Part shown: positions 1-64,000 of the stretch, piece after piece
Numbering within the stretch: the stretch's first letter is position 1
How the letters are laid out: the number at the start of each line of letters is the position of its first letter
The notes under the pieces: generated by a model
The model's database searches: none
What the model saw: only the letters and a program-made list of their open reading frames with translations
Told to the model about the DNA's origin: nothing
DNA from: Bisporella sp. PMI_857
Taxonomy: Eukaryota; Ascomycota; Leotiomycetes; Helotiales; Helotiaceae
Assembly: GCA_021307315.1 (NCBI GenBank)
Contig: JAJSPD010000008.1
Location: forward strand, 744,001-808,000
Direction of reading: 5' to 3'
Length of the DNA: 64,000 bases
Program-made: the position numbers and the translations under genes

Positions 1-158
1 TAGCCATCTCCGAGTAGTATGCAAGGCCAGCCCAGGCCGTATTGCCAGTCCCTGGCCCCCCGCAAAATTCAACTCCTAGTTATACGAAATCCCTCAACCA
101 TAACCTTAATAAAGTAAAGACATGCCTGCCATACTCCTTACGATCCATATCCGATGTA

Positions 159-2774
159 TCACGTACGTTGCTTCCTACCAGATTTCCTATCTGTTCGCCC
201 TTCTCTCCTCGCGGCCATCCTTGCCGTACAGCTCTTCCTCGTCCTAGATTCCTTTCGGCTCCTGCTTGTTTTCCAGCAGTTCTTTCCTTCCGCAGGCTTA
301 GCGCCCATAGCTGCTATAGCACGTTTCTCATATTCACGGTAGTCATCATGCTTTCTTTGTAACTTGAGCCATAGTAACTTGGATTGTACTTGCGCCTTGA
401 GTAGACCTTTTTCTAAAGGCTCTTGGAGTTCCTGCAGTGATTCAGAATATTTTGATAGCTTAGCTTCTGCGCTATTTAGTTGGTTATTGAGTTCCTTTGA
501 GATAGTATTGCTTCTTTCCGTGGCTTCTTGTGCTAATGCTTTCGCGAATCTGGCTAAGTGAGAGGTAGATGAGAATGCTTGCTCCTGGGCGATCTTTCTG
601 AGCTCGTCTATCCTGTCAAAGGCCTGTTTCGAGTTGACCTGTGCATCCTTGACTATTTTATCCATAATAGCAACTATTTGCTCATAGCTTTGAGGACCAG
701 GTTCTTCTGTGAACGATGAGTGATACTTCTCCAAGATCGCCTGCCATATGCTTTTGCCGAAATCAACCTGGAATGATTCATTGACTCGAGGTCGCGTCGT
801 AGTTATTACATGAATATTGAGAACACCGTAAGCTTGATTTTGGGCAAGCAGCAACACAACCCCTTCGCTAGTGCTGTAGGCTCTTTCAGTGTCGACAGAA
901 ACGTTGCCTCTCGTGACATTGACCGACAGTGCTTCTCTATTGAGCCACTTAAGCATTGTTGCTGATGGAATTCGAATCAACACCTCTCTTGTTCCTAAGA
1001 TTTCCGCTGTGCAGACATTTGACTTGTTAGACGGCTTGCTTAGGGCAGGCTTAAACGACTTTCCAAGTTCCATTGTAGGAACAACCGAGAGGCTATTTGG
1101 CCCGGCGGATTGAGTTACCGTGACTGTCTTGGTAGATGTGGGAATCACGATAGTGTTAGATGTCGGTATCCCGCTCACTACTGACATGGATGAGGTGGAT
1201 GAAGATGTGAGTATAGGCGTTGCTGAGATGATTCTACTGTTCACTGATATAGCTGGCTGAGAAGAAATGCCAGAGCTAGCTACTCCGGCTAGGGCTACAG
1301 CTAGGGCGCTCAAGACGAGTAAACTAACAGGAATGACGGCTCTCCATTCTACTCTAATTCGATCGAAGGCGGCGCTGATGCTTTCTTTTACATTAAAAGA
1401 AGTCTTCTCCGAAATCCGAGACTCTGTAGAGGCCTCAACCTTCGCTGTCGGATTGCTTTCTACATGCGCTGTCGTCTGCAATGGCTCATGAAGTCCTGTT
1501 AGATACGCTAAGTTTCTGTTCATCTGTCTAGCATCGATATTCAGAAACGAAGCCAAGTCAATAGGCAGTCGTCGATGAATCATGCTTCCGCGGCTGTCAG
1601 GATCTCGCGACTCCAAACACATGTGGATGGAGTGTTGATCAAGAACGATGCAATCGCCTCTGTTGAACGATTGCTTATGCGCTATTACGATGGAAGGAAC
1701 ATTGTGTCGTTTCATGAACTTCCTAACCAGTGTCGAGGTACGTCTTGCGCTGAGGTCATCAAGAGAAGAGGAATAGATCACCGCGATATGAGGAAGCTCC
1801 CATGCTGGCTCGACAATAAATCCTTCTCCCTCAGGGACCGAATGGTATGAGATGTTGTCTTCTAAAGTCAGTTTCACGACATCTGGTTTCTCCGGAGCAT
1901 CTTCAAACTTCAGGCTCCGGGCCAAAGTACAGGCCTCAACCTTGATTTGGAACTCCGAAGACTGCAAAAGCTCTATTTCCGGTGTCTGTAATGAACCAAA
2001 TGCAGATACTGGAACGACATTGTATAGTTGCGATGATGACTGTCGACGATTGCCTCCTGTCTTTCCCCTTTCTGCTGATGCAGGAACTGAGCTTGCTATC
2101 TTGTACAAAATGTCGTGCCGCGCAGAGTCGTTGCCAACGTATAGTATCCGGAGAGGTTCACTGATGGAAAGGCATTGTTTGGTCATAGTTTGACGAATCG
2201 TTAATGCAAGACGATTTGGATGCCGTGGTAAGTTCATTTCTTCTGCAATGCTGGTCGTCTCTTCCTCACTGTAATCCGTGATTGTATGTTTGGCAAATAT
2301 AGTCTCAGTTCCCACAGCGTCATTTGGCTCTTCAAATGCGATAGACTCGGTCATGGGCTTGTCCCCATCTTCCTGCAACACTGCAACTGTCCGGCCTAGT
2401 GTGGGGTGTTGAACGCATTGTCGATGGTTTCTTCTACCGCAGGGAGGTTTGGGACTACCACGGTTGAGGTAAGCATATGTGCATGCACACAGGAAAGCAA
2501 TGAATTCGACGGCGGTTTGAGAAACCGATAAAGAATCCTACAGGAATAGGACTTCAGCATAAGCGTATGACTTACCTTCAGGACCAACATCCTCCCGTCC
2601 GCTCTCGTCTCCGCTCTCATCGGTATCATCTGCCAGACTGGCAACATCGTCGGGTCTGCCGCCAAAATCCGTAGATGCCATGGACTCTGACAGGTCATCA
2701 TGGCTTTCGCCGTCAGTATCGATGAACTCATAAGCTGAACCGGCGAGGCTGTCATCTGCCTCACTACGAGCCAT
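159..2774 (-). CDS. Uncharacterised one-pass membrane protein with acidic N-terminus and coiled-coil C-terminus
   Basis: I recognise this only as a fungal protein of unknown function. The first exon (start codon 2774-2772) encodes an acidic Ser/Asp-rich head and ends near 2576 at a GTAAGT donor. The main reading frame (2381 to 159) has a soluble, roughly 340-residue part, one hydrophobic segment (VIPVSLLVLSALAVALAGVA, about residues 346-365), a Ser/Thr-rich linker and a charged helical tail rich in Lys, Glu and Gln that is probably coiled coil. Between the exons the frame breaks at a G run (2403-2406): one frame ends in NAFNTPH-stop and the next continues TLGRTVAV, so one missing base would join them. 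The exon 2 acceptor is uncertain and the C-terminus may also be frame-shifted near 300. No enzymatic motif is visible. Confidence 0.7.
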
Positions 2775-3771
2775 GACTGGAAGTATACTATTTAGCCAAG
2801 AGTTTACTTTGGGTTCTGTAGCAGGTAGAGGAAACTTGAAGTCCGAGGATGTTGCCGAATGTTGGCTTGGGCTCTGGTAGAAGGCTGGCGCTGGCTTCGA
2901 TCCATATCATTAGCCCAGCTATATCATCTGGAATTTCAAGACAATAGACAGAGGTAGTTGCATATGAAAGCGCCAAAGGGTTCTAGAGGTAGTGAAAGAA
3001 CAAAAGAGCTAGGCGGCATACTAGGGAGTTCAAGAGAAGTTGAGGTTCAGTATCGAGCTTATAATGACTAGAAAGGGAACTCGTCACTGCCTGAACCGGT
3101 TGCCTTGCGAACGGGATTTGGTGTCAAAGTAAGCCGACTTCAAGTCGAACGAGTCCTATTAGCTACGTAGATGAGGCAGCTCAAAGTATCCACAATCGGA
3201 ATCAGAAAAAGGGAATATAAGTGTTTGCACAGGAAGGTTGAAGGTTCATGAAGGAGGGGTTGTCATTGCCATACAACATCGGGGAGGGGTCCCTAAGCCA
3301 GTTTAGTGCATGCTAAGCTTATCGTACTGTAAGACGATAAGCACCTGAGCAGCGGGGGGAATGAAACAACTCGATAGCACCACGCCTTATGCTTTTGTTC
3401 CTTTATTCCAAGTTCATGTCTGCAAAGAATGTATGCTCCCGCACCTATGAAGAAACCCTTGAGTTTATTTTATTGTTGTCCCTTCTTCAAGCCTAGAGGG
3501 AGTAAACCCCCCGGAATCGTTTCACATTGCAGAACTCGAACCAGGCATCCTTCGTAATCGACCAGCGTCCTGACTATCGGACTTATTAGTCTCGTCATCT
3601 GATCTCAATTTGGGCGAGTAACAAGACGTGCTCTGGTAGATGGAATATGGATAGTGAGACTGGGTGAAACTAGTTCTTGTGCGCATTTAAGGCGCCATTT
3701 GCTCCCTTTGCAAGCAAATTACCTCCTTTTGATATATCTACCCTTTCGCTACCTTCCACATTCGAAGCAGA
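2775..3771. other. Intergenic, no gene seen
   Basis: Upstream region of the minus-strand membrane-protein gene and of a doubtful small plus-strand reading frame. I see only short reading frames with no family resemblance, and no repeats or RNA gene. Confidence 0.5.
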
Positions 3772-3981
3772 ATGGCAAACCAACACCTATTTTCGAATTC
3801 TATATGCTTACGTAGCATTTTATTAGCCTTTTTGTCCTTTCCACGGCTAGTCCCAGTTGTTTTGCTGGCGTTGCCAGCTCATGGCTTCTATCATGGCCCC
3901 ACTAATTCTGACCCTATCGCTGACGACCAAGAGTTGCTTCAAAAGTTATGCACAGGCGAGGTGTTTGAATTGTCTATATAA
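3772..3981 (+). CDS. Possible small secreted or membrane-anchored protein (69 aa)
   Basis: An uninterrupted 69-codon frame begins at an ATG about 40 nt downstream of a pyrimidine-rich stretch with a TATA-like gatatatcta, which resembles a fungal core promoter. Residues 12-37 are hydrophobic (LRSILLAFLSFPRLVPVVLL) and could be a signal peptide or anchor, followed by a short acidic tail. There is no cysteine pattern or recognised domain. It sits between two minus-strand genes. It may be a chance frame; the promoter-like context is the only support. Confidence 0.25.
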   Translation: MANQHLFSNSICLRSILLAFLSFPRLVPVVLLALPAHGFYHGPTNSDPIADDQELLQKLCTGEVFELSI

Positions 3982-4135
3982 AAGACACTGAAGTATCACG
4001 TCGCTTTGGCCTAAAAAGTCAGTGAAGTTGAAGGTCTATTGTACTTTGATTCTCAAATACATGCTACTCATTTCTATGCCTATTCATACATCTTTTCATG
4101 CAAATATTCCATCCCAATACGACACAGCAGGAAGC

Positions 4136-5594
4136 TTATTCAGCAACCCATAGAGCTGCCATACCCATTCCGGTACCGACACACATACTCGTGATTCCGA
4201 CCTTCTCTCCTCTCCTTCTCAGTTCATAAAGCAGTGTACTGACTTGTCTAGCACCTGTACATCCAAGGGGTGACCAAAAGCAATAGCACCCCCCTTAGGA
4301 TTAATCTTATTTGGATCTAGACCGAGCTCATTTGCACACCATACACACTAGTGCATCCAATTAGTAGGTTTCTTGAATTTATTCGAAGCAAGCGCAGAGA
4401 GAAGACATACCTGTGAAGCAAAAGCCTCGTTGATCTCAAAGATATCTACATCATCCTTGTTGATGCCAACCTTCTCAAAAACTTTAGGAATGGCGGCCCA
4501 AGGGCCAATCCCCATGAGAAGAGGAGCAACACCGGCTACTGAAGAGGTGACATATTTTCCGAGAATAGTTTGTCCTAATCTCTCAGCAGTAGAACGTTTC
4601 ATGAGTAACACTGCAGCTGCCCCATCTGAGATTTGACTAGCATTTCCAGCGTGGATAGAGCCATCTTTTGAAAACGCAGGCTTGATCTTAGACAAGCTCT
4701 CAGCTGTGATACCGGGTCTAACACCATCATCTTTAGAAACAGTTATTTCCTTGACATCCCCAGACTTAGGATCTTCCCATTTGACGGTCAAGGGGGCAAT
4801 TTCCTCGTCAAACAAACCAGCCTCCTGTGCTTTGAGTGCCTTTTGGTAAGAAGAGGCAGCGAACGCATCTTGCACAGCACGAGAGACGTTGCGATCTTTA
4901 GCCATCTGCTCGGAGAGTACACCCATGGGAACCTTGCAGTTCTTAGACTCGGGGTGTGCTTCGAGTAGCTCAGAAAACTCTGTAACTGCGCCAGGACTAA
5001 AGTATCATGTCAGCAAGTGCTTGTGAAATCTCGTTCCTTTCTTTTTTTGTTGCCTATGTATGCTTTGATATCTGGAATCACGTACCCATATTGAGAGCTC
5101 ATGCTCTCCACACCAGCACCAACCCCTATCTCAATCATGCCCGAGCTAATGGCATTCGCAATATCAATACAAGCTTGCAGCCCCGACGAGCATTGTCGAT
5201 TCAAGCTCTTCACCGCTGAGGATACTGGGAACCCAGCAACCAGCGCCGCAGCGCGGAACTCGGTGGCTCCGCCTCCGGGAGGCAGTACGGAGCCAACCGC
5301 AATATCTTCCACAAGGGCAGGATCAATCTTTGAGCGTTCAATGAGGGATTTGAAAGCTCCGACTAGTAGATCCGCGGCTGCAGTGTCTTTGAACCCGCCT
5401 TTGCCACCTTTTGTGAAGGCTGTTCGGAGAGCAGCTGTTACGACGATCTGGGAGGTGGTTAGGAGATGTGCCAAATAAGAGACTGGGGAACCGTACATCG
5501 TCTGGATTTTTCTTTAGGATGGCCTCACGGCCAGAGAGCTTAGGTTGGCCTGAGAGGTGGCCCGAGACCTGTCCGAGTCTGTTCTGTGCTGCAT
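4136..5594 (-). CDS. POT1: Peroxisomal 3-ketoacyl-CoA thiolase (POT1/FOX3 type)
   Basis: Catalyses the last, thiolytic step of fatty-acid beta-oxidation in peroxisomes, releasing acetyl-CoA. Near the N-terminus, in the frame that continues into the enzyme, lies RLGQVSGHL, a textbook PTS2 signal (R-L-x5-H-L). Next come [18 protein letters not shown], the active-site cysteine loop [10 protein letters not shown], the INEAFASQ motif, the [10 protein letters not shown] motif and the C-terminal CVGTGMGMA loop with the second catalytic cysteine. Three introns are visible: GTACGG to CAG near 5500-5440, GTACGT to TAG near 5087-4997, and GTATGT to TAG near 4411-4350. The frame is broken near the start codon (about 5590) and inside [10 protein letters not shown] (4262-4264, ttggatgt where ttgggatgt is needed). 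Both look like single missing bases. Stop TAA is at 4138-4136. Confidence 0.92.
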
Positions 5595-6640
5595 GATGTC
5601 AGCCTCGCTTTTCCTCCATTCCTTCCAAACAGCACAAACCCTTTGACATTATGACTTGCTTTGATGTTTTGGTGTATCAAATTTTTGTGTCAAATTGAAT
5701 CCTTGTAAGATAAATAAAAAAAAAGTTGAAGTTGGTGAGGGAGGAGGAGAGATGATTATGAAGAAACCCGAGACCTAGCAGGATCTGACGGATATGTATC
5801 TCTGCCATTGTCAAGTTTGTCCGACCGAGGCACGCTCATCCAATCAGCCGCCGCATAAAGATGGGTCGATTTCACATGTTTTCTGGGGAAGGAGGATGCA
5901 ACGACCGTCACGCGGAGAACATTGGTTACTAATCCCTGTCAGGTGCTGCACTGAGTGGCTTTGGTGCAAAAGGTTTAACATTAACATGTGGTACGGGCTA
6001 TACCCACTTTTCTATTCAGGAGAGAGGAACTCTCTGGGTCGAAAAATGGAGGTCGATAATTGCACTCTTCGCTTAGATGAACAATGGCGATTTATCTCAC
6101 TTCCATAATTAAAGATAAGTCTTGCTTTCGTGAAAGTACTTTAAGCCTATAAAAGCTCTAGGCTATCATTTTGAAATGGAATGTAACTGCAGTTGATAGC
6201 AAATTGTTGGTTTGTGAGGCGTAAGGTGTAAATACCGGCCCGTATTTCCGCCCCGAATAGCAGGAAGTACTTTGATCTCGGTTTCGCCTAAGTTAGGAGG
6301 TTCCAGATCAAAGTTAAAGGCTGTTGATATCCTAGCTCAAAAACTCTTTGGAAATGTTTGGTAAAGCAAAATATGATCAAGATTAAGGTTAGGAGTTGGG
6401 AGATGGTTGTCTTTGACCACCTCCTTCCTCAATGTGAGCGCAAATCACAAATGTGTTTCAATTACTGGCACATTGAGATTTATTTATGGTATTTTCATTA
6501 TAGGTAGGCATTAAGCTAACATACTTCGTACATGCAACTAGGGGTATCCTACCAAACGCAAACTGCACCCCCAAGTAACAGTTCGCCTCGCTCAAAACTA
6601 TTTGAGAAATTCATCACTTCGTTATCCTCCCTCATGCAGA
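5595..6640. other. Intergenic, no gene seen
   Basis: About 1 kb between thiolase and glycerol kinase, AT-rich in its right half. A 104-codon plus-strand frame at 5794-6108 has no family resemblance and odd composition (Trp/Cys-rich). I see no RNA gene or repeat. Confidence 0.5.
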
Positions 6641-8395
6641 TCATTCATCACTCTCTGAATTCTGGAGCACCCAGCCTCTACTCATCTCTACAGCTTGTTC
6701 CCACTTCTTGAACATCGCTGCGCTTATCTTCGGGTCCATGGCCGGTTTGAAGATCTTCCTGTCATTAACATTGATCTCCTTCAGCTCAGCAAACTCTTTC
6801 CAAATATCAACTGCAAAACCAGCAGCAATCGCTGCTCCAAGCGCAGTTGTTTCTCGCATGGCCGGTCGGTCGACTTGTATGCCAGTGATATCTGCTTGGG
6901 TCTGCATGGTCAGGTCCGAATTTGACATGCCACCGTCGACTGCCAAGCTCTCCAGCTTGTGCCCGGAATCCTTTTCCATCGCGTCTAGAATAGCTTTGGT
7001 TTGATAGCAGGTTGCTTCCAGTGTGGCGCGTGCGATGTGGCCACGCTGGGTATGCTGTGTGATTCCAAACAAGGTTCCTTTTGCATCATCAATCCAGTAC
7101 GGAGCAAAAAGGCCACTAAAAGCGGTGACGAATACTACACCGCCGTTATCTGTGACGGTTTCTGCTAGTTCTGTAATCTTTGCGGACTCTTGGAGAAAAC
7201 CTAAGTTATTGATTAAGAATTTGACTCCAGACCCCGCGACTGCGATACTGCCTTCAAGAGCGTATATAGGTTACGACCACCACCGAAGTCGTACGCTACT
7301 GTTGCAAGAAGGCCATACTTCGATATGACTGGCTTTTCGCCAACATTATACAGTAAAAAGCATCCTGTGCCATATGTGTTTTTGCCTGACCAGGTTCGAA
7401 ACCACATTGTCCGACTAGTGCGGAAGACTGGTCACCTAGACAGCCTGTGATTTTTATGCCTTCTAAGGCGCCGCTGGATAGTTTTCCATACGCATCTTTA
7501 TCGGACGATGGTACAATTTTAGGTAGAGTGATATTTTTCTGGTCAAGTTTGAAGAAGTCGAGGAGTTTGTCATCGTACTGGAGAGTATGGAGGTTCATGA
7601 ACATTGTCCGAGAGGCATTTGTCGCATCTGTGACATGAATGTTGGCCTCTTTGCCACCGTTAAGCTTGTATACCAGCCACGTATCCACTGTTCCGAAGGA
7701 CAGCCTGCTCTCGTCATATGCTTTTTTAACCGATTCGACATTCTCATACATCCACAGAAATTTTACACTAGAAGGATATGTCGAAAGTGGCAGACCGCAG
7801 AGCTGTTGTAGTTCTTCAGAGCCTTCTCGCTTCTTAAGTTCTCGCACTAGGGCGGTCGTTCGCGTATCTGGCCAAACTATAGCATTATATAACGGCTCGC
7901 CAGTATTCGTATCCCAGCAAATAGTAGTTTCTCGCTGATTTGTTATGCCAATGGCTTTGATGTCTGTCTTCTTGTGCCCGAGCTTGAGAAATTCTTCCGT
8001 AGCTTTGTCGATACACTCGTTGACAGAGTCAACCAATTCTTGGGGATTATGTTCATGCCATCTATGGAGAGTTAGCTTAAGAGTTAAGTTTCGAAATGGA
8101 GTAATAAGTTTACCCAGATTCTGGATATAGATTTTCGAATTCGATTTGATGGCCCGCCACAGGAGTGCCTGTACCGTCAAAAATGAGGAAACGTGATGAG
8201 GTTGTCCCACAGTCTATGCTGCCAATGAACCAATGTGCCTTCCTCTCCTAGTCTCGGCCACGCCCTTTGGTAGATGCTTGTGAGATTCTGCCGCGGCAAC
8301 CTTCACATCTTCAACATGTTCGGACTTTACATCGGGCAGTTGTTGCTTCACGGGGCATCTAATGGAGCCGGTATCAAGCTGGGAACTTGCTCCAT
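6641..8395 (-). CDS. GUT1: Glycerol kinase (FGGY family)
   Basis: Phosphorylates glycerol to glycerol-3-phosphate with ATP in the cytosol, the entry step of glycerol use. Reading from ATG 8395: a variable head beginning [15 protein letters not shown], then the phosphate-binding signature [18 protein letters not shown], the WHEHNPQEL region after an intron (GTAAAC to TAG, about 8112-8059), [13 protein letters not shown] with the glycerol-contacting [24 protein letters not shown], the [14 protein letters not shown] segment, [13 protein letters not shown], and the C-terminal [16 protein letters not shown] and [17 protein letters not shown] blocks. Length fits the fungal family. The frame breaks at 8352-8355 (C run on the coding strand), about 8240, 7379-7383 (A run) and about 7269. 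Each is fixed by one base. Coding is otherwise complete to the TGA at 6641. Confidence 0.93.
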
Positions 8396-10780
8396 AACTA
8401 GGCGGAATATGGAGCGAGGCGGGGTTGTTGGCTGCAGCTGGGAGCCTTTGCTAGTTGTAACGATTGATCTATGGGGAATTGAGAATGATGAAAACGTAGG
8501 TATGGGCAATCTGCAAAAAGAGAAATGATATCGTACACATGAAGTAGGACGAATGAAAAAGGAATGAAAAGGAGGGTAGATCAGAATATATGAGTGACAA
8601 CGAGGCGCACAAAGAACTAGGGGGGGAAACGGGAGCTGCATGGAGCTGCAGGCGTGATAGGAAAATCGATTCCTAACCCCCACTCTGCCCTGACGTAGCC
8701 CGATTCGACCTAAGCCTCTCAGCAAAAGCTGCAGAGAGACGACGCTAGCACGGACAATTCAATTTCCGTTGGAATTCTTTGTAGCGGACAGTGTGGCCTG
8801 GATGTTTTGGTGAGCGCTGGGGCGAGATTTGTGTCCTACCGTACAGTACTAGACCTCTGGACATGGGTGGAGCGGGGATCCATCCGCTAAGCAAGTTCAA
8901 AACCAACCTGGTATAAATCCAGTTGGAGGCCAGTCGAAGCACAGCTTGATGGTTTATTTCTTTATTTATGTGTGCATTTTCCCCAATCACACCTCAATAT
9001 CACTTCATGATATTGAAAACCGTCGAAGTTTTCGGTGCAACCTTCGAGTTATGTGACGATCTAACTGTGGCGTATTCTCAACCTGAACCGCACACGAACA
9101 GTGGGGTTCCTTTTGGAGGGTCTTTTTTCAATCATTCAATCACATTGAACGACGAAACAGCAAGTGTCTGATGCAAAGATAAAGGTCTAACCGTCATAGA
9201 ACCTATGATGAGTATACGAGGAATTGATGGTCGTGCTATTGTTCTTGAAACACGCACAAAACGAATTAGGGTTTCTTCTCTTGGACTTGAATCCCAGCCA
9301 AATATTTTAGAGATTCTATATTTCTGCATCTTTTGTGATGCATTTCGCTTTTTGGAAAAGCTGCTCCTGATCGACCGTTACTACTGGAGTCCCAGATTTT
9401 CTTACATCACGGGTGTCTATTGGGGCTCTGCGATTAGGTTTCCACAAAACACTACTTACAACGTCACATCCCTTGACTCAAGGGAAATCCTTCACTTATC
9501 TTGGTACGTGTCTTTTTAGTAACATGCTCCATATACGTTACTTAGATCACACATTATTGATCTATAAGCATGGGCAATTGGAGTTTATGAAGTTGCATTG
9601 AAGCTCATACGACTTGTTCAGAGGTTAGCGTCCCTGAATTCAGGAAGTGGCAAGTCTGTGATGAGAATTGTTATTCTCTACTGGACACAGCCGCCCTGGG
9701 TTTGAGGTCTCCTGATATGGAGAAAGATGTATTCTAGACCACAACTGCAATGGCGAGAACCAATGTGTGCATGAACGCTTTGTCTAAAAAGGAGACAAGC
9801 GTTCTGAGAACGATCAATTGTGTGACCAGAACTCAAGGCTAAAGACTAAAAGGTCATACACCTTGTCAGTTCATGTATTGCATATTTCTCGTTTATGCAT
9901 TTTCAAATTAAAAGCTTTGCGTTTTGCTGTGTGATCAACTGCAGCATGCTTATTTATCGCTTGACCCATCCGTGGATCTAGACTTACTCTTATCTAGTAT
10001 CCACAGCTGCATTGATGATCTAGACCTGTGCGAATCGCCAATCTTCAGCCTCAGATTTCCGATATTCGTTATTTCTGTGACGCAACTAGGTCGCGAGAAC
10101 ACGCTATATTATATCCTCCCATAACTGGTGCTATGAAAGTCGAGCTACAACAAATATTTTCATATGACTTAGCGAATTACAGGAAGCGATGTCGGTATAA
10201 TAAATAGGAGGGTAACCCACTCTTGAAATGCATTAGGCCACATACATCTGGCCGATCAACTATTAGGTACATTCTATAATCTCATCATATCTACATTAGT
10301 ACTTAGGGCTCTTGTAGTAAAGCGGTCAAACTTGGTTACTGAGAAGAATAAAGCGTATTGACTCACCAACAATGGAAGGTATCAAAGTCAGAAAGAGATT
10401 TTTAAGAGCATCAATTATTGTCGGGGTGATTTCTACTCCTGTGAAGATTGATGATATCAGATTGTAAGTATCATAGGGGCTATTTTCTGTTACAAATATA
10501 GCCTCAGAGTCACATAGCCGTTATGAAGAATAATAGCCAATGTATGAGGCTGCTTTACTCTTGAGAGAATTCATGTCGGATGAAGCATCAATAGCATAAA
10601 ATTTGTTTACTAGGGGGACACTTCGGTTGGTGGAGGAGGTGGCGCAAGTTCTGTGGCTGTGCAAAAATTGCTCAATATCAATTTACGCGTCGCGTCGTCT
10701 GGTTACTGCCAACGCGCCGAAAAGACTTCTCTAAGACATCGGGACGAACACAACACCAAGCATACATAGCACTGCCAAAA
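8396..10780. other. Intergenic, 2.4 kb without a recognisable gene
   Basis: Holds the upstream regions of glycerol kinase (minus) and POL12 (plus). Reading frames of 60-125 codons occur on both strands (for example 8348-8725 minus, 9205-9519 plus), but none shows a domain, signal peptide or convincing exon chain. The right half, about 9500-10700, is AT-rich. I found no tRNA or clear repeat. Confidence 0.5.
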
Positions 10781-12921
10781 TGGGTGAAGCATCAATAGAT
10801 TCAGAGCTCAAAGAGCGATTTGCCTCAGTCAATGCTGAAATCGAACCCGATGTCCTTGCCGAATTGCAATCGATTATGCGGCTGCATGCGATTGATTCGC
10901 AAGAACTTTGGTACAAATGGGAGTCATACAGTATGAAATGGGCTCAGATGATATGAAACTGAACATCGATACTGCGCGCACCTTCAAAGAACATATTCAG
11001 GATGAACTTGAGCGGGAGAATAGAAGCAAGGCGCATGTGCTGAGCTCCAACAAGCGTGGAGGAGCGACCCCTCGTAGTGCCAATACTGGAGATGTTTTCG
11101 GAATGTGAGAATACAAATGCTCTTGTGATTATATAATTGAGGCATAACTCACAATTTTCAGGTTAGACAGTCTAGTGCCCAATACTCCTAGAGTCGGTTC
11201 GGCTAGCAGAATCAATGGGACAGCAAAACGAAGACCACACGAGACTCCTTCGGTATCCAGGGTCAAGGCAGAAATTGGCAGCAGCCCACCGACTTTCAAA
11301 ACTCCATACAAGCCCCGGGACTAGGCCTGGCCAGCCGTTATGTTCAGACCTGTCACATTGCATTTCATGAAAAGGCTAAAATCTGCAGAGCTGCTTTCAA
11401 TGATCGCGAAAATGCTGGCGTAGAAGTCGAAGTGCTGAACCACCATCTACAAATTGCAGAGCCACCTATTGCTCCATACCCTCAGCCTCGCATTAGGCTT
11501 GTAGCAAACTCAGACATCAAGAAGCTCTCCTACAAGCCGATGGCTATGAAGTTATCCGAAGCTTCCGAGATTCTAGACGACCGCATTGACGAGTTTATGG
11601 GACTTTTCCAGGAGCATCATAAACTTGATGATTCCCAGTTTGGAAGTGCTGCCAGTAAGGGAATCAGTGAGATCATTGCTGTTGGAAGGATTGCATCAGA
11701 CTCATTAGAAGGAAAACTCAATACCTCGTCTCTTGTACTAGAAACATCAAGGCGAATGGGTGGGGTTACGAGTACCATTAAATACTGATGCGTTGCCAGG
11801 ATTTCAATTCTTCCCCGGTCAGATTGTTGCCTTGAGAGGCGTAAATGCAACCGGCGATCGATTTACTGTCAATGAAGTGCTAGATGTGCCTCTATTGGGA
11901 GGGCAGCATCAGCGCCCAGTGCACTTGAAGCTCATATTCAGCGATTAAGGAGTGATCCGGATGCTATGGACGACGGTTCTGATCCTGCACCGCTGAGCAT
12001 TCTCCTAGGTGCAGGTCCATATTCAGCAGATGACAACTTAGACTTCGAGCCATTTCACGTGCTTTGTAGCCAGGCTGCAGATACATATGCCGACGCACTT
12101 ATCTTAACAGGCCCATTTATTGATATCGACCACCCTCTAATAGCGTCAGGTGACTTCGATCTTCCAGAAGAAGCGATGGCAGAACCGGACAGTATCACTA
12201 TGTCAACTGTATTCAAATATCTGATCTCGCCAGCATTAAACCAGCTTGTTGCTTCAAATCCGCATATCACTATTATTCTAGTTCCTTCCGTGAAAGACGC
12301 CATCAGCAAACACGTTTCCTGGCCCCAGGAACCCTTTTCAAAGCAAGCTCTTGGACTCCATAAAAATGTCAAGATTATTGGAAATCCCATGATATTATCA
12401 CTCAACGAAATATCCATTGGGATCTCCTCACTAGATGTATTTTCACATCTCCGCAACGAAGAAGTTTTAGGTAGTCAGCCCAAGGATAATATTTTGGCTC
12501 GACTACCAAAATATGTAATCGAGCAGCGGAATTTCTTTCCTATATACCCTCCATCGGATCGGAAAAATCTACCCAAGGCTGGCACGAGGGAAGAAACTCC
12601 TGTTGGAGCAATGCTCGATGTTAGTTATTTAAAGCTTGGAGAATGGTCAATGTGAGGCCAGACTTGATGATTATACCAAGTGCTATGCCTCCTTTCGCGA
12701 AAGTATGTGCTCGTGTCATCATATGGGTTCATTTGCTAACTAATTTAGATTGTCGAGAGTGTTGTTGTTGTGAATCCTGGATATCTGTCAAAGCGCAGGC
12801 GCGGAACATATTCAAGACTGACGATACATCCATATTCTATGTCGGAGGAGGAACGAGACTCGAAAACTATGATTGTCATAAGGTTTTTGAGAGAGCACGT
12901 GTGGATATTTTAAGGATATGA
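10781..12921 (+). CDS. POL12: DNA polymerase alpha subunit B (POL12)
   Basis: Regulatory B subunit of the polymerase alpha-primase complex, needed to start DNA synthesis at nuclear origins and lagging-strand primers. The N-terminal helical domain begins MGEASIDSELKERF and is followed by a Ser/Pro/Arg linker. The OB-fold part contains RVPLNTDALPGFQFFPGQIVALRGVNA. The inactive calcineurin-like phosphodiesterase domain starts at the segment ending ILLGAGPYSADDNLDFEPFH and includes DALILTGPFIDIDHPLI and VRPDLMIIPSAMPPFAK. The end HKVFERARVDILRI is the conserved family C-terminus. Introns: GTGAGA to CAG (about 11106-11161) and GTATGT to TAG (about 12701-12749). Frame breaks at 10936-10938, about 11320, 11762-11765 (one G too many), about 12642 and about 12875 are each repaired by one base. 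No catalytic phosphodiesterase role is expected in this family. Confidence 0.92.
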
Positions 12922-13964
12922 ATAATTCATGATGATGGCGAGTAATGACACTGTACTTGAGTCCCAGATGTTGGCTTGATGCGAAATGTTGTAAAAGGTA
13001 AATAATTGATTCACGATGTTCATGCTCCAAGGGATGCTTCTACGCCTGTTTGATATACTCAAGCTCGTTGACCAATTGTTACTGAACTAACCTTGTCTTA
13101 TGTTAATTCTCATGACGCCTCTTTTTTTCATTTTGTAACATTGAAGCTTGTGATTGCATTCAATATACACCAGACTTTTTCCTAAACACGTTTCTCACAT
13201 CGGAAAACTTAAGAGATATCAGACGATGCAGATGCAGTATAGCACAGATCAGGTATGCAGTAAACAACGTTAATTTTTATGCTATGCTCTGCGGATGCTT
13301 ACTTATAAGCTTATTCTCAATCTGTGAAACCTTTGATGCAAGTGGCTTGCATGCGTAATACAGTACTTCACAAATAGCAGAATTCACAAAGATTGCGGTT
13401 AGTATCTAAACAGTTTCTTTTGCCACTTATACTAGAGCTTTGATCGTGAGTTAACTTACGAGCTACAAAGCTTTATTGTTATTACCTTGACTACTAGCTG
13501 TAAGGTGGGCTGATATTTTACTATAACTTCAAACACCCGCAGGTGGAGATAAAAGTTACTTAATTACAGAGTTCTAGGCGAATCCCATATTAATCTTAGT
13601 CCTTGCAAAATATGTGAAAAACATTTCTAGCTTAGTCTCGGATTTAGCAATGTATTATATGCTTTGGTATATAAACTTCCAGAACTTAGGCACAGGCCCG
13701 TGGTATCATTATGAGGCGAGGCGCGCAAATGCCCCTTTAGTGTTCATCCACTGAACCAACCATTGCCATCTGCTGTATAAGAACTTGCTTACCTCCTTAC
13801 CTATTTTTTTTTCTACCAAATGAGTCACTGGGTTGAAAACGTATTATAGCACCTGTTAAGCAATCGTTTGGTCAACAAGCATTTAAGCGAAGGCGAGATG
13901 CGGCACAATCCATGTTACTAATATATATTTGGATAATTTTCCATTTAGCAAAATAAGTAGATCT
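12922..13964. other. AT-rich intergenic region, no gene seen
   Basis: Left half of an AT-rich stretch between POL12 and the tRNA-Arg gene. Stop codons are frequent in all frames. I saw no exon chain, transposase motif or tandem array. Confidence 0.5.
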
Positions 13965-13971
13965 GCTCCAA

Positions 13972-13982
13972 TGGCGCAATGG
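13972..13982 (+). promoter_or_regulatory. Pol III box A of tRNA-Arg
   Basis: TGGCGCAATGG matches the internal promoter A-box consensus TGGCNNAGTGG at all but one position. It lies wholly upstream of the D-arm insertion, so the insertion leaves it intact and only lengthens the A-to-B spacing by 53 nt. Confidence 0.75.
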
Positions 13983-13984
13983 TA

Positions 13985-14037
13985 GTAAGTTATACTAAAC
14001 CACCACCTCTTTCAATTATTCCTAACGTCTTTCCTAG
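13985..14037 (+). other. Spliceosomal-intron-like insertion inside the tRNA-Arg D-arm
   Basis: A 53-nt segment flanked by TAG on each side, so the excision point is ambiguous by three bases. The register starting GTAAGT and ending CTAG has a strong 5' splice site, a CTAAC branch-point core and a pyrimidine-rich 3' end. Its size and signals match the protein-gene introns of this window (for example the 53-nt introns of DID4 and eIF2B-delta). Confidence 0.65.
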
Positions 14038-14067
14038 GCGCGCGAGACTTCTAATCTCGAGGCTGAG

Positions 14068-14078
14068 GGTTCGAGCCC
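14068..14078 (+). promoter_or_regulatory. Pol III box B of tRNA-Arg
   Basis: GGTTCGAGCCC fits the B-box consensus GGTTCGANNCC in the T-arm. Confidence 0.75.
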
Positions 14079-14097
14079 TCTTGGAGTGATATATCTC

Positions 14098-14102
14098 TTT
14101 TT
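14098..14102 (+). terminator. Pol III T-run terminator
   Basis: Five consecutive T residues begin 10 nt after the tRNA-Arg discriminator base, the normal place for RNA polymerase III termination. Confidence 0.6.
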
Positions 14103-14105
14103 GCT

Positions 14106-14936
14106 ACCCCTCTTTATTTTGTTTGTCTTAGGTAAACTTTTAAGCATAAAATTATTTTTTTCTCTTTTATCCTTTATTTGTTTTTTTTAGCCTACCACTT
14201 TCCCTCCCATATTGCTCAACCATACAGTGCTTTAAGACACAAACCTTTGAGGATTAAACATTCCATAAAGCCTGCTAAGATACTTCACTATTCTGAACTA
14301 TTAAGCCCAACAGGATACGCTGTTTTTACCATTGTCTAGCTTAACATTACATAACTAACAATCGCTTCATACTGTGTGCAAGTGAAACTTTGACTGAACA
14401 GTATCAAATACAAAGCATACCCAACTTCCAAAACTTTTCTTATTAAAAGTCTTGCTAATTAGGCTGCTAATACTGGATATCAAAGCTATGGAGGCTCTAT
14501 CCAGATTTGGAGGCTGCTGCTGTTGGAGGAATTAATATTTGGATGGTTGGATGGTTAGTGCAGCCTCCAGCTTCAGCAGCACCTATACAAAAAGTGGGAA
14601 CTAAAATTATCCGCAAAAATCTAAACATTTGATTCAGCTAGACTCTCTCCTATGTAACTAACTGCTTAAAGTGCTTACTTTACGCATGATACTTGTTTTG
14701 TTTGCAAAAAGGTAAGCGATTTGTCTTACAAGATATATTCCGCCTAGTATGTAAAGGTTTAGTTTCTTTAAACAGTATAATACTGTATCAAACGTCAGCA
14801 ATGTAATTAATATTAAATCTATATTTTGATTCATCTTAGAGGTTTGTTCTTTGTACCCCAAAAGCACTATTTACTCTTTGTTTATAATCTTATAACATAC
14901 TTTCAACTTCTAAAATTTGCTTGATCTGGAATATTT
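14106..14936. other. AT-rich intergenic region with a possible short inverted repeat
   Basis: No gene. Around 14508-14570 the motif TGGAGGCTGC recurs as its reverse complement GCAGCCTCCA about 45 nt later, with GGATGGTT repeats between them. This could form a hairpin or be the remnant of a small element, but no target-site duplication is clear. Confidence 0.35.
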
Positions 14937-15089
14937 ACTCCGAGAAGCTGATAGGTAGCGCGCAAGGTTTGTTAAACTGCCAATCACTCTCAGGATGTAG
15001 AACTGACTTTCACCAAGACTTCTACACTATGAAAGAAAATTTCATGTGAATTCATCTATAGGCTGCGGGTTCGAGCCCCGCGTCGAGTA
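14937..15089 (+). tRNA. Degenerate or interrupted tRNA-like gene, identity unknown
   Basis: The 3' end is convincing: T-arm GCGGG-TTCGAGC-CCCGC (15065-15081), acceptor strand GTCGAGT and discriminator A (15089), then an eight-T terminator at 15098-15105. A possible 5' end is ACTCCGAG at 14937, which pairs with TCGAGT if one C is removed. It is followed by a D-arm-like GCT-GATAGGT-AGC. No acceptable 7-nt anticodon loop lies between, and the gap of about 100 nt is too long for a simple intron at the usual site. It is either a decayed copy or a tRNA with a non-standard insertion. I cannot assign an amino acid. Confidence 0.4.
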
Positions 15090-15097
15090 TTACTCTC

Positions 15098-15105
15098 TTT
15101 TTTTT
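15098..15105 (+). terminator. Pol III T-run terminator of tRNA-like locus
   Basis: Eight consecutive T residues start 9 nt after the tRNA-like 3' end. Confidence 0.45.
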
Positions 15106-15295
15106 CTTGTTCTTCTTCTCTATGCTCTTTAAGAGCATGTGTCTATGACTTTTTTCTTGGGTGGGGAACGGAGGGTTAGGGGTGTTTTAATACTTTGTTT
15201 GAATTCCTTTTTTTTGGCCATGGTAATTTCACCGGCCTCTAGAAATGAAAGAACATCAGATGTTGGTATATATTAGATTTATGATATACACTGGC

Positions 15296-16462
15296 TTAGC
15301 CAACTCTTCGCCGCTTGGCCACTGGCATGCTGTTTGCTCCACTTCCACAGCAGCTTCTCGATCTCTATCTCGATCAGGCCTAAATCGATCATCCTGATTA
15401 TATCCTCCAAATCTCCTTTTCCAGGTTTCCTGTCATCAAACTGACCCCACTGTCCAGTATCTTCGCTTCTGAGATCTTTGTACTTCGTTGCACCTTTCTT
15501 GCCTATCTTTGTCATATCTCTCATCTGCAATGCTTGTGGTAACAGCTCCCGGTTCTGAACGTCATCAGCATATGTTGCTCCCATGAGATCTCTACGATCC
15601 AGTCCTTGAGCTTCTGCTTCATCTCTAAAGAAAGCGCCTTTATGGTAATACTTCTGCATGTACCCTGCCCTCCCTCGACTTTCTTTCTCTTCTTTCTGGC
15701 GCGCAATATATTCATCGTCCTCCGCCTTTCGCTCTTCCTCTGTAAGATTTCTCCGCCGCTCCACCTCAGCTTTCTCCTTCTCGTGTTCTTCGATAAGCTC
15801 TCTCTCCCTCTTAGTCCTTCGTATCTCTCTTAGTTTCCACAGCGTACTCAGCTTCGGTAGCCTCAGGGCTCAAATCATCATCGGTATCAACCTCGTCCTC
15901 ATCTTCGTCGTCATCCAATTCTTCTTCCCTGCCGCTCTCGCAGCAATATCTTTCTTAATCTGCTCCTCGACAATTTCATTAGCAAGTTCTTTCTTTCTTG
16001 CTTCCTCTGCTGCGGCTGATGCTTCGTCTGTTTTGGTATCTTTCGTAGCGGCGGGGTTATTCCGCTTATCTTTCTTGATGAATGTCGGCCGTAACATCAC
16101 CTCCTGGGAGCCTCTTCTTCGCTTGATTCCTCTTCGCTGCTCTCCTTCGCTGCCTGAGCCATCTTCACTCTCCTCTTCACTCGCGGTTTCAAAGCCTTCT
16201 TCCGCCTTGGCCTTTAAAGCCCGCTCCTCTTCTATTCGTGCCTTTTCCTTCTCAGCTGCAATCCTCCGTCGCTCATTAAGATCGACCTTGCTCAGATTAC
16301 TAGTAATACCTCCTGCAGAGGAGACCTTTGGTGGAGGCTTAGTAGGCTGAGTAACTTCTTGATCGCTTGATTCTGAATCTGAAGAGTCTTGTTCGGCAAC
16401 AACTTTATTTGGCCGATGGCGACTAGGTTTAATGGATTCGCAGTCATACGTTTGCCAGACAT
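15296..16462 (-). CDS. MFAP1-like spliceosomal protein
   Basis: Homologue of microfibrillar-associated protein 1, a nuclear B-complex splicing factor that works with the Prp38 group. It starts MSGKRMTANPLK, followed by RHRPNKVVAEQDSSDSESSD, an Arg/Glu-rich helical region, LRPTFIKKDKRN, an acidic DDDEDEDEVDTDDD patch and the conserved C-terminal core: AEVERRRNLTEEERKAED, EEKESRGRAGYMQKYYHKGA, FFRDEAEAQGL, the YADDVQNRELLPQALQMRD region, then GQFDDRKPGKG. The likely end is NSMPVAKRRRVG with TAA at 15298-15296, reached after a frame shift. Other breaks lie near 16428 (A run of the coding strand), 15870-15760 and 15345. The gene diverges from eIF2B-delta across 315 bp. Family assignment is firm; exact tail residues are not. 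Confidence 0.88.
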
Positions 16463-16777
16463 TTTGAGATGTGCCTATCCGAAAATGTTGGTTATGAAAA
16501 TGCTTTTGCTTAATACAAATGGAACTGACGGGCTTGCAATAGACGCTTTCTTCAGCCGTGCCAAGATCTGCAAGGGCCATCAGATGGATTTTTAGCGTCG
16601 AGTCACAATAATTGCTTCAGCCTGATGAGTCCGAACGGACCCTTTTTAGAAACCCTAGCCTTGTCCTTCAATATTTTCCATATCCTACAACAGAAGACCA
16701 GCAGAAGAAAACCCCACAGCCATAGAATAAAAAAAAACTTTTTTTTTCTAGTCGCGCTTCTAGCCTGAAGAGACACC

Positions 16778-18212
16778 ATGTCTGAAGCTTCCCCTGCCCC
16801 GCAGGTCGCTGGCCCTGTCACACCTACAGAACCTCCGAAGCTCTCTGGAGCGGAACTGAAAAAGTTACAGAAGGAAGAGAAAGCGAAGCGGAGAGCACAA
16901 GAGAAATTACAGAAGGGAGCGGGTGGAGCGGTAATTGCATCCTACTCTTTTATTCCAATGTCCTAACAGTGTAGTGCAGATACCTTCCGCTGGCCACGCG
17001 CCAAAGCCGAGCCAATCTAAGTCAGAGCAGCAGAAGAAGACTGGACCATTAGGTGGGGATACAAAACATATACCGTCAAGGCAATCACAGAAGCAAATAC
17101 CTACTTCAGCGCCTAAAATCCCCAAAGAAGAAGATAAGACCGTGGAGTTCTTTAGACATCTAAATCGACCTAGGAAAACGGCAAATTCAGATGCGGGCAA
17201 AGAAGTCCACCCTGCTGTACTTACTGTTGGATTACAGATTGCCAATTATACTATATGCGGTAGCTGTGCAAGACTAGTTGCTACATTACAAGCGCTGAAA
17301 GAGGTCAGTTGTGACTATATAACTTGCCTATTTCTAACCTCGGGCTGACCTATTAGGTTATTGCATCGTACAGAACGCCCCCCGGGAACACACTCTCTCG
17401 GCATCTTACATCTCACGTCCTATCTCCTAATATTGACTATATTGCATCTTGTCGACCTATCTCAATATCTATGGGAAATGCTATTCGGTGGTTGAAGCTT
17501 GAAATTTCTAAGGTCGACATAGATATCCCGGATTCAGAGTCAAAGGCATCCCTGTGCGATTCAATTGACATATATATCCGTGACCGTGTCACTGTCGCTG
17601 ATCAGATAATTGTCAAAGATGCGGCAGAGAAGATCAAAGATGGGGATGTTATTCTCACTTACGGAAAGAGCAGTTTGTACAAAGAGCTTTACAGCAGGCA
17701 CATGCAGATGGGAAGATATTTCGTGTGATTGTCGTAGATTCGAGACCTTTACAAGAGGGGCTACATCTCGCAACTTCACTCAAAGGATTGGACTTGAAGT
17801 AAAATACTGCTTGATCAATGGCTTGATCCATAATATTCGGGATGCTACGAAGGTGTTCCTGGGCGCACACGCTATGATGAGCAATGGGCGACTATTCTCA
17901 CGAGTGGGAACTGCTGTGGTAGCTATGGAAGCTAGGGTTGCTGACATACCAGTTCTTGTACTCTGCGAGACGATCAAGTTTACCGAAAGAGTAGCACTGG
18001 ACTCTATAGTCCATAATGAGGTTGCGCCAGCAGATGAATTGGTCATTCCAGGACCATTAGAGAGTTGGAAGAAGGTTAAGGGGCTTCAATTGCTCAATCT
18101 CATGTACGATGTGACACCTGCAGAGTACATCCACATTGTCATTACAGAGTATGGTAGCCTGCCTCCTACCTCCGTACCGTCCCTGTACCGTGTGGTGAAT
18201 GAAACTGAGTAG
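16778..18212 (+). CDS. GCD2: Translation initiation factor eIF2B subunit delta
   Basis: Regulatory subunit of the cytosolic eIF2B decamer, which exchanges GDP for GTP on eIF2 and senses eIF2-alpha phosphorylation. The N-terminus is the usual Lys/Ala/Pro-rich extension (KLSGAELKKLQKEEKAKRRA). The C-terminal half carries the eIF2B alpha/beta/delta Rossmann-like fold: ISMGNAIRWLKLEI, KIKDGDVILTYGKSSLV, GKIFRVIVVDSRPL, CLINGLIHNIRDATKVFLGA, FSRVGTAVVAMEA, IPVLVLCETIKF and the signature end VITEYGSLPPTSVPSLYRVV. Introns are 16931-16979 and 17304-17356, both GT-AG. Frame breaks at 17677 and 17799 each need one extra G. The start ATG has a good context (caccATGtct). Confidence 0.93.
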
Positions 18213-18634
18213 TGGGCTGGAGAAGGGTTATGACTATTTGACACTAAGGATTTAGTCTTATGTACTGTGTATCATTATCAGTTAGCCAAAGGGAAGCAGT
18301 CTGGCAATGAAAACAAGTGCTAAATGCTTGCGTACTTTGGTGTTTTCATGATTTTGGTTGATGGTTCACATGCCAGTCTCTTACGGCTTACTTTAGAACA
18401 AATCATTGCTTGGTATATAAGGTAGTTTTGCGGGGTGTCCCAATCCATGCTTGCATGAAGATAACTTCATGAACAGTAGCTATGGGACATATTTCGTGCC
18501 ACCACCAGTTTCAAGTAAGATAGCAAAGACTCGCGGCCATATCAGTTGCCAATTCGATTCCCTCTAACTTTGTACAAATTCTCTCGATCTTCCGTGGAGC
18601 TCCAGCCATTTCCGTAGTCGCATATAGACTCCTC

Positions 18635-18995
18635 TTAAGCTTCTTCTGCAGCCTGTGCTTCCCTTTCCGCCCTTCTTGCCCTCTTGGCCAGCAGACTCTC
18701 TTTCCTCTTCAACAAAATGGCCTGTTGTCGCTCCTCCACTCCTTGCATCCAATAACCAAAACTTGCTCCGAGACCACCGAATAGAGGCCAGACCCAAAGT
18801 GACTCTTTATTGAAGAAAGGTCGCATCTCAAGACCGAGCTGCCAGAACCGGGTGGCGAGGCCTGCACACAATCAGAATCTGGGTATCTCACTTCTTTTCT
18901 TCAGGCGCATGATATCGGCAAACTCTAGAGGAATCTCTTTTAGGCATTGGGAAATACTGACCGAAGCCTGTGAAAAACAGTATTTTATTAACCAT
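18635..18995 (-). CDS. NADH:ubiquinone oxidoreductase small accessory subunit (fungal 14 kDa type)
   Basis: A short mitochondrial complex I accessory protein. Exon 1 (18995 to about 18961) encodes MVNKILFFTGFG. After an intron of roughly 98 nt (GTCAGT to GTGCAG) exon 2 gives LATRFWQLGLEMRPFFNKES, LWVWPLFGGLGASFGYWMQG, VEERQQAILLKRKESLLAKR and a charged Arg/Glu/Ala tail. The hydrophobic N-terminal segment plus the FGYWLQGVE block and basic helical tail are typical of this fungal subunit. Both exons are in frame with no visible error. It is convergent with eIF2B-delta and divergent from the SHG1-like gene over 299 bp. The subunit name is from memory of the family and may differ between nomenclatures. 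Confidence 0.8.
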
Positions 18996-19294
18996 TGTGA
19001 CCAATAGACGACAAAGCTGAGCTCAAGCTCGGGATTTCAATAGGTACTTGGTCGTCTGAAGCTCGCTGTGGGACGCGCAGAGTAACAATTCGTGGTCAAT
19101 GGTTTGTCAATTCATCAGATGTTTGAAGAGGTGAGGTTACAAAAAGTGGATCTTGCATCTTGCTCACTGCGCTAAAACGCCAGCCTCGCAGCACCCCTGT
19201 CTTCAACAAGATTTCCTTAAGCTCAACCTACTTAATCCAGGGCTCTTCAAACAGACACGCACTATTCATGATATGAAAGTTCTATCTTCCTGTT

Positions 19295-21533
19295 ATGGCT
19301 GCTACAATGTCATACTCAAAAGATAGCAAGGTGATTGGCGCCCCTGCTCGAAAGAAGCTAAAAACTTCTGATCTACCTCTTGCTTCCGCAACGCGCTCTG
19401 CGATTGATGGCCTGCAACGGACATATAAGAAGAAGGGTGGTTATGACTCTCTACGGCAACAGGTGTGGCAGGAATTGGAACGCAGCGTAAGTATTCCTTG
19501 TTGTTCTGGTCATGGTGGATTTAACGCATAGCCTAGGATTTTGCGGCCAGTTTCACGGACGCACTATCGCGCATTGCTGAAGAAGAATTGGAAAAGAATC
19601 CCGAGCAATTACTTAAACTTGATCGAGGCAAAGCGACACTGCTCATTGAAGGCGCGCTAGAACGTTCGTCAGTTTATTCGGATGCGGAGGCGCAGCTGGA
19701 CCGAATACTCAGCGAACACATACCATCCATCGAGGCAGCGGTTCGGAAGCACAGAGCCGACGAGATAGGCCACGAAGCTGCAGAATCTGAGCAAGCCAAA
19801 GGCAGCAAGACCGATGAGCAATATGCGGAGGAGTACGCAAGAAAGAGAGACACCCGAGAAAAGCTCAGAATGGAGGGACGGGCCAAGGCGCAGGAACTTA
19901 TTGACGAGAAAAGACGCGCCGACAAGGCAAAGAGACGAGAGGAAGAGAAACGAATTGAAGAGCAACAAGAGAGAAGAAAGGAGGAGAAAGAGGCAAGAAA
20001 ACGAGAAGAAGCCGAAGAAAGAGAAAAGCGATACAAGGAAATGAGAGACAAGCAAGATCTTGAGCGTGGACGAGACCGTGATAGAGATAGGGATAGGGGA
20101 GATCGAGGGAGAGATAGAGAGAGAGAAGGCTTCGGCCACAGAGACAGAGACAATCACCAGGATGATCGACATAGAAGATATGACGACGAACCCCGACTTG
20201 AAAGCTCAAGAGATTCTCGCGACAAATCGGATTCCAAGCCAGCGTTATCAAAGGAAGAAAGCGACCGCCTAGAACAAGAAGCGTTAAATAATCTTTTAGA
20301 CGAAGGCAAACGAGTAGCTGAAATGTCATCAAGACAGCAATCGGGCTTTCCTGTTGACCGCTCTCTTGCACCACCTCCACGAAAGGCTATTCCAGCTTCT
20401 GCAATCATACCCAAAGACTCTGTTGTCAACTCAGCCGAGCCTAAGAGTACCTCCTTCAAGACGCCATACTCATCCTCCAGACATTTTGATGATAGGGATA
20501 GGCGGAGTAGTTACAGAAGCCCTAGTGATGACCGGCCGTCAGCACGTAAATCAAGCAGAAGTCCCAGTCACCGCCATCGAGCTGTAGATTCCGACGATAG
20601 GAGAAATAGTCGAGACCGAAGGCGGCATGATAGTCAAGAGAGAGATTATCGACGGCGGAGGTCAAGTAAAGAGAGAGAGGAACGTCGTCGTACACGATCT
20701 CCTTCTCGTGATCGACGAAAGAGCTACAGATCCCGCAGCCCAGATCGACGTAGCCGTAATGCGCTTCCTCTACCTCGAGACTCAAGACCGATTGAACAAT
20801 TCAAACAATCCGAGGCAGAAAAGAGAGCCGAAGAAAGCCAAGCTTATCTCGCTCCAATGAAAGAGGCCAAGAAGGGCATACAACCTCCCATATTTTAATC
20901 GGAGATCTAAGGTTTCCTCAACCCACAGCATCGGGACGACAGAGTGGACAGTCCTATTTCGTCAAGGAACAGAGATTATTCGTATGATCGAGATAGGGCC
21001 AGGATCGTTCTTCTCGCAGGGATCGTAGTCCGCCGCTCCGGATCAGATCTACTAGTCCGGTCAATATTGATAGATATGTGCCTGGAGCTAAGAAGTAGAA
21101 AGAGAGACAGGAGCAGAGACAGGAGCAGAGATAGGAGAGAGTCGGCGCGATAGAGATAGAGACAAGGATCGAGATAGCCGACGGTCACGGGACGATGATA
21201 AACACCGGAGGAGAAGCCGTTCTCGAAGTCGCAGAAGGGACGGAAAGGACGATCGTAGCCGCAGCCGCAGCCCGTACGACAAATATAAGGATTCTAGAAG
21301 AGATAGAGATCGAAGCCGGGATAGGTAGGGGCAGGGATAGGATAGAGATAGGGACAGGCGACGTGAGAAAAGCAGAGATCGCGACCATGACCACGATCAT
21401 CGGAGAGGAGGAGAAGCAGGAGCAGAGAAAGCCGAAGAGATTCCAGGCGAGACTAGACTTACCTGGTGTAGAAGATGTCTGTGTATCAGAAAGGCAAGCA
21501 AACCGCCGCCTCGTGATGGAAGTACCTACTTAA
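19295..21533 (+). CDS. SHG1: COMPASS (Set1C) subunit Shg1-like protein with RS/RD-rich tail
   Basis: Subunit of the Set1 histone H3K4 methyltransferase complex. The conserved BOD1/SHG1 domain is at the N-terminus: LKTSDLPLASATRSAIDGLQ, TYKKKGGYDSLRQQVWQELE, an intron (GTAAGT to TAG, about 19489-19534), then FAASFTDALSRIAEEELEKN and PEQLLKLDRGKATLLIEGAL. Beyond about residue 160 the protein is a long highly charged helix (Arg/Lys/Glu) that passes into an RS/RD dipeptide-rich region rich in SRSP, RDRDRDR and RRRSRS. From about 20890 the open frame shifts several times, but RS/RD coding continues in different frames to about 21330, so the tail is longer than the first stop (20898) suggests. The 3' end at 21533 is a guess; a frame ending PPPRDGSTYLMDVVI is another possibility. 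Confidence 0.8.
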
Positions 21534-22616
21534 TGGATGTAGTAATTCTACTTATCAACTCAGTGGTGCAATGATACATTGTGGTGACCATCTCACTATT
21601 TTAATGTATTGGTGCTCATGTATCCATCTTACTGGCCTAAAGGGATCGATTCCCAATTTTGGAATTGAATTCAAAGTATGCTTTCCACTTCTGATGGTCA
21701 CCTTGGTACTATTTGCTCCAGTCGTCAATCATTTCAATGAATATACTTAAGGTTGATCGTGTTACATTGGAAAATAAAGTGTTTCTAGTTGTTATACCTG
21801 GAGTCATTCGTTCTCAAGCATTTTAGTTTATTGCTTGATCAGCCACTTTGCAAGTCTACTGGGTTGGCAACTATCAATACCCCGTACATCAGAGCCTGAT
21901 TACCATGAGCAATATATTAGCTCTCATCCTGGAATTCAAGGCTGCCAATCTGAAGAGAAAGAGAGCGCAAGGAGGGCAAATTTCCACTAGGAATAAACCA
22001 CTAATTACCTTTCAAAGGACGTCTCATATAAAAAAAATCTTACACCAAAGCCTTGATTCGGTAACAACAGATACAGAATAGCATTATATATTCTAGCATC
22101 CCATGGTTTCCCCATATCTGCAGGTTTCCGGTCTCCTCATCTAGCAAATGACGCTCTCCGTTCAGATTGGATTGCATATTTTGCGTGTCTGAGAAGATTC
22201 AATAGCCAGACCGCTCGTCCCCTATGATCATGTATAATTTGACAACTGAACCATGATACAATTCACCTTATATGTTGAGAGGCTAATGGAGAAGTTTAAA
22301 GTACAATAAAGGTACACTCATTTTTAAAAGTATGAGTTCTAGAAAGCTTAAGTTGCATAGTTGTCATACCGTAGTTCTGTTATAAGCATGATTCAAAATA
22401 TGTGCTTGCTGCGCTTAATCCGCTTTTATCAGCCCACGTTTCTTCGATTTAGTTAACCTTTATTACCTATCCTGCCAGCTTTGTATCGAAATAACCCTAA
22501 TGGCCATCATGACCGCAGCCACCTCGTGATTGGGTACATGCTCGTTTTTCACAGAGAAAAACAATAATTCCACTCCATTGCCTCAACCTCAGAATAGATA
22601 GACTATTTCTCACAAT
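21534..22616. other. Intergenic, no gene seen
   Basis: AT-rich stretch between the SHG1-like gene and an uncharacterised gene. A 77-codon plus-strand frame at 21848-22081 has no recognisable features. No repeats or RNA genes seen. Confidence 0.5.
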
Positions 22617-23499
22617 ATGGCCACTCAGAAGAATATGCTAAATACAATCGCCGAAGGGAAACATGGTGCTAGAGGTGCATCAGAGGAACCAGATACAAAA
22701 GCTCCAGCCACTCAAGTCCACAAGCCAATAATGAAGCATTCATACAACGATCAGGTACCCCTCGATGCTTTCAAAGCACGCCCAGATATGCTCGTCTGTG
22801 ACTAAGTTCAATATACATGTGTAGCATTTCACTAATGAATGATGTCTTAGGTCCACAATATTGTCCAGTGTATAGACGACTGGATTAAATACTACCGTCA
22901 TGGCGATATGCTGGAGGCAATCGACGGGGGCAGAAAGATGGCTACACAACTTATGAGGATACCAAATAGTCCATGGAAGCCTGACTTCTTCGAAATAGTA
23001 AGTTGGACTGCTGAAGAGCGGTTCATGGACAATCACAGCTTGTTTGAATCTCGGAACCTTCACTTCTTCTCAATCACCGAAAGTCCCGTGCGATAATGTC
23101 TAACTAAGCTTTTAGATACTCGAGCATGCTAGAGCTCGAACGTTTGATATCGAACAAGAAGAGATTTCTCAAAGGTTCTCAGTGGTGGAGGCCAAAAATA
23201 GAGGTGAGTGTAAGCTTCCTAACAAAAATACACCTTATTCAAAAATATAACTGTGATATAAGACTGATATATCATATTCAGTATTTCCCGTTCTGGTATT
23301 CTTTACCAGTGCCTTGAATCATGCCAAGAGCTGCTTCGAAGACGGAGAATACTCCATGGAAGCCCTGAACGCTGCAGAGTACGATCCCAGAGCAAAATAT
23401 GTTGATCTGGAGAATGATGCTCTGGGGAAGGACATTGAGGGAGTCAGCGTCACCAGTGGGAAGACAAAACAGAAGAAGAAAGAAGAAGAAGAAGAATAA
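22617..23499 (+). CDS. Uncharacterised four-exon protein, about 220 aa
   Basis: I do not recognise a family. A coherent exon chain can be read. Exon 1, 22617-22755, starts MATQKNMLNTIAEGKHGARG. Exon 2 follows a GTACCC to TAG intron ending near 22850 and encodes VHNIVQCIDDWIKYYRHGDM, LEAIDGGRKMATQLMRIPNS and PWKPDFFEI. Exon 3 after a GTAAGT to TTTTAG intron gives ILEHARARTFDIEQEEISQR. Exon 4, from about 23280, gives FFTSALNHAKSCFEDGEYSM and ends in a Lys/Glu-rich KQKKKEEEEE tail. The middle looks like a soluble helical domain. No signal peptide or membrane segment. Splice sites are good, which supports a real gene. Confidence 0.6.
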
Positions 23500-24271
23500 C
23501 AAGGGGAAGGATAATTGAGAGGTTGCATATTCCACAGCATTCTGAGGTTCTGCTCGGTGTCACATTGAAGGCACACTAGCTCAAGCAGTAATCAGGCTCG
23601 AATACGAGATACATGAAGAGAGCAAATAGCTTGTTAGATGTAATACACAGGCAAAATCACTCATTTGACTTGGATAATGTGATGCGTGACGTATAATTCT
23701 GATCGAAAGTTTCATGTAAGCACTACAACAATGGTGACTATGAAGGAGAATTATCTTAACTCTATGCAGGCTAACAAGAGAAAGTCTACTTCCAATACCT
23801 CTTGATAGCAGCAAGTAACATCAAGGCCTCCCAGCCATTGTACAATTATGTGTAACTCCGCGTTGCTATATTCGCAAGTTTTAAGTCGTTCTGCGCTGGA
23901 AGTTCGATATTATGAATCAAAATGAATCAACATCCTCATAGAGGCTCAGGTATCTAATTATCCCCTGCAAATTAAATAGCAAAGCTGGGAATATCATTGT
24001 GTATCATTTATAGAAATTTTGTCACAAGTTGACCATAATCTGAAGGTTGATCAAATTTGAAGTGATTTGAGGTTGAAGTAAACCTTGTAAGGGTGGAGCT
24101 AGATCCCCAAATGGGCTTAGTGCTTTCAGGGTGAGGTCAGAATGTTTTTGCTCAAGCACTTTGACCCAGAAGACAAGCCCATCGTGATTCCTCCAAACAA
24201 CTGAACAAAGTCTTGAAGCATTTTCGCCATCATTCCCAGAGGCATTTAAATCATCTACCGAGCAAAGCAAA
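23500..24271. other. Intergenic, no gene seen
   Basis: Upstream region of TOM22. Only short frames are present, on both strands. No repeat or RNA gene noticed. Confidence 0.5.
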
Positions 24272-24824
24272 ATGGTCGAATTAGTGGAAGTCGAGGACGA
24301 GTCCTTTGAGAATAAGCAAGCTGGTCTATCCGAGGAGACGACGAAGAGTACAGTGATACAGGTACATGATCTTGCATGTTCTAACGTAATATATTCTGAC
24401 ATCGTAAATTAGATTCCGAGATTTCCTCTGATGAGGATGAGTATCCTGCGGAAGACGAAACTTTTACTGACAGAATTGCTGCCCTTCGCGACATAATTCC
24501 TCCCACAACTCGATCATACATCTCTGGCAAAGTCGATACGACTACAGGTTGGATTAAGTCCAGTCTTATATTTGGTGGCAAGAGCCTATGGGTTATCAGC
24601 ACTGGTGTTCTATTGCTCGGTGTACCTTGGGCACTAGCGTTTGCAGAGGAACAACAAATGGTGGAGATGGAGAAGGAGATGAAGGCAAGAGAGCAGGTCA
24701 AGAAGTATGTCAAATCTAAAAATTAGATGCATGATGATGCTTCTATATCCAGAGTAGCAGCATGGCTAACATTGTCTAGCTCCTCCAACAAGGTGTGGCT
24801 CCTCAAGCGCAGCAATCGTTGTAG
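24272..24824 (+). CDS. TOM22: Mitochondrial import receptor subunit TOM22
   Basis: Central receptor and organiser of the outer-membrane TOM translocase. The acidic cytosolic part (MVELVEVEDESFENKQAG, then DDEEYSDTDSEISSDEDEYP) contacts presequences. It is followed by TFTDRIAALRDIIPPTTRSY, a single membrane helix with its conserved proline (LWVISTGVLLLGVPWALAFA) and a short tail ending QGVAPQAQQSL. Introns: 24362-24412 and one near 24708-24779 (GTATGT to CTAG). One base is missing near 24337 (gaggagac, needed gaggaggac), which otherwise shifts the acidic region. The stop TAG at 24822-24824 follows the second intron. Length, about 150 residues, fits the family. Confidence 0.9.
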
Positions 24825-25418
24825 TGCATGAATGCGTGGTACATTAGATGAGCTTGTATGGGAGAGATGATTGATTATGAAAATTGTACATCACTAGGGT
24901 GGGAGGTTGCATAATTCCAAGGTTTGGGGCCAAGCCTGCGTTGTATTTCTAGTATCTCAGCTCAGGGACAAAATGTTCTCCGTGTTATGGATTGTACCAT
25001 ATTCTAGTAGTGACTTCGAAGGCAGCCTATCCATGCAGTGAAGAAAGTGAATCAGTTGGTATAAGTTCATAGGGAATGCTTAAAGGAGTGTGCTATCGCA
25101 GACTTCCTAAGTGCAGTCTTCGGCAGGATACACATATAGCGACATACGATATTGTGGTCAAACTTATCGTCCGCAAAGCAGAACATATTCATATGACGAT
25201 GGCGACCCTCAAAGAATCAGCGAAATTACTTCGAAGTAGATGATCTTGTACTTATTTTCTAACCTACCCCACACATTAAACTGCCCAATCCTGCAAGGCT
25301 GTGTGTCTCGCATCAATGCGTGGCTCCCCTGCCAGAACCTTGAAATAGAATCCATTCTCAACCCATAGCTTCACAACAAGATGCTCCTCAACTCTCAATC
25401 AATGTAGAATTTATCAAA
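24825..25418. other. Intergenic, no gene seen
   Basis: Between TOM22 and the bestrophin-like gene. No coding signal, repeat or RNA gene seen. Confidence 0.5.
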
Positions 25419-27354
25419 ATGACTAGTCTGTTCTCTGGTCGAGTCTCCATATTACCAACGAGGAGTCCATGGATAGAAAACACCCGAGAACGAAAACGCA
25501 ACAGTACCTACCCTTTAGCCAATTCTTCGAGAAAGAAGGATAGACGGTCCGTCTCTTCACATATTGGTATATGTTTATTTGAAATTTGACATATTTTTAG
25601 ATGGCCTTTAGTGCTGAGATTTTGGAAAGGGTCGATTCATGGGAGTATGTTGATATGCAACCTCTTAGAAAGCACGTGCTAACAAGTGACACAGCAATCT
25701 TCCTCCCAGTCTTCGTCCATACTTTGATTGCTGCTTTCGTTGTGTACATGAATCAGCATATCAACTCAGATCTCAATCTCCCGAGTAGCATCGTCCGTAA
25801 ATCCCCTCAAGCTTCTGTGAAACATGGCTCACCGAGGTTACAGATTCCTTCACTGTCCATCGTCGTAGGTTTGATGCTGGTGTTTCGTAATCAGACAGCG
25901 TATTCGAGGTTCTGGGATGGCCGACAATATATCAACAAAGTTACCACCGCAGTGCGATGTCTCTCACGTCAAATCCTTGTTCTAGCGCCTGCTCCAGCAG
26001 TGTTTAACGGCCCAGCATCATTTCTTGCAAGTGATTATCTTGGCACCCCCGGAACGAGGACTCCGAAAGCTGGACAGTCGACGATGTCGTTACCTCCTGT
26101 GAACGAAGTCACAGCGGAGTCATTTATGTCCAAGGTGGATGAGACTAGAACAGTCGAGACGGTTAAAATTCTTGTGGCAATGTTATACACCATCAAGAAT
26201 CATCTGCGCGCCGAGTGGGGAGTTGCTCTGTCGCCTGGCACGAGCCTAACAAAAGACGGCCAAGAGGCGACAACAGAAGAATATAAGGACTTGCTACCAC
26301 CAGGATTGAAAGGTTATGAGCATAGGGGACTTGGTTTGACGTTGCAGCTTTCAACCTTCGTTGAGGACTTTATCAATTTTGGAGTACAAAAGTAAGTCGA
26401 TTTTAAAACATTTCCATGGCATCAAACTAATCAGATCCAGGAAATGGATCCATAATGCCGCTTCATCGGCCATGCTCTCTGAGTTGAACGTTTTAGTTTC
26501 TTCCTACGGTAGCATGGAAGTCATTCGTCTTGTTCCTATTCCTGTAGCGCACTTGTAAGTGTATCCAACATTGGTCACAAACACTCGCTAAATCACCAAA
26601 GAATACATCATAAACAGACTTTGGCATTGTTTTGTACATTCCTACCATTTGCCATGGCCTCTGAAATGGATTGGTGGGCCGTTCCTCTTGTTGCCTTCGT
26701 GGCTTTCACACTGTAAGGCGCTCTTTAACCATCTCCTCGGCGTTCTGCCCGAATCGACAATATTTCCCAGCGACACCTTAAGCTAATAGTGGTAATAGGT
26801 ATGGCATCGAAGGCATAGCCCAGACGTACGAGGATCCATTCGGTGTCGCCAAAATCGACATAAACTTGGACGACATCGTAGAAGATGCAAGAAAAGAAGT
26901 TGAAGTCATGCTAGCAGCGTGGCAGACCCAAGGAGGCAGAGGAGGGATCTTCCGTCCTCATATCGGCGATGGACTGACCTCCGGAGCAAGTAGCATCAAC
27001 GACTACTACATGGGTGAAAACACCGCCTCAGAACAAAATCTTCTGAAGATCACAGTCAACAATCTCGGACAAGAGATTGAGAGAGATAATGCAGCACGAG
27101 AGAGACAGAGACGGACGAAGTCATCAAATAGCATTGTTCCTTCAAATTTGAGGAATAGTAGCGATTACTACTCTGCGGATGAGGGAAGTGCGTTGTTAGG
27201 AGGGACAGAAAGGAAGAGCAGTGGTGTGTCTCCTGGACATTCGTTTCCGGTGGGGAATGACTACTTGAGCATGAATAACAGGCTAGAGCCAACAACGGGG
27301 AACAGCAGTGGGACGAGGCTAGCGTGGGCTGATCAGCCTAATCCGTCATCATAG
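25419..27354 (+). CDS. Bestrophin-like (UPF0187/RFP-TM) anion channel
   Basis: Membrane protein of the fungal bestrophin-like family, presumed anion channel. Exon 1 starts at ATG 25419 with a basic head (MTSLFSGRVSILPTRSPW). After a short intron near 25569-25602 the core reads EILERVDSWEYVDMQPLRKH, membrane segment SDTAIFLPVFVHTLIAAFVV, and the family motif SLSIVVGLMLVFRNQTAYSR with FWDGR. Later exons give STFVEDFINFG, ASSAMLSELNVLVSSYGSME, VIRLVPIPVAHL, the membrane pair FCTFLPFAMASEMDWWAVPL, then FVAFTLYGIEGIAQTYEDPF and DINLDDIVEDARKEVEVML. Introns lie near 26393-26437, 26556-26617 and 26714-26800. The C-terminal 130 residues are a polar, low-complexity tail. The join of exons 1 and 2 leaves a frame problem of one base. 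Confidence 0.85.
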
Positions 27355-27666
27355 GACAAAGTGTTTAGCGCTACATAATAGATACCACAGAGGCTCTGGA
27401 TGATCAAGGCACTCTCCTCGGGTTGCATTAGCTTTGAAATATAGAAGCATGCTCTAAACTCTCCGTGCGTCACCTGTTCAACATGTACTAAAGTAAGGGG
27501 GTTGTTATTTGGATTGGATCAATGCCAAAGCAATTTTGACAAATTTTGAATTCTATTCCACCCCCTGATAAGCTTAAATTCTAAATGGTGTAGAATCTCT
27601 CGATGAGGTTGCACACAGGACCGCCAGACCTCTAAGGTCATCAATTACCAACTCAGAGCACCGTTT
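27355..27666. other. Short convergent intergenic region
   Basis: Downstream of both the bestrophin-like and DUF3237 genes, so it should hold two 3' UTRs. Nothing else seen. Confidence 0.45.
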
Positions 27667-28377
27667 TCAAATACCTACCTCACTGATCAAATACTCGACT
27701 ATTGTCTTCTTCCCCTTTCCGACAATGAATCTTCCTGCTGCAACATAGACTTTTTGTTCCAGCGCTTTCAACTCTTCTGCACCTGCCTCGAAAACTACAT
27801 GCGTAACTGTACCCGAGTAAGTATTTTCCAAGTTGCGGCATTAGGGATAGAAATGAGACATACACGCATCACCAAACTCAGTACTTGCCGTATCAGGGCT
27901 TCCTCCTAAAACAGCAGCCACGTAAGGCGTTACCTTGATGATGCCATCATATTTAAAGCTAAGTAGAGCGGAAGTGCGGTCGCGCAGGACGCTGTTTACG
28001 TTGAGGCGGATATGGGAGCCTGACGGGTCTTGACGGATGAAACTGTTGCCGGATTAGCACTGCAGTCTTTGTATTTCCAATAACATCCTTGAGAGTCAGT
28101 CATGGGATATTATGAGGGATTAAGATTACTCAGAGCCATGAACGAAAATTGCATCGACTTTGATAGGGTAGTTTTCAACTGAACGTAGGTAACTATCCTC
28201 AGATGCAAATGGGACGACAGTCAAGGGGCCACCGGAGGATATATCCCCAATGCTAAAGGCTGGATCGAGGACAATCTATTTGCATGTATCAGAATTTCTC
28301 CGTCACAGGTTCGGATCTGATGAAGCTGGGCCATTTACATGAGTGACGAATGCGGGAATCAGGTTTGGGAATGACAT
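27667..28377 (-). CDS. DUF3237 domain protein
   Basis: Small soluble protein of unknown function, a beta-barrel family found in fungi and bacteria. Exon 1 from ATG 28377 encodes MSFPNLIPAFVTH, then a GTAAAT intron. The next exon gives IVLDPAFSIGDISSGGPLTV with VPFASEDSY, then DAIFVHGSE. After another intron come FIRQDPSGSHIRLNVNSVLR, DRTSALLSFKYDGIIKVTPY and VAAVLGGSPDTASTEFGDA. The last exon has THVVFEAGAEELKALEQKVY and VAAGRFIVGKGKKTIVEYLI, ending at TGA 27669-27667. The pattern of an N-terminal LDPxFSIG strand, a central RLNVN-KYDG strand pair and a C-terminal AGRFIV strand matches DUF3237. No catalytic residues can be named. Confidence 0.72.
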
Positions 28378-29275
28378 TTCGGTGAACATTCAATGAGTTG
28401 TATGTAGAAATCCGCGAACGCATGGATGTGGAGGGTGAAAGAGAAAGAGAAGAGTGAAGGTGAAAGAAGAGACTGGAGAAGAGCAGGAAGGTAGCAGGAG
28501 AGGTGCCTTCCTAGTTCCATCCCGTTCTGTCGTGTTACCGATTCTGCATTGGTGGATTTCCAGGCTTCTTAAGGGTCCGGCCCCGAGGACTCAATATACT
28601 ACATTTTGTATCCCATTCTAAGGCGCGTAATTTCATACTGAGGTTGAAGAACCGCAAGGGAACACAGACGACAGTTGATCGGCGTTAAAGTATGGCGTAG
28701 CTTCTGACAGACTGGAAACAATTTCGTTTTCATGACTCCGTTGCTTAAGCAATCAACAATGTGAATGAGGATATCACTAACAAGACATGTGTGTGCCATA
28801 GACAACGGTGCATATGATAGATATTATGATACTTCATTTGATACCAGGCCCGCAATGCTGTGTGCCAACCTCGTGTAACCTTCAAAACGGAGCATTAAAA
28901 TCTAACCTACCAAGTATGAACTCAACTCTCTGACCATCAAAGGAACACTTTGGTGTTCTCTCTCAATGCGATGAAAGCTGAATACATCATTGCCTGGTCG
29001 AGCGAGCCATTAATCTAGCTCAAAGGTTATAATATAATTAACTCAGCCTCGTAGCACACGTGACCAGGCGATGTTTGCCTCGTCGCGTCACCCCAAATCG
29101 GCTACCTGCAAACAAAATTTCTGATTTGATATCACTGCAACGTATTCCGTCTATGTTCATATTTCTCCATCGCTTACTGAGCTTCTCTTCATGATTAGGT
29201 TCCCCTATGTTCTAGCACTATTTCATACGGTGAAGTAACTTCAAGCCGTTCTGCTTCGCACACTCTCGTTACAGT
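28378..29275. other. Divergent intergenic region, no gene seen
   Basis: About 900 bp between the divergent DUF3237 and DUF4211 genes, holding both promoters. No additional coding or RNA features noticed. Confidence 0.5.
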
Positions 29276-31422
29276 ATGCCCTCGAACTTGGAGCGTCTCG
29301 CACGGCGCAAGCGTCAAACTCGTCTTACGTTCGATCCTTGTCAGCTCCGATCAGCAAGCGCCATCTTCATCACCGATCAACAAGTCTCCTGCGAAAGCGC
29401 GATACCAACATGCAAATGAACGACAAACCCCCTCATCCAGCGCACAGACACTTTCAGGTGAAGATGAAGTGATGATATACTCTCTTCTGCGCAAAGGAGT
29501 GCCTTTACGCCTATCAAGAAGATGCAAACTAAATTGAAAGAAGTCAGAGGCAGAATACCCTTCAAACCGCTTCCTACGCCAAAACAGTCCTCCCAGCAGG
29601 TCCCAGCTCTCGGTGAGTCCAGTTTTCTGATTTATGAGATGATTTCGATGTGTCGTTTCTATATGTACAATATTGGATATACTCTGATTGCTATTGTTCG
29701 CATTTTACAGACTCAGAAGACGAAAATCAAATTCCACGTTCCAGCTCACGTCATTCAGCAACGAAGCCAGCATATGTTGACCTCGACTCATCCGATGGTT
29801 CTACACCAGAAGACGAAATCAGTCTGCCGCCCCCACGATTGGGAAGACGAGTAGCGCCATTATTCAAGACGAAGAAGACTCCTCCAAAACATGTGATAGA
29901 GTTAGAGTCATCGGACGAGGACCTAGTTATATCGGCGAGGCGGCCTAACAAGAAGAATTCCAAAGTTGTGGAGGAGGACTCAGATGACGAAGAGCCCATC
30001 ACATCGCCCCTGAAAAGAAGACGACAAGCAATCGAGGAGGACTCAGATGATTCTGATCTAGTGGTTGCCTCGCCACTGAAGCGTCGCCGAGCAAAAAGAG
30101 TCGGCACAGATGAAGATGAGGATGAGGATGATCTTCCTCCTGCCTCATCAAATCGGAACACTAGACGGGCATTTCAAAAACCACGGCATCGCACCGAAAA
30201 AGAGAAGAATTTAGAGTTACTAAAGCGTAAACGAGCTGGTGAAGATATTGAGGAAGTAACGGACTCTGGATCTGATTCTGGTGGCCCTAGAGTAGGAATT
30301 TATGATAGTGACGCAAATTCAGACCTGAAGGCGCTGTCTGAATTTGAAGACGAGGACGAAGAAGAACAAGAAGAAGTAGTCGAAAGGCGCTCAAAGCCTA
30401 AAAGAGAGGCAAAGTCAAAGTCAAACCCAACTACTGGCGGAGAGGATGACAGCGATTACGAGGACTTATCAGATTTTCTAGTGACCGATGATGAAGGTAT
30501 GTTGATCGAAGGTCTCGTAATTCAGTTATTTCCAATATGCCTGAAAACAATACTTTCAATATTACACAAAGTGTTACTGACTCTTGGTAGACGATCCGAT
30601 AGGGGTTCCAACTATGCAGATTCCTCTTGAGTTCACTCATCAAGCACATAAACCTCTCAAGGAACATTTCAAAGATGCGGTAGAATGGATGGTTCACAAT
30701 AAGATCAATCCGGCCTTCCCTCGAAATGATCCAGTGTACCGACAAGCTTTTATTAAGCTCGACGCCGAATACAGCGGCTACGCGAAGTCTAAATTCGTGT
30801 CAACACAATGGACTGCAGATTTTACGAGAGCTATATTTGCACGCCCAATTCTAGTAGAGCGCCATCCACTAAATGAAGGCGAAGGTTTAACAGTAGAAGG
30901 TGTCTATAAATGCGATGCTTGCAATCATCGAGTACGTCATAAGGTTCTAGGTTCTGAGCATACACATTGACACGATGGCAGAAACACGTCCCGACTTATG
31001 CGGTAGCTTTTCAAGGCAAACCATATGACAAGAATACACTTGAAGAGCTGGATCAGGACAGCGATGATAGTAGCAGAGAGGAGGTTGATGAAAACTCATA
31101 TGTTCTTCCTGCAGAAACTAAAGAGTGGTATGCTGGCGTAACCTGTTTCTCGAATGCCCAGCACGCTCATACCTTAATTCATTGGAAATATGCCCTCAAC
31201 GACTGGGTAGTCGATAATCTGGCTAATACCGGGGAACTTACGCCTACGAAGCTTGCTGCTAGGGACAAAATGAACGCTAAAAAGAGAGCTAACTACGCTA
31301 ACGACCTCGTCGACCAGTGGGCGGTTGATGGGGTTATTAGAGATTTATATCGCGATTTCAAAGGTCAACTTGATGCGGCTCGAGAGGCTAAAACTGGTGG
31401 ACGATGGGAGAAAAGGGCTTGA
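29276..31422 (+). CDS. DUF4211 domain nuclear protein
   Basis: Fungal protein of unknown molecular role, probably nuclear. The N-terminus (MPSNLERLARRKRQTRLTFD) is basic. A long disordered part alternates Ser/Asp/Glu acidic clusters with Lys/Arg motifs such as PLKRRRQA and PLKRRRAKR that look like nuclear localisation signals. After an intron (about 30497-30590) the folded C-terminal domain begins DDPIGVPTMQIPLEFTHQAH with KPLKEHFKDAVEWMV, and has a Cys-x2-Cys pair (YKCDACNHR), YAVAFQGKPYDKNTLEEL, EWYAGVTCFSNAQHAHTLIH and WKYALNDWVVDNL, as expected for DUF4211. The two cysteine sites and the NAQxAH motif suggest a metal site (inference). Another intron lies near 29613-29710. Frame breaks occur near 29338, 29505 and 30965. 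Confidence 0.8.
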
Positions 31423-32030
31423 CCCTAATGCATGTATCTACTTAAATATTAGAATCCTAACTCCCTAAACCCTCACGTGTTACCCCAGCTTGTTGTTGCA
31501 ATTTACGATGGACTGTATTCAACTTCTACAGACCGTCCTGTCCGTCGATGGCTAAGAGGGATTAGCATCCCTCAGGAGGGCTTTAGGTACCCTGGTATAA
31601 AAGAATTACCTACAGATACAAAATTTAGCCTCTTAACATATAGCTCCGCGAAATTCATTCGAGGAAAATCTGGATACGAACTTCGACGAAGCAGATGATC
31701 TCTCCAAATATATGAATTTACTCATACGAGACACCGCAGCTTTTTAACACTAGCTTCTTCCTTACCGAGCTAGCTAGTAATCAGCAACTGCTAGACCCTT
31801 AGCCTACCATTGCAATATACGTTCTGCAGGCAATATACCAAATAATCAAGAGTTTCTGACTTGGCAGCGTGGAGAAGGTTACATCTCGCTAAGAATATTG
31901 GACAACTACCGTTCAAACATCGCTTACTCGGGCACGCGGCCCTGGCAGGGATGAGTATAAAATCATTATACAAGCCCTATTTACCAACACAAGTCTTCAA
32001 GTCAAAGACACAATCTCAATCTCAACCATC
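31423..32030. other. Intergenic, no gene seen
   Basis: A 73-codon plus-strand frame (31477-31698) has no domain or exon partner. The last 50 nt upstream of 32031 are rich in A, C and T and look like a fungal 5' leader. Confidence 0.45.
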
Positions 32031-32515
32031 ATGCAATTCCCGACGCTCCTCCTCACCTTAGCACCGGCTCTCGTGCTTGCATCTCCCACCACGATTGAAT
32101 CCCGTCAAGAATTGCAGAGATGCTGCTACCTTCTCGATCCCGTTCGTCTCTTCCCCCATCTCTTCCCCCATCTCTTCCCCCATCTCATTATAACTCCCCG
32201 CCTCTCGCTCGTGTATCGACCGAAACATCACCTCACTAGACAAACACTCTAGGACGGAAACGCCCTTCTGGTCATCGCCGACAAGCTTGCCTGGAACTAC
32301 TTGGATACGCTCATGTGGTGCGAAGTGTCTGTTCATCGGTACGTTCTACTCCCAGTTTTGACGCTTGGTTGTGAAGGCGACGGGTCGGCTGCCTGACGGA
32401 GATCATCTGTAGGGACCCGAACGATCCGAATAATTGTGCGGCTGCGAAGACCGAGTATTTGAGCGGGTATTGTAATTACGGGTCGCCGATCGTGGCGACC
32501 CCATGTCCTGCATAG
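32031..32515 (+). CDS. Small secreted cysteine-rich protein
   Basis: Three exons: 32031-32141, 32253-32338 and 32413-32515, all joined in frame. Residues 1-18 are a signal peptide (MQFPTLLLTLAPALVLAS), followed by PTTIESR, a likely Kex2-like or simple pro-region. The mature part of about 75 residues has six cysteines in a CC...C...C...C...C order (RCCYLLDP, LMWCEV, NNCAAAK, GYCNYG, TPCPA), enough for three disulfides. I recognise no family. Intron 1 uses a weak donor (GTTCGT) and contains three tandem copies of a 12-nt unit. If it is retained, the frame stays open through LFPHLFPHLFPHL to a stop at 32250-32252, giving a shorter variant without the last four cysteines. Size and composition fit an effector-like or cell-surface protein, but nothing proves such a role. 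Confidence 0.7.
32142..32252 (+). repeat. Intron with three tandem 12-nt units
   Basis: The unit tctcttccccca repeats three times at about 32148-32183, inside the first intron of the small secreted protein gene. The 12-nt length preserves the reading frame (Leu-Phe-Pro-His), so unit-number changes would be tolerated even in unspliced mRNA. Confidence 0.6.
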
Positions 32516-34351
32516 GAAATCGATGAGGCTGGTTGAGGGTATGCGGTAGGAAGGAAGACGGGTGTGGTGTGGCCTGGCTTGTGACATGGTATGAATGGAC
32601 AGACCGATTAGAAACTCTCTTTGGGGATCATACTTACATGTGCACTCTCACTATAAAACTTAAGTAGCGTCTATCATCGAGCATGAAAAGTTTTGTTTAA
32701 TTATTTCCTTCGCTATCAGGCTGGCTGAAACTCAAGACATGAAGAGGCATAAAGGGAAACTTTCCTATTCCTGAGATCTCCTCTCAAGGTAATGTAACCT
32801 CTATCATCCTTCTCGAAGATGTGGAAAAGGAAGATGATTTCTCAACACCGCTTAGATACTTGGTGTCATGTTTTCCAGAGCCAAACGATATCATTCAGCT
32901 TGATCATTTACCGTATAACGTATTGCACGGCCAAGTTGCGGCAATAGCAAGGGCAAATACACTCTCAAGAAACCCGCTACAATGAAATATATTGTTGTTC
33001 ACCTGTCCGCCTTAATTTTCTAGTCTGGGAAGAGGTACTTGTATTACCCGTAGCCAACATAGGCAGCTAGAGTTGGCAATTCTCGGAACCGAAAACTGCG
33101 CAGTACTCGTACCTTGTTCATTTCTAGCCAGGGTTAACATCGGGCGGCAGGTCAGATGAACCAGAAGAATTTAAAGCACTGCAAGAACCAGAAGATCTAG
33201 AAATATATGCCGGTGGACTGGATGTTTTGCGGCTGTCTATTAATGTGTTATCATAGGGTATGTCGCTACCATGTCTCAAGGCCATCATACCCAGATACAA
33301 TGGCTCAAGGAAGTTAACACATGCATATAAAAAAGTTTAGGGGCTTGGCTTCTCTTTACTTAAGTTATAGGAGTCTCGCTTAAATCTCGCTTCGTACGGG
33401 GTTGAAAAGGGGTTAGGAAGTTCCGCAGATTTAAGACGCCATGAAATCTCTAGAAGAAACATGGGTTTGAGGTCGACGCAAATAATAGTAATGAAGCATG
33501 GCCTTGGTTACGATGGCGCTAAGAATCGAATAGTGCCAAGAAAATCCTTGGCGTGTTCGAGGGGGAGAGAGCGAGAGAACGTTATATATATTAGCATTAT
33601 TTCAAGCTTCTAAAGTACAGCGGAAATTTTCAAATTCAGCTTATATCTGTTTCTAGAAGAGACAAGGCTTTCTCGGCTAGTTCTCCACATTTATAGGACT
33701 GAACTAGTATCATCCTCCTATCATCACGCGCGCATATATTGCCGGACATAGTCCCTCGTCCTGGATATCTTTCAACGGTTCCAACCACATCTCCCCATAA
33801 TACGAGCGCTGAAGCCATGTCGGTGTTCCGTTTCCGATTGAGGGTATTCATGCGTGGAGACCGGCATCGCGAGGCACGGGAACTTGCAGCGAGGGACGCA
33901 AGGCGCATAGCTGAGACCACAACATGGTTATTTGAGCCGAGGATCAGCTTTTTTTTTTTGGTGAGAGTAGCGAGCCGCTATGGCTTGAGAATTGTATTGG
34001 AGTGGAGCCTGTGCGACTGGCTGTTAGGTTCCTGGTTCTAGGATCCGGAGATGCTTGTTGAATTTCTGGACGTGAATAAGACTGAATTAAGCGTCGAGAA
34101 CGAATATCGGATATAGACAAAAGCTTCAGTTCTTAGCTTGCCCCAAACAAGAGTTGATAATAAGGTTTGCCTGTACGTGCAAGGTGGTAGATGGTTGAAA
34201 GACAACCGGTTCATGCTGCTTATGATTAAACTCGCCAATAGTGCAGTTGAGTAACTTCCTCGTCTGTTATATTGTTAAGATACAACCAAATGTGATATAA
34301 AAAAAACTGAACTTCAGACCGTTTCTCAATGTGTATAAACCTCCTATGCAT
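32516..34351. other. Gene-poor region, 1.8 kb, no gene seen
   Basis: Low-complexity and AT-rich segments with many stops. Two overlapping frames at 33636-33920 (minus) and 33739-34041 (plus) are antisense to each other; neither has a recognisable domain. No transposase motif found. Confidence 0.5.
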
Positions 34352-36183
34352 TCACGGGATGACACGACCAAAGGCTATAAGATCCCAACATTTCGCAAGA
34401 TTATTTTCAGTATCTTCTACTTTCATCGATGGAGTTGCCTTAGGGGAAAACCGAGGCTCATCTAATGGTTGTGAAGAAGGGGAGCGACCTGAATGAAAGT
34501 AGGACTCGAGGTGGGCAGGTCCATATCTAGTTGACGCATCAAAATGATTCGAAGCAATTTGTCGCTGGAGAGGACCTAAATCCTTAACGATTTTACAATT
34601 TTTCGAGAGGTCCGTTCCATCCAGAGTGCTCCAGCTGGGTCCCCTCATGTATTTTGAAGGAGGGGCCATATCATTTGCAGTTCCAAGATCAGACGTCAGA
34701 GCACCACCATGGCTATTGGTATTATTCATTTCGTCTTTAGAAAATATATCGCCTCCCGAAACTAGATCGAGGGTTGAATCCCCTTTCATTACATTGTATT
34801 CGAACCAAATACCAGTTGGAGTTGGCTTGAGGGATCCAAAATGCAGCTGCTGGTTGGTGCTCGTCTAAATCCTCAAAGGCACCAGGTTCATCAGATAGTT
34901 CATCTTCCTCAATGATATCATCCAACATTGCCTCTCTAGGCTTTTCAGAATCCTTAGCCTCGACAGAAGAGATGATTCTTGTATAGTTACTGGGAAACCA
35001 GCCACGAACTTGGTCCAAGACACCATCCCACCAACCACTTTCAAGCTGGGTTATCACTTTGATGACATCTCCCTCTCGGAAGCTCAAGCTCGTCCGATCG
35101 TGTGCTTTATAGGTATAGATGGCTCTAACGTAGAACGCATTGGGAATCGCTGGTTCCTCCGCAATTTTCAGTCTAGCTTCCTTTTGTTCTAGAACAAAAT
35201 CAATTGGCTCCTCGGCTTTGCCAAGCGGCTGGAGGCATCATGAATGTTTATATCATCATTGTCTAGTCTGATGTAACAGACAGGCCTGGTGAGCGCAGCA
35301 GCGGACTGCTTGCACGGCTGTTGTCCCCCCGTCGAGAATGGAAAAGATATAGTAATTGGACAAGCTATCAGGCAGGGTTGCAGCTACCGCGTCTTCGTCT
35401 TTTTTGTTGACATAGTTTGGGAGTTCCTGGGCCAGTGTTTGTTGATGATCATTTTGTATTCTTGACGCGGGAGGCAGGGAAGGCAAAGCTGCATGAGCAA
35501 ATTTCTGATACACTCTTGATGATTGAATAATCTGATCAAAAGAAAATTGTACATTGGCCAGACTTGACCCCTCAGGATTGATGTTCAATGCGTGGTGGAG
35601 AACTCGCTATCATTTGTCAAGAAGCTGAACCTTAACGTATCATTGTCAGACTGAGGGATAGAACTTTGACGAGCGGCAGTCTTCTGCTGCTGGTGAGTTG
35701 AGCCTTATCTGATACTTGGGAATGAATACTGGACACGGTCAGCCTCCTCAGATACTCCTAGTTTGGGGCCAGGGGCATACATCTGAACCATGAGATAAAA
35801 GGCAACATCATCTCGACACTCATTCAGTAAATTTGTCAGCGACTTGACCTCGGCGTCTTTCCAGATAAAATCGATGACCTTGATGTCGTGTAAAGTGCTC
35901 GCATCGTCTGGATCAACCCTGAGCTTCCGCAACAGGTGTTCCATCGACTTGATTACTTTTGCACAATTCGCAGTAGTCAATGTGAGAGGATCACCGGACG
36001 AGTTGTCCCTATGGCGGCCAATTGCTCCAAGGCCATCTCAAGCATACGACATTTGACCAAGACCCGTTGCAGCTTATCGCTGGCACCTCCAAGCTTGTCG
36101 TGGATCTCGTTAAACAGTTTGATGCATTTGAGGATTCCCGCGACTGTCGGCGGTATGGCCAGCGTAAGCCCCGCGATCTCCAT
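34352..36183 (-). CDS. SH3-domain protein resembling a RasGEF N-terminus, without the catalytic domain
   Basis: The protein starts MEIAGLTLAIPPTVAGILKC with IKLFNEIHDKLGG, the type of N-terminal helical segment seen in many fungal STAND and effector-like proteins. A helical middle follows (IKSMEHLLRKLRVDPDDAST, then HDIKVIDFIWKDAEVKSLTN and LLNECRDDVAFYLMVQMY). Around 35150-34980 lies an SH3 domain: RAIYTYKAHDRTSLSFREGD, VIKVITQLESGWWDGVLDQV and RGWFPSNYTRIIS, with the ALYDY-like, WW and PSNY elements. After an acidic linker comes WIPQAT, a WW-like strand usual in Cdc25-type RasGEFs after their SH3. The frame then runs on to a stop at 34352 without REM or CDC25 domains. Breaks at about 35745-35700, 35270, 35195 and 34840 were bridged by eye, so exons are approximate. 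Confidence 0.65.
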
Positions 36184-37004
36184 GCTTGTAGAAACAAGGA
36201 ACCCACTTCTGTGGACACATTGAAATATAATCTATATCCTAAGGCTGCGGGAAGGCAGGATTTAAGCAGATGAGAGCGCCCGTGGATCAGCCTCACTGCG
36301 CCACAATTGAGGAGGGTAATAATACCTTTCCTGTCACGAATATGTCGATTGAGGCTTCAATCACCCTTTAAAATATTTTCCCCCTATGTTCTAATGCTTG
36401 GTACACAAGCACTCGTACTTATATAATACTACTCTTCATAATGTAGTAATTAAAATTAATATCGAAGGGAGATGTGCAATATCGAAAGCACTGTGTAACG
36501 CAGAACGATCGGCCTCCCTGACGAGGCGAGCTGACCTCCTTGAGGTAAAAGCGACTTCGCAACCAAAAAACCTTTCCTCTACTACATAAATATGAGTAGG
36601 TATTCAAAAGTAAGTTTCAATGTAAACATTGCTCTTCTCATTTTCTCAGCCATTAAGCATACATAAGGACTCTTTGGAACCTTAGCTAGTGAATCAAAAG
36701 TATAATTTCTGGCGTGTAGCTTACCTCACTCCAGTTTATTTTAGTAATATAGATTTTACTGAATAGAAGAAGTACTGAACGACATCGGAAAGCGAGTAAG
36801 TAGATTTTGGGCAATACGATTTAGAGACAGTGCGGAAGTAAGTTTTTGCAGCAGTAGAATGTAAACGTGCGGTAGAGCAGAATAAGATCTCACTAAGCTA
36901 GTAAAATGTTGAACTCTGCTCCGTCGAAATAGTGGCACAAACTAAACTATAGTACGCCAACAGAATGATGCAGCCACATAAGCTTAATTCTGAGAATTTA
37001 TTTA
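36184..37004. other. AT-rich intergenic, no gene seen
   Basis: Many stops on both strands, no domain, repeat or RNA gene recognised. Confidence 0.45.
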
Positions 37005-37964
37005 ATGGGCAAGACAACTCAAAATAAAGAGAAAATAGAGCTTCGTGGCAGTTCAGCTTGCGCCATGGTTTACTCGACGAATTCGGGTGTATATCACCCG
37101 CTAATATGGAGGTTAGTGGGCTCAGAAACTCTCGTACTACAAATACGAAGCAAAAAAGGGGGCTTTGAACGATTCAGGGACCTTCCTGCAGAATTACGGA
37201 TCAAAATCTGGAGAATGGCTGGGGCCGAAGAAAAACAACGGTTCATCCCTTTGGCAATGTCTCCCAACGGAAAGTTTGCTACTCCAGGCAATACATTTCC
37301 CAAGGCCAGCCCTGAATTGCTTTTGTGAGCTATGAGTCTCGCGAGGAGATGATGAAGGTATGGAAACTCTGCGTAAGAGGGCCAGGGCAGAGCCTTTGCC
37401 GCATCAACCCTCAGATCGACTGCCTATATGTCATCGGCGACCGCAGCGACCGGATAAGAACGCGGGATCGGAACAAGTTGTTACGAAAGCTAAAGAATGA
37501 GTTGAATGCTCAAGGCGTGAGATTGAGAGATGTGCTACACTTGGCACTGGATGATCATAAAATTTACTGCTATTTGGGAAACAACTCTAGCGACCGGCTT
37601 GCATATGCCTGTGCAAACCAGGTCTATGGATTTCCTGAGCTTGAGTCCTTGACTCTGGTTCGCTCTTGCTTTTACTCAAATCACAAATGCACAATGGGTA
37701 ACTTCTATGGAGGAACTAGAAGTCGGTCTTAAGGACCCGGAGGAAATGCTGGAGTATTATGACTCAATGCTGCAGAGATATCATGGCATACCGGACCTGC
37801 AGCCCTCTTCTCAGCAGTTGAGCTTCAGATCTGAATGGAGGAAGAAGGAGGTGAGGCAAGTGACGATAAATTGGAATGATGGGAGAACCTCGAGAAAAAA
37901 AATCATACTTCAGCAAACATGCAAAATTCAAAAGAGCAACAGGATTGTGACCAGACAAGCCAGG
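37005..37964 (+). CDS. 2EXR domain protein
   Basis: Belongs to the large fungal 2EXR family of unknown function, defined by a short N-terminal FxxFxxLPxELRxxIW motif. Here it reads FERFRDLPAELRIKIWRMAG at about residues 55-74. The following residues (EKQRFIPLAMSPNGKFATPG) and ASPELL-(shift)-SYESREEMMKVW are also family-like: old records in this family often have LLxVNRESR here. The rest (CRINPQIDCLYVIGDRSDRI, then NELNAQGVRLRDVLHLALDD and FPELESLTLVRSCF) matches the usual alpha/beta body. Frame breaks at about 37325 and 37705 were bridged. The true start could be ATG 37065. The gene stands alone in a gene-poor stretch. Confidence 0.65.
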
Positions 37965-39607
37965 TGAGTTATCAGTTTCTCATAGCGCAGCTCTGTTAGG
38001 TTATCGAATCATTTAAGTCATGGCACATGAGGGGAGGAAAATACCTTCACAGAGTGGTGATACAACAGCAATCAAAGCATCTATATGAGTATTGTCTAGA
38101 ATCACCACCAAATGAATCTTCACCCTAGCTGAGTTGGACAAATTTGTATCACATGTTACGTCAACCTCAACGGCAAACGGCCCTGCCTCTTGTTTGTTCA
38201 GGGCAAACGCAATATACCAAGACGAACCAGGGACCCGTGCTACCCGTGACGACAAGGCGTGACATGGCCGGATCTGGACTCTCGGCCAAGCTCATTCAGC
38301 ACCAGTATCACATGATGAAAGCATAACAAGCAGTGGTGCGTGACGAGGTGTAACTGGCTGGAGGTGGGGGGAGACGGGACGAGGTGAGCTGCGATGGATG
38401 AAGTCATCGCTGGAGCCTCTGCTGTTGTCACGGCCACAAGCAAACCTATGTGTGACGGGCGGCCGCATGGCACATCGCCAGCAATGATTCTATCTATGAT
38501 CTGCTTATTCGGAACATCGCAATTGATACCACGTATTTTAAGAAAAAAGATTAACCAAATGCAGTCTTGGATTTTTGTTGTTCAGATACATTAAGTCGGA
38601 GAAGTAAAGGAGGTAGTCTTGTCTGGCAAGGATGTTTGGCCGGTTCAGATGTTCTAGTTGCCGGGAAATTAACAATGATGTATGTGTGTGGGATCCTGTA
38701 CTGCACTGTACAGTAGTGTATTACTTAATGATGCAGCATGCGGGCGGGTTGGAAAATGGATTTTCTCCAGGATGTCAGGAATTGTGGCGGATTGGCTGAA
38801 CAGGGGGGATCAAATATCCTGGAACGTCAGTGATGCATTTTGTATCAAATGCCATTGCCAGTGTCAGTGCCAAGGCCATCACCAATCCGGCAATCCTTTC
38901 GTGCTCCCGCCTTGGCTGTCCATAGACGATCCATCCGATCGAATGTTGAGTGTGCATGGGATTGCGTTCGGTCGACTGGTACAGGAGGCAATGCAATGGG
39001 GATAAAAACCAATTTCATCGTGCCCAATCGACCTTCTTGCGTTCCAAAACACTGGGAGAAGGAGTAATGTCGACGACGTATTGGGGTATTCCCAGGGAGC
39101 GAACATCAAAGAAGAAGGACACGCTACCCATATAGATGGATAGAGTGATTGATTGATTATTCAATCAATCGAATGAATGAATGCATCAATGGAATGACGC
39201 ATCTCTGGCGAAAGCAGGGATAGGTCGAAGGCAAAGAGAGGCCCTGAGTGAACCCTGAGAGGAGGAATCTGGTGGTGACGTAGCCGTTTTCTATGCGGAA
39301 ATGAAGCAGATTTACACCACCCTAGGTACCGCTACCAGGATAGGGATACGCGTTAGTTAGTTAGAAAACATCTGAAAGATGAGTGTTGATCTCATTCAGT
39401 GACAAAACCAAGAAAATATCACCACCTGGTCGCCAGTTGCCCTTAAGTGCCTTGTTCCCCCAAATTTAATCATTTTTCTCTCCTTTCTTCATACCACCAG
39501 AAAATAACTACAGCAATACCTAATAATACCCAAGATACCTGAAGAACTTATTATTTCTCTTTTTTTTTGATACCCCTGTCGTTGTCTTTTTATAATCACA
39601 GTAAACA
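37965..39607. other. Intergenic, 1.6 kb, no gene seen; long upstream region of the HAM1-like gene
   Basis: Short frames only. Near 39135-39185 there are GATT/GAAT simple repeats. A CT-rich tract (about 39475-39600) directly precedes the HAM1-like start codon, as in strongly expressed fungal genes. Near 38695-38715 a short palindrome (tgcactgtacagtag) is visible. Confidence 0.45.
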
Positions 39608-42453
39608 ATGTCTACAAACGTAAATGTCCCAACCAACACCAAGATCAAAGAGGTATGCAAAACCCCGTTCGCTTCATGTCCCTCGATGCTCGTGGTTAAT
39701 CATGCTAATTGTCGCTGTCTGTAGGCCGATGTCAACCGCAAGCTCCAGATCTACGGGATTGCTACAGCTTTCTCCGCTGGCAAAGTGCCGTCAAACGAGC
39801 AGATCGATATTGCCCTCAACAGCTTTCTCAAGTCAAAAGCTCTCGCAAGCCCGTCAAAGGAGCTCTCGGCTGAGGGTCAGACCCTCGTCGCAGACTTCAG
39901 AGATGTCGTAAAGCAGGCTCAGCACCTCCTCTTATCCAAAAACAAGGGCGATCTCCTGCAGGACTTCATTTGGCAGTCACAGCACATCGATGGTGGCAAT
40001 GCATCAATTCCCGGCGCGCCAGTTGACAAAGATACCGCAAAGCAACATGGCAACGAGGCTCTGGAGGGCCTTCGAACACTTGGCACGCTCATCATTTCTA
40101 ATGGGCAATTCCGCAAGCTACGTAAGTTTACAAATCTTTGCTTCTTGCTCTTTTGCTGACATTCATAGTGAACGATGCCACAATCCTTATCCGCGATATT
40201 GCCGGCGATGCTGCTACCAAGGCTGCGAGCAAGGTTAATCCATCTGAGGAGCAATTGTCCCAAATTGATAGGCCAGCAGCGGATAACACCTGGCACGATA
40301 CTCCGGACCTCTCTTCTGGTAACATAAAAAATCAGTTCAAGACCAGTTTCAACAAGAATGCCCCAGTCACAACAGGTGACTTAAAGGATGCGGCGGGCAA
40401 CGCAAGCGAACAAGCAAATCCAGATGGCTCTCGCGACCCAGCAGATGCTGCTAATTATGCACAGCATGATCAGCAGCAAGGTACCAGCACTGGCGTTGAC
40501 GCTCAAGCTGGCGTTCAAGCTGGAATCAATACACTCAATGAACGGTCCAATGACTCTAATATCAAAGAAGATAGCAAGGAGCAAGCTCGTATCCACAAGG
40601 AGAGAACCCAACACTATCTCAGGAGCAAGATGCCTGAAGACCGCCGTGATCAGACAATATGGAGACTGCGCAAGATGGTCGTTGAGGTCCAAGGTCATCC
40701 CGACTACGCTCAAGCTATCAACACATTGCTTACTTTGGCCGAGACTTACGCCGGCCACGCTAACACTGTTGCCAACCAGAGTACTGGATCTGTCAAAGGT
40801 GCTCACGCTGATAGTTCTTTGAAGAAAGCCGAGAATGACTTGAAGACGCTTATTGAGCGATTTGCCAATGGTACCTCGACTAATGACTTCTTCGATGCTA
40901 TCAATCAAATCTACAGAGACGCTGACCGGGATCCTGAGCTCAAGTCCTGGTTCAAGTCGATCGCTATATCAGAAAATGCTGCAACAACAAGGCTATATCA
41001 TGGATGATGCTGCAACTGATGAGTGGAACGAGCTGTACAATCGAGGCACCTCTTGCTCCGTGAGCGTTATCGCAATCACACAGACCGCATCGTCGACGAG
41101 GTCAAGTTCCTTGCCGGCCAATTCGACAAGGACCCGCTGAACAAGCAATTTGCTGCTTCAGTAAACAAACTCTTCCAGGACCTTGGTAACGACGAGAATG
41201 GAAAGCCTACTTTCAAACCTCATTTAGTCAGGACCTAAGTGAGGTCATCATACCTGCTGTCTTCGAGAATGTCCGCTATGTTCCTATCCCAAGAATCGAA
41301 GTCAGCGATCCAACGATCGATGTTGTTGTTGAGAACTTGGTTATTGAGAGCAACAATCTCATGCCTAACGTGCTCGAAGTTGCGAATGACAACTACTTCA
41401 AATGGGGACGTGCTGGAAGCAAAAGCAAGAACAAGAATTCCATCCAGCTTTCCGTTTCTGGAATTCAGATGGATTTAAGAGATGTTGCGTACTATGTTAA
41501 GAGGAAGCAGGGCTTCCCAAGTATCTCGGACCTGGGTGTTGCTGACATCCTCCTTGGTGGCTCTGGCCTCAGCTTCAAGTTGAAGCTGTCCACTGCGGAC
41601 AAAAATGATCGGCAGAACTTCTTCAAGATTGATAAGGTTGATGTTGATGTGAAGAATTTCAACATCAAGTTAAAGCAGTCGAAGCACAAGCTTTTGTTTG
41701 CTGTTGCTAAACCTATAATGCTCAAGGTTCTTCGCCCTGCCCTGCAAAAGGCCATTGAGAAGGTCATCAAGGACAAGTTCCATGAGATTGATAGCTTGGC
41801 CTACGAAATATAAAATTGAAGCCGATCGCGCCAAGCAGGAGATAAAGCAGAACCCTGAGAACGCTCCAAATATTTATAACAGATACGCTACCGCTGCACA
41901 AAAGAAATTCTTGGAAGGCAAGAAGAAGGCGGAGCAGATCAAGGAACGTACCAAGGACACCAAGGTCAACACTGCCATTACCACGCAAGACTCCATCTTC
42001 CCGGATATCCATCTACCAGGAGGCATCTCTTCCAAGGCGACTGAATATAGGGAGTTGGCCCTCAAGGGAGAAGAATGGAGATCGCCAATTTTCAGTTGGG
42101 TTCAGCTTCCACATCTTCGGACATCACCAGCTACGACTGAAGTGACCCGAAAGCCGCACTCCGCCACCTCGGGTGGAGTCAAGGGTCCTCAAAATGTTGG
42201 GAATACAAACTCAGCCAGCAATCAATCACTTCACGACCCCAGTGCCCAAGCGGTGAGCCAAACCAATGGAGGTCCCACCTCGTCTGGCCATCCCGGCCAT
42301 GGAGGTGTTACTTCAACCGCTCCACCCACCAACGGCAACACCAACGGTTTTAGCAAGCGAGTTGATCAAGCTTTCTCCAACGGTCAGACAACCGACAAGG
42401 CGCGTGACATTCCCCATTCATCTAATAACTTCGCAATCGCTGGTGGCTCCTAA
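39608..42453 (+). CDS. HAM1-like protein (HAM1 N- and C-terminal domains)
   Basis: Large fungal protein, about 890 residues. Exon 1 (39608-39652) encodes MSTNVNVPTNTKIKE. After an intron (39653-39724) the N-terminal domain reads ADVNRKLQIYGIATAFSAGK and VPSNEQIDIALNSFLKS. A second intron lies near 40122-40168. The N-terminal HAM1 region continues through IHKERTQHYLRSKMPEDRRD, HPDYAQAINTLLTLAETYAG, LNKQFAASVNKLFQDLG and YVPIPRIEVSDPTIDVVVEN. The C-terminal domain has SVSGIQMDLRDVAYYVKRKQ, FPSISDLGVADILLGG and VDVDVKNFNIKLKQSKHKLL, a strand-rich pattern that resembles lipid-binding TULIP folds (inference). The tail is Gly/Asn/Pro-rich. Breaks at about 40970, 41055, 41236, 41805 and 42100 are one-base shifts. 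Function in fungi is not established. Confidence 0.85.
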
Positions 42454-43583
42454 ATCATGTGCTCTGCGCAAACACTTATGAGTCGTACCCTTACTGTCAT
42501 TTTTCTGAATTTTAACTTTCTTGAGAGAATTTGTCTTCGACGATACCATAATGCGTATACCACTGCATAACAAAAACGGAGGAGGGAATATATGGCGGTA
42601 ATGGAGGAGGATTTCTTCTGTCTTTATGTCGCCATGTTTTGTACGACTTGTGCGGATAATGGGGAAAGAGGGCCTCAAAAAAAACAATCGGGAAGGATAT
42701 TAAGTCGAAGTGGAACACGATAGTTTCCTTAGCAATGAAAAAAAAAGTTGCCGGCTCACTTTGTCATGAACTCGCGTAAATACTGTTCTATATCATGCTC
42801 ACGTTCTGTAATGAGTATGGAAGGCTCCCGAGCGACAAAGCCCTGGCGCCCGTTGCTAGTTCAATTCTAATACCACTCGCCGAGCAGCACAAGGATTCAG
42901 CTGTGGGCTTTTCGAGAGCGCCTAGAGATTTCGTTACCGATCAGTTTTGTACCTATCACAACGGCGAGTTGACGATATCTCCTTTGAAAGGGCAGGGTTT
43001 TGGCAGCGATGAAAAAAGGTGCTCTAGGATGTTGGTGGAGGGTGGTGGTGGTGACAGGGAATCGTAAAGGGAGTGGATATGACGGAATAGATGTGCGTGG
43101 GGTGGATGGATGGCGATGGCAGTTACGTTGTATACTTGAGATGAAGTAAGTAGAATAGGTCCTCTGAATAAAACAGTGGGTTGGTATGGAAGTGTAAACG
43201 TCGTTCACGTTTGAGTTACCCTGTTGGCTTAGTAACAGTAACTTTGAGAGGAATTCAATTGCAGGATATCACAAACTTGACCACGGTAGGTAAATGAGAT
43301 ATTGATGTTCGCATGGAGAGAGAGAGAAAGGAAGCGCTTTCAAAAGCGACACCGAAATCTTATTATGTACTACAAAGTCTTCTAGCTTAGGGTAACAATA
43401 TGCACAAAGAACAAGTGGGGATCTCAATGTACCAAGCCCGGAATGATGATTCTCCATCCACGTATTTTCCCTAAAACGCCCTCAAAAGAAGAAACTCCAT
43501 CCGTCGTGCATTGTCAATTCGTCATTTCTCTTTCAGTCTTTTGTGCTGTAGCGATCAAAAATAGAGCATCGAAACATGCTGCC
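42454..43583. other. Convergent intergenic, no gene seen
   Basis: 3' sides of the HAM1-like and FZO1 genes. A 90-codon plus-strand frame at 42795-43067 has no domain. A purine-rich GA tract lies at about 43315-43335. Confidence 0.45.
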
Positions 43584-46500
43584 TCATGGGTCATAAGCAG
43601 CCGCAACTCCTGGCGCTGGGCCTTCTAGATCTACTGCTTCGACGGTATTCCTGAGGCTTGTGGTTTTAGTGACGAGGTTGGAGAAGTACTTCCTCGCAAC
43701 CTCGCTCTCGCCGCGGATCTTGAGCGTCTCGTCTCTGCGCGCGCCGAGGCTCTCGACTGAGCGCTGCAGACCGACGCGTAGATGATTGGCGGGGAAGAGC
43801 AACACCTTACGGACCTCAGAAGAGATGCGGTCACTATTCGAGTGCACGTAGTCCAGTTCTACGAGCTGGGCCGCGATCTTACTTGAAAGCCGTCGTGGGG
43901 AGCGGAGTATGAATCTGGTGGATGATGTACGTTGTTGCGAGGATCGCGATGGCGATGATGCCGCCAGGAAGGACGATTTTGCGGAGGGTATTGTTTCCAA
44001 CGACTCGTGCTGCACCAATGGCTCCGTCGACCCAGCCAAACCCACCCATGACGCGCCCACCTACGACGGTTGCTACTGTCATTGCCATGCCAGTTCCGGC
44101 AACCTTTTCTTGTCGTTGCATAAGGGTGGGCCAGTCGAAGAAATCCCATATCTCGGTCTCGATCTTGATATTCTTAGCTGCATTGTCGCGTCTGCGCTTG
44201 AACATTACATCGGAACGGAATTGGAGGTCTGTGTATTCGTCACCGAGATGAAGGAAGCCGAGCTCTTTAATTGAGCTTACGCCTTCTACAGTCCGCTTTC
44301 TGGCGTGCTTCTCGCAGTGCTCGACTGAATCCGATATTTGTGAAAGCATGGCGTTAGTGAGATTATGTGCATAATCGAAAGCGAAGAAGGCGCCTGGATA
44401 TGGGATGCCATGATTGTCCGCCGCTGCTTGTTCGATCGAGGACGTGATGGTAGATCGAGTGTAGCCTATATAAGTGTTACTATTACTTGTTCATTTTAAA
44501 CTTATGATGAGTTCTTACTATAAATATCCTTGCAGGTTCCTTCAATCGTCTTGTCGATATCATCGCTGACTTCTGCCTTAGCTTTCTGCGAAGCCTCTAA
44601 TTTTGGCTCTATATCAGACAGATCCTTTGTCACTCTGTTAAGTTCTGACTGAGCGACTTCCTGGTTGACAGTGGCCTATTTTATGATTAGCTCGGCTTTA
44701 CTACTAGGTTAAGGATTAAACTTACTAATGTGTGGACATCCCCAAGCACATTCAAGAGATATGTCTTTGCAGGTGCAAGCTTCGACCGAGCACGCTTCTC
44801 AAGAACAAAGCGCCTTAATGACTCCTCCAGACGCTCAAAGTCTTGGATCTTCTCCTTCTCCTTGCCCTTCCCCTTGGGATCCGAGTCATCATCGTCCGGT
44901 TCGTCACCACTACTTCCGCTACTTCCGCTACCACTTCCGCTTCCTCCTGGACCGCCTGGCCCAAGCGGTGCTGTTGGGATGGCGTTACTAGAAACAAAGT
45001 GGACGAGTTCAGACGAGTTCTTGAATGTGCTCGGGCTAAGGCCATGGATCTGCTTCAAAATGGTTTCCTGAAAGCGTTCTTTATTCTTGATAATCTCATA
45101 TCCGTTGACAACCATGAAAATGTATGCCTTTTCATTAGCTGCTGCCCATATGAATTCCTTTGCACTCAAGGTAATCTGGTTTGCAGCTGAAACCACAAAC
45201 ACAACGACATCGATCTCTTCTTGACGAGCAAAAACCGCCGTGGTTCTTGTTGTATCGTTATTAAGACTGGGGGCATCAATAATGGCAATATCAACGACGC
45301 CATTGTTCAATAGTGATTTGTCGATTGATCGCACATCTCTAAGGTAGATCTTGCAGTTGCTATATGTAGCATCATCGGTAACCAGCTTCTCAAGGTCATG
45401 TAACGTATACACGTCATATGAGCTCTCGTCGTGACGGTTGTATATCATATTCTTTCGAATGGCATGGACTTCCTCAATACCGCTATTCTCTCTTGAATCT
45501 AATACTTCGCAAAAGATGCTTGTGTTTGTAATTGATCTTCTGGTAAAACCTTTCTCCGTAAAAGAGCATTACAGAAGGTCGATTTACCAACGTTCACATC
45601 TCCCGTTACTAGCACTTTGCTCGATGTATCTTCAATGCGTTCGCGAAGTGACAGAAGATGCTTAATGCTAGAGCTGATTTGACCATCAAGCAGAGAGGCG
45701 ATCGCATTCTTTTCTAATGAGTGTACTAGTTCCGTCTGGTGTAGATTTCCAAGCTTCAGGTCCAATTTCAGTACCGAAAACTGCTGTGCAATTTGTGGCG
45801 AGACCAATCTAGGTTCAGGAGCTATCCTCTGCTCAGCCGCTTTGCTCGATTCTGCCGAAGCACTTTCGCCAATTGACGTTTGAGATCGATTCAGAGTGCC
45901 TGGTCGCGGCGGAGTGATATTTGAAGCGCCAGAAAGGGTCGATTGAGTATGAATAAGGCCTGGTCGAGGTTCTTGCCTACTTGATGATTCTGCGTTCTGT
46001 ACCGAAGGATATGTAGCTGGCCATATCGCATTCATTTTTGCAACGACTTCAACGTCTCTACTACCTACAAAAGCCAGTGTTAGTGAGGTTGAATGGCTCT
46101 GTAATACTCGTCACCAAAGTCAAGTCGCTCACCGTATTTATAGACCGGCCCAGTGTTCCACGATGCTGATTGTACCATAATTGATGTATAGCTGTGGCTT
46201 GACCTGTGAACCATCAGAAAAGCCCTGCTTGTACTGGAAGCATCAATGAAATATTGCGCATGGTTGTTGACAACATACTCTGTCTCTCCTTTTCCGCTGC
46301 TTCACTGTGTTCCCTCGTATTGTAGGTGTGTGTGCAGGCGTCGGCGTATCGGCGGTCATAGTTGGGTTCCAATTCGACGCGCCATCAAGGCTTCCTCCAT
46401 ACCAGAATCGTTGTCCAGGAGTGCCTGTAAGCGGTTTGCACTCTCAGATGTCGATCCATGTCCAACCTGCACGTACTGCGGCCGAAACGCAGACTTGCCT

Positions 46501-46643
46501 TTACCCTTCCCTCCTGCTGCTGTTGCTCCTGGCTCATTGTTGATAATCAACCATTCATTAAACGGGTGGCGCAAATTCGTGAGGTTGTTGGTGTCTCTGT
46601 CATCAAGAATTTAATGAGATGAGGCGATATCGAAATCCGCCAT
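43584..46643 (-). CDS. FZO1: Mitofusin FZO1 (mitochondrial outer-membrane fusion GTPase)
   Basis: Dynamin-family GTPase that tethers and fuses mitochondrial outer membranes. N-terminus: polar region including LLDNDSG, YGGSLDGASNWNP and TPTPAHTPT. GTPase domain: P-loop GDVNVGKSTFCNALLRRKVL, G3 region IIDAPSLNND, then VFARQEEIDVVVFVVSAANQ and EKAYIFMVVNGYEII. A Gly/Ser/Asp/Lys low-complexity insert follows (44990-44860). The C-terminal half has RKRTVEGVSSIKELGFLHLG, WDFFDWPTLMQRQEKVAGTG, two hydrophobic segments (MAMTVATVVGGRVMGGFGWV; IVLPGGIIAIAILATTYIIH) and a heptad-rich end (LAAQLVELDYVHSNSDRISS, EVRKVLLFPANHLRVGLQRS). The start is uncertain: ATG 46643 is followed ten codons later by an in-frame stop. 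Breaks were bridged at about 46408, 45505 and 43880. G3 normally reads DAPG. Confidence 0.88.
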
Positions 46644-46718
46644 TTAAGTACGCGCCGCTGTGGCTGATGTGCATGATTTATTTATCTTATCGGCTTGCTC
46701 CATATTTAAATTATACTA

Positions 46719-46867
46719 CAGTAGGGTGCAAAAAGTGTCGACACCCCCCTTGCTAGCGCGGTTGCTTCAGGGGAGTGAAAATGCGTACATTAAACTGCAG
46801 CCCTGAAACTGCGTATATACAGTCACGCTAGCAAGGGGGGGTGTCGAGACTTTTTTGCACCCTACTG
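46719..46867. mobile_element. MITE with 40-nt-plus terminal inverted repeats, Tc1/mariner (pogo/Fot1-like) type
   Basis: A 149-bp element bounded by TA on both sides (46717-46718 and 46868-46869). The left end CAGTAGGGTGCAAAAAGTGT is the inverted copy of the right end, with about 40 of the first 42 positions matching once small run-length differences in A and C tracts are allowed. The repeats continue through CGACACCCC and CTTGCTAGCG. The inner 50-60 nt are unique. It has no coding capacity, so it would rely on a transposase elsewhere. It lies in the 515-bp promoter region shared by FZO1 and DID4, about 75 nt upstream of the proposed FZO1 start. Confidence 0.85.
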
Positions 46868-47158
46868 TAGGGTTACTCTCCCGAAAGTTCCATTCTTCCT
46901 ACTACATGAATCTTTCTTGACTCTGGAGTCATTGAGATCTCACTCCTGCTAAAGATTCTCTACCCATATCGGCTTGTCATTCATTACTTCTACATGGTTT
47001 CGTTATTGTCACATTGTGTTTTCGATTTTAGCCTCAGGCAGGAAGAAGCGGCTGCCAAGGCTTGCAACCTTATGGAATGACGAAGGTCGTCACTCACACT
47101 ACCATACTTACACTCAAGACACAAGCAACCTTAATCGAGCCGCAGAGCGCGAAGGACC

Positions 47159-47978
47159 ATGAATGTAAGGCATATAATGGCCGTGAATCATATTTATACT
47201 GACTTTGAACAACCCAGATCGTCGAATGGGCTTTTGGAAAGCGTATGACGCCAGCGGAGCGTCTTCGCAAGCACCAAAGATCCCTCGAAAAGACCAACGA
47301 GAACTCGACCGTGAAAGGGTGAAATTAGAAAAATCAGGAAAAGAAGCTGATACAAGAAATCAAGAAGAGTGCAAAGAATGGGCAGATGGGAGCATGCAAG
47401 ATCCAGGCAAAGGATCTAGTTCGGACCAGGCGATATATTGAGAAGTTTTATTCCATGAGAACACAGCTACAAGCTATATCACTGCGCATACAGGTACATA
47501 CAGCTTTTCAGAGCCTAGTTGCTGCTGCTGACAATCGCGCTAGACTGTTCGGACGAACGGCAGATGATGCAGGCGATGAAAGGTGCAACAGGAGTTTTAG
47601 GCAGCATGAACGAAGCATGAACTTGCCAGCACTCCAACGGATAGCTATGGAATTTGAGAGAGAGAATGATATCATGGACCAGAGACAAGAGATGATGGAC
47701 GACGCCATCGACGATGTGACCGGCCTAGAAGATGAGGCAGACGGCGAAGAAATAGTCGAGCAAGTACTGGAGGAGATTGGTGTGGATTTAAGACAGGCTG
47801 TAAGTTGCTCATATCTTCGTTCCTATCTGCTTGCCCTAACGTTCTTCAGATGGGAGAGACACCACAAGGGCTTCAAAACAACGTGATATCCGAGGGTAGA
47901 ATTGCTCAACCTGTGGGTGCTGGAGGGGGTGGGGACCCAGGAGATGATGACCTACAAGCTAGGCTGGACAGTTTTTAA
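47159..47978 (+). CDS. DID4: ESCRT-III subunit DID4/VPS2 (CHMP2)
   Basis: Core ESCRT-III protein that caps Vps24/Snf7 filaments and recruits the Vps4 ATPase for vesicle scission at endosomes. The first coding exon is only six nucleotides (ATG AAT, 47159-47164), followed by a 53-nt intron (47165-47217). Exon 2 encodes IVEWAFGKRMTPAERLRKHQ with RSLEK, then RELDRERVKLEK and GQMGACKIQAKDLVRTRRYI. Exon 3 gives QMMQAMKGATGVLGSMNRSM, NLPALQRIAMEFERENDIMD and MDDAIDDVTGLEDEADGEEI. Exon 4 ends DDDLQARLDSF, the MIM1 motif region for Vps4. Introns: GTACAT to TAG (about 47493-47541) and GTAAGT to CAG (about 47800-47850). Breaks at about 47303, 47557 and 47614 are single missing bases. Confidence 0.92.
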
Positions 47979-48437
47979 GACGGTGATATACATTAGAGGC
48001 TTTCAATTAGCAAAGGCGTTTCCCTTGATGTCGGTTAGCGATGGACATTGTTTGTTTTCCGTATTGCGGTACCCCACACTATGCATAGTGAAAGCTTTGT
48101 GATGACTTAGCTGCTTTAGCTTTAGAGACCTCAGAGGTACCTGATTTCCATGAATTCTCTAGCCGCCAGGTCCAGGCTAGAATAGGTCTTATAAGGAGAG
48201 TCGCGTTTGGTTAAAATCTATTTCAGGGATTAGCAAGAATGATACCCTCTGTAAATTGTCCCCTCGATCCCGCACTGTAGAAGCTTTTGGCCCTGAAGTA
48301 CCCACATTGTAGCAACCTTGTGAACCACTCAGGCTTCCATCCCACCACATCATGCGCCAGCATCTTTGTCATAGCCCAAATCCTTTCGAGTTCAGTGCTT
48401 ACTTGCGTTGCTCCTTCTTCCCGCCGAAGAAGTTATA

Positions 48438-48469
<32 letters not shown>

Positions 48470-49217
48470 TGTTTTCATTCCGTAGCCGCTTTTCATCTGT
48501 GTACTGTAGTAGCCAGCCCGCGTTTCTCACAGCAACTGGTGTAATTCATTGTTCCGCCAACAATCAACTAACCCTCCGTGATTCTGACCCAAACAAGCTT
48601 ACAGGGGTCGCCAGAAGGGCCCAACTTCCACTTATCGCATTGTTGGTACCACCCGAAAGATCGGCGACTCTAGACATTTAGGTACATCATCACTCTCAAC
48701 ACACACAAGCGCAAGAACCAGAAGAAACAGGCGAATTCAAGATTGCCCACTGTAGAGCCTATCTTCTGGAACATACACGAAGATCACAACCATATAAGGA
48801 CCTTCACCAAGCTAATTGTCGAGCATCCGCAAAATCATATTTTGACTTAAGCCGCAAGTAAGAAATCTTTGGAGGGGGACTCTCCCCACCCCCATACTCA
48901 AGAGGGAGGAAAAGTTCCAAGCGTAGAGGCTATGCCCTTGTTTTCAACCCAAAGCTAAGATCGATTATATTTAGGGAACGTTACTGCGACTTTCACATAT
49001 ATACGTCGTAAAAAGCGGAACAAGTGCCAGATTCCGCCCAATTTCAGTGAAGGGAAAGGATAAATCTGCCTCCAGGTAGTCAGAAACACCCTTTCCTACC
49101 GATTGCGACAGAGCCGTAACCCTTTCAGTCTCTCCCAGAGACACATACAACACATTCAAACAAAGTGGCAGGCGGCAAACGGAGGAGTATATCCTCCCAG
49201 GAGGATTGCTAAACAGA
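47979..49217. other. Intergenic, no gene seen, contains a TG microsatellite
   Basis: Between DID4 and the Ptc1-like phosphatase gene. Apart from the dinucleotide repeat, only short frames without features are present. Confidence 0.5.
48440..48470. repeat. (TG)n microsatellite
   Basis: About fourteen to fifteen uninterrupted TG units. No gene spans it. Confidence 0.9.
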
Positions 49218-51165
49218 ATGTTTGGCAACTCTGGACCTCAGAAGGACGCGGAATCATCTAATTCGGAATCGCCTGTGACGTCTGCGAACTCAAATAAGAG
49301 CAGTTCTACATCAAAAACTCAGGATGATACCGGAAACGGGGAAAAGCGAAGTGGTAACGGCAGTCCTCAAGGCCGACCTTTTGGAGATAATGGAGGAGAA
49401 AAGAAACGTCGTAGTAGCGGAGTAGCCGGCAAGGCTGGGTCTCTTATTGCCAGAGCACAGAATCACTTCAGCCAAAGTCCAAACTCTGGAGGGAAGGGAG
49501 CTGAGCAGAATATTCAAACTCCGCTACAGAAGCTTGGAAGAAGATCCTGCTCTAAGCGTTCCTCAAGGACAGCATAATAACTCAGCGGGCGAATCTCATC
49601 CGGGACCACGATCTACCTTCAGAGTTGGCGTCTGGGAAGACAAGAATAAGAAATGTAGACGAACGATGGAGGACACACATGCTTTTTTATACAACTTTCT
49701 GCACACGCCTGCACCTGCTCTGGGACAAGAGTCGCCTTCAATCAGCTCCAAATCACGAAAGTCCAGCGACGACGCAACTGACGCTGATGACTCGGCCAAC
49801 AACCTTACTTTAGTGACCTCTTCGGCAGAAATGTTGGAAACAGATAATGGCTATTTTGCGATCTTTGATGGTCATGCCGGCACTTTTGCAGCTGATTGGT
49901 GTGGTAAGAAGTTGCATATCATTCTTGAAGAAATGATTCGAAAAAATCCTAACACATCTATTCCCGAACTCCTTGATATGACCTTCACAAGCGTCGATAA
50001 TCAACTAGAGAAACTCCCTGTAAAGAATAGTGGATGCACAGCTGTAACCGCAGTTCTTCGTTGGGAAGACCGCATACCCAATGCGCAGTCAGCGACTGGT
50101 TCCACTGCTATTGCTACAGCTACGGCTGCAGCCCTGAAAGCTTCAGAGGAGGCGATCAAGAATGAGGATCAGCCTGGCGATGGTGCGGTCGACATAAGCA
50201 AAACACCAGCACAACAACCAAATGCGGCTGCTAGTGCTGCAAGCGCTGCAATTGCAAGCCCCCAGTCGAATGAGGCGACCCACGCAAAGCTAAAGAATAC
50301 TGCCTCACGCCAACGAGTTCTTTATACCGCAAATGTTGGTGATGCTCGAATTATACTGTGTCGTGGCGGGAAAGCCCTACGTCTATCCTATGATCACAAG
50401 GGAAGTGATGAGAATGAGGGAAAGCGTATTGCTAATGCTGGGGGTCTGATTCTCAACAACCGCGTCAATGGCGTTTTGGCAGTCACTCGGGCGTTAGGGG
50501 ATGCTTATATGAAAGATCTCGTAACGGGCCACCCATATACTACTGAGACTGTCATTCAACCCGATGTGGACGAATTCATGATTCTTGCTTGCGATGGCGT
50601 AAGTTCATAAGCCTTCCCCTAGGAGTCCAGAATGTACTAATGTATCTCACAGCTTTGGGATGTCTGTTCTGATCAGGAAGCTGTCGACCTAGTCCGCAAT
50701 CAACAAGATCCCAATTCAGCAGCTAAGCAACTCGTTGACCATGCTCTTGCCCGCTTCAGTACCGACAATCTCTCTTGCATGGTTGTTCGTTTCGATAAAA
50801 CAGCTCTACTGACAACTGCTAAAGAACCTTCCTCAGCGATTGGCGTAGAAGGTGACCCTCTTTCTCATCCAGGCAAAATCTCTGAGGTAGAGAAGATTGT
50901 CAATGACGCAAAGAGAAGGGTGGCAGAGGATGGAGTTCCTGGGATTGGGGTTAGCGGCAGCAATTCTGGCAAAGGTCACGATCCTCAGGTGATTGATGGC
51001 GAAACTATACCCGGTATCGGCGCCATGGAGAAAGTTGTCGAAGAAGAGCCTACTCTGGTTGATGGCGACGCACCAGAAGCTAGCATTGAAGGTGCAAACG
51101 CCTCGCTGAACAACGCTATAGATATTCAGTTAAAGTTGCCGGAGAAGGTCGCCAATACCGAATAA
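49218..51165 (+). CDS. PTC1: Protein phosphatase 2C, Ptc1-like
   Basis: Metal-dependent Ser/Thr phosphatase that dampens MAP kinase (HOG and cell-wall) signalling in yeast. A disordered 140-residue N-terminal region ([20 protein letters not shown], then [20 protein letters not shown]) precedes the PP2C domain: [40 protein letters not shown] with the metal-binding [81 protein letters not shown] and [10 protein letters not shown] with the second metal-ligand Asp. An Ala/Gln-rich insert of about 70 residues lies between the SGCTAV and TANVGDA motifs. The C-terminal tail (about 115 residues) is acidic and Gly-rich. One intron, 50599-50652. A one-base break near 49545 joins the two reading frames. 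Confidence 0.9.
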
Positions 51166-54100
51166 CACCACGTCAATGAGATAGAACATATTGGGTTAGC
51201 AATTTACGCGGGTTCTTTCTTTTCACTTTCAAGGATGCATTACACGCGGGCAGGAATTTGCGCACGACTTTTTATGAATGGTTGGGAACTATCGATTACA
51301 CGTGGGTGAGGTGAGGATGCTTGTGGGGATGGCACACTGGATTTCTGAAGCTGGAGGCTTGTTCCTCGTGGCGGTCTTGCTTCCAGGCTTATTGTGTAAT
51401 TAGGCATGAAATATGCATCGCTTTGATTCCCTATTCCTTTTGTCTTCCGTATTAATCGTTGTCATGCCGTGTGGTCTTGCCTTTGTTTATCACCCTGAGT
51501 CTCAAGAGCTCAAGTTTGTGTCTTTGAGGCCCAGGCTCTTGTATTCATCGTTGCTAGACTCTGCATTGTCAGTCTGAGAGTTCAACATATGGTGATTTCT
51601 TAATCTTAACGGTGAGTTTATGGTCTGGAATATCATTCTGTTGACATGAATATTCGATGGCGATTGTACTCATAGCCATGACTGGTGCACTACCAACACT
51701 TTTCTTGTTACTGGTGGGTGGAATTACTACCGCTATAGATACTGTGAAGGGTTCAGCAGGGCAGATACCTGACGTCTTTATCACGGAGTCAGTAGCACCA
51801 CAAGATAAATTTTCCATGGAGCGCATTGATTGCTTTTCTTCAACTTAGCACGAACAGGAACGTGCACTGCTTCCAAGTGTTAGCCTCAACTTCTTTCTAA
51901 GAGGAATACCTTGCAATATGGATCAGAATGAGTTGAGGATCATTCAGCATCAAAAAAAGGGGCTCCGCTCATGCCAATGGTCAGCTTTCTTGGCCACGGG
52001 TTGACGACGGCGGGCTGGTGAAGAGTCCAAGGACATGAATATTTCATTCAAAGCACTCTTCCTAACTTCACACCCGACACTACCGACCTTGAGTAATCCA
52101 GAACTTTACGACTCCCCTTGTCATTGTATCTATAGCAATGACCTTAATGGCTAGAGTTGCAGCCTTGCCACCCACGAGCTCAACTTCATCTATGTTAAAA
52201 GCGGACTCAAAACCGGCGGCCACAGTGCTGCCGATAGTTGCCTAATGTACAGAACTCCCATATCTTAACTGCGGCCGGGTTTAGTAAGCCATTTTCGTTG
52301 AAAGAGGGTGTTTCAGAACGCAACTTCGTTAACCGGAATCTTATGGCTGCCCATCCCTACGCAAAGGCGGACAGAAGATGTCGGCAAAGAAAGAACATAT
52401 TTGTGGTTCTGTTCCAAAATCCATGGGATTGGAAGCTAGTTTTTGCGAAGGCGAAGAAGAGATCCGAGCTGATCGAAGCGGTGGAATCCGGCAAGCAAGA
52501 GACAATTTCTACAATGGCTTAGCGTTCATCCGATCTGCTCTAGATCTCAACGCCACAGGAGCGCCTCGCTGTGCTTCCTCGATAATGAACTTGAAAAATG
52601 TCATCGAGGCATTCATTCCTAGGGCAGTGAAGACGTACGAACTAACTCAGCCAAAAAACAGACAAGTTTCAAGTTATGAAGGTTTATCATGCTTCTAGGG
52701 GGAGGGTTTTCCAGGGGCTACAACGGCGGCCCAGGCTCGGTAGGTGCAGATACTGCGCTTGCTGGGAAGTAGGGAGTGTGCGCAGAGTTAGCCGGTAGGT
52801 TGGAAGATGAGCTGCCCAATAAATCGGAATCCGCTGGGAGAAGACCCTTTCCGACGTAACAAGCCCCCAGCTTGAGCATACTGCACAGCTGAATCTCGAT
52901 GAGCATTCAATATTAGAGCTTATACCTGCTCCTGGGACTCTGGATCCTGAACTTCATCGAAACTTGGGGATTCAGAGGCATTCCTTTTTAACCGCGTATT
53001 ACCTATCAGCAGGGACTTGACAGAGAGATCCATATGTCGCAAGCTAAGAACTACCGCTACAGGTAAATATCAGCGGGATCGCTCCCTACCAAAAATCAGC
53101 AAATATCTCGATGAAGAATAAACATTCCATCGTTTCGCGAAGCTTTCAGCCCTCAAGATGCAAGTCCATCACCTAATCGGTCGCACATGTTACCCAAGCA
53201 AACCCATTTAGCTATACGGCAGCTTCGTCTAGCAAACGAAGAGTTGTTACATCTGACGGCCTCCCAGGTTATAACAGCTTATAATGCTCGCTTTGCAAAG
53301 CATATACATATATCTGGGGAAGGAAAGGAGAAGTTGAAGCTGCCTGGTTGATTTTTTGCCCGACGACAAACATCCCAAGCGAACCGATCTCCCAGACGTA
53401 GTTCTAAATCCACAATACGCGGCACGCCAAAGCTTCCGGGCCAGATCTATAATATCCGAAGCGAATCTTGAGGCTTTGCGATCCTCCCGCCTCCTTATCC
53501 AATCCAACAAACCGGTCCGATACGCGAGCCAATCGTTCGCACGCCATTGCCACGGATTCGCTTAAGCCCCTGCGCTAGGCCATATTTAACGCCATTCCGA
53601 CATAGACGAGCATTAAGTGCATGCTGAACGCGGCAGGCCGGAATGTTCATCCTGGGTAAATATTTTGGATCGCAGTCTTCTAAATTCGGATAAGACCGTT
53701 ACAGCTTCCCAGCCAGTCAACTCGCCAGCACCGCAATGTATGATCCTTACAACTTACGCCCTCACACGCCGTCATCTTAAATGGGAAAGAATGCCTCTAC
53801 CGCAGAGCTGCTGTCTTGCTTCATTAGCATACTTTTGGCTTATATTATATCGTATTGCTCCCCGATCTACATTTTCCCCTTCAAGCGGCTACATCTATCG
53901 TCTACAATATATTATTACCACACATATGAACATCAGAAACATCTCCGATATATCCTAACTCCAAACTCATCAGTCAAACTCGACCTTTATCTCTCAGTTA
54001 ACCAGGTCATAAGTTGGTAGGGAGCCTCTCTGATAAACAGTAGTGACAAGAACTTGTAAAGTGAATGCTGCGAATGATTGACTATATTGATATTCTACAT

Positions 54101-56140
54101 ACAGTACGGTCCAAATGAGTGGCTGATAGCAATGAACCACTATCACAATAAACAAATATCCCTACGCCACAGCTTACCCTTTTCTTAATCTAAAAAATGG
54201 AACACCTTTTCAAAGGTTTAAACGCTGTGTCTTAAAGCGGACAGCCGCCAAGACGTATTACTTATCACACAGTACCGGAGACTGAAACATCAACAATATC
54301 GCCAGTACATCTACAGTTTGGGTTCGACTCACTGATCGGGGCTTTAGCTAGAGATAAGCTGAGCCGAAGAATGAAGGCTCTTTACCGACCCTGCGAATCA
54401 AATTTCCGTTTTAGAGACATAGTTTGGCAAGACGGACAGTGATATCATCAGCTATAGAACCGTTAGTTGGCCCATGTCAGAATATTTGAATCTCTGAAGG
54501 TAGCAAACCTTCGTCGTTTCGCAACTGGACAAAGTTATAGAAGCATGGTTCCTGTTCTACTTGCTCGGTCCCGTCAACATTGTAGAAACATGGCTCCTGG
54601 AATTCAGATGATACTGACTGGAGAAAGTCAGTCTCGGCCTTACGTGGAAGTACCCTAGCGCAGAAAATAATTATATACTAGTGGGCGGCAGGATTGATAT
54701 TCGCTTCAAGATGTACCGATTTGAATCTTGTAGCTGCAACAACGTAGACATTTAAACATCTCAGACAAATTTTCTCAAAGTTGGAAAGAAATTTGAGGAG
54801 CCTTCGCTACTGACAGAAGGACCGTAGGGTGCCGGGAGTTGACTTAAACTACATTATGAGGTGGGCATTGATTTTGACATCCACAAGGAGGAAAATCTTT
54901 GGCTTACCTCCCCACAGCAACGCAATGCTAGAGCTTTCTCACGACTCCGTAAAAGTGATGCTGATATGTAATTTTAGATGGTTCAAATACCAAATCCACC
55001 TTTCTAACTTACCAGAACCGCGAGCGCAACGATGAACACGATATACATCATTGTATGGCTTAAGAGGGGTAACTTTGTCTCTCATGAGTGGCCGCTGTGC
55101 AATCTTCACGTTAGCAACGAAGGTCTTCTGAGAAAACTCAACGTACTCCATACCTCGAATCGGTTGAGCCTAGGAGCACTCGTCCAAAGTTCCTGCTGCG
55201 CACTTCTGCCTAACCCGTACTTCCATCTGCGTTCATGAATGAGCTCTAGCGCCAATTCTAGTTCCAAGGTATTCTGGAAGCCTGTATATCCTCTACTACA
55301 AGTCCTAAACGGAGGCATTTAGCGGAATTATTGGGAAGATATCGTATGCCAAGAACAGAACCGTTTAGGGAGCAGCTTTCGTCGGGGGTTGCTTACCAAT
55401 GCTCCAGTCTTCCGCTATCCACATGTGTAAACTGCATACCAATCCCCGAATCAGATGAATTTGATAGAAGTTGGCTTGCACTCCGACGATTTTCGATCAG
55501 AAGCTGTGTACTCTGGCCGTAGATGGCATCCATCTTGATTAACTAAGAATGGTGATGCCGTATGAAGTGGATGGAAACTTGGTAAACAAACAGAATAACC
55601 TGCAGAATAAGAAAAGCAATGCGGTTTTCATGAGCGTTTCAGTATATACCATAGTTGTATGGGAGTAGATCTTTGAAAAGAGAGAGAAAGAGAGTACTAG
55701 TGATGCTGGGTAGCCGAAGAAGGCACGAATCTTGTAGTTACACCCAAAACCATACTATGAAGCCATAAAGTAGTCGTGGCCTCCATTTTAGTACATCCAC
55801 TTGGGAAGGTGCAAGATTACTAAATTAACACAATAAGAGCACGGTTTCAGAAATTGATGGCAATTACAGGCGTATCTTGGACATGGAGCACTTATTGGAG
55901 CTAGAATTTGAGATATCATACTGACATGGCCTAGCTCTATCTACCATTCTTCTATCAACATCTCGTTTGCATTATCAGAGCATTTCAATCTCTTGGCCTC
56001 CCTCCTTTCTGGCGCTACATTGGCCCTTATTGATTCCCTCCTCAGGTCCTCCATTTTAGGTAGCGTCTTGCGGACTTCTCTGTATTTGGCTTCCACAAAT
56101 TTGCCTATGTCCCTCACTTTACCATCAATGAGATGTGGGT
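51166..56140. other. Large gene-poor region, 5 kb, no recognised gene
   Basis: No conserved domain, exon chain, transposase or long terminal repeat is visible on either strand. The densest candidate is at 52238-52698, where two overlapping plus-strand frames (about 94 and 106 codons) share a region with gene-like base composition, and at 55520-55390 minus a frame begins MDAIYGQSTQLLIENRRSAS. Neither extends into a full protein. From about 53800 the sequence becomes AT-rich with many stops. It may hold decayed genes or old repeats, which I could not identify by eye. Confidence 0.45.
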
Positions 56141-57565
56141 TCAAGCCCATTTTCCCAAAACAGCCATGAGACCTGCGCCGAGACACATGCAGCTGAAAGC
56201 AAACATCATCATTTTGATAGAACTTTTCCTCATCTCGTGATTAAACATGAATTCGTGAGCCATTAATTCCACCAGACCAGTGTATATCAAGATCCCAGCA
56301 CTAATAGCATCGAAGACGCCATTCACTATCATCGTCCTTTGACTGCCAGGTGAGAATGTAGCACGGACACCAAGTCCTATTGCAATTGCGATGGGTGTTG
56401 AGAACCCATAAGCGGTTCCCAAGAACCATGGCATCCACTTCTTTGACCGTGGCCATCTGGCTGTGGCGAGTCGGGATCCCAGACCCAAGCCTTCGAATGT
56501 TTGGTGAAAAACAAGAACAATATATAGGACAGTGAAGTTGTCACCAGCAACAGCTAGGCTAAGGCCAATGAAGACGGAGTGAAACAACACACCGAACTCT
56601 AGGATGAAGAGTCCAGTCAACTGGGCTGCAAAATGATTATCACTCACATCATGATCGCGATGGTGACCCAAATGATCTTCGCCTCCAGGAGGATAGCTGA
56701 AGTCATTTGGTCTGACTGGGACACTTTGATGATGCGTCTGATGGGATCCAGGTTCAGGCTTAGAAGCACCCGTACCAGAATCTGTCTCAGAAATGCTATT
56801 AGATCCAGGAGAGTTGTCATTCTTATGACGCTCATGGGCATTGGGGACGAATAAATATGATTGTGAGTTTTCACTGCTGTCGAGATCATTTCGTACTTGA
56901 TTCGGTGGAGACGCTGCCATCTGCATCTGATTTTGTTCAATGTTATGTTTCTCAACCTGCCTCATATAATCACTTGAAGGGTCAAGCGCTTCTACGTCAT
57001 GATTGTGAGACGTGCCAAATACGTCAAATCGTGCTGCTAAAAGTTCGATAAAGAACATTAGGAATATGGTCATAAGAACTATTCCTTGCGCGTAGTCATA
57101 ATCTGTGATAGGTCCTGTTAAGCAAGGCGAATTGAGATTCGCATTTGCAGGTGAGAGTAGCTAAAATATGTTAACTCTCTCTAGGGTATGTGTCTCTTTG
57201 AAGTCATTGTAAATGAGCACGATGACCCGCGATTCAACAACATGCGAAGTAGATAAAGCACTTACATGTATGAAAGCCGTTGCTACTATTACTCCAGATC
57301 CGAAGTATTTTGTTATGAAGAATGCTAACGGAGGGACACGCATGCGCTTCGTTCGAGCAGCTGCAATTGGCAGCAATGCACCTATTTATAGAGATTAGCG
57401 GTGCGGTCAATAGTCACCAAACAGGATTATGCCCAAATTACCTAGCAATGAACCAAACCCAATCACAAAAATTGAAGATATCCGAAGGCCCAGCCGTCCG
57501 TCAAACTCATTCCCACTGCCACATTCATATTCTATCGCGTAGGTTTGGTCGAGTGCATCAGCCAT
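56141..57565 (-). CDS. ZIP-family zinc/iron transporter (ZRT type)
   Basis: Eight-helix divalent-metal uptake transporter, plasma membrane in characterised fungal relatives. From ATG 57565: MADALDQTYAIEYECGSGNE, FDGRLGLRISSIFVIGFGSL, then after an intron ALLPIAAARTKRMRVPPLAF and FITKYFGSGVIVATAFIH. Another intron precedes LLSPANANLNSPCLTGPITD and IVLMTIFLMFFIELLAARFD. The cytosolic loop is long (about 150 residues), His/Asp/Ser-rich (HNHD, HHRDHD) and probably metal-sensing. Signature helices: LFHSVFIGLSLAVAGDNFTV and VFHQTFEGLGLGSRLATARW, with His, Asn/Ser and Glu metal ligands, then GVFDAISAGILIYTGLVELM and AHEFMFN. It ends GAGLMAVLGKWA, the usual fungal ZIP end. Introns: about 57440-57382 (GTAATT to TAG) and about 57266-57164 (GTAAGT to TAG). 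An upstream open frame (to about 57730) could extend the N-terminus. Confidence 0.9.
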
Positions 57566-59141
57566 AATGCAGCAATACTTGCTCCAAGTCTTAAGCTTTG
57601 TACTTCTTTATTTTGTGCCGCGTCGGTGATATCTGAGTCGTCGTGACCTGGCAAGCAGTCTCGGGGTGCTTCTTGTTGAGGCTTGACAATCTTCAGTAGA
57701 GTTGAGGCGGGGATTGGCCGATATTTGTCGGAGAAGCTGGAGCGTGAAGCAAGTCGAAGAGAGTTTTTGCACAGCATTAAAAGATGAAGTGTTTAACAGC
57801 AGAATATCTGGAAATATTGTGAGCCTGGCTTCTCGACAATGTGAAAGGGTATCCTTTGGATTTTTAATCAGTTTGGACATACTTGGGTGTTTTTCACTGA
57901 CTCCACCATTGGTTGTGATTACACTCACTCAACAACTCTTTGCAGTTAGCCAGTTCCGGAGGGATTGAATCTCCACGGCAAGCGATAGTGTGGTTGTACA
58001 AAGAGAGTTTATATAGTTTATAGGGAGATTCTAGGGAGGGTGAGCCAGGTAAGAAATATGGGTGGTGGGGGATGGACACGGCTGCTATTCAAAAAGCAAC
58101 TTCAGATCTGTAATGCGCAACCGCAAAGCACCTTGATGGCCAGGCCAGGGTCGTAATTGTTATCGACACATGTTAAGCGAAAACCAGATCAAAGATGAAT
58201 GAAAATAGTCACAAACCTTTGACCCTCATCATTCTTTCCTCTCTATCATACCCATTTGGCTATTTCATTTCAAATATATACTAATCATCATCAGCATCCT
58301 AAAACGGCGTTTTTGTGGTTCAGCTCTTGGTGAAAGGCTGTTGTTGTTCTTGTTGTCATGGTTCGCGCAGATCTGGAACCCGCCGGTTCTGGTTTCATCG
58401 GCCCTGTGCACGATTCCGGCGTAATTCTGTTTCGAGAAGGTGGCTGCATTCTGCTTATTCCTTCAAGAGGACAGAATCATAGAAGATCTCTGTTGTAAGG
58501 AGGCATGAATGGTTCTAGGTTTCGTTATAAAAAGTAATCTCATCGCACAAATGTGGTGTGAGATGTGGATGGTCAAACAAGCACTTCAGCTGACCCCTCT
58601 CTCATCCTTGGTGATGGGAAACAACCAATCAGCGACAACATATTTTCAGCATCCTTCTACAACATGTGACTATAGGGTACATCTGTGAGACGCTTTGAGG
58701 GAACACAAGCAATACAAATAATTTTTCGTGGTCTATCAGTCTGACTTAAGATTGACAGGCTAGGCTTTCCAAGAAGCCCGTTCGTGTCCTCTACTCAAGG
58801 GTATATCCTTTGAAAGTACATCCTGTGGTCCTAAGCCTAAACATTTAGTTCCTTCCTGAGCATAGGGTGAACTAGTATAAAGTTACTTTAGTGTAACAGC
58901 TGGCAAGACACCTTTGCATGCCCCATATCGGTTTTCTCTGTGTTGTCTTTGCCTTCGTACATGGGGCATTTCTCTCTATCTTAGGCCCTGGAGCTTTGCT
59001 TTTGATCAAGTCACAAACCTTGTCTAATAACAAGCAGATATTCTTGAGCATTATGGCAGATGCCGAAATCCGCCATGACTAGAACGCCGACGGTTTTTTT
59101 CCATGTTTTGATCTCTCCATAATTGTGCGCGGCTGTTGTGT
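57566..59141. other. Intergenic, 1.6 kb; possible alternative 5' end of the ZIP gene
   Basis: Minus-strand frames from about 57930 to 57608 (ending near RDCLPGHDDSDITDAAQNKE) run towards the ZIP gene and could be 5' leader or an extra exon. The rest (58080-59141) shows no gene, repeat or RNA. Confidence 0.4.
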
Positions 59142-60376
59142 TCATGACGAGTACTGCAACTCTAGGCCTAGCGCTCGGAAAGGCTGGTCTCTTCTCTTCA
59201 TATCGATGGACGATCCCAAAGTAAACATTAACTCCTTAATTCTGCCTTCCCACAGAAGCCCAAGTCGCCAATTTTGGTCGATTCTCGCCTTTAGTACGCC
59301 TGCTACTTCTTCAGGCTCTGGAACTGCAGGCTCCACAATGTCATCTAGCTTCCAAGCAAGCTTAGCAGCCATGCTTCGTTCTCTTTTCTTCTCGACTTTT
59401 TGCTTCATTCGCCATAATTCACAGCCAATCATAACGTCACTCTCATAGCTGTAGACATTGAAGTCAAACTTTGAGCACAGCGAAAGATCTCTGCCAGCCT
59501 TCACAGCGTAAGTCGTGCTTATGTTTCCCATCAACGGGTTCAACGTCAATGTCGCCGTCAGTGGAAGTCCCCTATGCGCGGGTAATGTCGCAAACCTTCC
59601 TCCAAAACTAACGCCACCCGACTTATTCAGCGCACCGTAATACATTTCTGCACCGGCACTAAACCGCCCATAAATTCGGTCCTCCGTCCTCGTGGCTCTT
59701 TCCGTTCATCCTAGGATCTGCTCCAAAATTTACAGACCTCTCAGCCCAATAAGTCCCCATCTGTAGAATACAGAGTCTCTGTACTATACTTCCCAACGTC
59801 ATGCTGATGCAAAGCTAATATCGTTCCGCCATTGCGCATCCGGCTATCGCTCACGGCAGATAACTTCAGCTGCTGGGGTGGGACTCAGACGCCGCAGATA
59901 TAAGGCTTCTAGCGTGCTGAGCGGGAGGTATAATCGTCCATACAACAGAGTGTCTCGTGAATCTATGCGCCTCCCTGCATGCCATTGCTCCCATTCCCAA
60001 GGCTCATCTGGTTTCCGTAATTCTTGTATCTGTCGGTACCCACGTATTACATCATGTAGATCGATCTTGCTGCTTTGAGATATTGTGCGTAGCGGGCATG
60101 AGCTGTAGAGGTAGGAGAATGAACCGTCGACTAGCCCTACGCTCCCAAGATTATATGAAGTAGCGAAATTCGGTGATGAAAGAGAAGATACATTAAGTCG
60201 TAAGCCGCGAGGAGTTTCAAAGTCAAGAAGAGCTTCCACATAATTAGCACAGTCCATATGATTTATAGGGATGTAATACCTCGCGCTGTGGCCGTCAATT
60301 GCGAATAAGAATTCTCATAGTTCCAATTAGAAGCGTTATAGAACGCATGCTGCACATAATCCATAAACTCCAACAT
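59142..60376 (-). CDS. MDM10: Mitochondrial distribution and morphology protein MDM10
   Basis: Beta-barrel outer-membrane protein, part of the ER-mitochondria tether ERMES and of the SAM assembly machinery. Exon 1 (60376 to about 60290) encodes [20 protein letters not shown] with [12 protein letters not shown]. After an intron of about 48 nt (GTATTA to GGAAG) the protein continues [20 protein letters not shown] with [20 protein letters not shown]. Then come [32 protein letters not shown] and [20 protein letters not shown]. The C-terminal half has [60 protein letters not shown] and ends [20 protein letters not shown]. Alternating strand pattern without a signal peptide fits an outer-membrane barrel. 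The middle (about 59870-59650) contains frame shifts. The gene diverges from MRT4 across 231 bp. Confidence 0.92.
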
Positions 60377-60607
60377 CTTAGAAATGAAAAAGCCGTCAAT
60401 CGTCTATAAACCGTTCTCACATCCCCATATGCAACAAAGGTGATGTCTGCTTCAGCGATCAACAAATCCGTACAGGTCCAATTCTTGGCGCGGCCGCTTA
60501 CCCCACAAAAAGGTTATCGTTGCGATAAACTATTTTTTCCCAAAAGTTATCTGAACATCAAATCGACCCCTCGCCAACACCTTATATCCTCCTATACAAC
60601 AGCAAAA

Positions 60608-61435
60608 ATGCCGAAGTCAAAGCGCGCAAAGGTTGTACACCTTTCGAAGGTTGACAAGAAGGGAAAGGAAGGGACGATAAAACTCTTCAACAACGTGCGA
60701 GAATCCCTCGACAAATACCAATACTGCTTCGTCTTCTCCGTCGAGAACATGCGCAACACCTACCTCAAAGACGTCCGTACCGAATTCTCTGATAGCCGGT
60801 TCGTCTCCCCCTCGCCGTTTCCCCGGGGCCTTTATTCTAAGAATGACATAAGCTAATTGACTGGTAAAAGATTATTCTTCGGCAAGACAAAGGTCATGGC
60901 CAAAGCCCTCGGCACCGCACCTGAAGACTCGCACCAGCCCGGCTCATACCACCTCTCTCCTCATCTCCACGGCGACAAAGGCTTGCTCCTCACTAACCGC
61001 TCCCCCGCTGACGTCACCGCCTACTTCAACTCCATGTGCAAAACGACTTCGCGCGCGCCGGCACCGCAGCTACCCGCGACTTCACCATTCCGGCCGGAAT
61101 CGTATATTCCCTGGGTGGCGAAGTGGACGTGGCAGACGACGTACCCATTGCACACAGTCTGGAACCCGAGCTGAGGAGATTGAATATGCCGACGAGCTTG
61201 GTGAAGGGCAAGGTTACGCTACAGAACCCGTATTCTGTGTGTAAGGAGGGAGAGGTTCTGGATAGCAGGCAGACGAGGTTATTGAAGCTGTTTGGCGTTG
61301 TACAGCGGAGTTCACGGTCAAGCTGGTTGCGTATGTATCTCAATTGCAAACCGTTCTATACTCTTATTGACAGAAAATAGGTACTGGAGCGCAGCAACAA
61401 GTGAAGTCACGGAAGTAGATGCAATGGAAGAGTAG
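60608..61435 (+). CDS. MRT4: Ribosome assembly factor MRT4 (uL10 family)
   Basis: Nuclear placeholder that occupies the P0/uL10 site on pre-60S ribosomes and is later exchanged for P0; also linked to mRNA turnover. Exon 1 (60608 to about 60799) gives [20 protein letters not shown], then [20 protein letters not shown] and [20 protein letters not shown]. After an intron (GTTCGT to AAAAG, about 60800-60869) exon 2 reads [77 protein letters not shown] and [13 protein letters not shown]. The last exon gives [18 protein letters not shown] after a GTATGT to TAG intron (about 61329-61380). One base is missing at 61040-61043 (A run) and one near 61301. No acidic P-protein tail is present, as expected for MRT4. 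Confidence 0.92.
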
Positions 61436-62025
61436 AAATTAAACACGCATTGTCGATTCTCTATCATACAGTTAGGAGTTTGGTCGGCGTTCAAGGCGCT
61501 ACCTTCATTATTGGAAATCAAAAGAGCAATTGCGCATCGCATGGCTGCTTAACTATCTTACCACCCACAAAATTCCCATTGGTGTTTTCTGATAATACAA
61601 ACAAGAACCTTTTTTGTGCCTGATTTTAGTTGGTCAGATGCAGGCTTACCTCTGACCTACCTCCCTAGATTTGCCAGTCGATTCATAACCTTTTGGTTTT
61701 GGCGCTGACTTGCGATGTGCGAGAATGACTGGGATAGAACAGCCGAAAAGCTGCTTAGCCTTAGGAAAAATGTGAGAATGCTGCAAGGTGATACAGGCAT
61801 GGTATGCCAAGCTAGGAGATCCAGTCTGTAATCGTAATGTCCAGGATCAGTTGAAATATTCCAAGTAGTAGCTTTTGTTTCCGGTTATGTAGGCGCCTGT
61901 GAGACAATACTACCTTGGCAAACGTGCATCGAGAAATAGCTTACCCTTGTTGATGAAGGGAAGAAAAAGTAATACTCGAAAAACCCACCAAGATGACAGG
62001 AAAGAGAAGTTCCTTCTCGCCGTCT
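61436..62025. other. Convergent intergenic, no gene seen
   Basis: 3' flanks of MRT4 and U1-70K. Nothing else recognised. Confidence 0.45.
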
Positions 62026-63616
62026 CTAGTATCGTCGTAGCTTGCGTGGGTCTTCTCCGTAGCCATTGTCCTCATAAGGTCTCTTGCGTGGCTCTTCTTC
62101 TCTTGGTCGACCACCATAGGCGTCACGGTCCCTATAACCACCATCTCTGGGTCTTACCGGCTCCATATTGCTACCACTTCCACCACGGGGGGATCACGAT
62201 CCCCATAGCCTCGACTACTGCTTCCACGATAGCCACCATTTCTGTCATCGTATGAGCGGCCGCCACCTCGAGAATCAAACCCACCAGCTGGTGCCGAGCT
62301 GCCGGAACCGTTGCGATCTGGAGAGCCTGCGCCACCATATCCTCCTTTATTGAAGCCGCCGCCGCCGCCATACCCACCAGAGCGTGCACCACCAGGTCCA
62401 GCAGGAGCATTGATGGGAGGCGCATACCCGTTAGAGCCACCAAATCCACCATTGCGTGGAGGGCCTTGGAAACCAATGCCTCCTCGTCCGCCTCCATAGC
62501 CGCGATCTTGAAAGCCACCACGACCTCCTCCATACCCACCTCCTTGCCGTCCGCCGTCGAAGCCACGAGAACCTCCACGGAAACCACCTCGAAATCCACC
62601 TGGTCCACCTGGAGCTCCACCAAAGCCTCCAGGACCGATTGGGCGAGCGGGGATTGCTTTGGTGTAGCCACGGCCGCCGAGACCACCTCCAAATCTGCGA
62701 GGTTTCCATCCTTTGACCGTACGACCACGTTCCACATCTACCTTTATGCGACGATCCTTGATACGTATCCCATCACAATTTTCTAATGCAGCTGTTCACG
62801 AAGCGCGAGCAAGGCGCGATTGTCAGTCTCTTGGCCCATACTTAACAGACACCTTGGGTGGAGCATGAAGAACTAAGGAAATGATAGGCAGCATGAGGGC
62901 CATATCTAACAAAAGAGACTTCTTGGAGTCCGGTGGTAAAGGCTCTGGGGTTAGGGGGTGATCTTTTACCTCTCATGTCTTTCTCTCGCTCATAGACTAC
63001 AAATGCATATCCACGATGCTTCTTCTTTTTCTTATTTGGTTTTTCGTCTTGCTTTACATCGACAACTATGCGGATCTGCGAAATGTTAGCCTGATAATCA
63101 ATGTACTGTAGTGACCACTTTACACGTTCAATGGGGCCGAAACGACCAAACTCGGCCTCGAGATCCTTCTCTGTAGCCTCATAGCTCAATCGAGCAACAA
63201 TAAGAGTTTTGAAGGCATCACCCCTGATGTTCGGATCGTCTTGTGGCTTATCTGTAAAGCATACACATTAGCACGTAGTCTGCGACAAGAGATGAGGTAT
63301 CCATGGTTTGAACTGAAAACAAAAGTGCTATCAAAACACAAGGGGCGGCGCTCACAGGACACTGGTCCATCTTTCAATAACTTCTCGAGTTGTTCCGTCT
63401 TCTCCTGCTTGACACGATCTTTACGCTGAAGCCAGCTCTCCGTAGGTACATAATTGTCGGTCTCTTTATATTCCTGTAGCTGGGGAAGGAAAGCACCGAT
63501 GCCACCAATGTTTGCCGTCTTTCTCTCCTCTGGCGCGTGGTCCGAGGGAGGCACCCATCGGAGAGGTGGACGGGGTGCAAAGAGCGCAAGAAGGTTTGGG
63601 GAAGTTTATCTGTCAT
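62026..63616 (-). CDS. SNP1: U1 small nuclear ribonucleoprotein 70 kDa (U1-70K)
   Basis: Binds stem-loop I of U1 snRNA and helps define 5' splice sites. N-terminus: [20 protein letters not shown] with [20 protein letters not shown], the conserved U1-70K head that wraps the U1 core. The RRM follows: RNP2 is [20 protein letters not shown] and RNP1 is [18 protein letters not shown]. Next is [20 protein letters not shown]. The tail is a Gly-rich RGG/GYGG region (about 170 residues) ending [25 protein letters not shown], with the stop at 62028-62026. Introns: GTGAGC to ACAG (about 63360-63252), GTAAAG to GCAG (about 63128-63078) and one near 62978-62790. Shifts occur at 63598-63601 (C run of the coding strand) and near 62195. 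The Gly-rich tail replaces the animal RS tail. Confidence 0.93.
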
Positions 63617-63832
63617 CGTAGTGATATCAGCAAGAAACTGTATTGTATCTGATAATGCCCAAAGGGCTGTTGGTGATGATACTATTAAGAAAGGAGCTAA
63701 AGAGCCAGCATTTATCGTAACGCGAAATCAAAAGGGTGCTCGGACCAACTGAAATTTAGACTACTCACGTGATTAATGCTGAATTCAGTGTCACATTCTA
63801 TGGACCTTTTTCAAGAAAAGGACACTCACACA

Positions 63833-64000
63833 ATGACGGTGCTAGGAATCAGGAAGGCAACAGTGGGCCAGGTAATTACATTTTACACCATAGATATAAA
63901 GTTGGCATACTGATCGGCATACAGAATGCGTCGGCGCCTTCATCCTCCAATGCAAACGGCTTGACTTCCACTATTGTGACTGGGCTGGGAGCTCAAAGGG
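63833..64000 (+). CDS. 5' part of a possible type III polyketide synthase (runs off the window)
   Basis: Exon 1 (63833-63871) encodes MTVLGIRKATVGQ and ends at a GTAATT donor; the 53-nt intron (63872-63924) ends ATACAG. Exon 2 begins NASAPSSSNANGLTSTIVTG and continues LGAQR to the window end. Fungal chalcone-synthase-like enzymes begin their thiolase fold with a very similar IVTGLGxQ(Y/R)P strand after a short variable head, which is the only basis for the name. The catalytic Cys-His-Asn region would lie beyond the window. Any other protein with an early ITGLG strand remains possible. It diverges from U1-70K across 216 bp. Confidence 0.4.

Follow-up and report, generated by a model that had tools for sequence, protein, structure and literature searches.

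In textbook nuclear tRNA splicing a single enzyme pair serves a single intron position; the introns of fungal nuclear tRNAs lie one base 3' of the anticodon (37/38) and are cut by the tRNA endonuclease. Introns in U6 were reportedly studied by Canzler et al. in 2016. According to the available portion of PMC5832005, U3 and U6 alone among small structured RNAs are known for frequent interruption by an intron. In archaea the D-arm and other arms of tRNAs can hold introns, and the red alga Cyanidioschyzon merolae carries them outside 37/38, all based on a bulge-helix-bulge fold, and in C. merolae spliceosomal introns occur in a few protein genes only, as far as the accessible text of PMC3978253 goes. 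The reference list of PMC11782384 includes a title on mRNA-type introns in the nuclear rRNA of some fungi, and the available part of PMC8450103 describes the non-canonical intron search of tRNAscan-SE 2.0 for archaea only. Among the titles and abstracts listed we found no report of spliceosomal introns in nuclear tRNA genes; most subscription journals lay outside the scope of that search, so one may exist.

The window (the whole 64-kb stretch of DNA analysed here) carries a tRNA-Arg(TCT) gene interrupted in its D-arm by an insert with the signals of an mRNA intron, which lies at 21/22 and not at the canonical position 37/38 (Table 1). This anatomy and its borders had been proposed in a first-pass annotation made from the letters alone, and they are borne out: ARAGORN reports no tRNA in the unaltered window and tRNA-Arg(tct) after removal of the insert. 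The splice-site and branch-site motifs, the intact anticodon loop, both promoter boxes and the T run that it had listed are all present in the sequence. With the exons joined, the gene has a cloverleaf and its anticodon (ARAGORN) together with the internal promoter boxes (by eye); GGTA of exon 1 is followed by GCGCGCGAG of exon 2, a junction that slides by one base with the same product and is quoted here in the GT-AG register. With the Rfam tRNA model, 14018-14088 obtains 30.1 bits, above the cut-off of 29, and this match starts inside the insert. We consider it highly probable, from the sequence features described below, that this is a working tRNA-Arg(UCU) gene with a spliceosomal (U2-type) intron.

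Table 1. Features of the split tRNA-Arg(TCT) gene in the window, and the other tRNA genes found with an mRNA-type intron.
Feature	Locus	Position in window	Strand	Description
tRNA-Arg(TCT) exon 1		13965..13984	+	20 nt; 5' acceptor strand, D-stem 5' strand GCGC, D-loop (letters in exon 1, AATGGTA)
Box A TGGCGCAATGG		13972..13982	+	uninterrupted; by eye on the sequence
mRNA-type intron		13985..14037	+	53 nt, between tRNA positions 21 and 22
5' splice site GTAAGT		13985..13990	+	read from the sequence
Branch-site motif CTAAC		14022..14026	+	branch A at 14025 (12 nt short of the 3' end of the intron)
3' splice site TAG		14035..14037	+	read from the sequence
tRNA-Arg(TCT) exon 2		14038..14088	+	51 nt; D-stem 3' strand GCGC to discriminator base, including anticodon arm, T-arm and 3' acceptor strand
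Anticodon TCT in intact loop CTTCTAA		14050..14052	+	read from the sequence
Box B GGTTCGAGCCC		14068..14078	+	uninterrupted; by eye on the sequence
T5 run, Pol III terminator candidate		14098..14102	+	read from the sequence
Lys-TTT	L085			intron at 9/10
Initiator Met	L115			intron at 15/16
Ala-CGC	L117			intron at 20/21
Ala-CGC	L128			intron at 21/22
Pro-TGG, three genes	L083, L037, L116			intron in variable loop; L116 cut by contig end
Lys-CTT, three genes	L113, L114, L127			intron in T-loop at 57/58; L127 cut by contig end

The PP2C protein of the window has its best match, at 95%, in Bisporella sp. PMI_857 (Ascomycota, Leotiomycetes, Helotiales), very probably the fungus studied here. The 55.6-Mb assembly (284 contigs, with the window on contig C241) was searched for an intronless TCT gene. 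BLAST of the joined Arg-TCT tRNA against the whole assembly returned two split copies and nothing else among the matches listed; the second copy occurs on contig C263 only, and the two are identical over the 10,000 bases compared. Other matches on these contigs also fall in mirrored pairs. C241 (1.18 Mb) and C263 (1.16 Mb) run antiparallel, pointing to either a redundant assembly or a duplicated chromosome. A fixed intronless Arg-TCT pattern allowing up to three mismatches hit a single place, the Arg-CCT gene. A pattern for the 3' half gave 81 matches, which were sorted by length and T-loop letters; besides the split copies, 31 of the 81 were examined as DNA, and the letters of the match served to judge the remainder. 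After sorting, one 29-nt and four 30-nt strings were left, again besides the split copies. The 29-nt string and three of the 30-nt strings are no tRNA as read (ARAGORN was empty at the three loci), and the fourth 30-nt string, at C135:279397 and with an unusual variable loop, stands outside the four that were checked. ARAGORN was empty at 29 of 30 loci of this pattern, the exception being the Pro gene L037. A pattern for the 5' half, able to pick up TCT genes with an ordinary anticodon-loop intron as well, gave 68 matches; none of the 23 run through ARAGORN read as a tRNA, and the other 45 were judged from letters. Eighteen strings passed a lenient D-stem filter, and each of the seven among them that had a suitable length (28-31 nt) was run through ARAGORN with the same outcome. 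A TCT gene that departs from these patterns or falls in a gap of the assembly would escape such searches. The genome-wide look for other TCT tRNAs that the first-pass annotation had called for yielded no intact TCT gene among the matches listed.

AGA makes up 37 of the 123 Arg codons in three reading frames of the window, 30 of the 37 coming from one frame rich in Arg-Ser and Arg-Asp repeats. AGA codons are decoded by tRNA-Arg(UCU) alone. Since AGA is used and has this one reader, the split gene must work unless a TCT gene is hidden elsewhere; it is apparently the sole supplier of an essential decoder.

The Arg-TCT gene has company. mRNA-type introns interrupt at least 11 of 62 tRNA-like places, the window gene included, a proportion that is no fair share because the searches favoured relatives of known tRNAs. 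The 62 are our own count (49, 1, 7, 3 and 2 new ones, the C241/C263 pair entered once) and include some degenerate places and one that is probably mitochondrial; isoacceptors outside the located set include Phe, Asp, Glu, Tyr and Leu-CAA. Counting 20/21 and 21/22 as one, the introns occupy five places within the tRNA molecule. Intact copies were found for Lys-TTT, Lys-CTT and initiator Met; for Pro-TGG there is none among the matches listed, all three copies found being split. Joined exons read as the expected tRNA in ARAGORN for 9/9 genes with a complete intron, and the same genes left unjoined give nothing in five cases and a wrong intron or isotype in four. The Rfam tRNA model exceeds its cut-off in six of nine split loci (a set without L037 and with the truncated L116 and L127), through matches that are partial or carry long inserts. 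Once its mRNA-type intron is taken out, L117 still has an ordinary 20-nt anticodon-loop intron, and L127 has, besides its T-loop GTAAGT, a 9-nt insert in the anticodon loop that is apparently an ordinary intron as well.

Several further loci are irregular in other ways. The Gly-TCC gene L086 (C230:974195-974266 and upstream) has a partly repeated 24-nt insert between the acceptor stem and the D-arm (GGTGGTCTAATGGT / TGATGGTCTAATGGTT), without clear splice signals. L119 (C256:104850-104990) and L120 (C252:1059440-1059620) are Gly-TCC-like with an anticodon-loop insert; by eye their 5' acceptor strand mismatches the 3' strand, and they are possibly split or decayed. ARAGORN reads L077 (C24:174371-174462) as tRNA-Pro(cgg), but its anticodon loop read by eye is 22 nt long, possibly owing to another unusual intron.

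The nine complete tRNA introns are 50-55 nt long and all begin with GT and end with AG. Their 5' ends read GTRAG in eight cases, initiator Met having GTAAAT, and their 3' ends read YAG in seven, the two Pro introns ending in AAAG, a weak 3' splice site. Every one contains CTAAC or CTAAT, whose branch A precedes the end by 10-12 nt; in shuffles of each intron, CTAAY falls 8-16 nt from the end in 2-6%. The introns of three U6 genes (53-58 nt, branch A 11-13 nt from the end) and two mRNA introns of the window (52 and 54 nt, branch A 10 and 12 nt from the end) are built alike. The two mRNA introns compared are that of the glycerol kinase gene, whose border was read by eye, and PP2C intron 2; PP2C intron 1 (49477-49540, 64 nt, GTCCAA..GAAG) was left out of the comparison and has neither the shared motifs nor a branch motif. 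The likeness to the mRNA introns of the window asserted in the first-pass annotation therefore holds for the glycerol kinase intron and PP2C intron 2 and fails for PP2C intron 1. No intron set came from a HAM1-like search.

The U6 introns occur in three of the five genes above the family cut-off (L107, C124:560638; L108, C1:676873; L109, C213:221911), at one common site, AATTT/GT...AG/GAAACGATACAG, and with diverged sequences; the other two genes, L105 and L106, are intronless and diverged. With introns in three of five U6 genes, Pol III precursors very likely reach the spliceosome in this fungus. 5S rRNA was considered as another split Pol III gene and rejected, its nine matches over the cut-off spanning 115-122 nt end to end.

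A strict intron pattern (GTRAGT..CTAAY..YAG, 45-62 nt) occurs four times on the plus strand and once on the minus strand of the window, whereas 20 single-strand Markov sequences contain it 0.2 times on average; one of the five matches is a PP2C intron and one is the Arg-TCT insert. That the borders of the insert coincide exactly with restoration of a tRNA is not chance. A dispersed repeat, raised in the first-pass annotation as a sign of random insertion, was rejected as the origin of the insert, since 13960-14037 has no match apart from itself and the duplicate contig.

Comparison among sibling genes separates exons from introns. The complete Pro-TGG copies have identical exons and introns that agree to 62%, the conserved parts being the 5' site, CTAACAG and the 3' end; intron identity is 74% for Lys-CTT and 61% for Ala-CGC. 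The two Ala-CGC introns are offset by one base, and both restore GGGGTATGATT. Splicing is favoured both by exons that stay identical beside diverged introns and by offset introns that yield one and the same D-arm. Intact siblings fix the intron borders of Lys-TTT L085 (by L021) and of Lys-CTT L113 and L114 (by L004), save 1-2 bases of slide, and those of initiator Met (by L006) with a slide of at most two bases.

Likeness among the Lys-CTT genes L004, L113 and L114 starts about 10 nt upstream of the gene and stops 31 nt downstream of it, the sequences outside being unrelated; this shared stretch approximates the extent of a precursor transcript. L004 lacks the intron exactly and runs into AAAAAA where its likeness to L113 and L114 ends, and it may have been copied from a precursor that was spliced but still untrimmed; gene conversion could also have produced it. 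In these genes a conserved trailer stands beside diverged introns. The trailer holds GGCTCAATTCC, one base off the box B motif, which might stand in for the box B that is split by the Lys-CTT introns. The introns of Lys-TTT and initiator Met cut into box A, which the end of the Lys-TTT intron rebuilds save one base (by eye). With box A or B interrupted in these three kinds of gene, their transcription is less certain.

Such damage to box A or B is one of the points in favour of dead genes, that is, of introns or intron-like pieces that landed in tRNA genes whose copies persist as pseudogenes; another is that the split Lys-TTT, Lys-CTT and initiator Met genes have intact copies and could be dispensable. 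Some of the split copies with intact siblings could indeed have died by insertion. For Arg-TCT and Pro-TGG this account does not hold up well, since no intact copy was found among the matches listed, and it sits poorly with exons that stay identical while the introns diverge and with the GT...AG ends and branch motif in place in all nine complete inserts. As an explanation of the split genes we judge it unlikely. Of the two options left by the first-pass annotation, an intron that killed this copy is accordingly not favoured, no intact TCT gene having been found among the matches listed, and processing by the spliceosome is supported, both by that result and by at least ten more tRNA genes with such an intron.

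The insert might instead be cut by the tRNA splicing endonuclease and sealed by a ligase, like the ectopic introns of archaea and Cyanidioschyzon with their bulge-helix-bulge fold. One point for this is that ordinary anticodon-loop introns are common in this genome (12 of 49 places by ARAGORN, with a misread Pro gene set aside). D-arm tRNA introns are known in archaea, red algal precursors are disrupted outside 37/38, and relaxed archaeal folds, even without a helix, are described in the available text of PMC3978253, so that a missing strict motif is no full exclusion. In its strict form, with a 4-bp helix between two 3-nt bulges at the junctions, the fold was found in none of the nine complete introns in any allowed register, and this strict reading of the inserts was rejected; the best helix has three of four pairs in two Pro genes and one or two in the others, and three or more arise by chance in 15%. 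GTRAG, CTAAY and AG at fixed spacing are unexplained by that pathway, which we hold to be very unlikely here.

An assembly artefact or a chance tRNA-like match can be practically dismissed: two apparent frameshifts relative to homologs in the glycerol kinase gene (window 7270-7401, minus strand), due to assembly errors or decay, do suggest that base-level errors may exist, but the identical sequence stands on two contigs and the pattern recurs across no fewer than 11 genes, of which the nine complete ones restore the tRNA exactly.

The split-gene structure is, on sequence evidence, real, recurrent and spliceosomal in kind, and the mRNA splicing machine is very probably also needed to finish some tRNAs in this fungus. 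We infer the transcription, spliceosomal removal of the intron and use in translation of the Arg-TCT gene as follows. RNA polymerase III, directed by the internal boxes A and B, would transcribe as far as the T run, and in this precursor GUAAGU, CUAAC and UAG would be recognised by the spliceosome; the 53 nt would leave as a lariat and GGUA would be joined to GCGC, closing the D-arm, before ordinary tRNA maturation. The same route would serve ten or more further tRNA genes (Lys-UUU, Pro-UGG, Lys-CUU, initiator Met and Ala-CGC), and both splicing machines would be required by Ala-CGC L117 and, it appears, by Lys-CTT L127. It seems rather likely that the spliceosome acts here as a second, obligate tRNA-splicing machine, on which the decoding of AGA relies (and, should every Pro-UGG gene be split, perhaps some of that of proline), with some pre-tRNAs needing both machines and with ongoing gain or loss of spliceosomal introns in tRNA genes.

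It seems that mRNA introns have invaded the tRNA genes of this fungus at five places. If so, translation would be coupled to spliceosome activity through an apparently sole-source decoder, and uncapped Pol III precursors could undergo routine splicing. Intact and split sibling genes would provide a set for dating intron gain or loss. tRNA annotation can miss or misread such genes, as ARAGORN does in 9/9 cases.

Among known systems, the ectopic introns of archaea and C. merolae likewise lie outside 37/38; according to the accessible text of PMC3978253 they rest on a strict or relaxed bulge-helix-bulge, the strict form of which is absent here. The fungal rRNA introns, known to us from the title cited in PMC11782384, are like ours of spliceosomal type and in a non-coding RNA, but their host is rRNA and not Pol III tRNAs. 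Canonical 37/38 introns also interrupt tRNA genes, and occur in L117 and apparently L127 beside the mRNA-type intron; the introns described here differ from them in position, in their GT..CTAAY..AG signals and in having no strict bulge-helix-bulge. Fungal U6 snRNA and U3 snoRNA, too, are small structured RNAs with mRNA-type introns, and theirs are removed by the spliceosome; unlike in U6 and U3, the hosts here are tRNAs of several isoacceptors, interrupted at five places in the molecule, and one of the genes is apparently the sole supplier of an essential decoder.
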